A stretch of 64,000 nt of DNA from Acidobacteriota bacterium (GTDB taxonomy: Bacteria; Acidobacteriota; Thermoanaerobaculia; Gp7-AA8): NCBI GenBank assembly GCA_003223645.1, contig QHVT01000003.1:124001-188000 (forward strand). The letters run 5' to 3'. Numbering within the stretch: the first letter of the stretch is position 1; every line of letters starts with the position of its first letter. The position numbers were made by a program, and so were the translations under genes. Of this stretch, positions 1 through 64,000 are shown one piece after another. The notes beneath the pieces are model-generated. The model saw nothing but the letters and a program-made list of their open reading frames with translations, did not search any database and was not told where the DNA came from.

Positions 1-47
1 TCGCGCATGATGCGTGGCAACCCGCTTGCGGAAGGAGCGCGCCAACA

Positions 48-1301
48 ATGGATATCTCCCGTCCCGACCTCGGCGAAAAAAAGCGAAAGCGCAAGATCAT
101 CATCACCGCGACGGTCATCGTCCTCGCGGCGCTTGCGGCCTTCGGCGTCTCGCGGCTCCCGTCCGCGGTTCCGCAAGTCGACAGCTCGGGACTCTTCATC
201 GATGTCGTGAAGCGCGGACCGATGGTGCGGCAGGTGCGCGGCACGGGCGTGCTCGTGCCGGAGCTGGTGCGCTGGATTCCCGCGTCGACCGAGGCGCGCG
301 TCGATCGCATCGTCGTGCGGCCGGGAACGATCGTGAAGGCCGACACCGTCATTCTCGAGTTGAGCAATCCCGAAGTCGAGCAGGCCGCGCAGGAGGCGGA
401 GCTGCAGCTCGGCGCCGCGATCGCGGAGATGCGCAAGCGCGAAGTCGAGCTGCAAAGCTCCATCCTCGCGCAGCAGGCCAGCGCCGCGAACATCGAGGCG
501 CAAATGGTCGAGGCGAAAGCGCAGGCCGACGTCGACGAAGAGCTGTCGCGCAACGGACTCACGTCCGCGCTGACCTTGAAACTCTCGCGCTTGCGCGCGA
601 ACGAGCTCGCGTCGCGCAGCGAGATCGAGAAGAAGCGGCTCGAGATCGCGCGCAAAGCCGCGGACGCGGAGCTGGCCGTGCAGCGCTCGCGCGTCGAACA
701 GGTCCGCGCGCTCGCCAACCTCCGCAACTCGAATCGCGACGCGCTCCGCGTCCGCGCCGGCATCGACGGCGTGCTGCAGCAGCTGCCCGTCGAGATCGGA
801 CAACGCGTTCCGCCGGGCACGCCGCTCGCGCGCGTCGCGCAGCCGGAGCCGTTGAAAGCGGAGCTGCGCGTCGCGGAGACGCAGGCGCGCGACGTCGCGA
901 TCGGACAGAGCGTCGTCATCGACACGCGCGTCGGCACCGTGAACGGGCGCGTGACGCGCGTCGATCCGTCCGTGCAGAACGGCACGATCGGCGTCGACGT
1001 CGGCATCGAAGGCGTGCTGCCGAAAGGCGCGCGTCCCGATCTCACCGTGGACGGCGTGATCGAGCTCGAGCGGCTCGCCGACGTGCTCTATACCGGCCGC
1101 CCCGTGCAGGGCAGCGACGGCGCGACCATCGCGCTCTTCCGCGTCAGGGCCGACGGACACGACGCCGTACAAACGAATGTCACTCTGGGGCGTACATCAG
1201 TCAACAGCGTCGAGATCAAACAGGGCCTGCGCGAGGGCGACCGCGTCATCCTCTCCGACATGTCCGCGTGGAGCGAGCACCACAGGATTCGACTCGAATG
1301 A
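48..1301 (+). CDS. HlyD/MacA-type periplasmic adaptor (membrane fusion protein) of an ABC export system
   Basis: 417 aa. A lysine/arginine-rich N-terminus precedes one membrane anchor (about residues 16-38). Two lipoyl-like half motifs (about 65-110 and 235-270) flank a long charged alpha-hairpin (about 110-235, rich in Glu/Ala/Gln), and a beta-barrel region closes the protein. This is the usual order of RND/ABC membrane-fusion proteins. The start is the ATG preceded by GGAG about 11 nt upstream. It is the first gene of the block, followed by an ABC ATPase and MacB-like permeases, so it probably links them to an outer-membrane channel. No TolC-like gene is visible in the window. The substrate is unknown. 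Confidence 0.9.
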   Translation: MDISRPDLGEKKRKRKIIITATVIVLAALAAFGVSRLPSAVPQVDSSGLFIDVVKRGPMVRQVRGTGVLVPELVRWIPASTEARVDRIVVRPGTIVKADTVILELSNPEVEQAAQEAELQLGAAIAEMRKREVELQSSILAQQASAANIEAQMVEAKAQADVDEELSRNGLTSALTLKLSRLRANELASRSEIEKKRLEIARKAADAELAVQRSRVEQVRALANLRNSNRDALRVRAGIDGVLQQLPVEIGQRVPPGTPLARVAQPEPLKAELRVAETQARDVAIGQSVVIDTRVGTVNGRVTRVDPSVQNGTIGVDVGIEGVLPKGARPDLTVDGVIELERLADVLYTGRPVQGSDGATIALFRVRADGHDAVQTNVTLGRTSVNSVEIKQGLREGDRVILSDMSAWSEHHRIRLE

Positions 1302-1303
1302 AG

Positions 1304-1375
1304 CGGATGGCAGATGGCAGATGGCGGATGGCTATTCTCGCGAATGCCATCTGCCATCCGCCATCCGCCATCTCC
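1304..1375. repeat. Palindromic element, family A (GGCAGATGGC units)
   Basis: Tandem copies of a 7-nt unit (GGCAGAT/GGCGGAT) at 1304-1332 are answered by the inverted tandem at 1345-1375, with a 12-nt loop. It begins 2 nt after the adaptor stop codon and ends at the ribosome-binding site of the ATPase gene. Further copies lie at 14162-14250 and 45268-45336, and a variant at 36008-36254. Confidence 0.85.
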
Positions 1376-1389
1376 GAAGGAGAACAACC

Positions 1390-2115
1390 ATGCAGTCGCT
1401 GATTCACCTCGACGGCCTCACCAAAGTGTTCTACACCGACGATCTCGAGACGCACGCGCTCTCCGGTGTGCACCTCGACATCTTGGAAGGGGAGTACGTC
1501 TCGATCGCCGGTCCGTCCGGCTGCGGCAAGTCGACGCTGCTCTCGATTCTCGGTCTCCTCGACTCGCCGACCGGCGGCGCGTACACGCTCAACGGCACGC
1601 CGGTCGCGCAGATCACGACCGCGCAGCGCGCGCGCATCCGCAACAAGGAAGTCGGATTCATTTTCCAGAGCTTCAACTTGATCGGCGATCTCACGGTCTA
1701 CGAGAACGTCGAGCTGCCGCTGACGTATCGCCGCACCAGCGCCGGCGAGCGGAAGAAAGCGGTGCAGGCCGCGCTCGAGCGCGTCGGCATGTCGCATCGC
1801 ATGAAGCACTATCCGGCGCAGCTCTCCGGCGGCCAGCAGCAGCGCGTGGCCGTCGCGCGCGCGATCGTCGGCAAGCCGTCGATCGTCCTCGCCGACGAGC
1901 CGACCGGAAACCTCGACTCGCGCAACGGCGAGGCGGTGATGACGCTGATGCGCGAGCTCAATCGCGACGGCGCGACGATCTGCATGGTCACGCACGATCC
2001 GCGCTACGCGAAGCACGCCGACCGTACCGTCCACCTCTTCGACGGCCGCGTCGTCGACGAAGAGAAGCCGATCGAAGAACACGAGTTGCGCGAGAGCGGA
2101 TTCGACTTGCAGTAG
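1390..2115 (+). CDS. ABC transporter ATP-binding protein (MacB/LolD type)
   Basis: 241 aa, a single nucleotide-binding domain. Walker [10 protein letters not shown] is at residues 41-49; the signature LSGGQQQRV and Walker [13 protein letters not shown] follow. This matches the LolD/MacB ATPase family, which drives mechanotransmission through FtsX-like permeases rather than ordinary uptake. GAAGGAG lies about 9 nt before the ATG. It sits between the adaptor and the first permease and so is the natural energy source for the permeases downstream. A second ATPase gene lies at 14284-14952. Confidence 0.93.
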
Positions 2116-2127
2116 CGGAGGTGAACG

Positions 2128-4473
2128 ATGACGACCATCCGGTCGCTGTTTCGTGTCCCGGCATTCAGCACGACGGTGATCGCGACGTTCGCCATCGCCA
2201 CGGCGGTCGTCGCCGCGACGTTCGCGCTCGTCTGGCACATTCTCGTGCGGCAGATGCCGTTCCCCGACGCCGAGCGATTGGTGTTCGTCTGGAACCGCTA
2301 CGGCGTCGAGAAAGTGCAGAGCTCCTCGCTCTCCGCGCCTGACTTCGGCGATCGCCGCAAGGCGCGCGCGTTCGAGTCATCGGCGATCTGGCAGGAGCGC
2401 GGCGTCAATCTCAACGCCGCCGAGCCGCAGCGGCTCAACGCGATTCTCGTCACCGATGAATTCTTCCGCGTGCTGCGCGTCGCGCCGGCGGTCGGAGTGA
2501 TTTCCAACGATGCCGACTCCGTGATGCTCAGCGACAGCGCGTGGCATCGCCTCTTCGGCGCGCGCCGCGACCTCGTCGGACAAACAATCGTTCTCAACGA
2601 TCGTCCGCGCCGCATCGCCGCGATTCTTCCCGCCGGCTTCGCCTTTCCGTCATCGGACGCCGACGTCTTCCTCCCGCTGCGCCTCGAGGCGTCGGACTTC
2701 GCCGATGCGAATCGCGGCAACGAGTATTACTCGATGATCGCGCGCCTCCGCCCCGGCGTCTCGTTCGCCCAGGCGCAGGCGGAGATGGACGTGATCACGC
2801 GCGCGGTGATCAACGTCGTGCCCGACCGCACGTCATTCCTCAAGGAGACACGCTGGCACGTCGACGTCTTTCCGATGCGCGCCGACCTCGTGCGCCGCGC
2901 GCGCGCCGCTCTCTTGATGCTCTTCGGCGCGGGCGTGCTCGTGATGCTGCTCGCCACCGCGAACGTGATGGGACTCTTCATCGCCCGCACCGCCTCCCGC
3001 GAAAAGGAAATCGGCGTGCGACAAGCGCTGGGCGCGAACCGCACGCGCATCGCCGTCGAGCTCGCGTCGGAAGCGATCGTGCTCGCGTTTTTCGGAACGC
3101 TGATCGGAATCGTGCTTGCGCGTCTGGCGATGCCGTTCATCGCCGAGACGCACTTGCCGCGCATCGAAGAAGTGCGCATCGACGCCGGCGTGATCGCCTT
3201 CGCGCTCGCCGCATCGCTGTTGATGTCGCTCTGCATCGGCGCGGTCATCAGCGCCTGGACGTTCCGTCGCCGCACCACGCTCACCAACGATCGCGGCAAC
3301 ACCGCGAGCGCGGGCACGACGCGGCTTCGCTCCGTGCTCGTCTCCGCGCAGATCGCGATCGCGGTATTGCTCCTCTCCACCGGCACGCTGCTCGTGGAAA
3401 GCTACCGCCGGCTGCGCCAGGTCGACACCGGCTTCGACGCGAAGAACATGCTGACGTTCCGCATCGAGCTGCCGCGCGCGCGTTACTCGCCGCAGCAGCT
3501 CCGCACGTTCTTCAATGATCTGCAATCGCGACTCGGCGCGCTTCCGACCGTCGAGTCGAGCGCCGTCGTCACCGATCTGCCGTTCTCACCGAGCGACTGG
3601 AACGCGACGTTCGATGTTCCGGGATTCACCAGCGCGACGCCGTCCGCGCACTTCCGCGTCACCACGCCCGGCTACCTCAAGACGATGCGCATCCCGCTCT
3701 TGCGCGGACGCGATTTCACCGCGAACGATCGCGAAGGGACCGCGGAAGTCGCGCTCATCGACGACGTCGCCGCGAAGCGCTACTGGCCGAATCAGAATCC
3801 GATCGGACAACACCTCGACTTCAACGACCGCAAGGGAATCGAGATCGTCGGCGTCATCGGCTCGATTCGCGAGAACGCGCTCGATACCGCCGTGGAACCG
3901 CACGTGTATTTCTCCGAGGGATATCGACGCGAGCGCGCCATGTTCGGGGTCGTGCGGACGCAGGGGGATCCGCAGCGCGTCGCGGCCGATGTGCGCGCGA
4001 TCGTCCGCTCGCTCGATCCCGCGCAGCCGATCTTCGCCATCCGCACGATGGAGGATTACCTCGACGAAGCGGTCGCGCAGCCGCGCCTCCGGGCATCGGT
4101 CGTCGCGCTCTCCGCGGCCGTCGCCGTCATCCTCTCGCTCATCGGCCTCTACGGCCTCACCGCGTACATCGTCACCGCCCGCACGCGCGAAGTCGGCGTC
4201 CGCATGGCCCTCGGCGCCACCGCCGCCCGCATCGGCGGCTCCGTCGTCGCCTGGGCGCTGCGCGTCTCCGCCTTCGGCGTCGTCGCCGGCATCGCCGGCG
4301 CCGTCGCGACGCTGCGCTTCATCCAGACCTTCTTCTTCGGCGTCGATCAGATTCGCGCCGGCACACTGATCGCCGTCGCGGTGATCTTTCTCTGCACCGC
4401 CCTCGCGGCGAGCCTCACCCCCGCGTTGCGCGCCGCGCGCGTCGATCCGGCGACCGCGCTGAGGCACGAATGA
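2128..4473 (+). CDS. ADOP-type FtsX/MacB-like permease 1
   Basis: 781 aa. N-terminal membrane helix (about 10-35), periplasmic MacB_PCD-like domain, three-helix FtsX domain (about 265-380), then a second periplasmic domain and a second FtsX domain (about 660-775). The two halves reflect the internal duplication typical of acidobacterial duplicated orphan permeases. The protein ends in the ADOP-like DPATALRHE. GGAGGTG precedes the ATG, 12 nt after the ATPase stop. Known ADOPs often occur without an ATPase; here one is adjacent. It probably exports a peptide, lipid or toxin-like substrate, but nothing in the sequence identifies it. Confidence 0.9.
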   Translation: MTTIRSLFRVPAFSTTVIATFAIATAVVAATFALVWHILVRQMPFPDAERLVFVWNRYGVEKVQSSSLSAPDFGDRRKARAFESSAIWQERGVNLNAAEPQRLNAILVTDEFFRVLRVAPAVGVISNDADSVMLSDSAWHRLFGARRDLVGQTIVLNDRPRRIAAILPAGFAFPSSDADVFLPLRLEASDFADANRGNEYYSMIARLRPGVSFAQAQAEMDVITRAVINVVPDRTSFLKETRWHVDVFPMRADLVRRARAALLMLFGAGVLVMLLATANVMGLFIARTASREKEIGVRQALGANRTRIAVELASEAIVLAFFGTLIGIVLARLAMPFIAETHLPRIEEVRIDAGVIAFALAASLLMSLCIGAVISAWTFRRRTTLTNDRGNTASAGTTRLRSVLVSAQIAIAVLLLSTGTLLVESYRRLRQVDTGFDAKNMLTFRIELPRARYSPQQLRTFFNDLQSRLGALPTVESSAVVTDLPFSPSDWNATFDVPGFTSATPSAHFRVTTPGYLKTMRIPLLRGRDFTANDREGTAEVALIDDVAAKRYWPNQNPIGQHLDFNDRKGIEIVGVIGSIRENALDTAVEPHVYFSEGYRRERAMFGVVRTQGDPQRVAADVRAIVRSLDPAQPIFAIRTMEDYLDEAVAQPRLRASVVALSAAVAVILSLIGLYGLTAYIVTARTREVGVRMALGATAARIGGSVVAWALRVSAFGVVAGIAGAVATLRFIQTFFFGVDQIRAGTLIAVAVIFLCTALAASLTPALRAARVDPATALRHE

Positions 4474-4476
4474 ACG

Positions 4477-4580
4477 TAGGACTTATAGGACTTATAGGAC
4501 GAATAGGACGAATAGGACGAATAGGACCTATAGGACTTCCTATTTGTCCTATCCGTCCTATTAGTCCAATTAGTCCTATC
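4477..4580. repeat. Palindromic element, family B (TAGGACGAA units), copy 1
   Basis: About 6 tandem units of TAGGACGAA/TAGGACTTA are followed by the inverted series GTCCTATCC/GTCCTATTA. The element starts 3 nt after the stop of permease 1. A 17-nt sequence at 4457-4473 recurs with one mismatch at 4591-4607, flanking the element. Other copies are at 6747-6847 and 32002-32257. Confidence 0.85.
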
Positions 4581-4603
4581 CAAGCCGCATCGCTGAGGCC
4601 CGA

Positions 4604-6742
4604 ATGAAAAAACATCACGTTGCCGCCGTTGTCATTCTCACCATCGGCCTCGTCGTCGGCGCCAACGCCACGATTTTCACGGCGCTGAACGCGATTCTGT
4701 TGCGCAATCTCCCGGTTGCGCAACCCGACCGGCTCTTCCGCATCGCCGCCGTCACGCCGCGCGGCGAAACGCGTGAGGATGTTTCGTACGGCGACTTCGT
4801 CGCCATGCGCGATGCATATCCATCGATCGCCGCATTCAGCGGAACGCGCGGAACTCTCGGCATCGAATTCGTCTCCGACGATTTCTTCCGCGTGATCGGC
4901 GCGCAACTCGCGCGCGGGGCTCCCGGCGTCGTGATCAGCCGCGATCTCGAGCAGCGTATGTTCGGCGGCAACGCCCTCGGACGCACGCTCGAGATCGAAG
5001 GCAAGCGCGAGACGATCACCGGCATCGCCGCCGGCGCGTTTCGCGGAACGAACTTCGCCGCACCGGTCGACGTCTGGCTGCCGCTCGATCGCAGTGACGC
5101 GAACGCAGCCGTGCGCGTCATCGGACGACTCACGAACGGCGCGACGCTCGCCGGCGTGCAGGAGACGCTGACGCGCGCGCTTCCCGATCACAAACGGATC
5201 GCCCGCATTCGCGCCGGCGCGGAGCGCGCGATGCTGATCCAGCCCGGCGCGCCGAGGGCGATCTCGATCGCGCTGGCGATCGCTCTGGCGTTGATGATGA
5301 TGGCCGCCCTCGTCGCCGCCGCGAGCGTCCTCGGCGTTCTCTTCGCGCGCATCGCCGTCCGCCGCCGCGATCTCGCGATCCGCGTCGCCCTCGGCGCGAC
5401 GCCGCGCCGCGTCATGCGCGAGATCGTCTTCGAAACGCTGCCGCTCGCGATTCCTGCGGCGATCGTCGCGTACGTCATCGCGACGCTCGGCAGTCGCTTG
5501 TATCTTGCGCGCATCCCGATGCAATCGCGTCCGCCGCTCGACCTCGCGCCCGACGCGCGCGTCGCGCTCTTCACGCTGCTCCTCAGCGTCGCCGCGGTGT
5601 TCTGCGCGGCTCTCGTCGCCGCGTTCTACGCGCGCCGCACCGCGCCGGACGGCCTCTCGATGCGCGGCGGCTCGATGCGCACGCCGCCAATGCTGCGCTG
5701 GATCGTCGCCGTGCAGCTCGCGCTGTCCGTCGTCGTCCTGATCGTCGCGGGCTTGCTGCTTCAAACCGCACGCGCGTATCGCAACGTCGATCCCGGCTTC
5801 GAGTACACGCGGCAGCTGCGCGTTGCGGTCGACAGCGTTCCGCTGCCGCGCCTGCGTGAGATCGCGGAGCGACTGCGCGCGTTGAGCGGCACGACGCACG
5901 TCGCGATCGCGACGAACACACCGCTCGGGCGGCAAACGCACAGGACGTTCAAAGGCATCGACGGCGAGCCGATCGACGGCAACGTCACGTACTTTGACGG
6001 CGATTACTTCGGAGCCGTCGGCATTCCGCTGCTCCATGGAACGCTCAATGGAACGCTCAATGGAACGACGCCGATCGTCATCAACGAGACACTCGCCAGG
6101 CGCCGCCCCGATCTCCCATTCAGCGGCGTTGCACGCGACGCAAGACTCTCCGCCCTCGCCGAAGATCCCGCGCCGCATCTCTTTCTCCCGATCGAACGCG
6201 CGCCCGCGTTGCGCAACGCGTTCCTCGTCATTCGCACCACACGCGATCTCGCCGTCGCCACGCGCGACGTCAACGCCGTGCTCCTGGCATACGGAATCGT
6301 CCCGGCGACGCAGCGGCTCGAAGACTCCGTGCGCGTCGATCGCTGGCTCGCCGAGACCGCCTCGCTCGTCGTCGGCGCGCTCGCAACGCTGACGCTGCTC
6401 CTCGCCGCGGTCGGCCTCTTCGGCGTCGTCTCCGCCGGCGTCACCAGCCGCGCACGCGAGCTCGCCATCCGCGCGGCGCATGGCGCAACGCCGCTTGTGC
6501 TGGCGCGCCTGATCGCCGCGTCGAGCGGACGTCTCCTCGCCGGCGGAGCATTCGCCGGCGCACTGATCGCGATCCCCGCTGCACGATCTCTCGCGTCACT
6601 CCTCTTCGGCGTCACCGCCTTCGACCGCCTCACCTGGCTCGGCGTCTTTGGCGTCATCGCCATGACCGTCGCCATCGCGAGCGCGCTGCCCGCGCGCCGC
6701 GCGATGGCGGTCAACCCGAGCGAGCTTCTGCGGGAAAGCTAA
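4604..6742 (+). CDS. ADOP-type permease 2 (shortened N-terminus)
   Basis: 712 aa, the shortest of the five permeases. It opens directly with the first membrane helix and lacks the short DLRxALRxLLxxPGF leader seen in permeases 3 and 4. MacB_PCD-like and FtsX domains follow in duplicate, ending in a typical permease tail (NPSELLRES). The ATG overlaps a TGA that ends a relict permease-like tail (LRPE then stop) just upstream, so the 5' end looks remodelled. A 12-bp tandem at about 6040-6065 adds GTLNGTLNGT to a periplasmic loop. It may still be functional, as both FtsX domains look intact. Confidence 0.85.
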   Translation: MKKHHVAAVVILTIGLVVGANATIFTALNAILLRNLPVAQPDRLFRIAAVTPRGETREDVSYGDFVAMRDAYPSIAAFSGTRGTLGIEFVSDDFFRVIGAQLARGAPGVVISRDLEQRMFGGNALGRTLEIEGKRETITGIAAGAFRGTNFAAPVDVWLPLDRSDANAAVRVIGRLTNGATLAGVQETLTRALPDHKRIARIRAGAERAMLIQPGAPRAISIALAIALALMMMAALVAAASVLGVLFARIAVRRRDLAIRVALGATPRRVMREIVFETLPLAIPAAIVAYVIATLGSRLYLARIPMQSRPPLDLAPDARVALFTLLLSVAAVFCAALVAAFYARRTAPDGLSMRGGSMRTPPMLRWIVAVQLALSVVVLIVAGLLLQTARAYRNVDPGFEYTRQLRVAVDSVPLPRLREIAERLRALSGTTHVAIATNTPLGRQTHRTFKGIDGEPIDGNVTYFDGDYFGAVGIPLLHGTLNGTLNGTTPIVINETLARRRPDLPFSGVARDARLSALAEDPAPHLFLPIERAPALRNAFLVIRTTRDLAVATRDVNAVLLAYGIVPATQRLEDSVRVDRWLAETASLVVGALATLTLLLAAVGLFGVVSAGVTSRARELAIRAAHGATPLVLARLIAASSGRLLAGGAFAGALIAIPAARSLASLLFGVTAFDRLTWLGVFGVIAMTVAIASALPARRAMAVNPSELLRES

Positions 6743-6746
6743 TGAA

Positions 6747-6847
6747 TAGGACGAATAGGACACATAGGACAAATAGGACGAATAGGAAAAATAGGACATC
6801 CAAGTCCTATTCGTCCTACGGGTCTCATCGGTCCTATTCGTCCTATC
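6747..6847. repeat. Palindromic element, family B, copy 2
   Basis: A run of TAGGACGAA-like units is answered by the inverted run ending GTCCTATC at 6847. It starts 4 nt after the stop of permease 2 and ends 12 nt before the ATG of permease 3, filling the whole intergenic space. The sequence just past the right arm (CAAGCC) is shared with copy 1. Confidence 0.85.
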
Positions 6848-6859
6848 AAGCCCACTAAA

Positions 6860-9259
6860 ATGAACGACCTTCGCATCGCACTCCGTACTCTTCTCAAGTC
6901 GCCCGGCTTCACGTTCGCCGCGGTCGCGACGCTCGCGCTCGCGATCGGCGCGTCGACCGCGGTCTTCAGCATCGCCGACTCCGTGCTGCTCGAGCCGCTG
7001 CGCTATCGCGAGCCCGATCGCATCGTGCGGCTTGTCGGCGTCAATCCGAAAGGCGACGGCTTCGACGTCATCTCCTACCCCGACTACCTCGACGCCGTCT
7101 CGCAGAGCGGCGCGTTCGTGAAGGCCGCGGCATTTCAGGAGTGGACCCCTGCCGTCACCGGCGCGGGAGATGCCGAAGTGCTGCAGGGCGCCACGGTGGA
7201 CAGCGGTTTCTTCGACGTCCTCGGCGTGCGCCCCGCCAAGGGCCGCTTCTTCGTCGCCGACGAAGACAAGCCAGGCGGCGACACGATCGTCGTGCTCAGC
7301 CACGCGCTCTGGCAGCGCAAGTTCGGCGCGCGCGACGTGATCGGCAAGACGATCCTCCTCGACGCACAGCCAATGACGATCGTCGGCATCGCGCCGAAGG
7401 ATTACGAAGAGCCGTACCTCCTCGACAACACGCGCCGCATCGACATCTGGACGACGAACGCGCTCGATCTCGCGAATGACGCGGCGCCGCGCGGCAGCCG
7501 ATCCTTCACCGCCATCGCGCGCCTGCGCGACGGCATCACGCTCGAGCAGGCCAACGCGCGGCTCGCCAACATCTCCGCGCGACTCGCGACGATGTACCGC
7601 GAGAACATCGGCAACGCGATGACCCTCGTGCCGCTGCGCGTCCGCATCACCGGCCGCGTGTCGCGGCCGCTGTGGATTCTCTTCGCGGCGGTGCTGCTCC
7701 TGCTGCTCCTCGCGTGCGTGAACATCGCGAACCTGCTGCTCGCGCGCATGGAGCGCAAGAGCCGTGACGCGGCGGTGCGTGTCGCCGTCGGTGCGAGCGG
7801 TTGGGACCTCGTGCGACAGGTCTTCGCCGAAACGATCCTTCTCGCGCTCGCCGGAACCGCGGGCGGCGTGCTGCTCAGCGTCGTCTTCATCCGCTCGATT
7901 GCCGCGTTCGGCGCCGATTCGATTCCGCGGCTCGCGAACGTCGGTCTCGATCTGCGCGTGCTGCTCTTCGTCATCGCCGCGACGTTCATGACCGCGCTGC
8001 TCATCGGATTGATTCCGGCGACACAGATGAAGCGCGCGCAAGTCTCGCTGCGCGTGTCGACGCGCGGCACGACCACCGCGGCGCCGGCGGCGCGCATGCA
8101 GTCCGCGCTGGTCGTCGTGCAGGTCGCGATCTCGATCACGCTGCTCATTGGCGCGATGCTCGTCGGACGGAGTCTGTGGAACCTGCTCAGCGTCGACAAA
8201 GGCATCGACGACCGCAACGCCGTCACGTTCAATCTCCGCGCGCCGCGCACGCAGTTTCTGAAACGGCCGGAGGTGATTCAGTACTACCGCGCGCTCACCG
8301 AGCGTCTTTCGCACGTTCCCGGCGTGGAAGCCGCGGGCGCGACGACGATCCTTCCGCTCGGCGGCGACTTCACCTCGCTGAGGTTCACGATCGAAGGACG
8401 TCCCGACCTCGCGCCCGGCGAGAAGCAGTCCGCGGAGCTGCGCGGCATCACGCCCGGCTACTTCGCATCGGTCGGACAGACGCTCATCGCCGGCCGCGAC
8501 ATCACCAGCGCCGACGACGCGAAAGCGCAACCGGTGATGGTGGTCGACGAGACGATGGCGAAGAAATACTGGCCCGGCCGGTCGCCGATCGGCGCGCGCG
8601 TGAAGACGCAGGGCACGCTGTTCGAAGTCGTCGGCATCGTCCGCGCGACGCGCATGCTCAACCTCGCCTCCGCGCCGGAACCGGCGATGTACGTGCCGCA
8701 TGCACAGGCGCAGTCGTATCGGACGATGACGGTGATCGTGCGCAGCAAACAGTCGCTGGCCGCGCTCGCGCCGGCGATTCGTGCGGCCGTCGGCGCGACC
8801 GGATCGGACTCCGCGATCGGTGAGATTCGTCCGTATCGCGACGTCGTCGCCGGCTCCGTTTCCTCGCAGCGCTTCCGCGCGATTCTCCTCCTCGCGTTCG
8901 GCGCGGCCGCGCTCCTTCTCGCGACGCTCGGCGTCGCCGGCACGCTCGCGTACATCACGTCGCGCCGCGAGCGCGAGATCGGCGTGCGCATGGCCCTCGG
9001 CGCCACTGCAAAGGAAATCGTATCGCTCGTCCTCTCGCGCGGCGTGAAGCTCGTCGCCTTCGGCATTCTCTGCGGCGCGCTCGCGTCGCTCTTTCTCACG
9101 CGTCTTCTGCAGTCGATGCTCTTCGGCGTCGCGCCTGCCGATCCGCTTTCATTCGCCGCGGTCGCCGCGACGCTGCTCGTCGCCGGCATTGCCGCGTCCG
9201 CAATTCCCGCCGCCCGCGCAGCGCGCACCGATCCGATGACCGTCATGAGGTCCGAGTAA
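6860..9259 (+). CDS. ADOP-type permease 3
   Basis: 799 aa with the complete ADOP architecture: cytoplasmic leader MNDLRIALRTLLKSPGF, membrane helix at about 18-40, MacB_PCD-like periplasmic domain, FtsX domain (about 265-400), second periplasmic domain, C-terminal FtsX domain (about 675-795), ending DPMTVMRSE. No clear Shine-Dalgarno sequence precedes the ATG, because the palindromic element extends almost to the start. Paralogous to its neighbours but clearly diverged, so the cluster is not a recent amplification. Confidence 0.9.
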   Translation: MNDLRIALRTLLKSPGFTFAAVATLALAIGASTAVFSIADSVLLEPLRYREPDRIVRLVGVNPKGDGFDVISYPDYLDAVSQSGAFVKAAAFQEWTPAVTGAGDAEVLQGATVDSGFFDVLGVRPAKGRFFVADEDKPGGDTIVVLSHALWQRKFGARDVIGKTILLDAQPMTIVGIAPKDYEEPYLLDNTRRIDIWTTNALDLANDAAPRGSRSFTAIARLRDGITLEQANARLANISARLATMYRENIGNAMTLVPLRVRITGRVSRPLWILFAAVLLLLLLACVNIANLLLARMERKSRDAAVRVAVGASGWDLVRQVFAETILLALAGTAGGVLLSVVFIRSIAAFGADSIPRLANVGLDLRVLLFVIAATFMTALLIGLIPATQMKRAQVSLRVSTRGTTTAAPAARMQSALVVVQVAISITLLIGAMLVGRSLWNLLSVDKGIDDRNAVTFNLRAPRTQFLKRPEVIQYYRALTERLSHVPGVEAAGATTILPLGGDFTSLRFTIEGRPDLAPGEKQSAELRGITPGYFASVGQTLIAGRDITSADDAKAQPVMVVDETMAKKYWPGRSPIGARVKTQGTLFEVVGIVRATRMLNLASAPEPAMYVPHAQAQSYRTMTVIVRSKQSLAALAPAIRAAVGATGSDSAIGEIRPYRDVVAGSVSSQRFRAILLLAFGAAALLLATLGVAGTLAYITSRREREIGVRMALGATAKEIVSLVLSRGVKLVAFGILCGALASLFLTRLLQSMLFGVAPADPLSFAAVAATLLVAGIAASAIPAARAARTDPMTVMRSE

Positions 9260-9331
9260 ATGCTGCGAATCACGATCCGCTCGCTCGTCCGTACGCCCGG
9301 CTTCACCGTCGCGCTGCTCTCCGATTTCTGA
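9260..9331 (+). pseudogene. Remnant of an ADOP permease N-terminus (23 codons)
   Basis: The ATG follows the stop of permease 3 without a gap. It encodes a 23-residue peptide beginning MLRITIRSLVRTPGF and ending in TGA, closely matching the cytoplasmic leader of the neighbouring permeases (MNDLRIALRTLLKSPGF and MYDLRYALRSLLHAPGF). The body of the gene is missing. The simplest reading is a former sixth permease deleted to its first codons; a retained upstream peptide for translational coupling to the next gene, 11 nt away, is also possible. Confidence 0.7.
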
Positions 9332-9342
9332 GAGGTTCGATC

Positions 9343-11757
9343 ATGTACGACCTTCGCTACGCGCTCCGCTCCCTGCTCCACGCTCCCGGCTTCGCCGCGG
9401 CGGCGATCCTGACGCTGGCCATTGCCATCGGCGCGAACGCCGCGATGTTCAGCATCCTCTACGGCGTCGTGCTGCATCCGCTCGACTTCCGCGATCCGTC
9501 GCGCGTCGTGCGCGTGTGGGAGACCGATCCGCATAACGCCAGCGATCGCGAAGGCGCGGCGTTCCCCGACTTCGAAGACTGGAAAGCGCAGCAGCGCGTC
9601 TTCACGTCGATGGCCGGCATGACGGCGAAGTCGCTGAATCTGACGGAGCCGAATGCGCTCGCCGAACCATTGAATGGACTCGCCGTCTCCTCCGAATACT
9701 TCTCGCTCCTCGGCGTGCCGCCGATCGCCGGACGCGATTTCATTCGCGACGACGACAAAGTCGGCGCGCCGCCGGTGGCAATTCTGAGCGACGCGTTGTG
9801 GCGCCGGCGCTTCGGTGCGCAGCAAAACGTCATCGGACGACGCATCGTCCTGGACGGCGCGAGCTACGAAGTCGTCGGTGTGATGCCGGCGAATGCGACG
9901 GTCTCGCGCGGCAATCCTTACGAACTGTGGGTGCCGCTCGCGACGGCGGACCCGCAGTTCCGCGACCTGCGCGGCGTGCACAACATCTACGTCATCGCGC
10001 GGCTGAAAGACGGCGTGAGTTTGCGCCAGACGCAAACAGAGATGAGCGTCATCATGACGCGCCTCGCGAAGCAGTACCCGAAGGAAGACGTCGCGACGCG
10101 CGGCGCGCACGTCGAGAGCTCGCTCGATGCGATCGTGCGCGATGCGCGTCCGAGGCTGTGGATCCTTGCGGCGGCGGTACTGGCGGTGTTGTTGATTGCG
10201 TGTATCAACGTCGCCGGATTGCTGCTCGCACGCGCTGACGCGCGCGCACGTGAGCTGGCCGTCCGCGCGAGCATGGGCGCGTCGCGCGCGCGTCTCGCGC
10301 GGCAGCTCATCACCGAGAGCGCGACCATCGCCGTCATCGGCGGCACGCTCGGCATCGCGCTGGCGTGGTGGCTCACGCGTACGTTCGTCGCGCTTGCGCC
10401 CGCGCTGCCGCGCGCGCAGAACATCGCGCTCAATCTGCCGGTGCTTCTCTTCACCGCCGGCGTGTCGCTCCTGTCGGCGATGCTCTTCGGCATCGTCCCC
10501 GCGCTGCGCAGCTCCGCCGTGAAACCGGCAGGCGCGCTCGCCGGCGCACGCGGCGTGTTGCGCGCGACGCGCACGGCAGGCAGAGGAGTGATGGTCATCG
10601 TCGAGGTGGCGCTCGCGGTCGTCCTCGTGATCGGCGCGGGACTCTTGCTGAAAAGCTTTTCGAACTTGATGGACGTCGATCTCGGCATGTCGACGGAGCA
10701 CATCGTCACGTTCTCAATGCAATTGCCGGAAACGAAATATCTACCGCCGGATCGCAAGACCTATTCGAAGTGGCCGCAGGCCTTCCAGTTTTACGACACG
10801 GTGCTCGAGCGCGCCCCGGCGATGCCCGGCATCCGCTCCGCCGCCCTCGGAATGAATCATCCGCTCGACGCCGGATTCACGTCGCAGATCACGGTCGTCG
10901 GCAAACCGGAAGTTCCTGGACCGAAAGACGAAGTCGGCATCCGGCCGGTGAGCCCGAGTTACTTCTCGACGCTCGGCATCGCGCTGATGCGCGGCCGCGC
11001 GCTCTCGCGCGACGATCGCACGACCGCGCCGCCCGTCGTCGTGATCAACGAGGCGCTCGCGCAGAAATACTTTCCGAACGAGAACCCGCTCGGTAGACAG
11101 GTGAACTTCTGGGGCACGCCGCGCACGATCGTCGGGCTCGTGAAAGGGGAGCGCTTCGGCGGGCCGCAAAATGCCGCGCAGCCCGCGCTCTATCCGCCGC
11201 TCACGCAGGTTCCGATGAGCGCGCTGAGTCTCGTCGTCCGCAGCACGAGCAGCGAGTCCGCGACCATCGCGCAGGTGCGCTCGATGATGAAATCGATCGA
11301 TCCTGACATCGCGCTCTTCGACGTCGGCACGCTCGATCAGGCCATCACGCGAACCGTGCAGACGCCGCGCTTCCAGGCAATCCTCATCACGTCGTTCGGC
11401 GGCATCGCGCTGCTCCTCGCCGCGATCGGCTTGTACGCGCTGATCTCCTATCAGGTGCAGCAGCGCACGAACGAGATCGGCATCCGCATCGCCCTCGGCG
11501 CAACCACCGCCGAAGTCGCGCGCATGGTGCTGCGCCGCGCCGCAAGGCTCGCGATCGCCGGCGTCGCGATCGGACTCGCCGGTGCATTCGCCACGCGCAA
11601 ATTTCTCGCAGCGCTGCTCTTTCAAACCAGCGCGACCGATCCCGCGATTTACATCGGCGTTCCGCTGCTCCTCGGCGCGATCGTGCTCATCGCCAGTTAT
11701 CTCCCCGCGCGCCGCGCGATGCGCATCGATCCCGCCGTAGCACTGAGGACCGAATGA
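9343..11757 (+). CDS. ADOP-type permease 4
   Basis: 804 aa. Leader MYDLRYALRSLLHAPGF, first membrane helix at about 20-42, duplicated MacB_PCD-like and FtsX domains, ending DPAVALRTE. GAGAGG lies about 10 nt before the ATG. The last four bases, ATGA, also form the start of permease 5, so translation of the two is likely coupled. It has the canonical features of the family, including the EIGIRIALGA motif after the first helix of the C-terminal FtsX domain. Confidence 0.9.
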   Translation: MYDLRYALRSLLHAPGFAAAAILTLAIAIGANAAMFSILYGVVLHPLDFRDPSRVVRVWETDPHNASDREGAAFPDFEDWKAQQRVFTSMAGMTAKSLNLTEPNALAEPLNGLAVSSEYFSLLGVPPIAGRDFIRDDDKVGAPPVAILSDALWRRRFGAQQNVIGRRIVLDGASYEVVGVMPANATVSRGNPYELWVPLATADPQFRDLRGVHNIYVIARLKDGVSLRQTQTEMSVIMTRLAKQYPKEDVATRGAHVESSLDAIVRDARPRLWILAAAVLAVLLIACINVAGLLLARADARARELAVRASMGASRARLARQLITESATIAVIGGTLGIALAWWLTRTFVALAPALPRAQNIALNLPVLLFTAGVSLLSAMLFGIVPALRSSAVKPAGALAGARGVLRATRTAGRGVMVIVEVALAVVLVIGAGLLLKSFSNLMDVDLGMSTEHIVTFSMQLPETKYLPPDRKTYSKWPQAFQFYDTVLERAPAMPGIRSAALGMNHPLDAGFTSQITVVGKPEVPGPKDEVGIRPVSPSYFSTLGIALMRGRALSRDDRTTAPPVVVINEALAQKYFPNENPLGRQVNFWGTPRTIVGLVKGERFGGPQNAAQPALYPPLTQVPMSALSLVVRSTSSESATIAQVRSMMKSIDPDIALFDVGTLDQAITRTVQTPRFQAILITSFGGIALLLAAIGLYALISYQVQQRTNEIGIRIALGATTAEVARMVLRRAARLAIAGVAIGLAGAFATRKFLAALLFQTSATDPAIYIGVPLLLGAIVLIASYLPARRAMRIDPAVALRTE

Positions 11758-14162
11758 TCCTCCGCGCGCTTCGCTCGCTCCTCCGCCAACCCGCCGCGCC
11801 CGCGATCGCCGTGATCACGCTCGCGCTCGGCCTCGCGATCTCGACCGCGCTCTTCACCGTCGCGCGCGACGTCGTGCTTCGCCCGTTCCCGATCCGCGAG
11901 CAGGACCGCGTCGCCGCGATCTGGTCGCACGTGCCGTCGCGCAGCGTGCCGCACCTCGAGATCACGTATGCCGAGTACGAACTGATCCGCGCGCAGGCGA
12001 AGTCGCTCGAAGACATGGCCGCGCTCTCGGCCGCGAACTTCGACGTCGTGATGAACATCCCCGATCCCGTGCAGGTCCGCGCGAATTTCGTGACGCGCAC
12101 GTTCTACCCGCTCCTCGGCGCGCACGCGCAGCGCGGAAGACTCTTCATCGACGCCGAGCACACGCCGAAGTCGCCGAACTCGATGCTCATCAGCGATCGT
12201 TTGTGGCGGACGCTCTTCGGCAGCCGCAACGTCATCGGCAAGGTGATCGACGTGCAGGGCACGCAGTGCACGATCGTCGGAGTGCTGCCGCCCGATTTGA
12301 ACGTCCCCGCGTTCGCCGACGTCGTCTTCACGATGGAGCCGAACTTCATCAACGCCAGCGAAGCGGACAGGAACAACTCCGTCCTCGAAGGCCTGGCGCG
12401 ACTGAAACCGGGAGTGACGCTCGCGACCGCGCAGTCGGAGATCAACACGATCTGCGCGCGGCTCGAAAGCGTGAATCGAGATCAATACGGCGGCGTGCGC
12501 AAGAAGCTGATCCCGTTCGTCAACGAAGTTCTCGGCACGACGCGTCCGGCGATGATCACGCTCTTTGTGATGTCGCTCCTCGTCCTCGCCATCGCCACGT
12601 TCAATGTTGCCAACATCTTCGTCGCGCGCGCGGTCACGCGGCAGCGCGATCTCGCGATCCGCGCCGCCCTCGGCGCCACGCGCAGCGCGCTGCTGCGCGA
12701 GACGCTCGCCGAAACCACGCTCGTTGCGCTCTTCGCTGCCGCGATTGGCTTCGTCGTCGCGCAGGGCGCGGTCCTGCTGCTCACGCGCGTCGCACCCGAG
12801 ACCGTGCCGCGGATCGATCAGGTACACGTCAGCCTGACGACGTATCTCTTCGCTGCCGCGGCCTCGCTCGTCGTCGCGCTCCTCTGCGCGGGCGTCGCAT
12901 CGCTGCGCCGCGGCGGATGGATGTCGCTGCGCGAAGACATCGATCGCGCGCACGCCGCGCAGCGCTCGCGCAAACTCCTCGCAATCCTTGCGGGCGTGCA
13001 GCTCACCGTCGCGCTCGTGCTCCTCACCAGCGCTGCGCTGATGATGCGCAGCTTCGCTTCGATCTCCAGCATCGACGCCGGATTCAGTCGCGAGCGTGTG
13101 CTTACGGCGCAATTACCGCTTCCCGGCGCGCCGTATTCTGACGCGGCGGTCCGGCGTCGATTTTTCGCCACCCTCCTCGATCGCCTGCGCAGCGCGCCCG
13201 GCGTCAGCGCCGCGGGCGCAACGCTCATCCGTCCGCTCGAGCTCGAAGTCGGATGGGACTGGACGTACACCGCCGAGGGACAGACGGCGGACACGCAAGT
13301 GAAAAACCCGCTCGCGAATCTCGTCGCGATCACGCCGGGCTATCTCGAGGCGATGGGCATTCCGCTGCTGCGCGGCCGCGCGTTCAACGATCACGACAAC
13401 GAGAAATCCGACAAGGTGATGATCGTCGGCCGCGCGTTCGCAATGCGGCACTGGGGCACGATCGACGTCGTCGGCAAGCGCGTCAAATCCGGCAAGCTCG
13501 ATTCCGACAAACCGTGGCGCACGATCGTCGGCGTCGCCGGCGACGTCCGCTATCGCGGCCTGATGGTCGACAAGCTCGACGTCTACCATCCGTACACGCA
13601 GAGTCCGTGGACGCCGCAGTATGTCGCGTTGCGCACGACCGTTTCTCCGCGCGCCGCCGAAGCGACGCTGCGCTCGATCGTGAAGTCGATGGACCCGCAC
13701 GTGCCGGTCGCCGCCGTGCGCACGACCGAAGATCTGGTCGAAGCGAAAATCGCGCAGCCGCGGCTCAACGCCTGGATCATCGGCGTCTTCGCCGCGGTGT
13801 CGATGCTGCTCTCGATCATCGGCGTGTACGCGGTGCTCAACTACGCCGTGCGCAACCGCGTCGGCGAGATGGGCGTCCGCCTCGCCCTCGGCGCGCGCGG
13901 CAACGACCTCCTGCGCCTCGTCCTCCGCGAAGCCGTCTTCGTCGCGTCAGGCGCATCGATCGCCGGCGCCATCGCCTCCCTCTTCGTCACGCGCGTCCTC
14001 GCCGGATTCCTCTACGGCGTCGCGCGCGTCGAGCCGCTCACATTGCTCGCCGTCGTCGTCGCGATCATCGCCGCCGCCCTCGCCGGCAGCGTCGTCCCCG
14101 CGATCCGCGCGTCGCGCATCGATCCGGTGGTTGCATTGAGAGACGGAACGTCATGGCGCTAG
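11754..14162 (+). CDS. ADOP-type permease 5
   Basis: 802 aa. Starts in a 4-nt ATGA overlap with permease 4, implying translational coupling. Membrane helix at about 17-38, duplicated periplasmic and FtsX domains (EMGVRLALGA motif in the second), ending DPVVALRDGTSWR, a few residues longer than its paralogues. It is the last permease before the second ATPase. Whether the five permeases form homo- or heterodimers with the two ATPases cannot be read from the sequence. Confidence 0.9.
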   Translation: MILRALRSLLRQPAAPAIAVITLALGLAISTALFTVARDVVLRPFPIREQDRVAAIWSHVPSRSVPHLEITYAEYELIRAQAKSLEDMAALSAANFDVVMNIPDPVQVRANFVTRTFYPLLGAHAQRGRLFIDAEHTPKSPNSMLISDRLWRTLFGSRNVIGKVIDVQGTQCTIVGVLPPDLNVPAFADVVFTMEPNFINASEADRNNSVLEGLARLKPGVTLATAQSEINTICARLESVNRDQYGGVRKKLIPFVNEVLGTTRPAMITLFVMSLLVLAIATFNVANIFVARAVTRQRDLAIRAALGATRSALLRETLAETTLVALFAAAIGFVVAQGAVLLLTRVAPETVPRIDQVHVSLTTYLFAAAASLVVALLCAGVASLRRGGWMSLREDIDRAHAAQRSRKLLAILAGVQLTVALVLLTSAALMMRSFASISSIDAGFSRERVLTAQLPLPGAPYSDAAVRRRFFATLLDRLRSAPGVSAAGATLIRPLELEVGWDWTYTAEGQTADTQVKNPLANLVAITPGYLEAMGIPLLRGRAFNDHDNEKSDKVMIVGRAFAMRHWGTIDVVGKRVKSGKLDSDKPWRTIVGVAGDVRYRGLMVDKLDVYHPYTQSPWTPQYVALRTTVSPRAAEATLRSIVKSMDPHVPVAAVRTTEDLVEAKIAQPRLNAWIIGVFAAVSMLLSIIGVYAVLNYAVRNRVGEMGVRLALGARGNDLLRLVLREAVFVASGASIAGAIASLFVTRVLAGFLYGVARVEPLTLLAVVVAIIAAALAGSVVPAIRASRIDPVVALRDGTSWR

Positions 14163-14250
14163 CGGATGGCCGATGGCAGATGGCAGATGGCGGACCGCCT
14201 CGCCGGGTCCTACTTCTGCCATCCGCCATCCGCCATCTGCCATCGGCCGC
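14162..14250. repeat. Palindromic element, family A, copy 2
   Basis: Left arm of GGCAGATGGC-type units at 14162-14193, right inverted arm at 14215-14250. It begins on the last base of the permease 5 stop codon and separates the permeases from the second ATPase gene. Confidence 0.85.
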
Positions 14251-14283
14251 GCAGCCCGGAACGACAGGCCGTAAGGAATCCTC

Positions 14284-14952
14284 ATGCCCTTGATCCGCAC
14301 CGAAAAACTCACGAAAACCGTCCCCCAGGGCCATGGCCGGTTGTGGCTCCTGCGCGACGTCGACATGCACGTCGACGAGGGGGAGTTCGTCTCCATCATG
14401 GGCCCGAGCGGCGCCGGCAAGACGACGCTCCTGCACATCCTCGGCATGCACGATGCCGATTGGGAAGGGAGCTTCACGATCGACGGCACGAAGATCGAGT
14501 CGCTCTCCGCGAAGCACCGCGCGGATTTGCAGCGCCGCACCGTCGGCTTCGTTTTCCAGAGCTATCACCTCATCGACGATCTGACCGTCGCCGAGAATCT
14601 CGACGTCCCGCTGCGCTATCGCGACGTGCCGAAGCGCGAGCGCGAGAGCATCGTCGCCGACGTGCTCGATCGCTTTCGCATCGTCGCGAAAAAAGACTTG
14701 TATCCGTCGCAGTTGTCGGGCGGCCAGCAGCAGCTCGTCGGCATCGCGCGCGCGATCGTCTCGAACCCGCGCGTGATTCTCGCCGACGAGCCGACCGGCA
14801 ATCTCCACTCCGATCAGGCGCGTGAGATCATGGAGCTGTTCCGCACGCTGCATCGCGGCGGAACGACCATCGTGCAGGTGACGCACTCCGAAGAGAATGC
14901 CGCGTACGGCGACCGCGTGGTTCGCTTGCACGACGGGCGGGTCGTGCGATGA
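14284..14952 (+). CDS. ABC transporter ATP-binding protein 2
   Basis: 222 aa, LolD/MacB-like. Walker [10 protein letters not shown] is at residues 40-48; the signature LSGGQQQLV and Walker [12 protein letters not shown] follow. Two deviations from the ATPase at 1390: the residue after the signature is Leu instead of Arg, and the D-loop region reads NLHSD where NLDS is usual. Catalysis may therefore differ, although all main motifs are present. AAGGAAT precedes the ATG. It overlaps the following response regulator gene by ATGA, tying the transporter cluster to its regulator. Confidence 0.92.
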
Positions 14953-16301
14953 CGGCACCGCGCATTCTGATCGCCGACGATCAGCCGGATGTGCTCGAGG
15001 CGCTGCGCCTTCTCTTGAAAAGCGAAGGCTTCGCCGTCGACACCGTCACATCGCCCGGCGCGGTGTATCGCGCCGTCGAGGCGAATGCGTACGACCTGCT
15101 GCTCATCGATCTCAACTACGCGCGCGACACGACCTCGGGCAGCGAAGGGCTCGAGCTGCTCGAACAACTGCATGCGTACGACGAACTGCTGCCGGTGGTC
15201 GTGATGACGGCATGGGGCTCGGTCGATCTCGCCGTCGCCGCGATGCGGCTCGGCGCGCGCGACTTCGTACAGAAGCCGTGGGAAAACGAGAAGTTGCTCG
15301 CCACGCTGCGCACGCACGTCGAGCTCGGGCGCGCGCTGCGCAAAGGGCAACGCCTCGAAGCCGTGCTTCGCGCCGGCGACGATCATCCCGCGCTCATCGC
15401 GCAGTCGCGCGCGATGCGTCCCGTGCTCGACATGATCGAGCGCATCGGTCCGTCCGACGCGAACGTCCTCATCACCGGCGAGAACGGCACGGGCAAAGGC
15501 GTGATCGCGCGCGCGCTCCACGCACGCTCGCGCCGCGCCGCGCGTCCGCTCGTGTCGGTCAACGTCGGCGGATTGCCGGAGTCACTCTTCGAAAGCGAAT
15601 TGTTCGGCCACGTGAAAGGTGCATTCACCGACGCGCGCGTCGATCGCGTCGGCCGTTTCGAGCTCGCCGACGGCGGCACGCTCTTCCTCGACGAGATCGC
15701 GAACGTGCCGCCCGCGCAGCAGGCGAAATTGCTGCGCGTGCTGGAGACCGGCGAATTCGAGCGCGTCGGATCGTCGCAGACGCGCCGCACCGATGTGCGC
15801 CTGCTCTCCGCCACCAACGCGCGCCTCGACGAAGAAGTCGAGCGCGGACGCTTTCGACAGGACTTGTTTTTCCGCCTGCGCACCGTCGAGATCCACCTCC
15901 CGCCGCTGCGCGACCGTCGCGACGACATTCCGCCGCTCGCCAGTCACTTCCTCTCCGCGCACGCCGCGCGCTATCGAAAAAACATCAGCGGCTTCGACGA
16001 GTCGGCGATGAAGGCGCTGCTCGCGCACGAATGGACCGGCAACGTGCGCGAGCTCGACCACTCCGTCGAGCGCGCCGTGCTGATGGCCGCCGGCAGTACG
16101 ATCCGCGCGCAAGACCTCGGCCTCACGCGCCCCTCCGCCGACCGCGCGCCGCGCATCGAAGACATGAGCATCGAAGAAGTGGAGATGCTCCTCATCCGCA
16201 AAGCCCTCGCACGCTTCGCCGGAAACGTCAGCCGCGCCGCCGAGGCGCTGGGGTTGAGCCGCAGCGCGCTGTATCGAAGGATTCAGAGGTACGGGTTGTA
16301 G
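14949..16301 (+). CDS. NtrC-family sigma-54-dependent response regulator
   Basis: 450 aa. Receiver domain (1-120) with acidic pocket Asp10/Asp11, phospho-acceptor Asp54 and Lys109; AAA+ domain with Walker A GENGTGKG (177-184), GAFTDA loop (224-229) and Walker B GGTLFLDEI (242-250); Fis-type helix-turn-helix at the C-terminus (NVSRAAEALGLSRSALYRR). The loop that contacts sigma-54 reads GAFTDA instead of the classical GAFTGA. It overlaps the ATPase gene by 4 nt, and the partner kinase is next. It probably activates sigma-54 promoters, perhaps for this export block; I did not find a convincing -24/-12 site. Confidence 0.93.
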   Translation: MTAPRILIADDQPDVLEALRLLLKSEGFAVDTVTSPGAVYRAVEANAYDLLLIDLNYARDTTSGSEGLELLEQLHAYDELLPVVVMTAWGSVDLAVAAMRLGARDFVQKPWENEKLLATLRTHVELGRALRKGQRLEAVLRAGDDHPALIAQSRAMRPVLDMIERIGPSDANVLITGENGTGKGVIARALHARSRRAARPLVSVNVGGLPESLFESELFGHVKGAFTDARVDRVGRFELADGGTLFLDEIANVPPAQQAKLLRVLETGEFERVGSSQTRRTDVRLLSATNARLDEEVERGRFRQDLFFRLRTVEIHLPPLRDRRDDIPPLASHFLSAHAARYRKNISGFDESAMKALLAHEWTGNVRELDHSVERAVLMAAGSTIRAQDLGLTRPSADRAPRIEDMSIEEVEMLLIRKALARFAGNVSRAAEALGLSRSALYRRIQRYGL

Positions 16302-16303
16302 GT

Positions 16304-16424
16304 CCGGGTGCCGGGTGCCGGGTGCCGGGTGCTGAGTGCTGCGTGCTGCGTGGCTGTACACCCAGCACCCAGCACCCAGCACCCGGCACCCAGCACCCAG
16401 CACCCGGCACCCAGCACCCAGCAC
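16304..16424. repeat. Palindromic element, family C (GGGTGCTGAGTGC units), copy 1
   Basis: A tandem of GGGTGCC/GGGTGCTGAGTGC units is answered by an inverted tandem of CAGCACC/CGGCACC units, with a TGTACA-containing loop. It starts 2 nt after the response regulator stop and ends 1 nt before the proposed -10 of the kinase gene. A second copy is at 50429-50550. Confidence 0.85.
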
Positions 16425-16425
16425 G

Positions 16426-16431
16426 TATGAT
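16426..16431 (+). promoter_or_regulatory. Proposed -10 hexamer of a leaderless transcript (histidine kinase)
   Basis: TATGAT followed by 6 nt and then the GTG start codon at 16438. No Shine-Dalgarno-like sequence precedes the GTG, and the distance places transcription initiation at the start codon. No convincing -35 is visible. Confidence 0.5.
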
Positions 16432-16437
16432 CCAAGT

Positions 16438-17748
16438 GTGAAACGCTACGACCAGCGCGTCATCGCCGCGGGGCTGGTTTCGATCGCGCCGGTCGTGCTC
16501 GCGCTCGTCGCGCTGCTGATGATCGATCCGCACGATCGCGGTACGCGCGTCACGATCGGCATCGTCGTCGCGATCTCGCTGCTCATCTTCGTCGCCGCGA
16601 CGCGCGCGCAGTTGGTTTATCCGCTGCGCACACTTTCGAACCTCATCTCCGCGTTGCGCGAGGAGGACTACTCGATCCGCGCGCGCGGTGCGAAGCGCGA
16701 CGACTCGTTCGGCGAGGTGATGACGGAGCTCAATCTGCTGACCGACACGCTGCGCTCGCGCCGCTTCGGCGAGATCGAAGCGACCGCGCTCGTGCGATCC
16801 GTCGTCGAGCAGATCGACTCCGCGATCTTCACGTTCGACGATCAATGGCGGCTCCGTCTCGTCAATCGCGCCGGCGAGCGTCTCCTCGGGCGTCCCGCCG
16901 AACAGCTGCACGCGCGCACCGCGCAGGACCTCGGCCTCGAGGCCTTTCTCAGCGGCGACGAAACGTTTACCGCCGAAGTCTTGCTGCCCGGCGGACACGG
17001 ACGCTTTCGCATTCGCCGCACGACGTTTCGCGAACAGGGCGTGCCGCATTTTCTGCTCGTGATGTCCGACCTCAGCCGCACGCTGCGCGAAGAAGAGCGG
17101 CAGGCGTGGCAACGATTGCTGCGCGTGTTGTCGCACGAGCTCAACAACTCGCTCGCGCCGATTCGCTCGATCGCGGCGAGCCTCTCCTCGATCTTGGCGC
17201 GCGAGCAACTGCCCGACGGCTGGCTCGACGACGCGCAGCGCGGACTCGGCGTGATCGGCGCGCGCACCGAGGGGCTCACGAGATTCCTGCAGGCGTATGC
17301 GCAGCTCGCACGACTGCCGCAGCCGGTGCTGCGTCCCATGAGCGTGGGCGAGACGGTGAGACGCGTGGCCGGACTCGAGACGCGGCAGCGGGTCGAAGTG
17401 GTCGAAGGACCGCAGGTGCGCATTCACGCGGACCGCGATCAGATCGAGCAGCTGCTCATCAATCTGGTGCGCAATGCCGTCGACGCCGCGCTGGAAACGG
17501 GTGGCGGTGTGTCGGTGTCGTGGTCGGCGAATGCGGAATCGGTCGAGATCAGTGTGATCGACGAAGGCGTGGGCATCAGCGGAACGGCGAATCTCTTCGT
17601 CCCGTTTTTCACCACGAAGCCGTCGGGGACGGGAATCGGACTGACGCTCGCGCGCCAGATCGCCGAGGCCCACAATGGGATTCTCACGCTCTCGCCGAGA
17701 CACGCGCCGGCGCAGGGAACCATCGCGCGGCTGAGGCTGCCGAGGTAA
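16438..17748 (+). CDS. Membrane sensor histidine kinase, NtrY-like
   Basis: 436 aa from a GTG start; an upstream ATG at 16336 would only translate the palindromic repeat. Two membrane helices (about 11-29 and 37-56) with a very short periplasmic loop, a HAMP-like linker (60-110), a PAS domain (about 115-215), HisKA with His233 in SHELNNSLAPI, then HATPase motifs NLVRNAVDAA, DEGVGI and GTGIGL. This is the architecture of NtrY-type kinases that partner NtrC regulators. The short loop suggests sensing of a membrane or cytoplasmic signal rather than a large periplasmic ligand domain. It lies directly after its likely partner. Confidence 0.9.
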   Translation: MKRYDQRVIAAGLVSIAPVVLALVALLMIDPHDRGTRVTIGIVVAISLLIFVAATRAQLVYPLRTLSNLISALREEDYSIRARGAKRDDSFGEVMTELNLLTDTLRSRRFGEIEATALVRSVVEQIDSAIFTFDDQWRLRLVNRAGERLLGRPAEQLHARTAQDLGLEAFLSGDETFTAEVLLPGGHGRFRIRRTTFREQGVPHFLLVMSDLSRTLREEERQAWQRLLRVLSHELNNSLAPIRSIAASLSSILAREQLPDGWLDDAQRGLGVIGARTEGLTRFLQAYAQLARLPQPVLRPMSVGETVRRVAGLETRQRVEVVEGPQVRIHADRDQIEQLLINLVRNAVDAALETGGGVSVSWSANAESVEISVIDEGVGISGTANLFVPFFTTKPSGTGIGLTLARQIAEAHNGILTLSPRHAPAQGTIARLRLPR

Positions 17749-17751
17749 ACT
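17746..17751 (+). promoter_or_regulatory. Proposed -10 hexamer overlapping the kinase stop codon
   Basis: TAAACT, whose first three bases are the stop codon of the kinase gene, is followed by 6 nt and the ATG at 17758. The spacing is the same as at 16426 and 20034. Only the hexamer and spacing support it. Confidence 0.35.
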
Positions 17752-17757
17752 GGTGTC

Positions 17758-18129
17758 ATGAGCTTGTATGGCTTGCTGACAGAGATCGCCCTTGCAATCG
17801 TCGCCGGTCTTCACATCATCTTCTTCGCACTCGAGTCCCTACTCTGGACGAAACCGGCCGGGCGCAAGGTCTTCGGCACGACGGCCGAGGAGGCGGAAAC
17901 CACGAAAGTGCTGGCCCTCAATCAGGGCTTCTACAATCTCTTTCTCGCGGCCGGACTCATTTGGAGTCTCGTCGCCGACGAATGCTCGTTCCAAATCAAA
18001 ATCTTCTTCCTGTCCTGTGTCATCGTTGCCGGCATTGTGGGAGGGATCACTGCCAAACGATCGATTCTGATCGTGCAGGCACTGCCGGCCTTCATCGCGC
18101 TGTTGCTCGTCTTCTTCACCCAGCGCTGA
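17758..18129 (+). CDS. DUF1304 family small membrane protein
   Basis: 123 aa with four predicted membrane helices (about 7-27, 50-70, 78-97, 101-120). Pattern and length match DUF1304, including the ALNQGFYNLFLAAG segment. The family has no established function. No ribosome-binding site is visible; a TAAACT hexamer ends 6 nt before the ATG. It is not obviously tied to the kinase upstream or the gene downstream. Confidence 0.8.
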   Translation: MSLYGLLTEIALAIVAGLHIIFFALESLLWTKPAGRKVFGTTAEEAETTKVLALNQGFYNLFLAAGLIWSLVADECSFQIKIFFLSCVIVAGIVGGITAKRSILIVQALPAFIALLLVFFTQR

Positions 18130-18132
18130 GTC

Positions 18133-18161
18133 TTGACAGGACGTCATGACGGACATAAATA
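18133..18161 (+). promoter_or_regulatory. Sigma-70-type promoter, probably leaderless
   Basis: Perfect -35 TTGACA (18133-18138), 17-nt spacer, -10 TAAATA (18156-18161), then 7 nt to the ATG at 18169. Initiation would fall on or within a base of the start codon. It lies in the 39-nt gap after the DUF1304 gene. Confidence 0.6.
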
Positions 18162-18168
18162 GTCCGCC

Positions 18169-19251
18169 ATGGCATTATCGTTCGACAAGAGAATCATCGG
18201 CTACGGTGCGCTGAACCTGCATTTCGACCGGGGCCTCGGCGCCTCCGGCGCAACGGGCGGCAAGACGCTGCTGACCTTTATCCGTTCGCTGTACAAGAAA
18301 GTCAATCACGTCAAAGTCATCATCTTCCGCAAAGCCACGGCGGAAGTGCCCGCGGAAAATGCCATTCAGCTGTATCAACCCGACGGCACGATCAATCAGG
18401 CCTTGATCGACAATTTGAGAGCACTCGTCGAGGAAGCGCGCCGCCTCGAACCGCAATTCTGGGTGCAGATCTGTGTCTGGCATCATCAAGCCATCGCGGA
18501 TCAGCGCGAATATCCGGACAATGCTCCCGCCGTGCTCGCTCCCAACTGGACCGTAGGCGCCGCGAAGCGCCTTCAGGACTACTATGCGCCTTCGGCGTCG
18601 AGGCAGGCGGCCTTCGCAGAGCACAAGAGACTCTTTGAGCGCATCGCCCGGGAATTCAGCGGATACGACAACGTCCTCTTCGAAGTCGGAAATGAGATGC
18701 GGATCTGGAACGATGACCGTCTGCCGGACTCGGACCAGCTCGACCCGGGAAAAGCAGGCGATGAGCGTAACCTCAAGGCCTGGCTCGCCGGCAATCTTCA
18801 GGCATTACGTGGCGCCGCCTCGCGTCCGATCCGCGTGTGCACCAGCAGCGGGATCGATAACGAATACATTTTCTTCAAACCGTCGAGCGGCGGCCTCGAT
18901 GTCGACTTCTACGATTTCCACGCTGGCCAATGGGGAATGACCGACGGAACCAGGGCCAGGAACCCAGACAAGACCAGCACCAAATATCCGGCCGGCATTC
19001 GCGGCTGCAGAGACAACGCCGCGGTCTACAAACCTGGCGCCAAGGTGCTGATCAACACCGACGGTCTTTTCGGCCCCGAGAAATTGGAGACGTCGGCGGA
19101 ATTCGCACAATATATGGAACTGTGGGTGAGAGAGGCGTTTCAGAAGGGCGTGAGCTTCGTGACCAAAGGCTTCTATCCGCCGGGAGTCGCGGATATCAGC
19201 AAACCGATGCTCAACGTCCTGGAGCGCGTCGCCAATTCGATTCCGGAGTGA
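18169..19251 (+). CDS. Possible glycoside hydrolase-like (clan GH-A-like) protein
   Basis: 360 aa without a signal peptide. The order of strands and the segment VLFEVGNEMR (Asn175-Glu176) recall the Asn-Glu acid/base motif at the end of strand 4 in GH5 and other clan GH-A TIM-barrel enzymes; the aromatic-rich WVQICVWHH segment precedes it as expected. I cannot point to the second catalytic glutamate with confidence. The lack of a secretion signal argues for an intracellular or surface-independent role. Transcribed from its own strong promoter. The assignment is a fold-level inference only. Confidence 0.5.
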   Translation: MALSFDKRIIGYGALNLHFDRGLGASGATGGKTLLTFIRSLYKKVNHVKVIIFRKATAEVPAENAIQLYQPDGTINQALIDNLRALVEEARRLEPQFWVQICVWHHQAIADQREYPDNAPAVLAPNWTVGAAKRLQDYYAPSASRQAAFAEHKRLFERIAREFSGYDNVLFEVGNEMRIWNDDRLPDSDQLDPGKAGDERNLKAWLAGNLQALRGAASRPIRVCTSSGIDNEYIFFKPSSGGLDVDFYDFHAGQWGMTDGTRARNPDKTSTKYPAGIRGCRDNAAVYKPGAKVLINTDGLFGPEKLETSAEFAQYMELWVREAFQKGVSFVTKGFYPPGVADISKPMLNVLERVANSIPE

Positions 19252-19277
19252 TACTCTCCGCGATTGAAGGAGAAATC

Positions 19278-19451
19278 ATGGGGCGTCGCACCATTCTCAT
19301 TCTGGCAGTTCTCGCGATCATTGTGTGGCTCGTGCAGTTGACGCCGATGGCGTTCCTGCCCAAAGACGCCGCCGACTTTGCCGGCGGACTGGCGGCCGGA
19401 CTGACCATCGGTGCGATCGTGTCGTGGGTGGTCACGCGATCGCCACAATGA
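19278..19451 (+). CDS. 57-aa membrane peptide of unknown function
   Basis: ATG preceded by a strong AAGGAG at 6-nt spacing. The product has two hydrophobic segments (about 5-22 and 33-52) separated by a short polar PKDAADF loop and ends RSPQ. A perfect GC-rich terminator hairpin begins 12 nt after the stop. The strong start signal and terminator make it a credible gene despite its size. No family recognised. Confidence 0.6.
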   Translation: MGRRTILILAVLAIIVWLVQLTPMAFLPKDAADFAGGLAAGLTIGAIVSWVVTRSPQ

Positions 19452-19463
19452 TCGCTTTGGACT

Positions 19464-19490
19464 GCGGCGGCTTTCGCCGCCGCTTTTGTA
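19464..19490 (+). terminator. Rho-independent terminator
   Basis: Perfect 8-bp stem GCGGCGGC (19464-19471) with loop TTTC and its complement (19476-19483), followed by TTTTG. It serves the 57-aa gene. Confidence 0.75.
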
Positions 19491-19503
19491 TACGTATGAC
19501 AAA

Positions 19504-19522
19504 GCGGCAGCATAGCTGCCGC
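19504..19522. repeat. Short palindrome between convergent genes
   Basis: Stem GCGGCAGC, loop ATA, complement GCTGCCGC. Lies 12 nt beyond the stop of the - strand DUF1569 gene; read on that strand it is followed by TTTGTC and may act as a weak terminator. It may also belong to the palindromic element population. Confidence 0.55.
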
Positions 19523-19533
19523 ACTCCAAAGAA

Positions 19534-19983
19534 CTACACCCCGAACTGCTGCAAATGGTGGTCGATGTGCTTGTACATCATCTCGCCCCATTGCTCACCC
19601 GTCAGCTTCCCGAAGAACGCGTGCGTCTCGTTGGCGGCGGCCGCGGGTCCGCGGTCGACGAACTGTTGGATGAGTCCCTTCAAACGCGTTTGCTCCGCGG
19701 TGAAGTCGCGTTCGTCGGCGACGACGAAGGACGGATCGGTCGGCGAGTTGCGGCTCCACGGTTTCTCGCCGAGGATCGATTTCTTGAAGAACGGCATCAG
19801 GATTTTGCCGATCAGTTTCTGCTTCATCGGGCGGATGCCGGTGCCGGCTTCGAGCGCGATCGCGCAATGACAGAGCGCCTGCGCCGAATTCATTTTTCCC
19901 CATTGGCGCTGGCTGTCCGGTTTCAATGCGTCAAGGCGGCCGAGGAGCGATTCGCGATCTCCGGATTCAAACAATGTTTTCAT
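19534..19983 (-). CDS. DUF1569 (DinB-like fold) protein
   Basis: 149 aa. The pattern (W-K/G-K-M-N/S-x-x-Q-x-L-x-H-C near residue 30, and a C-terminal KHIDHHLQQFG) matches DUF1569, a family with the DinB four-helix fold in which three histidines may bind a metal. The histidines of CHC (about 39) and KHIDHH (about 139-143) are present. Function not established; the family is common in Acidobacteriota and Bacteroidota. A single gene convergent with the 57-aa gene. Confidence 0.8.
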   Translation of the reverse strand: MKTLFESGDRESLLGRLDALKPDSQRQWGKMNSAQALCHCAIALEAGTGIRPMKQKLIGKILMPFFKKSILGEKPWSRNSPTDPSFVVADERDFTAEQTRLKGLIQQFVDRGPAAAANETHAFFGKLTGEQWGEMMYKHIDHHLQQFGV

Positions 19984-20033
19984 AGGTCATGGAAGTTTAC
20001 AGCGCCGACATGACTTTTCGATGCGTTTCGCTC

Positions 20034-20039
20034 TAATTT
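20034..20039 (+). promoter_or_regulatory. Proposed -10 hexamer of a leaderless transcript (cytochrome)
   Basis: TAATTT followed by 6 nt and the ATG at 20046. No Shine-Dalgarno sequence is present. A weak TGACTT lies roughly where a -35 would be. Confidence 0.4.
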
Positions 20040-20045
20040 CGCGTC

Positions 20046-20333
20046 ATGCGCTGGCTCGCGGTCGCGCTCCTGGTCGTCCTGGCGACGGGCAACGTCGCGC
20101 AGCCGGACCCGCCTCCCGCGCACGTCTACTTCGCCAAACACGTCCGTCCGATCCTCGAGGCGAAATGCCAGCCCTGCCACTTCGCGGGCGGCAAGATGTA
20201 CGCGAAGCTTCCCTTCGATCAGCCCTCGACCATCCTCACCCTCGGCGAGAGACTCTTCACGCGCATCCGCGACGAGCAGAGCCGCGCGACGATCCGGCAG
20301 TTCCTCGTGGAAGGAAAAAAGGCCCGCCCCTAA
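20046..20333 (+). CDS. Small periplasmic one-haem c-type cytochrome-like protein
   Basis: 95 aa. Signal peptide (about 1-18), then HVRPILEAKCQPCHF with one CxxCH haem attachment site (about residues 41-45), as in the Planctomycete-type cytochrome C domains that begin with VxPILxxxCxxCH. The C-terminal half is short and shows no obvious distal methionine ligand. It may carry electrons or simply bind haem in the periplasm. Transcribed separately from the CBM9/DUF5916 gene 56 nt downstream, which has its own ribosome-binding site. Confidence 0.7.
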   Translation: MRWLAVALLVVLATGNVAQPDPPPAHVYFAKHVRPILEAKCQPCHFAGGKMYAKLPFDQPSTILTLGERLFTRIRDEQSRATIRQFLVEGKKARP

Positions 20334-20389
20334 CTTTTTCCGCAACTTTCGGTCTCTTGCTACGTAATTCTTCGTACGCTGGAGGATTC

Positions 20390-22600
20390 ATGACCTTTTG
20401 GAGATCTACGCTTCTTCTGCTCCTGCTGCCGGCCGCCGTTGCGCTCGCGGACGCGCCTCCGCCTCCGGGACCGATGACCATCCCGCGTACGAGCGCGCCG
20501 ATCGTCCTCGACGGCGACCTCTCCGACACCGCATGGCAGCAGGCCGCGGTGATCGACAAGTTCTACGAGACTTCGCCCGGCGACAACATTCCCGCGAAAG
20601 TGCGTACCGTCGCGTACGTCACGTACGACAACAAATACTTCTACATCGGCGTCCGTTGCGACGATCCCGATCCGAAGAAAATCCGCGCGCCGTTCGTCGA
20701 CCGCGACGCCGTGATCGGCACCGACGACAACATCGCGGTCTTTCTCGACACCCGTAATGACAAACGGTCGGCGATGGAACTGCGCGTCAATCCGCGCGGC
20801 ATTCAGGGCGACGGTATCTTCAACGACGCCAACCAGAGCGAAGATTTTTCGCCTGATTTTTTCTATGACACGGCGGCGCGCATCGACGACAAGGGATGGA
20901 GCGCGGAGTTCCGCATCCCGTTCTCGTCCCTACGCTATGACCGCGGCGATCCGCAGACCTGGAACATCCTCGTGTGGCGTAATTATCCGCGCGATTTCCG
21001 CTACGCCTTTCATAGCGCGCCGCTGCCGCGCAACTCGAATTGCCTCGTCTGCAATACCCATCCAATTACCGGCCTGACGGGACTGCCGTCGGCCGGCCAT
21101 CTCGTTGCCGCGCCGTATGTGACGGCGGAAAACGTCGCCACTCCGAACGGCGCTCCCGGATCGGGGCTCAGCAGCGGCGATACCGACGGCGACGCGGGAC
21201 TTGACGTGAAGTGGAATCCGAGCGCGAACAATGCGGTCGATCTCACGATCAATCCCGATTTCTCGCAGATCGAGGCGGACGTTCCGCAAATCACGACCAA
21301 TCGGCGCTTCGCCGTGTTCTTTCCCGAAAAACGCCCGTTCTTTCTCGAAGGGTTCGATTTCTTCGACACGCCGTTGAATGTCGCGTACACGCGCACGATT
21401 ACGTCGCCGCGCGCCGGCGCGCGTATTACGGGCAAGAGCGGGCCGATCGGCTATACGGTGCTGGTGACCGAGGACCGCGGGGGCGGATTGACGATCATCC
21501 CCGGTGCGCTGGGCTCGGGATTTGCGCCGCAGGATTTCAAGTCGTACGCGACGATCGGCCGTATGCGGCGCGACTTCGGCTCGTCCTTCGTCGGCGCCGT
21601 CATTACGGACCGTGAGATCAGCGGCGGCGGACACAATCGCGTGCTCGGCCCCGATTTCAACTGGCGTCCCGATCAGAGCAACTCCGTGACCGCGCAGCTG
21701 CTTTACAGCGACACGAAAAATCCCGATCGTCCCGATTTGTCCCCGGTGTGGAACGGCGAGAGCCTGACGTCGCACGCGTTTACGGCCTCCTGGGGCCATC
21801 TCAATGCGACGCATGACTGGTTCTTCAATTTCCGCGACATCGGCGACGCGTTCCGCGCGGACCTCGGCTTCATTCCGCAGGTCGGATATCGCGAGGGCTA
21901 CGGCGAATTCGGCAAGCGCTATTTCCCGGAGAAAGGCAAAATCCGCTTCCTGCGCCCGTTCGTCACCGCCGATCTGCAGACCAATCGCGACGGTGACACG
22001 ATTTTCCAGCAGGCGTCGGTCGGAGTGAACGGCTTCGGCGCGAAGAATCTCCAGTTCTTCCTCAGTCTCTATCCCGGCGAGCGCATTCGCGTCGGCGACG
22101 AACTGCTGCAGCAGACGTATTTCACCTGGCTGGTGCAATACGACCCGTCGCGCCGCCTGCCGCGCGTCTCATTACAGGGCCGTACCGGCCAGTCGATCGA
22201 TTTCTCGAGCGGCACGGTCGGCAACGGAACGTCATTGACGGCGACTGCGACAGTGCGCCCGATGGACCGCATCGACCTGCAACTCAACGCCAGCCGCGAA
22301 TGGCTCGACGCCGACGCCGGTCGCGTGTTCACGGAGACGATCGAGCGCCTCCGCGCACAATACAGTTTCTCGGCAAAATCGCTGCTGCGCGTCATCGCCC
22401 AATACGACAATATCGAATTCGGTGACGGCGGCGCCCACGCCGGAAATTTCCTCGGCTCCGTCCTCTACAGTTACAAACTGAACTGGCAGACCGTGCTCTT
22501 CCTCGGCTACGGCGACGATCGCGTGATTCTGCCGAACAACGACCTCGCGAAGACCGGTCGTTCGCTGTTCTTCAAGGTGAGCTACGCCTACCAGCGGTAA
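20390..22600 (+). CDS. CBM9-like/DUF5916 outer-membrane-associated protein
   Basis: 736 aa from the ATG preceded by GGAGG; the reading frame stays open upstream, but without a better start. Signal peptide (about 1-21), a family 9 carbohydrate-binding/DOMON-like beta-sandwich (about 35-215, containing PIVLDGDLSDTAW), then DUF5916 (about 245-736), a region of amphipathic strands predicted to form an outer-membrane beta-barrel and ending with alternating aromatic residues. Such proteins are frequent in Acidobacteriota and are thought to bind glycans at the cell surface; direct evidence is scant. Confidence 0.85.
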   Translation: MTFWRSTLLLLLLPAAVALADAPPPPGPMTIPRTSAPIVLDGDLSDTAWQQAAVIDKFYETSPGDNIPAKVRTVAYVTYDNKYFYIGVRCDDPDPKKIRAPFVDRDAVIGTDDNIAVFLDTRNDKRSAMELRVNPRGIQGDGIFNDANQSEDFSPDFFYDTAARIDDKGWSAEFRIPFSSLRYDRGDPQTWNILVWRNYPRDFRYAFHSAPLPRNSNCLVCNTHPITGLTGLPSAGHLVAAPYVTAENVATPNGAPGSGLSSGDTDGDAGLDVKWNPSANNAVDLTINPDFSQIEADVPQITTNRRFAVFFPEKRPFFLEGFDFFDTPLNVAYTRTITSPRAGARITGKSGPIGYTVLVTEDRGGGLTIIPGALGSGFAPQDFKSYATIGRMRRDFGSSFVGAVITDREISGGGHNRVLGPDFNWRPDQSNSVTAQLLYSDTKNPDRPDLSPVWNGESLTSHAFTASWGHLNATHDWFFNFRDIGDAFRADLGFIPQVGYREGYGEFGKRYFPEKGKIRFLRPFVTADLQTNRDGDTIFQQASVGVNGFGAKNLQFFLSLYPGERIRVGDELLQQTYFTWLVQYDPSRRLPRVSLQGRTGQSIDFSSGTVGNGTSLTATATVRPMDRIDLQLNASREWLDADAGRVFTETIERLRAQYSFSAKSLLRVIAQYDNIEFGDGGAHAGNFLGSVLYSYKLNWQTVLFLGYGDDRVILPNNDLAKTGRSLFFKVSYAYQR

Positions 22601-22626
22601 TTCGTCACCGTTTTCTTCGACGGACT

Positions 22627-22713
22627 TGTGGAGCGGCGGCCGCCCTCGGCCGCCGGGTCAATTGGCAGTGATCATCCGCCGTCCTTGGCGCCCGAGGGCG
22701 GGCGCCGCTCCAC
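22627..22713. repeat. Palindromic element, family D (GTGGAGCGGCGGCC), copy 1
   Basis: Left arm GTGGAGCGGCGGCC near 22628 and right inverted arm ending GCCGCTCCACA at 22713, in the gap between the convergent DUF5916 and lipase genes. The inner part is more diverged than in the 71-bp copies. A plausible bidirectional terminator position. Confidence 0.75.
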
Positions 22714-22734
22714 AGGCTGGCTGAAGCCCGGCGA

Positions 22735-23739
22735 TCACACCGTGATGCTCGGATTGGGCCACTGGTCCTGGCCGGCCCAGATGAGGTAGGCGGTCGTGTG
22801 CTGATACGCCGCCTCGGCGAAATACTCTTTGATGTCCGTGATTTTCGGGTTCTGCTGTGTTCCGGTAAAGGTCGCCGGTTGCGGATTGAGCGGTGTGTAG
22901 TGGTCGTGCTCGATGACGGCGAGCACGATATCGACGGCGACGGCGACGGGATCGATCCTGCTCCCATAGAGCGTCGACAATTCCTTCATGTGGGGCGTGT
23001 CCCAGGCGTGGGGAACGACGTCGATCGAATTCCAGACCCGCTGCAGATTCGGAAATTTGCTCTGGAAATAGCCGGCGAATCCGGCGTCGCCGGGAGTCGG
23101 GCCGGCGAACGCGAACGGGTAAAGCGTCGCATGATTGTCGGCGTCCCACGTCGACTTCAGATCTTCGAGCGCCAGCGTGAGCGTCGGCGCGAGCGCGCCG
23201 CCGAGGCTGTGGCCGGCCGTATAAATGTTGATCGGACCGTTGTTGGTCAGCGTGCTGAGGAAACTGACGAGCCGCAATCCGACGCCCGGGAGCGGATCGC
23301 AGGGCGGCGTGATATTGAGCAGGACCGTGAGTCCGATCGACGTGCCGTGGGACATGCGCGGCGTCGGCTGGAAATTGTTGGGATAAGGCCAGCGAACGGT
23401 CCCGTCGACGAGGAAATCCTCGAGGACCCAGTCGGCGAGAGAATACGGATCGGTCCCGGCGATCGCGAACGCGTAATCATTCGTGTCGCCGTTCTGTACC
23501 ACGTAAAGGACGTTGTCGATGTGGCGTCCCTCGAGATTGATCGGGAACGAGTAAATCGCCGGTCCCCAGATCACTTTCCAGGCCGCGTTGTATTCGGAAT
23601 TGAGCGTCTGCAGACGTCCCTGAATCAATGGATACAATTGCTGCGCGGTCGCGCAGTCCTTCGTGTACGGGTTCTTGTCGTCGATACCGGCGGAAAACGA
23701 AAGCCAAAGCATGGTCTGGGCCGGATTCGTAAAGCTCAT
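22735..23739 (-). CDS. Class-3 (fungal-type) lipase family protein
   Basis: 334 aa. Contains the nucleophile elbow GHSLGG (Ser within GxSxG) in the strand-turn-helix context of Lipase_3, preceded by an oxyanion-type AIAGTDPYS segment and followed by the FAGPTPGD loop with the expected aspartate; a candidate catalytic histidine is in EHDHYTPL near the C-terminus. No signal peptide. AAAGGAGAG lies 7 nt before the ATG and overlaps the end of the kinase gene, whose stop is only 2 nt upstream, so translation is probably coupled to the kinase. Confidence 0.85.
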   Translation of the reverse strand: MSFTNPAQTMLWLSFSAGIDDKNPYTKDCATAQQLYPLIQGRLQTLNSEYNAAWKVIWGPAIYSFPINLEGRHIDNVLYVVQNGDTNDYAFAIAGTDPYSLADWVLEDFLVDGTVRWPYPNNFQPTPRMSHGTSIGLTVLLNITPPCDPLPGVGLRLVSFLSTLTNNGPINIYTAGHSLGGALAPTLTLALEDLKSTWDADNHATLYPFAFAGPTPGDAGFAGYFQSKFPNLQRVWNSIDVVPHAWDTPHMKELSTLYGSRIDPVAVAVDIVLAVIEHDHYTPLNPQPATFTGTQQNPKITDIKEYFAEAAYQHTTAYLIWAGQDQWPNPSITV

Positions 23740-23741
23740 AT

Positions 23742-26117
<2,376 letters not shown>

Positions 26118-26126
26118 CGACGGCGA

Positions 26127-26238
26127 GATCATAGGCGCAGAGGCGCAGAGGCTCAAAGGCGCGGAGTTTTGTATCGCGAACCGTTACACGAATGAATCCT
26201 TGGAGCCTAGGAGCCCTTGCGCTTCTGCGCCTATGATC
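26127..26238. repeat. Palindromic element, family H (ATAGGCGCAGAGGCGCAG)
   Basis: Left arm GATCATAGGCGCAGAGGCGCAG from 26127 and right inverted arm ending GCGCCTATGATC at 26238, with a central stretch of about 60 nt. It fills the region between the divergent kinase and aminopeptidase genes; upstream start codons for both genes would be inside it. The right arm supplies a TATGAT hexamer 9 nt before the aminopeptidase ATG. Confidence 0.75.
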
Positions 26239-26246
26239 ACGCCGCA

Positions 26247-28100
26247 ATGAAGCGCTCTCTCATCCTGACAGTTCTCGTTCTCGCTGCCGCCTGTACCAAA
26301 GAAACTACCGCCCCGCCGCCCACGTCCACGCAGCCTCCGCCGAAGCCGCAGCTCGCGTTCGTGCGCGATGCGCATTCGTATGCGAATCCTTCCGAGGTGC
26401 GGGTCGAGCACGTTGCGCTCGACTTGAAAGTGGACTTCGCGAAGAAGCAGCTTTCGGGAACGGCGGCGCTGCGGATCGAGAAGCAGGCGGATGCAAAGAC
26501 GCTCATTCTCGACACGGCAGGCCTCGACATTCACTCCGTGAAGTTGCAGCCCGGCGATGCGAGCGCTCCGTTCGTGCTCGCGCCCGACGATCCGATCCTC
26601 GGACGCAAACTCGAGATTCCGATCAACGCCGACACCGCCGGCGTCACCATCGATTACACAACGCATCCCGATGCGCGCGCGCTGCAGTGGCTCGAGCCGG
26701 CGATGACGGCGGGGAAAAAGCATCCCTTCCTGCTCTCGCAGTCGCAGGCGATCAACGCGCGCACGTGGGTGCCGCTGCAGGACACGCCGCAGGTGCGCTT
26801 CACGTACGAGGCGACGTTGCACGTGCCGAAGGAACTGTCGGCGGTGATGAGCGCGGAGAATTCGGGCGCGCGCAACGCCGACGGCGTCTATCACTTCAAG
26901 ATGCCGCAGCCGATTCCGTCGTATCTGCTCGCGATCGCGGTCGGCGATCTCGTGTATCGCCCGTACGACAATCGCAGCGGCGTGTTCGCCGAACCGGCGA
27001 CAATTGACGCGGCCGTGCACGAATTCGCCGATACGCCGAAGATGATCGCGGCCGCGGAGGAGTTGTACGGTCCGTATCGCTGGGGCAAGTACGACCTCCT
27101 CGTGCTGCCGCCGAGCTTCCCGTACGGCGGGATGGAGAACCCTCGGCTCACGTTTCTCACGCCGACGGTGATCGCCGGCGACCGCTCGCTGGTCTCGCTC
27201 ATCGCGCACGAGCTCGCGCATTCGTGGTCGGGGAATCTCGTCACGAACGCGACGTGGAACGACTTCTGGATCAACGAAGGATTCACGACGTATTTCGAAC
27301 ATCGCATCTCCGAGAAGCTGTACGGACACGAATACTCGGAGATGCTCTGGCAGCTCGGGCTCACCGATCTGAAAGACGAGCTGTCGACGCTGCCGCCGAA
27401 AGACCAGGGCCTCTACATCGATCTCGGGGGACGCAATCCCGACGACGCGCCGGGCATCGTCTACGAGAAAGGCGCGCTGTTTCTGCGTCTGCTCGAAGAG
27501 ACGGCGGGACGCGCTCGCTGGGACCAGTTCCTGCGCACGTACTTCGACACGTTCGCGTTCCAGCCGATGACGACGAAGCGGCTCCTGGAGTATCTGAAGA
27601 CGACGCTGCCGGATGTCGTGAAGCGCGTGAACGTGGATGAATGGGTGTACGGATCGGGGATTCCGGCGAACGCGCCCAAGCCGGCGTCGCAGGCATTCGC
27701 GCGCGTGGAGGCGGACGCGAAGCGATTCGCGGAAGGCGCGCCGGCGCGGTCGATCGACATGTCGAAGTGGTCGTCGCACGAGCGCGTGCACTTCATTCAG
27801 TCGCTGCCGAATCTCTATCCGGAGCGGCTCGAGTCGCTCGATCAGCAGTTCCACTTCAGCGACAGCGGCAACAGCGAAGTGCTCTCGGCGTGGCTGGAGA
27901 AGGCGCTCGACAGCGGATACAAAGGCGTCTACCCGGCGGTCGAGCGGTTCCTCACGACGCAGGGACGGCGCAAGTTCCTCAAGCCGCTGTACGAGCGGCT
28001 GGCGAAGAGCGACATCGCGCTCGCGCGGAGGATTTACGCGAAGGCGCGGCCGTCCTATCATCCCGTCTCGCAGTCGACGATCGACGAGATCTTGAAATAA
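26247..28100 (+). CDS. M1-family zinc aminopeptidase (leukotriene A4 hydrolase-like), lipoprotein
   Basis: 617 aa. N-terminal lipoprotein signal (LAAAC, lipobox Cys about residue 16) and a Pro-rich linker. Beta-sandwich domain, then the catalytic domain with the exopeptidase motif GGMENP and zinc site HELAH (His321, Glu322, His325) plus Glu344 in NEGF, the exact HExxH-x18-E spacing of M1. The C-terminal helical domain resembles LTA4H-type enzymes. The start chosen excludes codons in the palindromic element. Likely anchored in the periplasm, trimming peptides. Divergent from the kinase. Confidence 0.92.
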   Translation: MKRSLILTVLVLAAACTKETTAPPPTSTQPPPKPQLAFVRDAHSYANPSEVRVEHVALDLKVDFAKKQLSGTAALRIEKQADAKTLILDTAGLDIHSVKLQPGDASAPFVLAPDDPILGRKLEIPINADTAGVTIDYTTHPDARALQWLEPAMTAGKKHPFLLSQSQAINARTWVPLQDTPQVRFTYEATLHVPKELSAVMSAENSGARNADGVYHFKMPQPIPSYLLAIAVGDLVYRPYDNRSGVFAEPATIDAAVHEFADTPKMIAAAEELYGPYRWGKYDLLVLPPSFPYGGMENPRLTFLTPTVIAGDRSLVSLIAHELAHSWSGNLVTNATWNDFWINEGFTTYFEHRISEKLYGHEYSEMLWQLGLTDLKDELSTLPPKDQGLYIDLGGRNPDDAPGIVYEKGALFLRLLEETAGRARWDQFLRTYFDTFAFQPMTTKRLLEYLKTTLPDVVKRVNVDEWVYGSGIPANAPKPASQAFARVEADAKRFAEGAPARSIDMSKWSSHERVHFIQSLPNLYPERLESLDQQFHFSDSGNSEVLSAWLEKALDSGYKGVYPAVERFLTTQGRRKFLKPLYERLAKSDIALARRIYAKARPSYHPVSQSTIDEILK

Positions 28101-28109
28101 AAATAATCG

Positions 28110-28138
28110 TTGAAATCGAAAATAACTCGGTAGATAAT
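28110..28138 (+). promoter_or_regulatory. Sigma-70-type promoter
   Basis: TTGAAA (28110-28115), 17-nt spacer, GATAAT (28133-28138) in an AT-rich gap; each hexamer matches consensus at 5 of 6 positions. It would drive the TPR gene at 28178 and the overlapping secreted-protein gene. Confidence 0.65.
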
Positions 28139-28177
28139 CGCGGCGTTTAGGTCCCCCTGGCAAAAACTGAACGAGCA

Positions 28178-29062
28178 ATGAGCAATCGCGATACGAAAGC
28201 GCGCGAACTTTGCGAAGCCGGCCTCCGGAAGATGTGGGAGAGCGAGGTGGAGCCGGCGCTCGATCTGTATTCGCGGGCGCTCGAGATCGCGAAGGACGAA
28301 GAGCTCCGCGAGATGATCACGATCCGCAAGGCGGAGGCTCTGATCGCGGCGAACATCGACGGTCCGGAGATCCCGATGCTCGCGCAGATCGTGATGCGGC
28401 GCCGCACGCCGCGGCACGTTTACCTCGCCGCCCTCGCGCTCATGCGCCGCTACGTCGAAGCCGACGATCTCCGCCGCGGAATCTTTTACGGTGAGATCGG
28501 ACGAAAGGCCGCGGAGGAGTTGGGCGATCCGATGGCCCGCGCCAGCATCCTGAACGGACTCGGAATCTCGCTGGCCGCCAATTCCGATTTCGTCGCGGCG
28601 CTCGATGCGCTCGAAGAAGCGTACGACGCGCTCTGCCTGCTGGACGACAACCGCGTCGATGTCCAGCTGATGCGTCCGACGATCGTCGGCAACATCGGCG
28701 GCGTGAAAGTCGCGAACGGCGAGACGATGGCCGGCATTCGCCTTCTCGAAAAGGCGCTCCCGCTTCTCGACGGCGATTACCTCGTCGCCGAAGTCATGCT
28801 CGATCTCGGCTTCGGCTACTGCGACCTCGGCGAATACGAAACAGCGAAGCCGTTCGGCCGCCGCGCGCTCGCGCTCGCAAGCGTCGACCGGCAGGTTCGC
28901 AATGCGAACTATCTCCTGGGACGGATCGCGTCCGCCGCCGGCGAATACGACGAAGCAGCCCAATACTTCGAAGTCGTGGCCGGCTATTACTCCGAATATC
29001 CGAACTGCAAAGAATTGCTCATGACCGTAGATGTTTCCCGGGTCGTTAATTGGAAAGCGTGA
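28178..29062 (+). CDS. Tetratricopeptide-repeat protein
   Basis: 294 aa, cytoplasmic, almost entirely helical with several degenerate TPR units (about residues 12-45, 120-155, 165-195, 205-240 and 245-275). Such repeats mediate protein contacts; no catalytic domain is present. The stop TGA overlaps the start of the next gene (TGATG), so the two are likely translated together. Function unknown. Confidence 0.75.
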   Translation: MSNRDTKARELCEAGLRKMWESEVEPALDLYSRALEIAKDEELREMITIRKAEALIAANIDGPEIPMLAQIVMRRRTPRHVYLAALALMRRYVEADDLRRGIFYGEIGRKAAEELGDPMARASILNGLGISLAANSDFVAALDALEEAYDALCLLDDNRVDVQLMRPTIVGNIGGVKVANGETMAGIRLLEKALPLLDGDYLVAEVMLDLGFGYCDLGEYETAKPFGRRALALASVDRQVRNANYLLGRIASAAGEYDEAAQYFEVVAGYYSEYPNCKELLMTVDVSRVVNWKA

Positions 29063-30021
29063 TGATGAAACGATTGCTCCTGGCTGGTCTTCTCGTTCTC
29101 GCGCCCGTCGCGTTCGGTGCGAGCTCCGTGCTGACCACGAAGGGCATTCTGTATTCCGTCGAGTCCTCCGACACCAGCACGTCGGTGAACCTGATGCGCC
29201 GCAGCGGCGGCACGAAGACGCTGCTCGTCGTTCCGGCGACCGTCGACGACACGCGCGACGATCGCGCGCAGCTCGAGTACGATCGCTCCGCGGACCGCCT
29301 GTACGTGGTTTGGATTCGCGGCGGCGCGCAGACGACCGACGTGATGATGTCGTACCTCGATCCGGGCGGCGAATGGTCGGATGCCGAAGTGATCTCCAGC
29401 GCGGCGGGACTCGCGCGCCGCGACGAACTGCGCACCGCGCTCACGCGCGTGAGCCGCACGACATTCATTCACGTCGCGTCGTGGGTCCGCGATGGCGAGA
29501 ACCTGAGCGGTGAATATTCGCTGACCGCGTTCGAATCTGGACGGCAGGTCTCGACGATGACGTCGAACTTCCAGATGCTCGACACGCAGGGGCAGGCGGG
29601 ATACGCCGACGACCTCGAAGTGCTCACGCCGTTCCCGGCGCTGGCGATCTCGCCGGTCACCGACGGCATCGACATCGTCTACGGCTATGAAAAGGGCACG
29701 GCCGTCACGCGCCTGCACATCACGCCGCGCCTCGAGCCGAACGCGCGCTTGTGGAGGCCGGGCGGAAAGACCGCCGGCTCGATGCCGCCCGCGCACTTCG
29801 CCGCGACCAGCACCACGCCGGTGAAAGCGCTCTTCTCGCGCGATCGCGTCGTCCTCTATACGAGCGACTCGGTGTTCCGATTCGTCGTGTTCGAGAAAGG
29901 CGCGTGGTCCGAGGCGACCGAGTTCACGCTCGACGAGAAGCTGACCGGCGACGCGCTGCTCAACCAGGTCCGCCGCTTCATCGAAGACACGCAGCCGGAC
30001 GAAACGTCGGTCACGCAGTAA
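29062..30021 (+). CDS. Secreted protein of unknown function
   Basis: 319 aa. Signal peptide (about 1-19, ending near AFGAS), then beta-rich sequence with a WIRGGAQTTDVMMSY segment resembling a propeller-type blade; no catalytic motif recognised. The ATG at 29062 shares its A with the preceding stop codon. The stop codon abuts the end of the convergent purA gene with no gap. Partnership with the TPR protein is suggested only by the gene overlap. Confidence 0.65.
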   Translation: MMKRLLLAGLLVLAPVAFGASSVLTTKGILYSVESSDTSTSVNLMRRSGGTKTLLVVPATVDDTRDDRAQLEYDRSADRLYVVWIRGGAQTTDVMMSYLDPGGEWSDAEVISSAAGLARRDELRTALTRVSRTTFIHVASWVRDGENLSGEYSLTAFESGRQVSTMTSNFQMLDTQGQAGYADDLEVLTPFPALAISPVTDGIDIVYGYEKGTAVTRLHITPRLEPNARLWRPGGKTAGSMPPAHFAATSTTPVKALFSRDRVVLYTSDSVFRFVVFEKGAWSEATEFTLDEKLTGDALLNQVRRFIEDTQPDETSVTQ

Positions 30022-31314
30022 TCACGATCGACGCAGGATCGTCTCTTCGCGCCGCGGTCCCGTCGAAATGATGGTGACGCGCGTCTCGGTCTCGTCCTCG
30101 ATGAACCGGACGTAATCCTTCGCCTCCGCCGGCAGTTCCTCGAACGTCGTCATGCCGGCGGTCGACGACTTCCAGCCTTTGAATGTTTTGTATTCCGGCT
30201 GGTAGTCGTGATGCGCGACCGCGAATGCAGGGAACGTGTTCCACGTCTTGCCGTGCACTTTGTAGGCGGTGCAGATCCGAATCTCTTCGAACTCGTCGAG
30301 GACGTCGAGCTTCGTGAGCGCGATCGCGTCGAGTCCGTTGATCGTCGACGCCGTGCGCAGCACGGCAAGGTCGAGCCAGCCCGTGCGGCGCGGGCGTCCC
30401 GTCACGGTTCCGAACTCGTTGCCGCGCTTGCGGAGATGCTCGCCCATCGCGTCGTTGAGCTCCGTCGGGAATGCGCCGCCGCCGACGCGAGTCGTGTACG
30501 CCTTGGCGACGCCAATGACTTCGTGAATGTGCTTCGGCGCGACGCCGAGGCCGGTGCAGACGCCGCCGACGACCGTGTTCGACGACGTCACGAACGGATA
30601 CGTGCCGTGATCGATGTCGAGCATCATTCCCTGCGCGCCCTCGAACATCACGCGCTTGCCGGCGCGGATCTGCTCGTTGATCCACACCGTGCCGTTGATG
30701 ATGCGCGGCGCGAGCTGTTCGGCGAAGCGGAGGTAATCGTCGTAGAGTTTTTTCGGATCGAACGTGTCGCGCTTGTAGACGTCGCGCAGTACGGCGTTCC
30801 GCTCCGCGCAGGTGAACTCGATCTTCTGCCGCAGCACGTCGGGATCGAGGAGGTCCGCGATGCGGATGCCGTAGCGTCCCGCCTTCGACTCGTACGCCGG
30901 ACCGATGCCGCGTCCGGTCGTGCCGATCTTCGCCGTGCCCGCCGCTTCCTCGCGCGCGAGATCGAGCGCCTTGTGATACGGAAGGATGCAGTGCGCGGAG
31001 TCGCTGATGAGGAGGTTCTCCTCGATCACCACCCCCGCCGCACGCAGGTTCGCAATCTCCTCCAGCAGCGCCTCGGGGTCGATGACCATTCCGTTGCCGA
31101 GGAGGCAGAGCTTCTGCGGATGGATGATGCCGGACGGAATCAGCCGCAGCGCGAAATGCTTGTCGGCGAACTTGACCGTGTGCCCGGCGTTGTGTCCGCC
31201 CTGGTAGCGCGCCACGACGTCGAAGTCCTCGCAGAGAAGATCGACGATCTTTCCCTTCCCCTCGTCGCCCCACTGGGCGCCGATCACGGCGACGTTGCGC
31301 GGCCGGTCAGTCAT
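30022..31314 (-). CDS. purA: Adenylosuccinate synthetase
   Basis: 430 aa, the normal length. It joins IMP and aspartate using GTP, the first committed step to AMP. The N-terminal GTP-binding motif QWGDEGKGK (about 13-21), GGHNAGHT (about 41-48), the conserved TTGRGIGP loop and the C-terminal GRPRRTGWLD segment are all present. The start at 31314 (MTDRPRNVAVIG) is preferred over an upstream in-frame ATG because the family begins just before the first strand. A single gene, convergent with the secreted-protein gene. Confidence 0.97.
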   Translation of the reverse strand: MTDRPRNVAVIGAQWGDEGKGKIVDLLCEDFDVVARYQGGHNAGHTVKFADKHFALRLIPSGIIHPQKLCLLGNGMVIDPEALLEEIANLRAAGVVIEENLLISDSAHCILPYHKALDLAREEAAGTAKIGTTGRGIGPAYESKAGRYGIRIADLLDPDVLRQKIEFTCAERNAVLRDVYKRDTFDPKKLYDDYLRFAEQLAPRIINGTVWINEQIRAGKRVMFEGAQGMMLDIDHGTYPFVTSSNTVVGGVCTGLGVAPKHIHEVIGVAKAYTTRVGGGAFPTELNDAMGEHLRKRGNEFGTVTGRPRRTGWLDLAVLRTASTINGLDAIALTKLDVLDEFEEIRICTAYKVHGKTWNTFPAFAVAHHDYQPEYKTFKGWKSSTAGMTTFEELPAEAKDYVRFIEDETETRVTIISTGPRREETILRRS

Positions 31315-31359
31315 GAGCGCGCGGAGGGTAGCACAGTCCCACAAGCACGGAAATTGCCT

Positions 31360-31365
31360 TATATT
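31360..31365 (+). promoter_or_regulatory. Proposed -10 hexamer of a leaderless transcript (cysteine dioxygenase)
   Basis: TATATT followed by 6 nt and the ATG at 31372. No ribosome-binding site is visible. Located in the short divergent gap next to purA. Confidence 0.45.
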
Positions 31366-31371
31366 TCAGCT

Positions 31372-32004
31372 ATGGAAACGCAGAACCTCGTTCCCGTTCC
31401 GCAGGCGATCTACTCCCCCACTCCCGTAAGCGCGGAACAGTTCGTCGACGGCGTGCGCCGTCTCTCCGAAAACCTCATCACCAAACAGAAGATCTACGAC
31501 TACCTCGTCGCGTACGAGATCCGTCCCGAAGACCTGGAGCGCTACAAGAACTGGCAGCCCGACCGCCACACGCGCAACAAGATCTTCCGCAACGACATGA
31601 TCGAGGTGATGCTCATCTGCTGGCCGATCGCCGCGATCACGCCGCTGCACACGCACAACGGACAGCTCGGCTGGATGACGATGATCGAAGGGAAACTGCT
31701 CGTCGAGAACTACAAGAAGATCGACTGCAACCGTCCCGAGAACCAGCAGGTTGTCGGCATGGACTGCCTCGCCGGCGCCACGCGCATCGAAATGCAGCAC
31801 CTCCAAAACGAGCTCGCGATTCCCGGCGGACCGCTGAACACCGTCGACAAAACACAAACCATCCACCGCATCCGCAACCTCGCCGAATGGAACGAGCCCG
31901 CGGTCAGCATGCACGTCTACTCCCGCCCGATCGATTCCTGCGTCGTCTTCGACATGGACGCGCAGCGGTGTTATCGGCGGGAGTTGAAGTACGACAACGA
32001 GTAG
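31372..32004 (+). CDS. Cysteine dioxygenase type I family protein
   Basis: 210 aa cupin. Cysteine dioxygenase oxidises cysteine to cysteine sulfinate with a mononuclear Fe(II). The iron ligands are visible as HTH at His93/His95, and a third His in SMHVYSRP near residue 183. The surrounding WPIAAITPLHTHNG pattern is typical of bacterial CDO; 3-mercaptopropionate dioxygenase is a possible alternative within the family. Probably leaderless. Its stop codon TAG is also the first TAG of a family B palindromic element. Confidence 0.88.
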   Translation: METQNLVPVPQAIYSPTPVSAEQFVDGVRRLSENLITKQKIYDYLVAYEIRPEDLERYKNWQPDRHTRNKIFRNDMIEVMLICWPIAAITPLHTHNGQLGWMTMIEGKLLVENYKKIDCNRPENQQVVGMDCLAGATRIEMQHLQNELAIPGGPLNTVDKTQTIHRIRNLAEWNEPAVSMHVYSRPIDSCVVFDMDAQRCYRRELKYDNE

Positions 32005-32257
32005 GACGGATAGGACGATCGCGCGATGAGTCGTTCGCAACCTATCGCGAGTTCTGCGAAACGCGACCAGCGCAGGTGATTGCCAACATCGCGATCTGTC
32101 TCATCCACCAGGCGACCTATCTCCTCGACCAACAAATCGGCCGGCTCGAATCCGACTTCATCAAAAGAAGCGGCATCCGCGAACGCATGACCCAAGCCCG
32201 TCGCTCCCACAAAAACTCCTATTCGTCCTAGTTGTCCTATCCGTCCTATTCGTCCTA
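32002..32257. repeat. Family B palindromic element with a gene fragment between its arms
   Basis: Left arm TAGGACGGATAGGAC (32002-32016) and right inverted arm at about 32217-32257, made of GTCCTATCC/GTCCTATTC units. Unlike the other two copies, the arms are 200 nt apart and enclose the four-helix-bundle remnant at 32016-32231. The left arm overlaps the cysteine dioxygenase stop codon and the right arm ends 11 nt before kbl. Confidence 0.8.
32016..32231 (+). pseudogene. Remnant of a four-helix-bundle (IVS/Avd-type) protein, C-terminal suffix domain
   Basis: The open frame encodes about 70 residues from DESFATYREF through VIANIAICLIHQATYLLDQQ to SGIRERMTQARR, ending in TAG inside the right repeat arm. 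This pattern (a helix with IANxAIxLIHQxxYLLD, then ESDF-x-x-x-G-I/L-RERM) matches, as far as I recall, the suffix domain found after the four-helix-bundle proteins encoded in 23S rRNA intervening sequences and related to Avd. No start codon and no N-terminal bundle are present, so it is a decayed 3' fragment. Confidence 0.65.
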
Positions 32258-32268
32258 AGCTCCGCGCC

Positions 32269-33456
32269 ATGTCACTCCTGCAAACCCTCTCGCAAGAGCT
32301 CCAACAAATGTCCTCCGCCGGCACGCTCAAGCGCGAGCTGAAGCTGAAAGGGCCGCAGGGTGCGATCGTCGACGTCGACGGGTTCGGCGAGGTGATCATG
32401 CTCACCTCGAACAATTACCTCGGCCTCGCCGATCATCCCGGCATTGTCGAGGCGGCGGAGAAGGCGGAGCGCGACTACGGCTACGGACTGGCGTCGGTGC
32501 GTTTCATCTGCGGCACGCAGACGATCCACCGCACGCTCGAAGAGAAAATCGCGGAGTTCCTCGGCACCGAGGACACGATTCTTTACGGATCGTGCTGGAA
32601 CGCGAATGAAGGGTTGTTCCAGACCGTCGCGCTCGAAGAGGACGCGATCATTTCCGACGAGCTGAATCACGCGTCGATCATCGACGGCATCCGCCTCGCG
32701 AAGGCGAAGAAAGAGCGTTACAAGAACCGCGACGTCGATGATTTGCGACGCGCGCTCGAAGCGACGAAGGACGCGCGCAACAAGCTCGTGATGACGGACG
32801 GCGTGTTCTCGATGGAAGGCTCGCTCGCTCCGCTGCCGGAGATGGTCGAGCTGACGCGCGAGCACGGCGCGTTCCTCGTCGTCGACGACTCGCACGGCAC
32901 CGGCGTCCTCGGCAAGACCGCGCGCGGGACCGCCGAAGAGTTGGGTGTGTTCGGAAAGATCGATGCGTACACTTCGACGCTCGGCAAAGCCCTCGGCGGA
33001 TCACACGGCGGCTTCACGACCGGGCCGAAAGTCCTGATCGAATACCTTCGCCAGAAATCGCGTCCCTACCTTTTCTCGAACACGCTTCCACCCGCCGTCG
33101 TGATGGGATCGATCGCCGCAATCGATCTCGTACAACGCGACCACAGCTTCGTTACGCGCCTCCGCGAGAACACCCAGTACTTCCGCGCACAGCTGACGCA
33201 GCACGGCGTGCCCGTGCGTGAAGGCATCCATCCCATCGTGCCCATCCTCATCGGCGATACCGCGAAAGCGATCACGATGTCGAACGAGCTCCTGACGCGC
33301 GGCGTGTACGTCTCCGGCTTCGGCTTCCCCGTCGTTCCGCAAGGCGCCGCGCGCCTGCGCTGCCAGATCAGCGCCGCGCATACCCGCGAGCACCTCGACC
33401 GCGCGATCGGCGCGATCGTGGAGCTCGCGGGCAAGTACGACGTGCTCGCGGCCTAA
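32269..33456 (+). CDS. kbl: Glycine C-acetyltransferase (2-amino-3-ketobutyrate CoA ligase)
   Basis: 395 aa, the standard length of this PLP-dependent alpha-oxoamine synthase. It cleaves 2-amino-3-ketobutyrate with CoA to glycine and acetyl-CoA in threonine breakdown. TSTLGKALGG carries the PLP lysine (Lys240); DDSHGTGVLG binds the cofactor pyridine ring and ASVRFICGTQ is typical of KBL rather than BioF or HemA. Threonine dehydrogenase is not in the window. The final 4 nt overlap the convergent DUF11 gene. Confidence 0.93.
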   Translation: MSLLQTLSQELQQMSSAGTLKRELKLKGPQGAIVDVDGFGEVIMLTSNNYLGLADHPGIVEAAEKAERDYGYGLASVRFICGTQTIHRTLEEKIAEFLGTEDTILYGSCWNANEGLFQTVALEEDAIISDELNHASIIDGIRLAKAKKERYKNRDVDDLRRALEATKDARNKLVMTDGVFSMEGSLAPLPEMVELTREHGAFLVVDDSHGTGVLGKTARGTAEELGVFGKIDAYTSTLGKALGGSHGGFTTGPKVLIEYLRQKSRPYLFSNTLPPAVVMGSIAAIDLVQRDHSFVTRLRENTQYFRAQLTQHGVPVREGIHPIVPILIGDTAKAITMSNELLTRGVYVSGFGFPVVPQGAARLRCQISAAHTREHLDRAIGAIVELAGKYDVLAA

Positions 33457-35951
33457 CGCATCCTCATCACCGCCACCGCCGCCAGCATCGCGCCGAGGAG
33501 GACGAGCGCCCATTCCGACAGCGTTGGTGCGCCTGCGGCTTGTCCCGCCGTGATCGTCACCGCCGGCGCAGTTGATGTTCCGCCCGTCGGGTCCTCGGTC
33601 GCGCTGACGCTGGCGGTGTTCGCGATCGTGCCGCTCGTACCCGTCACCTGCACCGTCAGCGTGATCGTCGCGGATGCAGTGACGCCGATCGTGCCGAGGT
33701 TGCAGGTGACGGGACTCGAAGCGTTGCATGCGCCTTGCGACGGCACCGCGCTCACGAATTGCAGTCCGGCGGGGAGCGCGTCGGTGACGACGACGCCCGT
33801 CGCCGGCGACGGTCCGTTGTTCGTGACGGTGATGGTGTACGCGAACTGGCTGCCCGTCGATGCGCTCGTGGTGGCTGTGGTCTTGGTGATCACGACGTCG
33901 GCGACGGCAGCGCCGCTCATGACCGCGCCCGCGCTCGCGCCGGAGTTGCCGCTGTTCGGATCGCTCGTAGCGCTCAAGACGCCGGCGCTGTTCATGATCG
34001 TGCCGGTCGCGCCGGGCGCGACTTCGACCGTCAGCGTGAACGTCGCGGTCGCGTTGTTCGCGAGCGTCGCGGCGTTGCAGGTGATCGTTCCGGTCGCGCC
34101 GACTGCAGGCGTCGTGCAGGTGAAACCGGCCGGTTGCGTGATGGAGCGGAAGAGGAGCGACGACGGCAGCGTGTCGGTCATCACGACGCTCGATGCCGCG
34201 TCGGGTCCGTTGTTGTGCAGCGTGATCGTGTACGCGAATTGGCTGCCGGCCGGCGCGAACGTCGTGGTGGTCGTCTTCGTGATCGTGAGATCGGCCGACG
34301 CGGCGGCGACGATCGTCGTGACAGCCTGCGCGTTGTTGTTGCCGGGCGTCGGATCGAACGTGCTGCTGCTCGCCGTCACGGTGTCGCTGATCGTGCCGGA
34401 CGACGCGGTGACGTTGACGACGAGCGTGAACGATCCGTTCGCGCCGTTTGCGAGAGACGCGATCGTGCAGTTGGTCGATCCGGTGCCGCCGACAACCGGC
34501 GTCGTGCACGACCAGCCGCCGGGCGATGTAAGCGTCTGGAACGTGACGCCGGCGGGAAGTGTCTGGCTGAAGGAGACACTCGTCGCGCTGTCGGGCCCGT
34601 TGTTGGTGATCGTCTGCGTGTATGTGATCGTGCCGCCGGGATTCACCGGATCGGGGGTGTCGGCGTTGGTCGCGACGAGATTCGCCTTCGGCGTTTGATA
34701 CGTCGTGACGACCGTCGCGGTGTTGTTCGGGTTGTTCGGATCGGTGACGTTGTTGCTCGAGATGACGAAGTTCTGGCTGATCGTGCCGTCCGGTCCGTTG
34801 AGCAGCGCGGGATCGACTTGCACGACGAGCGTGAACGGCACGTTCGAGCCGCTCGCGAACGACGCGTTCGTGCAGGTGATCGGCCCGTTCGTGCCGACCG
34901 TCGGTGTCGTGCAGCTGAATCCTGCCGGTCCGGTGATCGATTGGAAGCGCAGAGCCAGGGCCAGCGGAATGTTGAGGGTCGTCGACATCGCCGCGTCGGG
35001 ACCGGCGTTCGTGACGTTGCCCGTGTAGGTAATGTTGTTGCCGGGCGTGACGGGATCGGGTGAGTCGCTCGCGGTGACGCCGAGATCGGCGTCGGGCGTG
35101 ACGTACGCGGTGTTCTCGGTCTCGCCGTTGTCGTTGTTGTTGGTCTCGTTGCCGGTCGCGTTGATTCCGAAGAACGTGCTGACCGTGCCGTCGTTGAGGC
35201 CGAGGATCGTGGGATCGGCGCGCACGACGACGAGGAACTGCGCGGTCTCGCCGTTCGCGTACGCCGGCTTCGTGCACGTGAATTGCGGCGCGCCGCCGGT
35301 GCTCGGCAGCGACGGGCAGCTCCAACCGGCCGGAATGGTGATCGACTGGTAGCGCAACGATCCGTTGTTGAACACGTTGAACGTCGCGTTCGTGCCGCCA
35401 TCCGGCCCCGCGTTGCTGATGTTGACGGTGTAGGTGATGTCGTTGTTCGGTGTCACCGGGTCGGGCGAGTCGGTGACGGCGATGCCCATGTTGATCTGCG
35501 GTGAGTCGTAGTTCGTCGTGGCGTTCTTCGAGTTGTTGCCGTTGTTCGGATCCGTCGTCGTGCCCGACGTCGAAAAGGTCGATGAGAACGAGCCGTCGGC
35601 GAAGTTGAGAAGACTCGACGGCACGTTGACGACGACCGTGAATACGTACGTGCCGACCGCCATCGACGGAGTGTTGCAGGTCATGAACTGCGACGGCGCT
35701 GTGCAGCTGAATCCCGCGGGCGGCGTCGCCGACACCGGCGTCACCGATCCCGACAGGGTGATGTTCAATCCGCCGTTCACGGCCGGATCGGGTCCGTTGT
35801 TTTTCATCGTGACGGTGTAGGTCACGTTATTGCCCGGCACGACCGGATCGGGCGAGTCGACGGCGGAGACGACTTCCTGATCGGCCGTTTGGGCGAAGGC
35901 GGAAAACGCGAACAGTGCGCAGACGAACAGCGACCGCAGGACGCGAAGCAT
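33453..35951 (-). CDS. Surface protein with six DUF11 repeats and an IPTL-CTERM sorting signal
   Basis: 832 aa from the ATG preceded by GAGAGG; an upstream ATG at 35969 is less likely. Signal peptide (about 1-21), then six about 125-aa repeats, each opening with a SPDPVxPGNxITYT-like strand and NNGPD turn (DUF11-type beta-sandwich; the last two are diverged and begin ADLTITKTT). The C-terminus is PTLSEW, a hydrophobic helix and MRMR: the IPTL-CTERM tripartite signal handled by an exosortase-like system. A stalk or matrix protein, rich in Thr/Ser/Asn and poor in Lys. Confidence 0.88.
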   Translation of the reverse strand: MLRVLRSLFVCALFAFSAFAQTADQEVVSAVDSPDPVVPGNNVTYTVTMKNNGPDPAVNGGLNITLSGSVTPVSATPPAGFSCTAPSQFMTCNTPSMAVGTYVFTVVVNVPSSLLNFADGSFSSTFSTSGTTTDPNNGNNSKNATTNYDSPQINMGIAVTDSPDPVTPNNDITYTVNISNAGPDGGTNATFNVFNNGSLRYQSITIPAGWSCPSLPSTGGAPQFTCTKPAYANGETAQFLVVVRADPTILGLNDGTVSTFFGINATGNETNNNDNGETENTAYVTPDADLGVTASDSPDPVTPGNNITYTGNVTNAGPDAAMSTTLNIPLALALRFQSITGPAGFSCTTPTVGTNGPITCTNASFASGSNVPFTLVVQVDPALLNGPDGTISQNFVISSNNVTDPNNPNNTATVVTTYQTPKANLVATNADTPDPVNPGGTITYTQTITNNGPDSATSVSFSQTLPAGVTFQTLTSPGGWSCTTPVVGGTGSTNCTIASLANGANGSFTLVVNVTASSGTISDTVTASSSTFDPTPGNNNAQAVTTIVAAASADLTITKTTTTTFAPAGSQFAYTITLHNNGPDAASSVVMTDTLPSSLLFRSITQPAGFTCTTPAVGATGTITCNAATLANNATATFTLTVEVAPGATGTIMNSAGVLSATSDPNSGNSGASAGAVMSGAAVADVVITKTTATTSASTGSQFAYTITVTNNGPSPATGVVVTDALPAGLQFVSAVPSQGACNASSPVTCNLGTIGVTASATITLTVQVTGTSGTIANTASVSATEDPTGGTSTAPAVTITAGQAAGAPTLSEWALVLLGAMLAAVAVMRMR

Positions 35952-36007
35952 CGATGTTTGACCTCTCATTTACAGATCGCGCGGTTTGCGGGTGAAGTCC
36001 CTCAACG

Positions 36008-36254
36008 GAAAGCAGAAGGCAGAGGGCAGAAAGCAGAAGGCAGAGGGCAGAAGGCAGAGGGCAGAAGGCAGATGGCAGAAGGCAGAAGGCAGATGGCAAA
36101 AGCAACAATGTTCCCGTCATCCTGAGCCGGCGCAGCGCGGTGAAGGATCTCAAAATGCGATGCATGAAGTTTGAGATCCTTCGCCGTCTTCGCGGCTCAG
36201 GATGACGAGCATTTCTTTCTGCCATCTGCCTTTGTTTCTGCCTTCTGCTTTCGT
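36008..36254. repeat. Palindromic element of family A variant (GGCAGAAGGCAGAG) interrupted by a family E element
   Basis: Left arm at 36008-36098 is a run of AGAAGGCAGAGGGC-type units; right arm at 36212-36254 has the inverted TCTGCCATCTGCC and TTCTGCCTTCTGC units. A complete family E palindrome (36116-36206) sits between the arms, indicating nesting. It occupies most of the 351-nt gap between the divergent DUF11 and sigma factor genes. Confidence 0.8.
36116..36206. repeat. Palindromic element, family E (TCATCCTGAGCCG...GGATCTCAA), copy 1
   Basis: Left arm from GTCATCCTGAGCCGG and right inverted arm ending CGGCTCAGGATGAC, with a loop of about 12 nt. The two arms carry compensating and non-compensating changes. 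Other copies at 40223-40325 and 57180-57271. This family occurs widely in unrelated bacterial genomes as far as I recall. Confidence 0.85.
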
Positions 36255-36302
36255 CATACGAGCCGCCCCCGCCCCTCACGTACAATTCCCAATAACGTCC
36301 CC

Positions 36303-36857
36303 ATGTCCGATGTCACCCGGTTGTTGCGCGACTGGAGCGCTGGTCGGGCCGAGGCCCGCGATGAGCTGGTCGGTCTGGTCTACGCGCCGTTGCGTGCGAT
36401 CGCGGAGCGCCATCTGCACAAGGAGCGCAACGGACACACGCTGCAGCCGACCGCGCTGGTGAACGAGCTGTACCTGCGCCTCGTCGATCAGCGCAGCGTG
36501 GAATGGAACGACCGCGCGCATTTCTTCGCGGTCGCGGCGCAGGTGATGCGGCGGATCCTCGTCGATCATGCGCGGCGGCGGAACAGCGAGAAGCGCGGCG
36601 GCGGTGTGGTGCCGCTGACGATCGGCGCGGCGCTCGACGTCGCGGCGTCGGAAAACTTCGACGTGGTTGTGCTCGACGCCGCGCTCGAGAATCTCGCTGC
36701 GATTTATCCGCAGCAGGCGCGGCTCGTCGAGCTGCGTTTTTATGGCGGGCTGACGATCGACGAGACCGCGTCCGCACTCGGAATCTCCTCTGCGACGGTC
36801 AGTCGCGAATGGACGATGGCCCGCGCGTGGCTGCGGCGCGAGATGAATCCGCGATGA
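36303..36857 (+). CDS. ECF-type RNA polymerase sigma factor (Sig-70_X6 group)
   Basis: 184 aa. Region 2 (about 15-85) contains YAPLRAIAERHLHKER and LVNELYLRLVD; the HFFAVAAQVMRRILVDHARRR segment and the C-terminal region 4 helix-turn-helix (TIDETASALGISSATVSREW) define the acidobacterial/planctomycete ECF group usually encoded next to a Ser/Thr kinase. TACAAT at 36281-36286 is a possible -10, giving a short leader without a ribosome-binding site. The ATGA overlap with the kinase gene suggests the kinase controls this sigma factor. Confidence 0.92.
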   Translation: MSDVTRLLRDWSAGRAEARDELVGLVYAPLRAIAERHLHKERNGHTLQPTALVNELYLRLVDQRSVEWNDRAHFFAVAAQVMRRILVDHARRRNSEKRGGGVVPLTIGAALDVAASENFDVVVLDAALENLAAIYPQQARLVELRFYGGLTIDETASALGISSATVSREWTMARAWLRREMNPR

Positions 36858-39166
36858 GCGCCGATCCGTTCTGGGATCACGTTCGTGAGCTGTTCCACGC
36901 CGCCGCGGAACTGCCGCCGGCGGAGCGCGCGTCGCTGCTGAACGACGCCGACGCGCGCGTCCGTGCCGAAGTCGAGTCGCTCCTCGATGCGCACGATGAG
37001 ACGGAGCCGTTTCTCGATCGATCGGTGTGGGACTACATCGATCGAGCCGAAGGCGACCGGCTCGCCGGCGCGATGATCGGTCCGTATCGCATCGTGCGGC
37101 AGCTCGGCGTCGGCGGAATGGGAACGATCTTTCTCGGAATCCGCGACGACGAGTTCTCGCAGCGCGTCGCGATCAAGCTCGTACGCGGCGGAGGCAGCGA
37201 GTCGTTCGTGCAGCGCTTCCGCCAGGAGCGGCAAATCCTCGCCGCGCTGGAGCACCCGAACATCGCTCGGCTCATTGACGGCGGCCGTACGCCGGACGGT
37301 CTGCCGTTCCTGGCGATGGAGTTCGTCGACGGCGTTCCGATTGACGAGTACTGCCGCACGCATGCGCTATCGACCGCACAGCGTCTGCGACTTTTCCTGC
37401 AACTGTGCGACGCCGTGCAATACGCGCACGGCAATCTCGTCATTCATCGCGACATCAAGCCGGCCAACGTCCTCGTCACCGAAGAGGGGATTCCGAAGCT
37501 GCTCGACTTCGGCATTGCGAAACTCGTTTCATCCGACACGCGTCCCGATACGACGGCCACGCGCCTGATGACGCCGGAGTACGCGAGTCCCGAGCAGCTC
37601 CTCGGCGAGCACGTGAGCACCGCGACCGATGTGTATTCGCTCGGCGTCTTGTTGTACGAGCTCGTCACCGGCACGAAGCCGTTCTCCGCGAATCGCGCGC
37701 CGCGCGACGAGGCGAAGCCGCTGAAAGGGGAGATTGGCAGCATCGTCGGGATGGCGATGGAGGTGAATCCGTCGCGGCGCTACGGATCGGTCGAGCAGCT
37801 TGCGGACGACGTGCGGCGGCATCTCAGCGGACATCCGATCGCGGCGCGGCGTCCGACGTTCCGCTATCGCGCATCGAAGTTCGTCCGCCGCAACAAGGTC
37901 GGTGTCGCGGCAGTCGCGGCATTCGTCGTCGTCATCGCGCTGGCATTCATCGCCACGCTGCATCAGAAGCGCATCGCCGAGCGGCGCTTCGATCAGGTGC
38001 GCTCCCTCGCGCGCTCGGTCGTGTTCGAGATCCACGACGCGATTGCCACGCTGCCGGGATCGACGCCCGCGCGCGAGCTGCTCGTGCGTCGCGCGCTCGG
38101 GTACCTCGACAATCTCGCGGCCGATTCGGAGCACAACCCGCCGCTGCAGATGGAGCTCGGTCGCGCATACGTGAAGATCGGCGACGTGCAGGGTTTGCCG
38201 TACACCCCAAACCTCGGCGACACGCGCGGCGCATTGACGAGCTATCACAAGGCGCTGGAGATCGCGCAAAGCGTGTACGCCGACGGACCCGAGAACCGCG
38301 ACGCGCTGTTGCTCCTCGCCGACGCGAACGACCGCATCGGCTTCGTCGAACAGCGCACGCTGCGCTGGCTCGACGCGCTGCGCGCGCACGAAAGCGCACG
38401 CGTGCTGCGCGAGCGCATCTCGCCGCGCACGCCGAAAGACGAGCTCGCGCTCGCGCGCACGTGGGTCGCGATCGGCGACGACGTCTACGTCGGCTCGAAG
38501 CAAATCCCCGCGGCGATGCGGCGCGTGACGCCGCGCCAAGCGTACGAGGCCGCGCTGCACACGCTCGAGCGCGTGCCGCGCAGCGGTCCGCATCGCTCGG
38601 AGCTGTTGATGGAAACCGGCCGCGCGCATCAGCACCTCGGCGGGATGTTTACCGGCGGCGAGTATCACGACATGGCCGCGGCGCTCGCGCATCACGATGC
38701 GGCGACGCGCGCGCTCGAAGAGCGCGCGAACCTCGATCCGGCCGATGCCGTCGCGCGACGCAACTTTGCCGATCAGCTCGTGATGCGCGCGACCGCGCAG
38801 AACGCGATCAAAGACGGCGCGGGCGCGCTCGAAGGAACGGCGCGCGCGCTCGCCGTAATGAAAGAGCTCGCCGTGGCCGATCCGAAGAACGTCGAGGCGC
38901 AGCACGATCTCGCGTTCGTCTACGAGCAGATGGGATTCGCGCACATGAATCTCAAGCGCTGGGACGACGCCGAGCGTGCGACGCGCGAGGCGATCGCGAT
39001 TCGCGAGCGTCTCGTTGCTGCTGACTCCGGCAACCGCGAAGACATTCGGGGACTGGCGGTGCTGTACGGCGTGCTGGCGAGTATCAGCCAAGACTGTGGC
39101 GATGGAGGCGCTTACGCGCGCTATCGAGAGAAGTCTGACGCCCTTCTGGCAGCCGCCCAACACTGA
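36854..39166 (+). CDS. Ser/Thr protein kinase with C-terminal TPR region, partner of the ECF sigma factor
   Basis: 770 aa. A short N-terminal helical segment (about 1-75) of the type that precedes such kinases, kinase domain (about 77-335) with GVGGMGTIF loop, AIKLV lysine, IHRDIKPANV, DFG and TPEYASPEQL, a membrane helix (about 350-370), then TPR-like helices to the end. It starts in ATGA overlap with the sigma gene. In related ECF-kinase pairs the kinase phosphorylates the sigma factor to make it competent for RNA polymerase; that mechanism is inferred here. Confidence 0.92.
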   Translation: MSADPFWDHVRELFHAAAELPPAERASLLNDADARVRAEVESLLDAHDETEPFLDRSVWDYIDRAEGDRLAGAMIGPYRIVRQLGVGGMGTIFLGIRDDEFSQRVAIKLVRGGGSESFVQRFRQERQILAALEHPNIARLIDGGRTPDGLPFLAMEFVDGVPIDEYCRTHALSTAQRLRLFLQLCDAVQYAHGNLVIHRDIKPANVLVTEEGIPKLLDFGIAKLVSSDTRPDTTATRLMTPEYASPEQLLGEHVSTATDVYSLGVLLYELVTGTKPFSANRAPRDEAKPLKGEIGSIVGMAMEVNPSRRYGSVEQLADDVRRHLSGHPIAARRPTFRYRASKFVRRNKVGVAAVAAFVVVIALAFIATLHQKRIAERRFDQVRSLARSVVFEIHDAIATLPGSTPARELLVRRALGYLDNLAADSEHNPPLQMELGRAYVKIGDVQGLPYTPNLGDTRGALTSYHKALEIAQSVYADGPENRDALLLLADANDRIGFVEQRTLRWLDALRAHESARVLRERISPRTPKDELALARTWVAIGDDVYVGSKQIPAAMRRVTPRQAYEAALHTLERVPRSGPHRSELLMETGRAHQHLGGMFTGGEYHDMAAALAHHDAATRALEERANLDPADAVARRNFADQLVMRATAQNAIKDGAGALEGTARALAVMKELAVADPKNVEAQHDLAFVYEQMGFAHMNLKRWDDAERATREAIAIRERLVAADSGNREDIRGLAVLYGVLASISQDCGDGGAYARYREKSDALLAAAQH

Positions 39167-39343
39167 TACGGGTGCCGTCGTGATCCACATCACGGCCGGT
39201 CAGGAGTACGGAACCTACCTTGCTGCGAGTTCCAAACCGCAGGTTCCTGGATGAGTCAACCCGGCGGGTGTTCTCTCGCCGGATCACAACAAACGAGGCA
39301 GCCGGTCAAATCTCTCACTGCCGGTTCTCGATGGAGGTTAAGG

Positions 39344-40168
39344 ATGCGCTCCGCCGTGTTAACGGTATTGCTGTTGCTGTCTGCGCTCACCGCCGCAGCC
39401 GCACAAATCGATGGGATCGAGCCCAAGTCGATCGACACTGGAAGTGGTGAACAGTTCGTCAACATCATCGGCAGCGAGCTCGGCGATCACGTGCTCTGGT
39501 CCGGCAAAGCCGGGGAGTGGGACGTCGAGGTCAGTGCGGTCGGCCGAAGCAACGTGGTCGCGTACGTGCCGGACCCGATCGTCAATACTCCGGGCCGCTA
39601 CACGGTTTATGTGCGCGGCGCGAACGGTACGGCCGGACCGGCGTACCTCGACGTGGTCGATCCGGGACAGCCGCCGCTCGTGGTGCTCGTTCCCGATCCG
39701 GTCGTTGCAGCGTCGGAAAGCCGCAGCGGCGCGGGTGTCGTCTACGATGTGTTTCCGTACGGCGGATCGGATCCGCGTCCGGACCTGAAGTGCTCGAACC
39801 CCTCGGGCTCGCTGTTCCCGGTGGGATACACCGTCGTCGATTGCACGGCGTCGAATACGAAGGGTGAGACCGGAACGTCGCAGCTGTCCGTGACGGTGTT
39901 CGACGAGCAGAAGAGCGGCGACATTTTCTGGGTGCACGTTCCGGAGGTCATCGCCGAGGAAGCGCCGACCCTCGAGGGGACGAACGTGAAGTTCGAGGTG
40001 ACGGCCGACGGCAGCCGCGACCCGAGCCCGGCCGTCAAGTGCGATGCGGAGTCGGGCGCGTTCTTCCGCGTCGGAACCACCAGCGTTACGTGCGTCGCAA
40101 CGGATGCCTACGGCGCCACCGCGACGGGACAGTTCGACATCTCGGTGTACTTCCCCGACGGCAAGTAA
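39344..40168 (+). CDS. Secreted protein with IPT/TIG-like and two HYR-like domains
   Basis: 274 aa. Ideal ribosome-binding site GGAGGTTAAGG before the ATG. Signal peptide (about 1-20), IPT/TIG-like sandwich (about 22-108, beginning IDGIEPKSIDTG), then two HYR-like repeats, each with a pair of cysteines around a PVGYTVVDCTA / RVGTTSVTCVA strand. HYR and IPT domains mediate adhesion or pack surface proteins. No anchor is present, so it is probably released or bound by partners. It follows the sigma/kinase pair by 177 nt and may be a target. Confidence 0.8.
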   Translation: MRSAVLTVLLLLSALTAAAAQIDGIEPKSIDTGSGEQFVNIIGSELGDHVLWSGKAGEWDVEVSAVGRSNVVAYVPDPIVNTPGRYTVYVRGANGTAGPAYLDVVDPGQPPLVVLVPDPVVAASESRSGAGVVYDVFPYGGSDPRPDLKCSNPSGSLFPVGYTVVDCTASNTKGETGTSQLSVTVFDEQKSGDIFWVHVPEVIAEEAPTLEGTNVKFEVTADGSRDPSPAVKCDAESGAFFRVGTTSVTCVATDAYGATATGQFDISVYFPDGK

Positions 40169-40193
40169 AGTTGATGACTGATTGAAGGTGGAG

Positions 40194-40222
40194 CGGCGGG
40201 CGGAAGCCCGCCGTTTCATTTT
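40194..40222 (+). terminator. Rho-independent terminator resembling a half family D element
   Basis: Perfect 8-bp stem CGGCGGGC / GCCCGCCG with loop GGAA, then TTTCATTTT. The preceding GTGGAG is shared with family D palindromes, suggesting a truncated copy adopted as a terminator for the HYR-protein gene. Confidence 0.7.
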
Positions 40223-40325
40223 GTGTCATTCCGAGCCGCGTAGACGGCGAGGAATCCCCGGCGCAAGAACGCTGCTCGCTTTGTCGGCGGGGGATCCTTC
40301 GCCGTCTTCGCGGCTCAGGATGACA
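40223..40325. repeat. Palindromic element, family E, copy 2
   Basis: Left arm TGTCATTCCGAGCCGCG and right inverted arm ending GCGGCTCAGGATGACA. Sits between the terminator and the stop of the convergent SLC13 gene, 10 nt from the latter. Confidence 0.8.
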
Positions 40326-40335
40326 CGCTAAAGCG

Positions 40336-41808
40336 TCATCGCCAGGCGATTCCGGTCGCCCACGGAATCACCGTGAAAATCAGCAGGGTGATGATCGCCG
40401 CGGCGGCGATGTCGAGCAGCACGCCGCTGCGCGCCATCGCCTTCACGCGAATGAATCCTGTCCCGTAGACGATCGTGTTCGGCGCCGTTGCGACCGGCAG
40501 CATGAAGCCTGACGACGCGGCGAGCACGGCGGGAATCATCAGAAAGTAAGGATGCACGTGGATCGACGTCGCGAGCGCGGCGGCGATCGGCATCATCGCG
40601 GTCGCGGTCGCGACGTTCGACGCGACTTCCGACAACAGCGTCACCACGATGCAGATCGCGACGATCATCAACACCGGCGGCCAGTGTCCGACGAACGACA
40701 GCTCCGCGCCGGCCCACTTCGAGAATCCGCTCGACTCCAGCGCTTCCGCGAGCGCGAAGCCGCCGCCGAAAAGAATCAGCACGTCCCACGGAATCTTCTT
40801 GAACTCCGACCAGTCCAGCAGGCGATCTTTGTCGCCCACCGGCAATAGAAACGCGATGAACGCCATCAGGATCGCGACCGTCGCGTCGTTGATCATCTTC
40901 GCGTCGGGAAAGAGTCGCGACCATCCGGGGATCGTCGTCTTTCCGAGCGCGATGTCCGCGCGCAGCATCCACAAGAGAGCGGTGATCGCGCAGAGGACGA
41001 GCGCGGTTTTCTCCGCGCGCGACCACGGCCCCGGCTTCGCGATGCCGAGGCGCTCGAGCGGAACGGCTGCGCCTTTCGGAACGCGCGCGGTCTTCACGAC
41101 GATCAGCCAGCAGATCGGAACGGCGAGGATGAGATACGGCACGCCGAACAGCATCCACTCCGCGAACGTGACGGTGTGCTCGTTCGGAAACAGGGCCTTC
41201 GCGGCGCCGAGGAAAATCAAATTCGTCGGGGTACCGATCGGAGTGCCGATGCCGCCTAACGACGCCGCGTATGCGACGCCGAGGAGCGTGGCCTCGGCGA
41301 TGCGCGCCTCGGGGCCTTCGGCGTTGTTTCTCGCACCGAGTCCGCCCACGATCGCGACGGCGATCGGCGTCATCATCAACGTCGTCGCGGTGTTCGAGAT
41401 CCACATCGACAGAAACGCGGTCACGAGAATCACCGCGAACACGATGCGCCGCGGCTCCGTGCCGACGCGGCTCAGCGCGAAGTACGCCATCCGCTTGTGC
41501 AGTCCCCATCGCTCGAACGTCGCCGAAACGAGGAAGCCGCCCATGAACAAAAACACCGCGGAGTTCGCATACGGCGCCGCGGTTTTCTCCATGCTGCTGA
41601 TTCCCGCGAGCGGAAACGCGACGAGCGGCACGAGCGCGGCGAGGCCCATCGGCACCGCTTCCGTCAGCCACAGAAGCGCCATGAAAAGGCCGATCGCGGC
41701 GGTGAAGCGGACGGAGGTCGTGAACGTGCCGTAAGTGGGCGCGAGCAGAATCGCGCCGGCGATCAGCGCGCAGACAGCGACCTTCTTGATCGAGATCGGG
41801 GATTGCAT
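40336..41808 (-). CDS. SLC13/DASS family sodium:dicarboxylate (or sulfate) symporter
   Basis: 490 aa from the ATG at 41808 (MQSPISIKK), with about 11-12 membrane helices. The two signature motifs of the divalent anion:sodium symporters are present: SNTAT in the first half and SEVASNVATATAMMP in the second, each preceding a helical hairpin, plus GTPIGTPTN. The family carries di- and tricarboxylates or sulfate with Na+; substrate not determinable. The start is 32 nt from the divergent glgP start, so the promoters must overlap with coding sequence. Confidence 0.92.
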   Translation of the reverse strand: MQSPISIKKVAVCALIAGAILLAPTYGTFTTSVRFTAAIGLFMALLWLTEAVPMGLAALVPLVAFPLAGISSMEKTAAPYANSAVFLFMGGFLVSATFERWGLHKRMAYFALSRVGTEPRRIVFAVILVTAFLSMWISNTATTLMMTPIAVAIVGGLGARNNAEGPEARIAEATLLGVAYAASLGGIGTPIGTPTNLIFLGAAKALFPNEHTVTFAEWMLFGVPYLILAVPICWLIVVKTARVPKGAAVPLERLGIAKPGPWSRAEKTALVLCAITALLWMLRADIALGKTTIPGWSRLFPDAKMINDATVAILMAFIAFLLPVGDKDRLLDWSEFKKIPWDVLILFGGGFALAEALESSGFSKWAGAELSFVGHWPPVLMIVAICIVVTLLSEVASNVATATAMMPIAAALATSIHVHPYFLMIPAVLAASSGFMLPVATAPNTIVYGTGFIRVKAMARSGVLLDIAAAAIITLLIFTVIPWATGIAWR

Positions 41809-41840
41809 TGCGGACGCGATCGGGATAATAGCAACGAACG

Positions 41841-44300
<2,460 letters not shown>

Positions 44301-44303
44301 GCA

Positions 44304-44388
44304 GAATTGAGAATTGTGAATTGTGAATTGTGACGCGGCCTTCGCCGAGATTCTCAATTCACAATCCCCAATTCACAATTCTCAATTC
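44304..44388. repeat. Palindromic element, family F (GAATTGTGAATTGTGA units)
   Basis: Left arm at 44304-44333 made of GAATTGTGAATTG units; right inverted arm at 44350-44388 (TTCTCAATTCACAATCC-like). AT-rich, in contrast to its surroundings. It begins 3 nt after the glgP stop. Confidence 0.85.
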
Positions 44389-44415
44389 GCCTCAGTGCCC
44401 ACGGCGCTGAGGCGC

Positions 44416-45027
44416 CTACGGCGCCAGCCCGTTCGCCATCGCCGTGAACGTCGTGACGATCGCGTCGTCGTCGAACGGCATCGGCTGGTTGTTGCGCAGC
44501 GCGAGCACGCGGTCGCGGATCATTCCTTCGGCGCATCCGAGGAGCGCGGAGGCGAGGACCTTCCCGTTGAGATCGGTGCGGAACGAGCCGTCGGCGATGC
44601 CGCGCTGGATGACGAGATCGAGTCCTTCGGCGAAGCGCACGTAGCCCTTCGACAGCAACACGTCGTGCGTCGCGCCGCGCGGGCGGCGGCCTTCGAAGAG
44701 GAAAAGAAACGCGATGTCGTGATCGGCGCTCATCGCGCGGATGAACAGCTCGAGCAGACGGATCAGCGCGTCGCGTCCGTGCTCGGCGCTGCTGATCTGC
44801 GCCGGCATCGTCTCCTGCAGATGCGCCCACGCGTCGTTGAAGATCGCCTCGAGCAGTCCTGCTTTTCCGCTGAAATAGCGGATCAGCTGCGATTCCGAGC
44901 TGCCCGCCTCGCGCGCGATCGCGGCGGTCGGCGTCTGCTCGTACCCGTTCTGCGCGAACAGCATCTTTCCCGCATTCAGCAGACGCGTACGCGAGGTTTG
45001 GGTGCTGTCTCCGTCCTGGACGCTCAC
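44416..45027 (-). CDS. TetR family transcriptional regulator
   Basis: 203 aa. N-terminal helix-turn-helix (about 12-60: SRTRLLNAGKMLFAQNGYEQT, AIAREAGSSESQLIRYF) is typical TetR_N, where residues SSESQLIRYFSGK form the recognition helix. The C-terminal ligand domain is not assignable. Possible self-regulation could involve the upstream 373-nt gap, but no clear operator palindrome was identified. Convergent with glgP. Confidence 0.9.
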   Translation of the reverse strand: MSVQDGDSTQTSRTRLLNAGKMLFAQNGYEQTPTAAIAREAGSSESQLIRYFSGKAGLLEAIFNDAWAHLQETMPAQISSAEHGRDALIRLLELFIRAMSADHDIAFLFLFEGRRPRGATHDVLLSKGYVRFAEGLDLVIQRGIADGSFRTDLNGKVLASALLGCAEGMIRDRVLALRNNQPMPFDDDAIVTTFTAMANGLAP

Positions 45028-45400
45028 TACGCATTCAGCCTACGCATCCGGGGAATGAAAAGCAAGGGTAGTGGTCCTACCGTTTCTGCAACTTGAGCCT
45101 TTTCAAATGGTTGCGAGACATGGCGTGCCGTTCGCATTTTGTCGCGATCGGCAGTAGTGTCACCACCAAACAGAATCCGGGCCGTTCACACCCTGCCAGT
45201 GGGCGATTCGGAGCGCGGGCCAGGTGCCGTTCGGCGCCTGGCCCACTTCGTTTGGCTTGCTCGATGCGAGATGGCGGATGGCAGATGGCAGATGGCTTTC
45301 GTTTTTGCCATCTGCCATCCGCGGTCTGCCATCTTCGATTACAATTTCCTGGCCCTAAAACCGAAACATTTTCCGATCACAATTAAACGGAGGCTTTCCA
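45028..45400. other. 373-nt intergenic region with hairpins
   Basis: No convincing gene on either strand. It contains a strong 12-bp stem with GTTC loop at 45217-45244 (GGGCCAGGTGCC paired with GGCGCCTGGCCC, one G-T wobble, no T-run) and a family A palindrome at 45268-45336. GGAGG just before 45401 is the ribosome-binding site of the PHP-protein gene. The first hairpin could be an RNA leader structure or a terminator-like element; I cannot classify it. Confidence 0.55.
45268..45336. repeat. Palindromic element, family A, copy 3
   Basis: Left arm GAGATGGCGGATGGCAGATGGC (45268-45296) and right arm of GCCATCTGCCATCCGC-type units (45307-45336), 10-nt loop. It lies about 65 nt before the PHP-protein gene, one of the few copies not adjoining a stop codon. 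Confidence 0.85.
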
Positions 45401-48400
45401 ATGCGGTTCCTCTCTCCCGCTCTGGTGCTCCTCGTTCTCGCGTTCCCTCTCCTTGGCCAGGAGTTCGACGACTGCGATGCGAACTTCATCGCTTTCATCG
45501 GATCGAGCGCGTATCAGTTCTCGCCGAATCATCCCGGCGAGCTCGGAACCGTGCGATTGTTCTCGATCCTCTCGTATCAGCGCGCTGCACACGAGAAGCG
45601 TTACGGCTTCGCGGTGTGGCAGGTGCGCATCGATCGCGTGGAAGACGGGAGTCGCGTGATGAGCACCGGCGGACGCGCGTTCATCGGACGCGACGGCGCC
45701 GCGGTCGCGGAGTTCTACTGGGACGGCCGCGACGACACCGGACAGCTCGTTCCCGCCGGCAAGTATCGCTACACTTTCGTCGCCCGTTACCTCGGCGACC
45801 GCATCGCGCGTCTGCGCGCGCTTCCCGACTCGTACGACGCCGTCCTCGAAGATCACGAAGAAGCGCTCGCCTCGAGCGATGAAGTGATCGTCGACTACGA
45901 TCTGCCGCTGCAGCAGTCGCGCGACCTGCGTCTCTCCGCGCACGCGACGAGCTGCCAGGTGCAGCAGCACGCGCCGATGGAAGCCGGCTTCGCCTACAAC
46001 TTCTATTACGGCTCGACGCACTCGCATTCAAATTGGTCGGACGGCGGACAGCCGACGACGAACTGCGCGTCCGGCAACGCGTACGGCAGCGGCACGTTCG
46101 CGCCTGCCGACGTCTACAACTACGCGCGCAACACCGCGGGACTCGACTACTGGCTCATCAACGAGCACAACCACCTCATCAACGACGCGATGGACACGAA
46201 CCTCCCGCCGACGACCGAGGTGAAGGTGCGGCAGCGCTATGCGGACGGATTGGCGCAGGCCAACACGTCCACGGTCAGCGGCTCGTTCGTCGCGCTGTAC
46301 GGAATGGAGTGGGGCGTGCTGACGAATCCCGATGAGGGGCACGTCACGCTCATCGAGACGCCAAAGCTCTTCGGATGGGAAACGTGCTCGACCTGCAACG
46401 GTCCGAATCCCGAGTGCACGGCAGGCACGAATTGCTACTTCGACGTCTTCACTCCGAAACGCTTCGCGTACCTCACGCTCTATGCGCGCTCGGTGGCGAA
46501 TCCCTCGTCGGCCGGCGCGCTCGGCGTGCTCAATCACCCGTCCGCCGGTCACTTCGACAACCTCGCGTTCGACGCGAACGCGGACAACGCGATCCAAGGC
46601 GTCGCGGTGCGCAGCGGACTCGCATTCACGACCGCGACCGACTGCGCGAACGCGAACGTCGGCGCGACCGACTACAGCGATCAGTGGAAGGCCGCGCTCA
46701 ACAAAGGATTCCACGTCGGACCGACCGCCGATCACGACGCGCACTGCAACAACTATGGCATGGGGCTACCGACGCGCACCGTGTACCTCGCGGCCTCGCT
46801 CACGAAGGCGAACATCATGGCCGCGCATCGCGCGCGGCACTTCTATGCGACCGAGGATCCGAACGCGCAGCTCGTGTTCCGCACCAGCGACAGCGCGCAC
46901 GTCATGGGCGACATCTTCAACGCCGCCGGCGGCGCGACGCTGGTGATGAACCTCTACGATCCTGACGGCGAGACGATCTCGTCGATCGAGCTGTGGCGCG
47001 GCCAAATCGGCGGCGGCGTTCCGGCCGGGCCGTACGCGACGTGGTCGAACACGTCGAGCGCGACGACGACCGAGTCGCTCACGTCCGGCACGTATTACTA
47101 TTACGTCCACGCCGTGCAGTCCGACGGGCACGACCTCTGGTCGTCGCCGATGTGGATCACGTATCAGGCCGGCGGCGGCGACACGACTCCGCCAACGACC
47201 TCGATCACCGCGCCGTCGAATGGCGCAACGGTCTCGGGCACGACGGACGTGACCGCGTCCGCATCCGACAACGTCGGCGTGACGAGAGTCGAGTTCTGGC
47301 TCGACGGCGCGCTGCAGTCGACCGACACGACATCGCCGTACGCGTGGAGCTGGAACACCGCGAGCGTTGCGAACGGCTCGCACACGCTCGCGTCGAAAGC
47401 GTACGACGCGGCGAACAACGCCGGCACGTCGACAAACGTCAGCGTGACGGTCAGCAACGTCGTATCGGGAAGCGCTGACGTCTCGGGATGGATCGTCACG
47501 CAGGCGAATGCCGCCGGCACGTACACGATTCCGGCGGGCACGATCATTCCGGCCGAGGGGTATTTGGTCATCGCGCGCGACGCGACGAAGGCCGCGTTCG
47601 AGACGTTCTGGGCGCGCACCCTCGGCAGCAACGTCGTCTATCTCACCACTGCCGGCGCGATGCCGGTGATCAACGGCGACGAAAACTTCACGCTGAAGAA
47701 CGCGTCGTCCGTCGTCGTCGACGGACCGACTCCGTCGCAGCCGGCGACGGCCGCGAAGTCGCTGCAGCGCGTCGATCCGTGCGGATCAACGTGGAACACG
47801 CTTGTCGACACGTCCGGCAATCCCGGCAGCGGCGCGGGCGGCGGATGCGGCGGCGGCGTGAAGATCAACGAGCACTCCGACGCTAGCGGCACCGGCAACT
47901 TCATCTACGAGTTCATCGAGCTGCACAACGATTCAGCAACCGCCGGCGATACGACCGCACCAACTGTCTCGATCACGGCTCCATCGAGTGGTGCGACCGT
48001 CTCGGGCGCTTTGAATGTGACCGCGTCCGCATCCGACAACGTCGGCGTGACGACGGTCGAGTTTTATCTCGACGGCGTGTTGAAATCGACCGACACCACG
48101 TCGCCGTATGCGTGGAGCTGGGACACCACGACGGCGACGAATGCATCGCACGCGCTCGTCGCGAAGGCGTACGACGCGGCAAACAACATCGGCACGTCGA
48201 CGACCGTCAACGTGACGGTGAGCAACGGCGTGCCGATCAACATCGGCGGCTACACGATCACGCAGGCCAATGCGACGCTGACGTACACGATTCCGGCCGG
48301 CACGACGATTCCGTCGCACGGCTACGTCGTCATCGGCCGCAACGCGACGCAGGCGCAGTTCCAGACGTTCTGGGGCGTCACCCTCGGCAGCAACGTCGTC

Positions 48401-48712
48401 TACATCAACTCCGCCGACACCATGCCGCAGATCAATGGCAGTGAAACCTACACGCTGAAAAACGGCGCGACCACCGTCGACGGCGCGACTGTCGCGATGG
48501 CCAGCGCCGGAGGCGAAAGCCTCAAGCGCCTCAGCGGCTGCAGCGCGGCGGGAACGGAGTCGAGCTGGAGCCGCACCGCGTCATCGACCGGCAACCCCGG
48601 GGCGGGCGGGCCGGCGACGTGCAACAAGGGCGTGTTCATCAACGAGTTCTCGGATGCGTTGGGCACCGGAAATTTCATTTACGAATTCGTAGAGTTGTTT
48701 AACGATAAATAG
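45401..48712 (+). CDS. Large secreted protein: PHP-type metallohydrolase (CehA/McbA-like), Ig-like and lamin-tail-like repeats
   Basis: 1103 aa. Signal peptide (about 1-20), an N-terminal beta domain, then a PHP-like domain from GSTHSHSNWSDG (His207, His209) through DYWLINEHNH, GMEW, GVLNHP and ADHDAH, the usual metal-binding motif order of CehA/McbA-like phosphoesterases. Two tandem modules follow, each an Ig-like domain (TAPSNGATVSG; ASDNVGVTRVEFWLDG) plus a lamin-tail-like domain (YTIPAGT, GYLVIAR, NEFSDA/NEHSDA). The pair at about 590-845 and 850-1103 is a recent-looking duplication. Substrate unknown; probably an extracellular metal-dependent hydrolase on a modular stalk. GGAGG precedes the ATG. 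Confidence 0.88.
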   Translation: MRFLSPALVLLVLAFPLLGQEFDDCDANFIAFIGSSAYQFSPNHPGELGTVRLFSILSYQRAAHEKRYGFAVWQVRIDRVEDGSRVMSTGGRAFIGRDGAAVAEFYWDGRDDTGQLVPAGKYRYTFVARYLGDRIARLRALPDSYDAVLEDHEEALASSDEVIVDYDLPLQQSRDLRLSAHATSCQVQQHAPMEAGFAYNFYYGSTHSHSNWSDGGQPTTNCASGNAYGSGTFAPADVYNYARNTAGLDYWLINEHNHLINDAMDTNLPPTTEVKVRQRYADGLAQANTSTVSGSFVALYGMEWGVLTNPDEGHVTLIETPKLFGWETCSTCNGPNPECTAGTNCYFDVFTPKRFAYLTLYARSVANPSSAGALGVLNHPSAGHFDNLAFDANADNAIQGVAVRSGLAFTTATDCANANVGATDYSDQWKAALNKGFHVGPTADHDAHCNNYGMGLPTRTVYLAASLTKANIMAAHRARHFYATEDPNAQLVFRTSDSAHVMGDIFNAAGGATLVMNLYDPDGETISSIELWRGQIGGGVPAGPYATWSNTSSATTTESLTSGTYYYYVHAVQSDGHDLWSSPMWITYQAGGGDTTPPTTSITAPSNGATVSGTTDVTASASDNVGVTRVEFWLDGALQSTDTTSPYAWSWNTASVANGSHTLASKAYDAANNAGTSTNVSVTVSNVVSGSADVSGWIVTQANAAGTYTIPAGTIIPAEGYLVIARDATKAAFETFWARTLGSNVVYLTTAGAMPVINGDENFTLKNASSVVVDGPTPSQPATAAKSLQRVDPCGSTWNTLVDTSGNPGSGAGGGCGGGVKINEHSDASGTGNFIYEFIELHNDSATAGDTTAPTVSITAPSSGATVSGALNVTASASDNVGVTTVEFYLDGVLKSTDTTSPYAWSWDTTTATNASHALVAKAYDAANNIGTSTTVNVTVSNGVPINIGGYTITQANATLTYTIPAGTTIPSHGYVVIGRNATQAQFQTFWGVTLGSNVVYINSADTMPQINGSETYTLKNGATTVDGATVAMASAGGESLKRLSGCSAAGTESSWSRTASSTGNPGAGGPATCNKGVFINEFSDALGTGNFIYEFVELFNDK

Positions 48713-48782
48713 TGGAGCGGCGGCCGCCCTCGGCCGCCGACCTCTCGCGAGAAACCGGCGGCCGAAGCGGCCGCCGCTCCAC
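48712..48782. repeat. Palindromic element, family D, 71-bp form
   Basis: GTGGAGCGGCGGCC arm, inner CTCTCGCGAGA loop, inverted arm ending GCCGCCGCTCCAC. The first G is the last base of the upstream TAG stop codon. Confidence 0.88.
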
Positions 48783-48879
48783 GTGTCGTCTCGCGAAACT
48801 GCGACGGCGTACACCCGAACCCTTTTCTGAACGCATACGTTAGCGAATATCCCGCCGCGGCTGCAGATTGATCACGCTC

Positions 48880-49431
48880 ATGTTGAAGACAACACTACTT
48901 GCCGCGCTTTTGTTTGTCGCCGTCACCGCGCGAGGCGCATTCACGCTCACCAGTCCTGCTGTCTCCGAAGGGGGAACGCTTGCCGAAACGACGGTCCTCA
49001 ACGCGCTCGACTGCCGCGGGCCGAACCGCTCCCCCGCGTTGCAATGGTCGGACGCGCCGCCGAACACGCAGAGCTTCGTCGTGCTCCTCGACGATTACGA
49101 AGCGCGGATGGGCGACGGCTTCATTCACTGGGCCGCGTACAACATCCCCGCCTCGGCGAACGGACTCGCGGAAAACGCCGGCGCGTCCGACGTGTCGCTG
49201 CCGCCCGGCTCGCGCCACGCGTACAGCGATTTTCTGCAGCGCAACTACGGCGGCCCGTGTCCGCCCGCCGGCCCGCCGCACAAATATCGATTCACCGTCT
49301 ACGCGCTCGACATCCCCACGATCGACGATGCCGGCACGCCGATGACCTGGCGAAAACTGCGCGTCGTCATTCACGGGCACGTCCTCGCGCAGGCATCGCT
49401 CACCACGTTGTATGGACGAAAGGAAAGCTGA
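48880..49431 (+). CDS. PEBP/YbhB-YbcL family (Raf kinase inhibitor-like) secreted protein
   Basis: 183 aa. Signal peptide (about 1-19), then a PEBP fold with the hallmark SPALQWSDAPPNTQSFVVLLDD segment and the HWAAYNIP strand, and GPCPPAGPPHKYRFTVYALD, all conserved in bacterial YbhB/YbcL. The family binds phosphorylated or phospholipid ligands in eukaryotes; the bacterial role is unclear. The last bases, CTGA, overlap the likely start of the next gene. No clear Shine-Dalgarno sequence. Confidence 0.88.
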   Translation: MLKTTLLAALLFVAVTARGAFTLTSPAVSEGGTLAETTVLNALDCRGPNRSPALQWSDAPPNTQSFVVLLDDYEARMGDGFIHWAAYNIPASANGLAENAGASDVSLPPGSRHAYSDFLQRNYGGPCPPAGPPHKYRFTVYALDIPTIDDAGTPMTWRKLRVVIHGHVLAQASLTTLYGRKES

Positions 49432-49805
49432 CGACCGAACAAACGATCGCCGCCCTCGACACCGAGTATCAGCTTGCTGTTGAGAAGAACGATGCCGCGA
49501 CGATGGACCGCATCCTCGCCGACGACTTCGTGCTCATCACCGGCACCGGAAAACACTTCACGAAGAAAGACCTGCTCAACGAAGCGAAGAGCGGCCACAT
49601 CGTCTACGAACAGCAGCGCGACACGAATCAGACCGTGCGCGTGTGGGGTGACACCGCGGTCATCACCGCGCTGCTGTCAGCGAAGGGAACGGAGGAGGGA
49701 AAACCGTTCGCCTACCGCGTGTGGTTCAGCGACACGTACGTCCGCACGCAGAGCGGCTGGCGCTACGTCCTCGGCCAGGCAGGCGGCCGGCTCGCGCCGG
49801 AGTAA
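49428..49805 (+). CDS. DUF4440/NTF2-like protein, probably starting at CTG
   Basis: 125 aa if translation begins at CTG 49428. The sequence then opens (M)TTEQTIAALDTEYQLAVEKND, the exact N-terminal helix expected for DUF4440/SnoaL-like proteins, with GGAAAG just upstream. No ATG, GTG or TTG occurs in frame for about 25 codons before it. The first in-frame ATG (49503) would remove the first helix and 25 residues. The CTGA overlap with the preceding stop mimics ATGA coupling elsewhere in this window. The cone-shaped fold can bind small molecules or act as an enzyme; function unknown. Confidence 0.75.
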   Translation: MTTEQTIAALDTEYQLAVEKNDAATMDRILADDFVLITGTGKHFTKKDLLNEAKSGHIVYEQQRDTNQTVRVWGDTAVITALLSAKGTEEGKPFAYRVWFSDTYVRTQSGWRYVLGQAGGRLAPE

Positions 49806-49810
49806 TGCCT

Positions 49811-49838
49811 CTGTGGAGCGGCGGCCGCCGCTCCACAG
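49811..49838. repeat. Minimal family D palindrome
   Basis: A perfect 28-nt palindrome, CTGTGGAGCGGC / GGCC / GCCGCTCCACAG, consisting only of the outer arms of the 71-bp element. It starts 5 nt after the DUF4440 stop. Confidence 0.85.
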
Positions 49839-49872
49839 GTGAGCGTACAATGGCCGTGTCCAAAACGGCCTC

Positions 49873-50427
49873 ATGCGCGCTTTCATCGCGTTGCTTCTCC
49901 TTTTTGCGCCTTCGCTCTATGCGCGCGATCGTGCCGTGCTCATCTACCCGCGCGAGCGTGCGATGTTCCGCCGCGTGTTCTACACGCCGCATCAGTGGCT
50001 GCTGCGCCGGCGTCTCGCGAAGACGTACGACGTCGAAGTGCACAGCCAGGTCGCGACGGACGATGAGCTGTTCGCGATCGACGTGGACGGCGCGAAGCTG
50101 CTCGTCATCTCCGGACACGGCGATCCGTTCTCGATCTCACTCAACGGCCGCAACGCGCGCTCGCTCGACGCGGACGACGCCGATCGCCTCGCCGAATTTT
50201 TCTCGCGCCTCGATCCCTTCGCGACGATCGTTCTGCAGAGTTGCGACACCGGCCGCGGTTTCGCGCACCTCGTGAAAAACGCTGCCGGACCCACACGCCG
50301 CGTGATCGCCGCGAACGGCGAGATCCCGTGGAACGGAATGCGGATCACGTCGATCGATCCGTTCGACGTCACGATTCGCTGCCGCGACAGCGCGGGCGAT
50401 TGGGATTGCACGCTCCGCTTGAGATAG
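49873..50427 (+). CDS. Secreted protein with a caspase/CHAT-like His-Cys dyad
   Basis: 184 aa. Signal peptide (about 1-17), then a compact alpha/beta protein. LLVISGHGDP (His82) closes one strand and ATIVLQSCDTGRGF (Cys124) follows another; this His-Gly ... Q-S/A-Cys arrangement is the one found in caspase-fold families such as CHAT, C14 and C25 peptidases. It is much shorter than these and secreted, with no fused domain. The dyad suggests a cysteine peptidase or pseudo-peptidase; no family name assigned. TACAAT at 49846-49851 may be its -10. Confidence 0.6.
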   Translation: MRAFIALLLLFAPSLYARDRAVLIYPRERAMFRRVFYTPHQWLLRRRLAKTYDVEVHSQVATDDELFAIDVDGAKLLVISGHGDPFSISLNGRNARSLDADDADRLAEFFSRLDPFATIVLQSCDTGRGFAHLVKNAAGPTRRVIAANGEIPWNGMRITSIDPFDVTIRCRDSAGDWDCTLRLR

Positions 50428-50428
50428 G

Positions 50429-50550
50429 GCTGAGTGCAGAGTGCTGAGTGCAGAGTGCTGAGTGCCGGGTGCTGAGCCGTTGATAACTCAGCACCCAGCA
50501 CCCAGCACCCAGCACCCAGCACCCGCACCCCGCACCCGCACCCAGCGCCC
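50429..50550. repeat. Palindromic element, family C, copy 2
   Basis: Left arm of GAGTGCAGAGTGCT and GGGTGCTGAG units (50429-50476), right inverted arm of CAGCACC units (50487-50550). It begins 1 nt after the stop of the His-Cys protein gene and ends about 25 nt before the next ATG. Confidence 0.85.
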
Positions 50551-50575
50551 GCCCCGCGATATCCTTCCCGTCCGG

Positions 50576-52936
50576 ATGCTCTTCAAGAAGTCTCGCTTCG
50601 GTCCTCGCCTCGTTCACGCGGCGCGCTCGGGCGCGCATTACCGCGACGTGCACGTTTTCATCGGCGGCACGGGAGCGGTCGGCGGCGCTGCGGCGATGCA
50701 GATGGTGGCGATGTTCGAGGAGATGATGACGATCGCGCCGCCGTCGTCGGCCGACGACGTGCCGGTGCTCATCGTCACCGGCCGCAGCGACGATGAAGTG
50801 CATACGTTCGAGTCGCGCCTCAAACGCTTCACGCGCTCGCGCTGGGGCGCCGGCACGATCCCGAAGCACTTCGAGCACGGCTACCTCACGCCGGGCGGCG
50901 TCTACGTCGCGATCTCGAAGTTCGAGTTGAAGCCGGTGCCCGGACTCGAGATCGTGACCGATGCCGACAGCGCGTCGCGCCAGAGTGCAGTCGACGAGTT
51001 TCTGAATTTCGCGAACGTGTCGACTCCCGAGCAACTCGTCGACTACGTGCGCGCAACGCGTCCCGTCACGTCGTTCCTCGAAGATCGCAAGCAGCGCCTG
51101 CGCGACTACGGCGACAAGCCGTTCCGCTCCGTGCTTCTCGGCTTTCCGCTGCCGAGCATCCTCGCGTATCAAACCGGCGGTCTCGGCATCGTCGCGAACG
51201 CCCTCGGCCTCGGCACGGAGCTCACGACGCGCGTGCGCGACGAATTCGAGAACGCGTTCGCCGACGATCTCGTCGCCGTGCGCGAACAGTGGGGCGCGCG
51301 CGTGCTGGTCGCGCACACTACCGGCGTCGGCGGGATGTATGACGAGACGCCCGACGCCCGCACGACGCCGCGCCTCGGCTTCGCGCACGCGTCGCGCGAC
51401 GAAGCGCTGCGGCAGAAGCACATCGACGCCGAGGAGCTGATGCAGAAGTACGCGCAGCGCGGCGTGCTCATGCTCGTCACCGCCGCCGCGATCGGCATCG
51501 ACGAAGTGCGCATGCGCGAGTCGATTCCGCTGCACGGCGGCATCGTGAAGGCGCTGCGCGACGCGAAGCATGAGCTCTTCCGCGGCGCGCGCGAACGCAA
51601 GCAGTCGATCCATCTCTTCAAGCCGATCACGCTGAAACTGGATGTGGCGACCGCTGCCCTCAGCGGTCGCGGTGCCGCTGAGGGCAGCGGCACCCACAAT
51701 CTGCACTTCAAGCTCGGCGACGAAATCCATCCCGAGTACGCCATCCGCAGCGGCGAGAACGGCTTCTTCAGCGTCGCGAATGCGGACGCGCTCTACCGCG
51801 TGATGAAAGTCGCGTCGGTGTCGGAGCTCGGACACGTGCTCGCATCGGTCGGCCTTCTCGGCGACGATCCGAACGTGCCGTGGTTCAAAGACAGCATCTG
51901 CTATTACACCGAGACCGTGAATTCGAAGCAGGTCTTCGATTTTCTCTATCAGCCGGTGCTGCTGAACGCGCAGCTGAGCGGGATCGATCCGATGGCGCTG
52001 CAGGACCTCGGCTCGGCGAAACATCAGGCCGAGCTGCACACGCTCGCGCTGCTCATCACGCTGCATCGATTGCGTACGCTCGACATCGACGCACTCGAGG
52101 AGAATCCGCACGCGTCGTTCGATCCGAAGCGCTTCCTCCTCGACAACTCGCGTGCGCTCACGTTCCGCGACGTCGAGCTGTGGGACGTCGACACGCTCGC
52201 AAAGGACCTGCACACGCTCGTCACCGCCGACAAGCCGGGACAACTGCTGACGCTGAAGCCGATGCGCGATCCCGGACAGTTCGGCGCGCGGGACGAAGCG
52301 CATCTTGCCGTCCTCAAAGTCGTGCTCGACGCCGTCTTCACCGTCACGTCGCTCGGAACGCCGATCGTCGTCGACGACAACACCGCGCGCTGCGGCTACT
52401 ACGTCGCGCCGTTCGGGAAGATCGTGACGCAGGAAGACTCGCTCGCGCGAATGTTTGACGACCCGGCGCCGGAGTACCGCGCGTTTCAAATGAGCGTGAA
52501 CGGCTTCATCGATCTCCGTCCGCACGGCATCGTGTCCAGCGTGAAACTTCCCGCCGATCTCCACCCCGGCGCGGTGACGACGCATCGCGACGAAGCATCC
52601 TTCGCCGCGCGCGTCGCATCCCTCGAGCCGTATTCATTTTTCGCGACGTGCGGCCTCGTCGCGATCCTCCACCGCCTCCGCGCCCTCGGCCGCCTGCTCA
52701 CGCAGTCCCGCACCGACCTCGGCACCATGCAGGACTGGCTCTGGACCATGCTCCGCGACGAACGCGGCCACACCTACGTCGTCCCCGGCGTCGTCGAAGC
52801 CCTGCGCATGATCTCCGAGGCGCAGGAGAAGACGACGGGAACCGAGTGGCTCGACGGGATCTGGGGTTATGAGCGAAGACTGCCGAAGATGCGGCTGGCG
52901 GAGATTGTCGACGCTGTGGAACGGCGGAAGCACTAA
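50576..52936 (+). CDS. Large protein of unknown function with an N-terminal Rossmann-like motif
   Basis: 786 aa, cytoplasmic (no signal or membrane helix). Starts at MLFKKSRF; upstream codons only translate the palindromic element. The strand-loop VHVFIGGTGAVGGAAA (about 22-37) looks like a dinucleotide-binding GxGxxG loop, and a RVLVAHTTGVGGMYDE segment (about 240-256) recalls a second strand-loop in NAD-dependent enzymes. After that I recognise nothing; the C-terminal half is helical. It contains an in-frame 54-bp palindromic element at residues 357-374. Possibly a multi-domain dehydrogenase-like enzyme, but the function is open. Confidence 0.65.
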   Translation: MLFKKSRFGPRLVHAARSGAHYRDVHVFIGGTGAVGGAAAMQMVAMFEEMMTIAPPSSADDVPVLIVTGRSDDEVHTFESRLKRFTRSRWGAGTIPKHFEHGYLTPGGVYVAISKFELKPVPGLEIVTDADSASRQSAVDEFLNFANVSTPEQLVDYVRATRPVTSFLEDRKQRLRDYGDKPFRSVLLGFPLPSILAYQTGGLGIVANALGLGTELTTRVRDEFENAFADDLVAVREQWGARVLVAHTTGVGGMYDETPDARTTPRLGFAHASRDEALRQKHIDAEELMQKYAQRGVLMLVTAAAIGIDEVRMRESIPLHGGIVKALRDAKHELFRGARERKQSIHLFKPITLKLDVATAALSGRGAAEGSGTHNLHFKLGDEIHPEYAIRSGENGFFSVANADALYRVMKVASVSELGHVLASVGLLGDDPNVPWFKDSICYYTETVNSKQVFDFLYQPVLLNAQLSGIDPMALQDLGSAKHQAELHTLALLITLHRLRTLDIDALEENPHASFDPKRFLLDNSRALTFRDVELWDVDTLAKDLHTLVTADKPGQLLTLKPMRDPGQFGARDEAHLAVLKVVLDAVFTVTSLGTPIVVDDNTARCGYYVAPFGKIVTQEDSLARMFDDPAPEYRAFQMSVNGFIDLRPHGIVSSVKLPADLHPGAVTTHRDEASFAARVASLEPYSFFATCGLVAILHRLRALGRLLTQSRTDLGTMQDWLWTMLRDERGHTYVVPGVVEALRMISEAQEKTTGTEWLDGIWGYERRLPKMRLAEIVDAVERRKH
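51644..51697. repeat. 54-bp family J palindromic element inside the 786-aa gene
   Basis: Palindromic 54-mer read in phase zero as exactly 18 codons (residues 357-374, encoding V-A-T-A-A-L-S-G-R...G-T-H). Its reverse complement matches 56191-56244 at 52 of 54 positions. The two mismatches are opposite each other in the stem (A-T versus G-C). Confidence 0.92.
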
Positions 52937-52939
52937 AAT
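52934..52939 (+). promoter_or_regulatory. Proposed -10 hexamer overlapping the stop codon of the 786-aa gene
   Basis: TAAAAT, whose first three bases are the upstream stop codon, ends 8 nt before the ATG at 52948. No ribosome-binding site. Confidence 0.4.
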
Positions 52940-52947
52940 CGAGAACG

Positions 52948-53325
52948 ATGGGACGAATTAGGCAAGCAATTCGGATCGATGGGCGAGAGTGCTGGACGTT
53001 GTTTGATACAGGAGCTCGCAACACGTACGTCATTCCCTCGGTTGCGCAGTTGTTGAATACAACCCCTACACCGATGCCGATGCGTACTGCACTCGGAGGC
53101 ACGGTCAAAGAGACCAACACCAGCGCCACCCTCAACGCGGAAATCGAGGGAAAGACGATCTCGACCTATGCGCTCGTCATCAACGAGATCGGGAAAGACG
53201 AAGAAGGCACTCCGATCGAGGTCCTCTTCGGAGCACTTGCGATGCAGCAGTGGGGGATTCGCCCCGTTCCTGACGAGGAGCGCCTCGATCTCAGTCACTA
53301 TCCTGAAGAATTCCTCGAATTCTGA
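52948..53325 (+). CDS. Retropepsin-like aspartic protease domain protein
   Basis: 125 aa. The motif LFDTGARNTYV (Asp20-Thr-Gly-Ala) matches the active-site DTGA/DSGA of retroviral-type aspartic proteases, which function as dimers. A second conserved segment, ALAMQQWGI (about 95-103), corresponds to the helix after the flap in this family. No membrane anchor or N-terminal extension, so it is an isolated domain, like several bacterial clan AA proteins of unknown role. It may process cytoplasmic substrates or be inactive. Confidence 0.7.
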   Translation: MGRIRQAIRIDGRECWTLFDTGARNTYVIPSVAQLLNTTPTPMPMRTALGGTVKETNTSATLNAEIEGKTISTYALVINEIGKDEEGTPIEVLFGALAMQQWGIRPVPDEERLDLSHYPEEFLEF

Positions 53326-53402
53326 CCAGTGGAGCGGCGGCCGCTTCGGCCGCCGACCTCTCGCGAGAATCCGGCGGCCGAGAGCGGCCGCCGCTCCACT
53401 GG
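53326..53402. repeat. Palindromic element, family D, extended form
   Basis: CCAGTGGAGCGGCGG to CCGCTCCACTGG, containing the same CTCTCGCGAGA loop as 48712-48782. It begins directly after the stop codon of the retropepsin-like gene. Confidence 0.88.
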
Positions 53403-53418
53403 TTTCGATCGAAGACTC

Positions 53419-55047
53419 CTACGACGCCCGGAGGCTCTTCCTCATCCCCCACAACAAGTGGCTGAGATATCCACGCCGCGACTCGCCCGTCGTCACGATC
53501 AACAGCTTCGTGATCTTCAACTCCAGCGGATCCGTGTAGAGCAGGATCAGCATCTCGCGGAGGAAGCTCGTCGAGAGGGTGATGTCGTTATCGGTGCCGA
53601 CGCCGAGGCGGAGGCCTTTTTTCTCCCACCACGAGAACGGGTGGTCGGCGTAGTCCGCTAGTTGACCGGTGAGGCGTTTGTTCGACGACGGCAGGGAGAT
53701 GAGCGTCAGGCGCTTGTCGATCATCCGATTGAGCACGTCGTGCTGGTAGGTCTCGACCTCGGTCGCGTGATGGAACTTCGTTTTCGTCGCCAGCGTCGCT
53801 TCTTCGTCGGTGAGCGGGACGCCGTTGATCAGCTTCTCGCGGATCGCTTCGCGTCCGCTGGTGTCCATGTCCATCAGTTCCGCGAGCTCGCTCGATCTCG
53901 GATTCACGGCTTCGCCTCGGCGGTTCGCGCGCAGGATGCGTTGCAGCATGCTGTGGAAGTAGAAGTTCGGGTTGATGCCGAGGGAGAGGCCGTGCTCGAT
54001 GGCGTCGACGCGCCAGATGTTCATGGCGTTGTCGACGGCCTGGATGCCGTGGCGCAGCGTGTCCCACGTTTCGCCGTGATGGCTGCGCGTGCGGAAGCCG
54101 TACGCCTGCAGCTTGCGGATGCCGACGCGCATCTCCTGAAAATGCGCCTTGCGATAGAAGCCGCGCTCGTTGCCAACGGTGTCGATCTCGGTGACGACGT
54201 CGCGCAGTTCCGGATGACGCGCGAGCAATTCGACGAGTTGGCGCACCTGATCGTCGAAGCTCTCGCGTTTCGTTTTGTAACGCGTCGCGTCGTAGAAGCC
54301 CGCCTCCTTGCGGAAACTCGGCGAGAGGATGAATTGGAATTGCGGGGCTTCGGATTGAAACGATCGGAAGCCTTCGTACAAGCCGAGGAGCACGTCCTCG
54401 GCGGTGACGCTCTCAAGTCCCGGGATTTGTTCCGACGGATCGGTCGTATCGCGGAACAGCGTGAACTTGAGTCGCAGGCCGCCGACGTTCGCGGTGCGAT
54501 AGAGACGGCTGGCCATGTGATACGCGGCATCGCGATGCGCTTCGCGGCTCGTGAGGATCAATTTCGGCAGATAGAGAATCTGCAGATAGCGATCGAAGCG
54601 TCCGCTCTCCGCGAGCCGGATCAATCGGTCGACGTCGTGCACGTTGCGGATCGGCAGCGCGTCGTCGCCGTAGACCTGCGCGATCTTCGACTCGTACAGC
54701 GCGCGATGCGGACCTTCGAGGAGCGGCGCGAGGCGCGGGTAGACGAAGTCGGCGGCGAGTGAGCCGGTGAGATGAATGTGCTCGTCGCGGAACGGAAGCG
54801 GAAACGTGTGGAAGAACCCGGCCAGCGCGTGCGACAGCGGATGATCGAGCAGCGCTTCGATCGGCGCGGCGTGGACGCGGAAGCGTCCGAGGAGCGCGTG
54901 GAACTCGCGGATCGCATGCGCGAGCTCGGCGTCGGAGTCGAGCTGCGGCGCCTGTTCCGCGAGCACGAGCGTGTCCTCGAGTGAGAGCCCGTTCGTCTCG
55001 CTGATCAGGTGTGTGAGAAAGCGCGTGAGCCGCGCGACGACGTCCAT
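53419..55047 (-). CDS. Adenosine-deaminase-like metal-dependent hydrolase (large)
   Basis: 542 aa, about 200 residues longer than classical adenosine deaminase. It has the motif set of that superfamily: DEHIHLTGSL (His90, His92), TRSHHGETW (His/Glu pair), DAIEHGLSL (metal/catalytic His) and GVGTDNDITL (Asp-containing, although TDND replaces the TDDP of true deaminases). The N-terminal about 85 residues are helical and the insertion before the SHHGE motif is long. The substrate might be a nucleoside or another purine-like amine; not predictable. A single gene divergent from the TPR membrane protein, 36 nt apart. Confidence 0.7.
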   Translation of the reverse strand: MDVVARLTRFLTHLISETNGLSLEDTLVLAEQAPQLDSDAELAHAIREFHALLGRFRVHAAPIEALLDHPLSHALAGFFHTFPLPFRDEHIHLTGSLAADFVYPRLAPLLEGPHRALYESKIAQVYGDDALPIRNVHDVDRLIRLAESGRFDRYLQILYLPKLILTSREAHRDAAYHMASRLYRTANVGGLRLKFTLFRDTTDPSEQIPGLESVTAEDVLLGLYEGFRSFQSEAPQFQFILSPSFRKEAGFYDATRYKTKRESFDDQVRQLVELLARHPELRDVVTEIDTVGNERGFYRKAHFQEMRVGIRKLQAYGFRTRSHHGETWDTLRHGIQAVDNAMNIWRVDAIEHGLSLGINPNFYFHSMLQRILRANRRGEAVNPRSSELAELMDMDTSGREAIREKLINGVPLTDEEATLATKTKFHHATEVETYQHDVLNRMIDKRLTLISLPSSNKRLTGQLADYADHPFSWWEKKGLRLGVGTDNDITLSTSFLREMLILLYTDPLELKITKLLIVTTGESRRGYLSHLLWGMRKSLRAS

Positions 55048-55083
55048 GCGCGTGTGATCGTATCAACTACACTACGCCCGTTC

Positions 55084-57171
55084 ATGGGACGAAAATCCCG
55101 CCAGAAAACGACGGACAAGTTGACGGCGGCCCGCGTGGACACAACGCCGCCGCCGATTGATCGCAAACCGGTGCTGATCGCGTGCGTTGTCCTCGTCGTC
55201 GTCACGTTCGCCGTCTTCGCGCGCGTCGCGTCGCAGGACTTCATCAACTTCGATGATCCCGACTACGTGACCGCGAACTCGGTCGTGCGCGACGGCGTGA
55301 CCGCGCACGGCATCGGTTGGGCATTCACGCAGTTTCATTCGTCGAACTGGCATCCGCTGACGTGGATCACGCACATGGTCGACGTGCAGCTGTTCGGCCT
55401 CAATGCCGGCGCGCACAAGCTCGTGAACGTCGCGTTCCACGCTGCCGCTGCGGTGTTGCTGCTGCTGTTTCTCTTCCGCGCGACCGGCGAGCTCTGGCCG
55501 TCGGTCATTGTCGCCGCGCTCTTCGCGCTGCATCCGACGCGCGTCGAGTCGGTGGCGTGGGTGTCCGAGCGCAAAGACGTGTTGAGTGCGCTCTTCTGGA
55601 TGCTGACGCTGTACTTGTACGCGGGCTACGTGCGCGACGAGAAGAAAACGAGGCTGATCGGTGTCACGATCGCGTTCGCGTGCGCGCTGATGGCGAAGCC
55701 GTCGGCGATCACGCTGCCGTTCGTTCTGCTGCTGCTCGATTGGTGGCCGTTCCAGCGTTTGAGCCGCAAAGCGATCCTCGAGAAACTTCCGCTCTTCGCG
55801 CTGCTGATCCCCTCGATTCTCCTCACGCTGCGCGCGCAGACCGGCGCGATGGGAACGCTCACGCTCAGCGGCCGCATCGCGAACACAATCCTGTCGTACG
55901 TCGAGTACCTGCGCGTCCTTGTCTGGCCGTCCGGCCTCGCGGTGCTTTATCCCTATCGACTGTCCATCCAAACGATCGCCGTCGTCCTCGCTGCGCTCGT
56001 CCTCATCGCGATCACGGCCGCCGCGATCTACTTCGCGCGCCGCGCACCGTTCGTCATCGTCGGCTGGCTCTGGTTCCTCGGCACGCTCGTGCCGATGTCC
56101 GGACTCGTGCAGGTCGGACGTCAGGCGATGGCCGATCGCTACACATACATTTCCTTCGTCGGTCTGTTCATCGCGATCGTCTGGTCTTTTGTGGGTGCCG
56201 CTGCCCCCAGCGGCACCGCGACCGCTGGGGGCAGCGGTCGCCACAAGGTGCTGCGTGCGGGGGCGATCGCCATTCTCATCGCGTTTTGTGCAGTGACCTA
56301 CGTGCAGGCCGGCTACTGGAAAAACAGTGAGACGCTGTTCGCGCGTGCGGTCGCCGTGACGAAGCGCAACGACATCGCGCATTTGAACCTCGGCGCTGCG
56401 CTGCTCGATCGCGGCGCGGTGCAGGATGCGCTCGTGCATTTTCGGGAGGCGGTCGCGATCGATCCGTCGAACGCGCTCGCGCAGAACGACCTCGGCCGCG
56501 CGCTCGCCGCCACCGGCGATACCGCCGGCGCGGAGAAAGCGTACACGCAGGCGCTCGCGCTCGCGCCGTCGCTGACCGAGGCGTATCGCGGACTGGCGGG
56601 CTTGAAACTGAAAAGCGGTCATCGCGACGAGGCACTTGCGCTTTTGCAGAAGGCGAACGGGATGCAGCCTGATGCGGCGACGCGCGCAGATCTCGCGGTG
56701 CTGCGCAACGACGTCGACACCGCGCTCACCGAATACGCGACCGCCGTTCGCGACGCGCCGAACAACGCCGAGATCCGCAATAGCTACGCGGCGATGCTCG
56801 CGCGGAAAGGACGCGACGCGGAAGCGCTCGAGCAGTATCGCGAGGCGCTGCGCATCGAGCCCGGTCATTACGAAGCGAACATGAACATCGGTGCGCTGCT
56901 GAGCCGCACCGGACACGACAACGAGGCACTCGGATATTTTTCGAAGGCCGCGGAGTCGCGAACGAACACGCCCGAGCCGCACATCTATCTCGCGCTGATC
57001 TACGGAAATCGCGGCGAGGCCGCGCGTGCGGTGGCGGAAGTCGAGGCGGCGGCGCGGATCGATCAGGCCGAGGCGAATCGCCTGTTCACGAACGCCGTGA
57101 GAATCCCGTTCCACGAGACCAATCTCGCCGACTATCGCGCGGCGTTGCTCGGGCGGCGCCGGCCGCAATAA
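55084..57171 (+). CDS. TPR membrane protein with a glycosyltransferase-like (DUF1736/TMTC-type) membrane domain
   Basis: 695 aa. After a basic N-terminus, about 10 membrane helices (residues 30-440) with DFINFDDPDYVTAN and SSNWHPLTWITHMVD, motifs of the bacterial TMTC-like O-mannosyltransferase relatives. A C-terminal TPR block (about 435-690) follows, with NDLGRALAATGDTAGAEKAY-type repeats. In eukaryotes TMTC proteins mannosylate secretory proteins; the bacterial function is unknown. Residues 370-387 are encoded by a 54-bp palindromic element in a loop between helices. No ribosome-binding site is visible; TACACT at 55068 may be a -10. Confidence 0.82.
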   Translation: MGRKSRQKTTDKLTAARVDTTPPPIDRKPVLIACVVLVVVTFAVFARVASQDFINFDDPDYVTANSVVRDGVTAHGIGWAFTQFHSSNWHPLTWITHMVDVQLFGLNAGAHKLVNVAFHAAAAVLLLLFLFRATGELWPSVIVAALFALHPTRVESVAWVSERKDVLSALFWMLTLYLYAGYVRDEKKTRLIGVTIAFACALMAKPSAITLPFVLLLLDWWPFQRLSRKAILEKLPLFALLIPSILLTLRAQTGAMGTLTLSGRIANTILSYVEYLRVLVWPSGLAVLYPYRLSIQTIAVVLAALVLIAITAAAIYFARRAPFVIVGWLWFLGTLVPMSGLVQVGRQAMADRYTYISFVGLFIAIVWSFVGAAAPSGTATAGGSGRHKVLRAGAIAILIAFCAVTYVQAGYWKNSETLFARAVAVTKRNDIAHLNLGAALLDRGAVQDALVHFREAVAIDPSNALAQNDLGRALAATGDTAGAEKAYTQALALAPSLTEAYRGLAGLKLKSGHRDEALALLQKANGMQPDAATRADLAVLRNDVDTALTEYATAVRDAPNNAEIRNSYAAMLARKGRDAEALEQYREALRIEPGHYEANMNIGALLSRTGHDNEALGYFSKAAESRTNTPEPHIYLALIYGNRGEAARAVAEVEAAARIDQAEANRLFTNAVRIPFHETNLADYRAALLGRRRPQ
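56191..56244. repeat. 54-bp family J palindromic element inside the TPR membrane-protein gene
   Basis: The reverse complement of the 51644-51697 element with two compensatory differences, read in phase zero as 18 codons (residues 370-387, V-G-A-A-A-P-S-G...R-H). Its position in a predicted inter-helix loop suggests toleration. Confidence 0.92.
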
Positions 57172-57179
57172 GACCTTTC

Positions 57180-57271
57180 GTCATCCTGAGTCGGCGAAGC
57201 GCGACGAAGGATCTCAAATCGCGATGCCTGCAATTTTGAGATCCTTCGCCGTCTTCGCGGCTCAGGATGAC
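57180..57271. repeat. Palindromic element, family E, copy 3
   Basis: GTCATCCTGAGTCGG left arm, GGATCTCAA / TTGAGATCC inner inverted repeat, right arm CGGCTCAGGATGAC. Starts 8 nt after the stop of the TPR gene. Confidence 0.85.
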
Positions 57272-57305
57272 GGTGGTAGGCTTCGTCGCTGCCGGAGGCC
57301 CAGAC

Positions 57306-59561
57306 ATGAAGTTGACACGAAATCCCCTGATTCTTGCAGTGACGATTGCGGTCGCTGCGTGTACGACCTCATCAACGACAAACGACGTAAATATGACGAC
57401 GACAACCAGCACAGCCGCTCCCGCCCCCGTCGCGGAAACGACTCCGCCCCCGCCACCGCCCGCACCGGCGCCCGCGCCCGCCGATCAGAATCCGCTGCTC
57501 GCGCCGTGGACCGGACCGTACGGCGGCGTCCCGCCATTCGACAAAGTCAAAGTCTCCGACTTCAAGCCGGCGCTCGAAGCGGCGATGGCGGAGAACCTCG
57601 CGGAGATCGATCAGATCGCGAACAATCCCGAGCCGCCGACGTTCCAGAACACGATCGCCGCGCTGGAGAAGTCGGGACGCACGCTCGATCGCGTCGGCAC
57701 GATCTTCGGCATCTGGAGCTCGACGATGAGCGACGACGACTTCCAGCCGGTCGAGCTGGAAATGGCGCCGAAGCTCTCCGAGTTCGGCGACAAGGTCACG
57801 CAGAACGAGCCGCTGTTCAAGCGCATCGAGGCGGTCTACAACGCGCCGGAGAAGGCGAGCCTGACGCCCGAGCAGCAGCGGCTGACGTGGCTCTACTACA
57901 CGAACTTCGCGCGTTCCGGCGCGCGCGCCGACGCGGAGTCGAAGAAGCGCCTCGTCACGATCAATCAGCAGCTCGCCGAGCTGTATACGAAGTTCGCGCA
58001 GAACGTGCTCGCCGACGAGAAGGACCGTTACGTCACGCTCGACAGCGAAGCGGACCTCGCGGGACTCACGGACTCGATCAGGAGCGGCGCAGCCGCGGCC
58101 GCGGAAGCGAAGGGCCTGAAGGGCAAGTGGGTGATCGCGAACACGCGCTCCGCGATCGAGCCGTTCCTCACGTACTCCGATCGCCGCGATCTTCGCGAGA
58201 AAGCGTGGCGGATGTTCGTCAACCGCGGCGACAACGGCGACGCGCATGACAACAACCAGATCATCACCGACATCCTCCGCCTCCGCGCCGAGCGCGCGCA
58301 TCTCCTCGGCTACAAGACGCACGCGCACTGGCGCCTCGAGAACTCCATGGCGAAAACCCCGGAGCGCGCGATCGAGCTGATGGAGGCCGTGTGGAAGCCG
58401 GCCGTCGGTCGCGTGCGCGAGGAAGTGCGCGACATGCAGGCCGTCGCCGACAAGGAAGGCGCGCACATCAAGATCGAGCCGTGGGATTACCGGTATTACG
58501 CCGAGAAAGTGCGCAAGGCGAAGTACGCCCTCGATCAGAACGAAGTGAAGCAGTACCTGCAGCTCGACAAAATGCGCGACGCGATTTTCTGGGTCGCCGG
58601 TGAGCTGTTCAATTTCAAATTCACGTCGGTCGAAGGCGTGCCCGTCTATCAGCCCGACGTGAGAGTGTGGGAAGTGACGGACAAGACCACCGGCCGCCAC
58701 ATCGGACTCTGGTACTTCGATCCGTACGCGCGCGCCGGCAAGCAGTCGGGCGCGTGGATGAACGCGTATCGCAATCAGCAGAAGTTCGACACCGACATCA
58801 CGACGATCGTCTCCAACAACGCGAACTTCGTGAAGGGCGCGCCCGGCCAGCCGCTGCTCATCTCCTGGGACGACGCGACGACGATGTTCCACGAGTTCGG
58901 CCACGCGCTGCACGGCCTCTCGTCGAACGTCAACTATCCGTCCGTCTCCGGCACCGCGGTCTTCCGCGACTACGTCGAGTTCCCGTCGCAGCTGCTCGAG
59001 CATTGGCTGCCGACGAAGGAAGTGCTGCAGCGCTTCGCGGTCAACGTGAAGGGCGAGCCGATTCCGCAGAAGCTCGTCGACCGCATCAAGAGCGCGGCGA
59101 CGTTCAATGAAGGCTTCCGCACCGTCGAGTACTTGTCAAGCGCGATCGTCGACATGAAGCTGCATCTCGCCGGCGATCAGAAGATCGATCCGGACGCATT
59201 CGAAAAACAGACGCTCGCGGAGCTCGGCATGCCGCACGAGATCGTGATGCGCCATCGCACGCCGCAGTTCCTGCACGTGTTCGCGGGCGACGGATATTCG
59301 GCCGGCTACTACAGCTATCTGTGGGCCGATGTGCTGACCGCCGACGCCGCGGAGGCGTTCGCCGAAGCGCCGGGCGGCTTCTACGACCAGGGTGTCGCGC
59401 AGCGGTTGCGGCAGTACATCTTCACCGTCGGCAACACGGTCGATCCGGCGGAAGGCTACAAAGCATTTCGCGGGCGCGATCCGAAGATTGACGCGCTCAT
59501 GCGTAAGCGCGGATTCCCGGTGCCCGGCGCAACGGTTCGTGTCACTATTCCGAAGCAGTGA
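57306..59561 (+). CDS. M3-family zinc metallopeptidase (oligopeptidase/dipeptidyl carboxypeptidase-like), lipoprotein
   Basis: 751 aa. Signal with lipobox VAAC (Cys about residue 19), then a Pro/Ala-rich linker. The M3 thimet/Dcp-type catalytic domain contains HEFGH (His529, His533) in TTMFHEFGHALHG and the downstream glutamate-containing segment. GGAGG lies 9 nt upstream of the ATG. Probably cleaves small peptides in the periplasm. Its stop overlaps the GTG of a CheY-like gene (GTGA), so these two are co-translated despite unrelated function. Confidence 0.93.
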   Translation: MKLTRNPLILAVTIAVAACTTSSTTNDVNMTTTTSTAAPAPVAETTPPPPPPAPAPAPADQNPLLAPWTGPYGGVPPFDKVKVSDFKPALEAAMAENLAEIDQIANNPEPPTFQNTIAALEKSGRTLDRVGTIFGIWSSTMSDDDFQPVELEMAPKLSEFGDKVTQNEPLFKRIEAVYNAPEKASLTPEQQRLTWLYYTNFARSGARADAESKKRLVTINQQLAELYTKFAQNVLADEKDRYVTLDSEADLAGLTDSIRSGAAAAAEAKGLKGKWVIANTRSAIEPFLTYSDRRDLREKAWRMFVNRGDNGDAHDNNQIITDILRLRAERAHLLGYKTHAHWRLENSMAKTPERAIELMEAVWKPAVGRVREEVRDMQAVADKEGAHIKIEPWDYRYYAEKVRKAKYALDQNEVKQYLQLDKMRDAIFWVAGELFNFKFTSVEGVPVYQPDVRVWEVTDKTTGRHIGLWYFDPYARAGKQSGAWMNAYRNQQKFDTDITTIVSNNANFVKGAPGQPLLISWDDATTMFHEFGHALHGLSSNVNYPSVSGTAVFRDYVEFPSQLLEHWLPTKEVLQRFAVNVKGEPIPQKLVDRIKSAATFNEGFRTVEYLSSAIVDMKLHLAGDQKIDPDAFEKQTLAELGMPHEIVMRHRTPQFLHVFAGDGYSAGYYSYLWADVLTADAAEAFAEAPGGFYDQGVAQRLRQYIFTVGNTVDPAEGYKAFRGRDPKIDALMRKRGFPVPGATVRVTIPKQ

Positions 59562-59911
59562 AGACGATCCTCATCGTCGATGACGACGAGCCGACGCAGA
59601 AGCTGCTCGAAGTCCTGATGCAGCGTTACGGATTCGCCACCGAGGTCGCCGCCAATGGTGCGGCGGCGATCTCGCGGTTGCGCGACGGCGACTATGCGTG
59701 CGTCATTCTCGATCTGATGATGCCGGAAGTCGGCGGCTACGACGTGCTTGCATTCATCGACGAACAACAAAAGCCGGTCAAGGTGATCGTCTGCACCGCC
59801 GCACTCCCCACGCGCACAGAAAAATTCGATCCGAAATTCGTGAAAGCGGTCGTGCGCAAGCCGTTCGACATCGAACAACTCGCGGCGACGGTGGCGGGGT
59901 TGATGGAGTAG
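59558..59911 (+). CDS. Stand-alone response regulator receiver (CheY-like)
   Basis: 117 aa from a GTG start that overlaps the M3 peptidase stop by 4 nt. IVDDDEPT provides the acidic pocket (Asp8-10), Asp52 is the phospho-acceptor in VILDLMMPE and Lys103 (VVRKPFD) completes the site; the usual Thr/Ser switch is in VIVCTAAL. No output domain. A partner kinase is not in the immediate surroundings. Confidence 0.93.
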   Translation: MKTILIVDDDEPTQKLLEVLMQRYGFATEVAANGAAAISRLRDGDYACVILDLMMPEVGGYDVLAFIDEQQKPVKVIVCTAALPTRTEKFDPKFVKAVVRKPFDIEQLAATVAGLME

Positions 59912-59956
59912 GGCGGCTCTGTCGCCACCGCAATCTACCAATTCTGGTAATTCATC

Positions 59957-60166
59957 CCATCGATTCTGGGATCGATCCCACCGGTGATGGGATTGATGCC
60001 ATCGATTCTGTTATCGATCCCACCGGCGATGGGATTGATGCCATCGATTCTGTTATCGATCCCACCGGCGATGGGATTGATCCCATCCATTCTGTTATCG
60101 ATCCCACCGGCGGTGGTATCGATCCCATCGATTCTGGCATTCACGCCATCGACAATGGCATTCATC
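59957..60166. repeat. 42-bp tandem repeat, five units
   Basis: Five consecutive 42-nt units starting CCATCGATTCTG, the central ones nearly identical and the outer ones diverged. Each contains ATCGAT/GGGATCGATCCC-type palindromes and an internal half-unit similarity. The 14-codon period leaves long frames open on both strands, but none has convincing start signals. It lies in the convergent 478-nt gap between the CheY-like gene and boxB. Confidence 0.9.
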
Positions 60167-60172
60167 CCTTAC

Positions 60173-60386
60173 GCTCGAGTGTCATCCCGAGCGTGAGCGA
60201 GGGACCTGGGGCTCGGGTGGCGGCACGAAGCTCGTGCAACGCAGCCCCGCCCGCCCAAGTCCCTCGCGCTCGAGTGTCATCTCGAGCGTGAGCGAGGGAG
60301 ACCTGGGGCTCGGGTGGCGGCACGAAGCTCGTGCAACGCAGCTCCGCCCGCCCAGGTCCCTCGCTTACGCTCGGGATGACACTCGG
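60173..60386. repeat. Duplicated palindromic element, family I (GTCATCCCGAGCGTGAGCGAGGGACC)
   Basis: Two direct copies of about 95 bp (60173-60267 and 60268-60363), the whole bounded by inverted outer arms, so that it folds as one long hairpin. The right end is 3 nt from the boxB stop. It could act as a bidirectional terminator between the convergent genes. Confidence 0.8.
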
Positions 60387-60389
60387 CGG

Positions 60390-61796
<1,407 letters not shown>

Positions 61797-61808
61797 CGCT
61801 TCGCTCCC

Positions 61809-61887
61809 GGTTGCGCAGTTACGCGGTCGCGCAGTTGCGCGGCGTTTGTTTTGCCGAGCAACCGCGTGACCGAGCAACCGCGCAACC
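61809..61887. repeat. Palindromic element, family G (GCGCAGTTGCGCGG units)
   Basis: Left arm GGTTGCGCAGTTACGCGG at 61809-61842 and right arm CCGAGCAACCGCGTGACC to CGCAACC at 61854-61887. It fills the gap between boxC and boxB, starting 5 nt from the boxC stop and leaving the boxB ribosome-binding site free. Confidence 0.82.
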
Positions 61888-61892
61888 CATTT

Positions 61893-63479
61893 TTAAACCC
61901 GTTCCCAGGTGAACTTCGGTTTCGTTCCGCTGCCGAAGAGTTTCAGCGCGCCCTGCTCGCCGACGGCGTTGGGGCGGATGAAGATCCAGTTCTGCCACGC
62001 CGAGAGGCGGCCGAAGATTTTCGTCGCCATCGTCTCGTTCCCGCCGAAGCGGAGGCTCGCTTCCATTCCGGTGAGCGCGTCAGGCGAGAGGCTCGCGCGC
62101 TCTTCAATCGCCAGGCGCAGCTCGTCGTCCCAATCCAATTCGTCGGGCGCGAACGTGACGAGGCCGGCCTCGATCGCTTCTTCCGCGCTGTAGCTGCCGG
62201 CAGGCTGGAAAGCCTGCCCCACACGACCTTCGACGCGCGTCGACCCATTGAGTGTCGCGTACGGGCCGAAGTTCATCGCGCTCAGCGCGATGCGCGGACC
62301 GTCCTCGGCGAGAAGCATGTACGAGCGATCCGCCGCGAGCGCGAGCTCGAAGAGCGTGCCTGCGAAACACGAATCGCGATCGATGACCGCGTACATGCTG
62401 CGCGACGAGACGTCGAGCCGCGCGAACGCGCGGCGAATGAAGCCGATCACTTCGCGCACGAACCAGTGGTCTTTGTTTTCGTGGAGCACTCGATCCATGC
62501 GCAGCACGCCTTCGACGTCGCCGCGCGATTTCAAAACCCAGATCCCGCCTTCGCGCACGTTCGTGCGGAGGTGCAGGATCGCGTCGTCGAGCTCGCGCGC
62601 CATCGCCAGCGGCCACCACTGCGCGTCGTCCTTCACGAATTCATCACCGCTCCGCGGACCGTTGACCGTGATCGTGACGACGCGACCGTCGATCGTGACG
62701 TCGACCTGGCTGTAGTGAATGCCGCTTTCATCGATCGTCCGCTGCAGCGGCGTCAGCGCGACGCCTTTCGCATCCTTCGGACGATCCGTCTGCGCCGCGA
62801 GCGCGAGCGCGCGCTCTTTCACTTTATCGTTGAACAAGCGCGGCGGCACGACGTCGTCAACGAGTCCCCACGCTTTCGCTTTCGCGCCGCCGATTCCTTC
62901 CGCGGTCGTGCAGAACACATCCGCGAGATCGCGCCGTACTTTTCTCTTGTCGACGAGCCGCGTCAGTCCGCCCGTTCCCGGCAGCACCGCCAGCAGCGGC
63001 ACCTCGGGGAAGCTGACGGTCGACGACCGGTCGTCGACGAGCACGATCTCGTCGCACGCGAGCGCGAGCTCGTAGCCGCCGCCCGCCGCTGTGCCGTTCA
63101 CCGCCGCGAGAAACTTGAGGCCGGAGTGCTCGCTCGAGTCTTCGAGGCCGTTGCGCGTCTCGTTCGTGAACTTGCAGAAGTTCACCTTCGTCGCGTGCGC
63201 GGCCTTGCCGAGCATGTAGATGTTCGCGCCGGCGCAGAACATCCGCTCCTTGGCGCTCGCGAGCACGACCGCGCCGACTTCCGGGTGTTCGAAGCGGACG
63301 CGGTCGATCGCGTCGCGCAACTCGATATCGACGCCGAGGTCGTAGGAGTTCAGCTTCAGCTTGTAGCCGTCGTCGATGCCGGCGTCTTCGTTGACGTCGA
63401 GCGACAGCGTCGCGACGGGGCCGTCGAATGCGAGCTTCCAGTGCTTGTAGCTCGCCGGGTCACGGTCGAATGTGATCAT
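61893..63479 (-). CDS. boxC: 2,3-Epoxybenzoyl-CoA dihydrolase (benzoyl-CoA-dihydrodiol lyase)
   Basis: 528 aa, near the 550 aa typical of BoxC, a two-domain crotonase-family enzyme that hydrolyses the epoxide and opens the ring to 3,4-dehydroadipyl-CoA semialdehyde and formate. FCAGANIYML and the second domain's GGGYELALACDE (oxyanion hole and active-site segments) are present. The sequence carries a palindromic insertion (about residues 418-430) that encodes VGQAFQPAG. Its start overlaps the end of the kinase-like gene by 4 nt. Confidence 0.93.
   Translation of the reverse strand: MITFDRDPASYKHWKLAFDGPVATLSLDVNEDAGIDDGYKLKLNSYDLGVDIELRDAIDRVRFEHPEVGAVVLASAKERMFCAGANIYMLGKAAHATKVNFCKFTNETRNGLEDSSEHSGLKFLAAVNGTAAGGGYELALACDEIVLVDDRSSTVSFPEVPLLAVLPGTGGLTRLVDKRKVRRDLADVFCTTAEGIGGAKAKAWGLVDDVVPPRLFNDKVKERALALAAQTDRPKDAKGVALTPLQRTIDESGIHYSQVDVTIDGRVVTITVNGPRSGDEFVKDDAQWWPLAMARELDDAILHLRTNVREGGIWVLKSRGDVEGVLRMDRVLHENKDHWFVREVIGFIRRAFARLDVSSRSMYAVIDRDSCFAGTLFELALAADRSYMLLAEDGPRIALSAMNFGPYATLNGSTRVEGRVGQAFQPAGSYSAEEAIEAGLVTFAPDELDWDDELRLAIEERASLSPDALTGMEASLRFGGNETMATKIFGRLSAWQNWIFIRPNAVGEQGALKLFGSGTKPKFTWERV
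62199..62218. repeat. Small in-frame palindrome in boxC (family K)
   Basis: GGCAGGCT / GGAA / AGCCTGCC, surrounded by GTGTGGG-type flanks. It encodes the VGQAFQPAG peptide, a sequence I have seen as a repeated insertion in genomes of Acidobacteriota and Planctomycetota. Confidence 0.65.
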
Positions 63480-64000
63480 GCAGACGTCCTCAAGGAAAGC
63501 CTCGGCATTATAATTCCGATCGTTTCTTCAACCGACGTGCCGGTCGTGTCGATCGTCAGATCGGCTCGCTCGTACAGCGGCGTCCGCTCGTCGAGAATCC
63601 GCCGCAGGTCTTCCATTGCCTGGGCGGAACCTGCCATCGGACGCTTGTCGCCCTGCGCCAGGACGCGGCCCATGTGCTCTTCCGGAGTCGTGCGCACCCA
63701 GATGGTGAGGCATTCGCGCAGCAGCAGCTCGTACGTCGCCGACTCCGACACGATCCCGCCGCCGGTGGCGACGACGAATCGCGCGTGTTTCTCGAGCAGC
63801 TCCTGCAGCGCCTGCAATTCATAGCGACGGTAGGCCTGCTGTCCGTACATTTCGATGAGCGCACCGAGCGACGTGCCGGAGAGGCGCTCGATCTCGCGAT
63901 CGAGCTCGAAAAACGAGACTTTCCGGGCTTTTGCCAGCGCCGCGCCGAGTGTGGACTTTCCCGCGCCGCGCAACCCGACGAGCGCGATGCGATTCGCGCG
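63476..64000 (-). CDS. boxR: Probable BoxR-type regulator, C-terminal shikimate-kinase-like domain (5' end outside the window)
   Basis: The visible 175 residues run off the window edge. The Walker A (GLRGAGKST) is preceded by RANRIALV, then VVATGGGIVSES and the LID-type arginine region MAGSAQAMED follow, as in shikimate kinase. In BoxR this domain follows an XRE-type helix-turn-helix and senses benzoyl-CoA; the frame is open upstream, consistent with such a fusion. The 4-nt overlap with boxC supports a role in benzoyl-CoA metabolism. A free-standing AroK is the alternative. Confidence 0.75.
   Translation of the reverse strand, partial: RANRIALVGLRGAGKSTLGAALAKARKVSFFELDREIERLSGTSLGALIEMYGQQAYRRYELQALQELLEKHARFVVATGGGIVSESATYELLLRECLTIWVRTTPEEHMGRVLAQGDKRPMAGSAQAMEDLRRILDERTPLYERADLTIDTTGTSVEETIGIIMPRLSLRTSA

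Follow-up and report, generated by a model that had tools for sequence, protein, structure and literature searches.

A small, probably exported Acidobacteriota protein with a conserved His/Cys dyad and a predicted minimal caspase fold

The clan CD fold consists of a six-stranded sheet with one antiparallel strand, together with helices alpha1-alpha5. Metacaspases prefer Arg or Lys at P1, and we take the acidic S1 residue of metacaspases and orthocaspases to be placed two before the catalytic Cys, which is presumably also the position of the S1 Gln of caspases. The S1 pocket of the C14 metacaspases and orthocaspases is described as acidic (PMC5756287), and that of the caspases as a basic pocket made up of a Gln (Gln161 in caspase-3, Gln184 in caspase-7) and two arginines, one of which lies in loop L1 (PMC4357240, PMC5756287). 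The same account states that within C14 cleavage after negatively charged residues is confined to the caspases (PMC5756287). With regard to prokaryotes, one survey of 671 metacaspases reports 398 without another Pfam domain and 46 in which the domain is preceded by one N-terminal helix, possibly a signal peptide (PMC3501461). For DUF4347, the protein PA0256 of Pseudomonas aeruginosa is reported to bind Hcp3 and to be toxic in E. coli (PMC8262886).

How, then, does a protein of 184 residues encoded in an Acidobacteriota genome compare with these enzymes? Its gene (Table 1) is found in what is called here the window, the whole stretch of 64,000 nucleotides that was analysed (G000:C21:124001-188000), which comes from a genome of 6.38 Mb in 51 contigs. 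The open reading frame starts with ATG, stops with TAG and is a real gene under purifying selection. Orthologues with intact frames are present in three further genomes (G001, G007 and G011; tblastn, E 1.7e-72 to 1.2e-59), with 55-64% identity (64, 61 and 57%, respectively, over the part matched by tblastn) and a mean column identity of 74% in the four-row alignment. Beyond the N-terminus, the six pairwise comparisons among the four orthologues give dN values of 0.27-0.42 against dS values of 0.58-1.63, and third codon positions are the commonest differences in every pair. Because the conservation and the codon-position pattern both follow the plus-strand frame that starts at 49873, the 178-aa frame at 49992-50528 on the minus strand and the other overlapping frames were rejected as real genes.

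Table 1. Coordinates within the window of the gene, its putative functional elements and the adjacent frames.
Feature	Position	Strand	Basis
Open reading frame, 184 aa, candidate minimal caspase-fold protein	49873..50427	+	Orthologues in 3 further genomes, purifying selection
Signal-peptide-like N-terminus, codons 1-17	49873..49923	+	Hydrophobic stretch in 4/4 orthologues; putative cleavage site
Predicted strand 1 (DRAVLIYP), codons 19-26	49927..49950	+	DSSP of AlphaFold2 models, E19-26
Codons 27-33, with Arg27, Glu28 and Arg33 just behind strand 1, where loop L1 of caspases has an S1 arginine	49951..49971	+	Invariant in 4/4; putative S1 role after PMC4357240
Predicted strand 3 and putative catalytic His motif, codons 76-83	50098..50121	+	H82, G83 invariant; E76-80 in both models
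His82 codon (S-G-H-G)	50116-50118	+	
Gly83 codon	50119-50121	+	
Predicted strand 4 and putative catalytic Cys motif LQSCDTG, codons 118-127	50224..50253	+	L121, Q122, S123, C124, T126, G127 invariant; E118-123 in both models
Gln122 codon	50236-50238	+	
Cys124 codon (L-Q-S-C-D-T-G)	50242-50244	+	
Cys170 and Cys179, C-terminal hairpin, codons 170-179	50380..50409	+	Invariant in 4/4; low-confidence hairpin; candidate disulfide
Carbohydrate phosphorylase	41841-44297		Pfam
Ig/LTD protein	45401-48709		Pfam
PEBP	48868-49428		Pfam
125-aa frame	ends at 49805		
824-aa frame directly downstream of the gene	50462-52936		No Pfam match at E 0.001

As far as it has been searched for, the gene appears to be patchy and lineage-specific. 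Of the 18 genomes in its family (G000 to G017) four carry it, and some of those that lack it are only 75-90% complete. A search of 100 related genomes at E 0.1 gave a row in 14, four of which represent the gene (E 1e-59 or better) and ten of which are weak (E 0.016-0.096). At the level of the class, with a threshold of E 0.05, rows in 10 of 148 genomes comprise the same four and six weak ones (E 0.005-0.037), and in a phylum sample 5 of 396 pass E 0.01, two being family members (G000 and G011) and three chance-like. The GHG...Cys pair in its proper place is absent, by eye, from the weak matches L002, L006-L015 and L021-L023, and a pattern check of L036-L039, four of the six weak class-search matches (L036-L041), returned a single irrelevant match on the opposite strand in L037. 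Contig scans with the orthologue alignment (two degenerate patterns) found no genomes beyond G001, G007 and G011, and no informative match came from contig scans with the single window protein or from searches for it in viral contigs, plasmids and phages. Among the titles listed by literature searches none refers to the family, which may nevertheless be in print.

The protein is probably exported, as judged from its N-terminus. In all four orthologues a hydrophobic stretch (best 10-residue Kyte-Doolittle mean 2.5-3.1) directly precedes predicted strand 1, the one in the G007 copy being short and without a good cleavage site. The mature window protein would start at R18, and its invariant Cys170 and Cys179, which are nine residues apart, would fit an oxidising extracytoplasmic location.

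An earlier note on this DNA had described a caspase-like dyad of His82 in SGHG and Cys124 in LQSCDTG, with no other domain. Both residues are indeed present, are kept in four of four orthologues and fall on the catalytic pair of the CHAT, DUF4347 and C14 profiles, and no Pfam family reaches its cut-off in any of the four sequences. Around the dyad, H82, G83, P85, Q122, S123, C124, T126 and G127 are invariant in all orthologues, as are R27, E28, R33, H40, Q41, H57, C170 and C179, and when six DUF4347 sequences are added to make ten rows, H82, G83, P85, C124 and G129 are invariant throughout. A glycine adjoining the catalytic His is given as a clan CD feature (PMC4357240), and is represented here by the invariant G83.

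Since no Pfam cut-off is passed, the protein is best regarded as a divergent protein of clan CD type, and membership in CHAT, C14 or DUF4347 was rejected. With HMMER the window protein reaches 14.7 bits against CHAT (PF12770; cut-off 24, E 0.021) and 11.9 bits against DUF4347 (PF14252; cut-off 24.6, E 0.19); CHAT is listed for one of the four orthologues and DUF4347 for two, at a best E of 0.023. Peptidase_C14 (PF00656) is unlisted up to E 10 for all four, as is any Pfam family of the gingipains (C25) or the MARTX-type C80 peptidases, and DUF6226 is listed for one orthologue at E 0.13. NCBIfam and PADLOC gave nothing for the window protein, and across NCBIfam, PADLOC and PHROGs there was nothing or weak rows only (E 0.19 and 0.27). 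Sequence searches of solved structures returned unrelated rows only (best E 1.3 and 0.11) and no solved caspase chain.

Comparison of profiles by hhalign brings the relationship into better view. The CHAT profile was made from ten of the genome's 11 CHAT domains (the eleventh being without a locus), the C14 profile from the full set of nine C14 domains found there, and the DUF4347 profile from six of eight phylum-sample matches, namely five small frames, of which one misses the Pfam cut-off, and a domain from a frame of 2400 residues. The orthologue group scores 37.8 against C14 (E 4.8e-5), 34.1 against DUF4347 (E 0.00013) and 29.6 against CHAT (E 0.0011), each E value being that of one comparison, with HHalign probabilities of 68, 53 and 20%, respectively. 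Column shuffles of the query reached the real score in 0 of 200 cases for each profile, with maxima of 24.0, 19.7 and 23.0 in the same order, and reversed queries scored 20.9 against C14, 14.3 against DUF4347 and 24.9 against CHAT. The last of these is close to the real score, and the CHAT comparison is therefore the least secure. On its own the window protein scores 31.3 against C14, 20.9 against DUF4347 and 23.9 against CHAT, and 45 control chunks cut from 14 other proteins stayed below these values with every profile; the G007 orthologue, taken alone, scores 18.5 against CHAT, which four of the 45 controls exceed. In all three alignments His82 and Cys124 are in register with the catalytic His and Cys. 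The order of strands and catalytic residues had been likened in the earlier note to that of CHAT, C14 and C25 peptidases, and this holds for the register with CHAT and C14, but CHAT is not the best profile match, since C14 and DUF4347 both score higher.

Structure prediction, which had been proposed as a check, yields a caspase-like fold in models of middling confidence. A first AlphaFold2 model, from the four orthologues alone, has a mean pLDDT of 65.2 and a pTM of 0.65, with residues 148-184 below 50, and a second, with the six DUF4347 rows added, has a mean pLDDT of 69.6 and a pTM of 0.71, with residues 149-173 below 50. Both have the order strand-helix-strand-helix-strand-(His)-helix-strand-(Cys)-helix-strand, followed by a poorly modelled tail, with predicted strands at 19-26, 52-60, 76-80, 118-123 and 143-148, predicted helices at 30-36, 39-49, 63-68, 100-111 and 128-138, and low confidence without a confident helix after 148. 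The clan CD feature of a third strand leading to H82 and a fourth to C124 is thus seen in both models; mean pLDDT is about 90 at 71-80 and 111-120, and 52-66 at 81-90 and 121-130, which hold the dyad. In VIA the first model comes closest to a chain of a SAVED-CHAT filament (Z 8.9, 169 aligned, 4.3 A); caspase-3 reaches Z 7.7, and flavodoxins, receivers and dehydrogenases are interleaved with caspases. For the second, SAVED-CHAT again leads (Z 11.8, 174 aligned, 3.8 A), and caspases make up the remaining 49 of the best 50 rows (Z 8.9-10.2). The first model is the cleaner, weaker test of the fold, because the second alignment already assumed a relationship to DUF4347. Foldseek against the PDB gave no match below E 0.001 for either model, with unrelated enzymes on top and SAVED-CHAT ranked 22 (first model) and 5 (second model). 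Against viral predicted structures its best match is an uncharacterised myovirus protein (E 2.5e-4), followed by giant-virus proteins named metacaspase or caspase (E 0.0027 and 0.0097). Neither of the results that would have told against the earlier note, a predicted fold foreign to caspases and a loss of His82 or Cys124 among homologues, was obtained, and a caspase fold is most likely.

The residue two before the catalytic Cys sets the orthologues apart. It is Gln in all four, against Ala or Ser in ten CHATs of the genome, Leu, Arg or His in the six DUF4347 rows, and Asp (eight) or Glu (one) in the nine C14 rows of the genome. A C14 search of 60 genomes including G000 gave 27 matches, of which seven without a recognised site were dropped; the 20 recognised Cys sites, which are from related sequences and in seven cases from the window's own genome, have 19 Asp and one Glu, the site of the Glu (L055) having been chosen by eye from three Cys. 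The acidic residue of metacaspase/orthocaspase type is accordingly missing from the orthologues, and Gln122 in its place predicts a P1 residue other than Arg or Lys, that is, an enzyme without the preference of metacaspases. A further step would be to regard the orthologues as a lineage-specific Acidobacteriota family of exported stand-alone caspases, each about 167 residues long, with a caspase-type S1 pocket formed by Gln122 and Arg27 or Arg33 and cleavage after acidic or at least non-basic residues, though this fuller picture is quite unlikely to hold.

The surroundings of the gene vary between genomes. In G001 it is found in the order phosphorylase, TetR, gene, metallo-beta-lactamase-fold protein; in G007 it follows an MFS and an HtrA-like frame; and in G011 it is preceded by a NorB-type oxidase and a 275-aa frame without a match and followed by an NHL-repeat protein. 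Pfam scans of 17 neighbouring frames at the four loci gave a match for 11 and none for six, the 11 being two phosphorylases, Ig/LTD, PEBP, peptidase M3, a metallo-beta-lactamase fold, TetR, MFS, HtrA-like, NorB-type and NHL. Only the phosphorylase recurs, within the genus and by Pfam name. No conserved partner gene was found beside the gene at the four loci, so the protein probably works alone. The window also holds a dispersed hairpin element (22628-22713, 25081-25151, 48712-48782 and 53329-53399) whose arms begin GTGGAGCGGCGGCC and end, 70-86 nt further along, with an exact or nearly exact reverse complement; immediately upstream of the gene, at 49811-49838, there is a perfect palindrome of this kind, 28 nt long. 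By eye, direct repeats of the GCAGAGTGCTGAGT and CACCCAGCACCCAG types fill approximately 50428-50545, directly behind it.

Taken together, the protein is probably a cysteine endopeptidase that is exported and consists of a single domain, with a minimal caspase/haemoglobinase fold of clan CD type; the fold is that of the predicted models, and we infer the export, the catalysis and the class of substrate. The N-terminal 17 residues would direct the protein out of the cytoplasm, and the remaining 167 or so would make up a single domain, where strand 4 ends in Cys124 as the nucleophile and strand 3 in His82 as the base. A Cys170-Cys179 disulfide would probably lock the C-terminal hairpin, and the enzyme, acting alone, would most likely cleave a single protein or a small number of proteins in the envelope or outside the cell.

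A secreted caspase-fold protein need not be a general peptidase: its action may be limited to itself or to a single partner, or it may be a binding or scaffold protein in which the dyad is structurally kept. The failure to pass any family cut-off would suit such a protein, as would the short segment of about 60 residues after Cys124, where no fifth helix is predicted and the loop at 149-173 is of low confidence. Clan CD is described as having an aromatic residue on loop L5 (PMC4357240), for which the candidate here, W153, is Trp in two of the four orthologues and Arg in the other two, and PMC5756287 cautions that an intact dyad is no proof of activity. Against this, His, Cys and the adjoining Gly are all invariant, and the surveyed bacterial metacaspases are reported to keep the dyad in 84% of cases, with Ser and Tyr the commonest substitutes in the rest (PMC3501461), which leaves this explanation unlikely. 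Less likely still is an antibacterial effector in the manner of PA0256: DUF4347 is the second-best profile match and small stand-alone DUF4347 frames occur in other Acidobacteriota, but the N-terminus is of Sec type, the DUF4347 cut-off is missed, and no secretion-system gene is present among the 11 matched of the 17 neighbouring frames, the six unmatched of which could include an immunity gene. Most improbable of all is another kind of alpha/beta secreted protein (Rossmann, flavodoxin or receiver-like) with GHG and SC-TG by chance. In its favour, the structural lists of the first model consist in large part of dehydrogenases, flavodoxins and receiver domains; against it, all three profile comparisons, controlled by shuffles and chunks, put the dyad in register, and the best 50 VIA rows of the second model are all caspase-fold entries.

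If the protein is the endopeptidase proposed here, it would be a very small active member of the caspase fold and a convenient single-domain model of the fold's minimal needs, and its Gln122 allows a direct test of a wider question: has a caspase-type P1 preference arisen outside animals? If it is not a peptidase, the fold would have been reused as an envelope protein. Otherwise, one small orphan family is added to a genome already rich in caspase-fold proteins.

That genome has 11 CHAT and nine C14 matches, whose genes (among loci L024-L033 and L050-L058) cluster at five places (G000:C23:622-15686, C46:35064-42607, C44:272622-289691, C21:221033-232861 and C10:164627-169625), for instance as C14, CHAT, CHAT, C14 within about 15 kb. 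The clustering suggests proteolytic signalling or defence modules; none of the clusters adjoins the gene at C21:173873. The earlier note had considered a small secreted form to be unusual among largely big, cytoplasmic CHAT proteins. The genome's CHATs agree with this, in that all 11 are in open frames of 833-1407 aa, but the rarity is overstated, since probably secreted C14 relatives exist, both among the 46 surveyed metacaspases with an N-terminal helix (PMC3501461) and in the genome itself, where in at least four of the nine C14 proteins (L050-L053) the caspase domain immediately follows what, with start codons and stretch both judged by eye, resembles a signal peptide. Strand 1 of these four has the form K/R-R-A-L-L-[IV]-G, which resembles the R-A-V-L-I-Y of the protein described here.

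The C14 proteins of the same genome are the nearest in several respects, being the best profile match, with GHG and Cys motifs in register and, for at least four of them, a signal-peptide-like stretch before strand 1, and they differ in their open frames of 306-782 aa against 184 aa and in having Asp or Glu in place of Gln122. DUF4347, as in PA0256 and the small Acidobacteriota forms, shares H-G-x-P and Cys in register and a similar size, but has Gly before the Cys where the protein has Ser. Five small stand-alone frames of this type, of 185-213 aa, were seen in other Acidobacteriota (L043 1438-1992, L044 1381-2019, L045 1357-1932, L046 1336-1932 and L048 1438-2022, the last below the Pfam cut-off); they share their domain type with the Hcp3-bound toxin, and unlike the window protein have no clear signal peptide by eye. 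CHAT is alike in the order and register of His and Cys, and both VIA runs place a SAVED-CHAT first among solved structures, but the window protein falls below the Pfam cut-off and is far from the large frames of the genome's own CHATs. With the metazoan caspases (C14A) the protein shares the strand order, the dyad and a Gln like that of the S1 pocket, with no sequence-level match to solved caspase chains, and its segment after Cys124 is, we assume, shorter than the caspase p10. Export and a single-domain build are therefore already known, and what remains distinctive is how small the protein is, how far it diverges from all families and which residue stands before the Cys. Given that exported caspase relatives are already present in the genome, the protein would be less a wholly new kind of enzyme than a small and divergent form of one already known.

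What the first reader, a model, noticed from the sequence alone, without database searches (positions are those of the whole stretch)
51644..56244. Same 54-bp palindromic element in opposite orientation inside two unrelated genes, in phase, with a compensatory base pair
Seen: 51644-51697 (in the 786-aa gene) and 56191-56244 (in the TPR membrane-protein gene) are reverse complements at 52 of 54 positions. Both start at a codon boundary and are exactly 18 codons. The two mismatches pair with each other in the hairpin stem, A-T in one copy and G-C in the other. Paired change is what selection on a folded form predicts. Inference: a small mobile palindrome able to enter coding sequence, with constraint on its DNA or RNA hairpin, comparable in kind to Rickettsia palindromic elements.
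Basis: seen in the sequence. Interest (0 to 1): 0.8.

Follow-up and report, generated by a model that had tools for sequence, protein, structure and literature searches.

The report
Palindromic DNA inserted in-frame into genes
A tiny palindromic mobile DNA has spread through one bacterial genome and sits in about 35 unrelated protein genes, always in the one reading phase that adds an 18-amino-acid linker, which shows how selfish DNA can live inside coding sequence without breaking it.

Summary
Both window copies are 54-bp head-to-head pairs of a GTGG-tagged hairpin (REPIN layout). The genome holds about 45 compact copies plus many long relatives (83-99 bp, two extra central hairpins). The half-site was found in none of 395 other genomes sampled from the phylum, nor in the one same-genus genome held. 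In an unbiased 2.3 Mb, compact copies lie inside genes (17 of 18) and long ones almost never (1 of 30; p about 7e-11). Of 39 compact copies, 35 lie in open reading frames, all in phase 0, in both orientations, reading VATAALSGRGAAEGSGTH or VGAAALSGTATAEGSGRH; hosts include PanC, PurL, IspE and DNA ligase. Insertion-free orthologues exist. In most hosts tested the net gain is below 18 residues, so native codons were lost. The claimed compensatory base pair is not supported: 8 of 9 compact copies with the altered loop base have it on one side only. Best reading: a non-autonomous REP-dimer element, probably moved by a REP-type HUH transposase, whose compact form is tolerated in genes. It works like Rickettsia palindromic elements. 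The clean split by length class, the phase purity and the loss of host codons are the new aspects.

The parts
51643..51698 (+). Compact element, copy 1: T + 54-bp GTGG-hairpin-hairpin-CCAC + A; in phase 0 in the host gene, encodes VATAALSGRGAAEGSGTH
51647..51670 (+). First hairpin of copy 1: 10-bp stem GCGACCGCTG/CAGCGGTCGC, loop CCCT
51671..51694 (+). Second hairpin of copy 1: 10-bp stem GGTGCCGCTG/CAGCGGCACC, loop AGGG
50579..52936 (+). Host gene 1 (785 aa, no Pfam match); insertion-free relatives G001 and G011 at 76 and 65% identity
56190..56245 (-). Compact element, copy 2, opposite orientation to copy 1 and to its host gene; in phase 0, host reads VGAAAPSGTATAGGSGRH
55009..57171 (+). Host gene 2 (720 aa, membrane protein with C-terminal TPRs); the insert lies in a loop between predicted membrane segments and is absent from relatives in other genera

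Best explanation
The 54-bp element is the compact form of a genome-restricted, non-autonomous mobile element made of two inverted GTGG-tagged hairpins (a REP dimer, REPIN layout). It spreads as a folded unit and enters genes. The compact form is a multiple of three and has no stop in phase 0 on either strand, where it encodes an 18-residue linker of mostly small residues, so these insertions survive selection; copies with the two extra central hairpins survive almost only between genes. SHOWN: the family, its layout, the two length classes, their split between genes and intergenic DNA, the single phase, insertion-free relatives, and a net host gain that is usually below 18 residues. INFERRED: that the insert is translated as part of the host proteins (from phase purity); that the compact form arose from the ~90-bp form by loss of the central hairpins (same outer halves); that a REP-associated HUH tyrosine transposase (RAYT) moves it in trans as a single-stranded hairpin, with some host DNA lost at the target.
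For: Family size and absence elsewhere. Location split 17/18 against 1/30, p=7e-11. Phase 0 in 35 of 35 intragenic copies (29 firm), 13 and 22 in the two orientations; p=4e-5 even under a T^A target null with stop-phase insertions removed. A copy that entered in the stop phase has a 1-bp loop deletion restoring an open frame; the one long copy in a gene is 93 bp and in phase 0. Inserts lie inside conserved enzyme domains. Empty sites and net gains. Stable two-hairpin fold, z -8.3. A RAYT (NF047646) in the genome, set among another GTGG-headed REPIN family that is also often in genes in open frames.
Against: No RAYT lies beside this family; the only one found is linked to a different stem sequence, and the junction context differs (W-T before GTGG here, C-Y-W there). 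No movement was observed, no empty site was seen at base level in the same species, and translation is inferred. The gene calls are my own and cannot see broken genes. Six of the 35 intragenic copies have weak coding signal upstream of the insert. One further copy is doubtful (phase 1, near a gene start).
Confidence: 0.72

Rival explanations
1. Same mobile in-frame family, but moved by something other than a RAYT, for example a DDE transposase acting on short ends or capture of excised hairpins during break repair; the REP resemblance would be convergent.
For: Different flank preference from the RAYT-linked family; no RAYT beside it; loss of host residues at most sites fits repair-type capture; CGTC-tagged REPs, including some Rickettsia elements, are described as lacking an associated transposase gene (PMC3733652).
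Against: The head-to-head GTGG-tagged hairpin dimer is the layout RAYTs act on; by eye the flanks of 39 compact copies show no direct repeat; no autonomous element with the same ends was found in 2.4 Mb.
Confidence: 0.25
2. The phase purity is set by the target sequence, not by selection on the peptide: insertion at T^A, plus a stop in one phase, leaves mostly phase 0.
For: T...A flanks are invariant, with W outside; the TGA in the third phase removes the commonest WTAW codon position.
Against: After removing stop-phase insertions, WTAW sites still predict 25% in the other open phase; 35 of 35 has p=4e-5, and 35 of 36 with the doubtful copy 3.6e-4. Loss of host codons suggests that T and A may belong to the element rather than to a T^A target.
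Confidence: 0.15
3. The pairing of the loops is under selection (compensatory evolution of the folded form).
For: The window pair itself; an association of loop alleles among long copies (p=0.008).
Against: In compact copies 8 of 9 altered loops are one-sided, and no private substitution is compensated.
Confidence: 0.05
4. The shared 18 residues are a conserved protein motif or a horizontally shared domain, not an insertion.
For: The same peptide occurs in many proteins.
Against: The hosts are unrelated and their orthologues lack it; it occurs in both orientations of the same DNA; it also occurs between genes.
Confidence: 0.01

Closest known systems
REPINs and RAYT transposases (Bertels and Rainey 2011, PMC3116915; Ton-Hoang group 2021, PMC8266576)
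   Same: Two inverted REP hairpins with a 5' GT-G tag form one unit; hundreds of half-sites in one genome; RAYT present in the genome
   Different: REPINs are described as essentially extragenic (14 of 1,067 most common 16-mers overlap genes in P. fluorescens SBW25); here the compact class is almost all intragenic, has no spacer, a GTGG tag, and is not linked to the RAYT gene
Intragenic GTAG/CGTC REPs, e.g. Opitutus terrae and Rickettsia conorii (Di Nocera and colleagues 2013, PMC3733652)
   Same: REP dimers inside ORFs encoding about 20-30 residues, including DNA ligase and repair genes
   Different: In the sections of that paper read here, no split of one family by length class, no single phase and no loss of host codons is described
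Rickettsia palindromic elements (Ogata 2000, 2002; cited from reviews PMC2229807 and PMC10969869)
   Same: Palindromic mobile DNA in frame in many unrelated conserved genes, tolerated by the enzymes
   Different: RPEs are about 100-150 bp with an unrelated sequence; here the element is 54 bp, has two adjacent hairpins and is read in both orientations
NEMIS/Correia elements of Neisseria (PMC2229807)
   Same: A short open-frame form is found in genes while a longer form with stops is almost only intergenic
   Different: 107/155 bp elements with target duplications, of another sequence; not a REP dimer

Membership tests
REPIN (RAYT-mobilised REP doublet) | Two REP hairpins in inverted, head-to-head order forming one folding unit | tested here: met
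REPIN (RAYT-mobilised REP doublet) | Conserved GT-G type tetranucleotide outside the hairpin | tested here: met
   GTGG at both ends of nearly all 39 compact copies; the described tag is GTAG, so this is a variant
REPIN (RAYT-mobilised REP doublet) | REP copies flanking a RAYT gene in the same genome | tested here: not met
   The single RAYT found is flanked by a different GTGG-headed family; a second RAYT in the missing 3% cannot be excluded
REPIN (RAYT-mobilised REP doublet) | Extragenic location | tested here: not met
   Compact class 17 of 18 inside genes; long class 1 of 30 inside, so the long class meets it
REPIN (RAYT-mobilised REP doublet) | Mobilised by the RAYT | not testable with these tools
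   Needs a cleavage and transfer assay
Rickettsia palindromic element | In-frame palindromic insert in many unrelated conserved genes, absent from orthologues | tested here: met
Rickettsia palindromic element | Belongs to one of the RPE sequence families of Rickettsia | not tested
   RPE sequences were not at hand; the half-site was found only in this genome among 396 sampled from its phylum. I do not file it as an RPE
MITE of a DDE transposon | Target-site duplication flanking each copy | tested here: inconclusive
   Flanks of 39 compact copies were read by eye only and show no consistent direct repeat; no base-level empty site was available

The most novel reading that the evidence does not exclude
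A REPIN lineage has split into two forms within one genome: a long intergenic form and a compact form specialised for life in genes (length a multiple of three, open in one phase on both strands, small-residue peptide), and its insertion routinely replaces up to about 14 native codons, so that it supplies a standard linker to essential enzymes.
Probability: 0.4. Interest if true: 0.78.

Novelty: new variant of a known kind. Interest (0 to 1): 0.6.

Why it matters
In-frame palindromes in genes are known from Rickettsia and a few REP-rich genomes, but what decides whether an element lives in genes or between them is hard to test when elements differ in many ways. Here two length classes of one family, in one genome and with near-identical ends, segregate almost completely between genes and intergenic DNA, and the genic class uses one phase. 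That is a natural experiment on how selection sorts mobile DNA, on how enzymes such as PanC and IspE absorb an 18-residue insert, and on whether REP-type elements insert with loss of target DNA.

Tried and rejected
(1) Compensatory pairing: rejected on 39 compact copies. (2) Conserved protein motif or shared domain: rejected, hosts are unrelated and orthologues lack the residues. (3) An autonomous transposon with the same ends: an apparent 3-kb pair of half-sites on C4 proved to be two separate elements. (5) A class-wide pattern search used a wrong spacing and missed even the own genome, so it is void; one search replaces it. (6) Simple insertion at T^A with nothing lost: fits C7:46619 (+18) but not PanC, RlmI, OCD, PurL or ligase.

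Full report
OBSERVATION. Each is GTGG, hairpin, hairpin, CCAC, flanked by an invariant T and A. As single-stranded DNA the 56-mer folds into an outer 4-bp stem with two adjacent 10-bp hairpins with CCCT and AGGG loops, -28.9 kcal/mol, z -8.3, no shuffle as stable.

FAMILY. In the 6.38-Mb, 51-contig genome the half-site TGTGGNNNCCGCTGNNNNCAGCGG occurs 241 times exactly and 266 times with up to one mismatch, against zero for the reversed pattern. In 2.37 Mb read directly, half-sites pair head to head in two length classes, 56 bp and about 83-99 bp. The long class has two extra hairpins between the outer halves; the 90-bp form has the same two outer halves as the compact form. About 45 centre matches to the compact form exist. 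The exact half-site was found in none of the 395 other genomes sampled from the phylum; at one mismatch, 60 relatives, including the one same-genus genome, gave three stray single hits. On this evidence the spread is recent, and copies differ from the consensus at 0-3 positions.

WHERE THEY SIT. I trained a hexamer coding model on long ORFs and called genes on 2.33 Mb (coding 82-87% by contig). Compact copies: 17 of 18 inside genes. Long copies: 1 of 30. Fisher p=7e-11; the long class is depleted in genes (p=2e-22 against 84%), while the compact class does not differ from random placement. Over all 39 compact copies read, 35 lie in ORFs and all 35 are in phase 0, 13 in the gene's orientation and 22 against it; 3 are intergenic and 1 is doubtful (phase 1, near a gene start). 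Six of the 35 have weak coding signal upstream of the insert, so the firm count is 29. The copies outside the unbiased contigs were fetched because they matched, so only the 18 and 30 carry the location statistics.

IS THE PHASE MEANINGFUL? One of the three phases holds TGA in the common allele; the other two are open. Taking T^A as target, the codon position of T in WTAW sites in genes is 882/212/626 for positions 1/2/3. Phase 0 would then make up 36% of insertions, or 75% once stop-phase insertions are removed. 35 of 35 has p=4e-16 and 4e-5 respectively, and 35 of 36 with the doubtful copy 3.6e-4. So stops alone do not explain it; the peptide of phase 0 is presumably better tolerated. Special copies agree: C21:105239 enters in the stop phase and has a 1-bp loop deletion that keeps the frame open through the element; C8:36266 is a long copy of 93 bp in phase 0 inside a gene; C8:158931 is a half copy in frame in a gene. 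A 55-bp copy at C41:320157 lies between genes. These are marks of an element that is translated, although translation itself was not observed.

HOSTS AND EMPTY SITES. Pfam places inserts inside PanC, an RlmI-like methyltransferase, ornithine cyclodeaminase, acyl-CoA ligase, saccharopine dehydrogenase, DNA ligase, histidine kinase and TonB-receptor domains, and between or beside domains in PurL and others. IspE is identified by PDB matches. Relatives of both window hosts lack the insert. With chimeric queries of host flanks against six relatives, the median net gain per host was 4, 4.5, 8, 8, 9, 10, 10.5, 12, 13, 13, 18, 18 and 20 residues for 13 hosts. Within a host the relatives mostly agree (RlmI +8 in six of six, PanC +10 in five of six, saccharopine dehydrogenase +18 in four of six), so the shortfall below 18 belongs to this genome: native residues were lost with, or after, the insertion. 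In PanC solved homologues carry 11 residues where this protein keeps 6 plus the 18. Variable loops are a caveat, and IspE is a weak case. Whether the loss came at insertion or later is not resolved; I favour insertion because the element ends are intact in 39 copies.

COVARIATION. The two loop alleles (T or C at position 18; A or G at 39) assort independently in compact copies: 25 unchanged, 8 one-sided, 1 two-sided, p=0.56. Private substitutions are uncompensated. The long class shows an association (20, 3, 0, 3; p=0.008), which descent in subfamilies can explain. I do not count this as selection on pairing.

MOBILITY. One Y1 transposase gene was found, a REP-associated tyrosine transposase by NCBIfam. 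It sits among four copies of a second REPIN family, GTGGAGCGGCG..., with 92 paired copies in the sample. That family is also often inside genes (26 of 84 copies at least 90 bp from either gene end), with lengths of every residue modulo 3 and open frames, which calls for frame-compensating host changes at those sites and so fits insertion with loss of host DNA. These counts depend on gene calls that require an open frame, so broken genes are not seen. The context before GTGG is C-Y-W in that family and W-T in the present one, so a shared enzyme is plausible but unproven. Published work shows that REP transposases recognise the tag plus the hairpin, and that a GTGG variant is cleaved at CA or CC (PMC8266576).

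KNOWN OR NEW. REPINs (PMC3116915), intragenic REP dimers in Opitutus and Rickettsia (PMC3733652), RPEs and the NEMIS short/long split (PMC2229807, PMC10969869) are each a precedent for one aspect. I found no report of this family, nor of the combination of features, in the papers read. The library is open-access only, and the RPE paper asked for was not held.

LIMITS. 

Noticed in passing
L039:1444-1968 (G000:C4, about 53065-53590): The C-terminus of the RAYT gene runs into a copy of its own REPIN, so the last ~30 residues of the transposase are encoded by the element it is linked to.
   Followed up: partly
window 22628-22713, 25081-25151, 48712-48782, 49813-49836, 53329-53399: Copies of the second, RAYT-linked REPIN family (GTGGAGCGGCG...CGCCGCTCCAC); the one at 25081 lies in an open frame inside a predicted gene.
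   Followed up: partly
G000 sampled contigs: The RAYT-linked REPIN family lies deep inside predicted genes in 26 of 84 sampled copies, 18 of 27 firm ones starting in one phase (reading GAAAASAA...), although most copies are 70-71 bp and not a multiple of three.
   Followed up: partly
G000:C51:219288-219432, G000:C5:194742-194867: Partial half-sites stacked in tandem in front of a full long copy, as if the element had inserted into or beside itself.
   Followed up: no
window 59698-60291: An ORF with a tandem repeat reading about GIDPTGDGIDAIDSVIDPTGD follows the response-regulator-like gene at 59558-59911; it may be a spurious frame over a DNA repeat.
   Followed up: no
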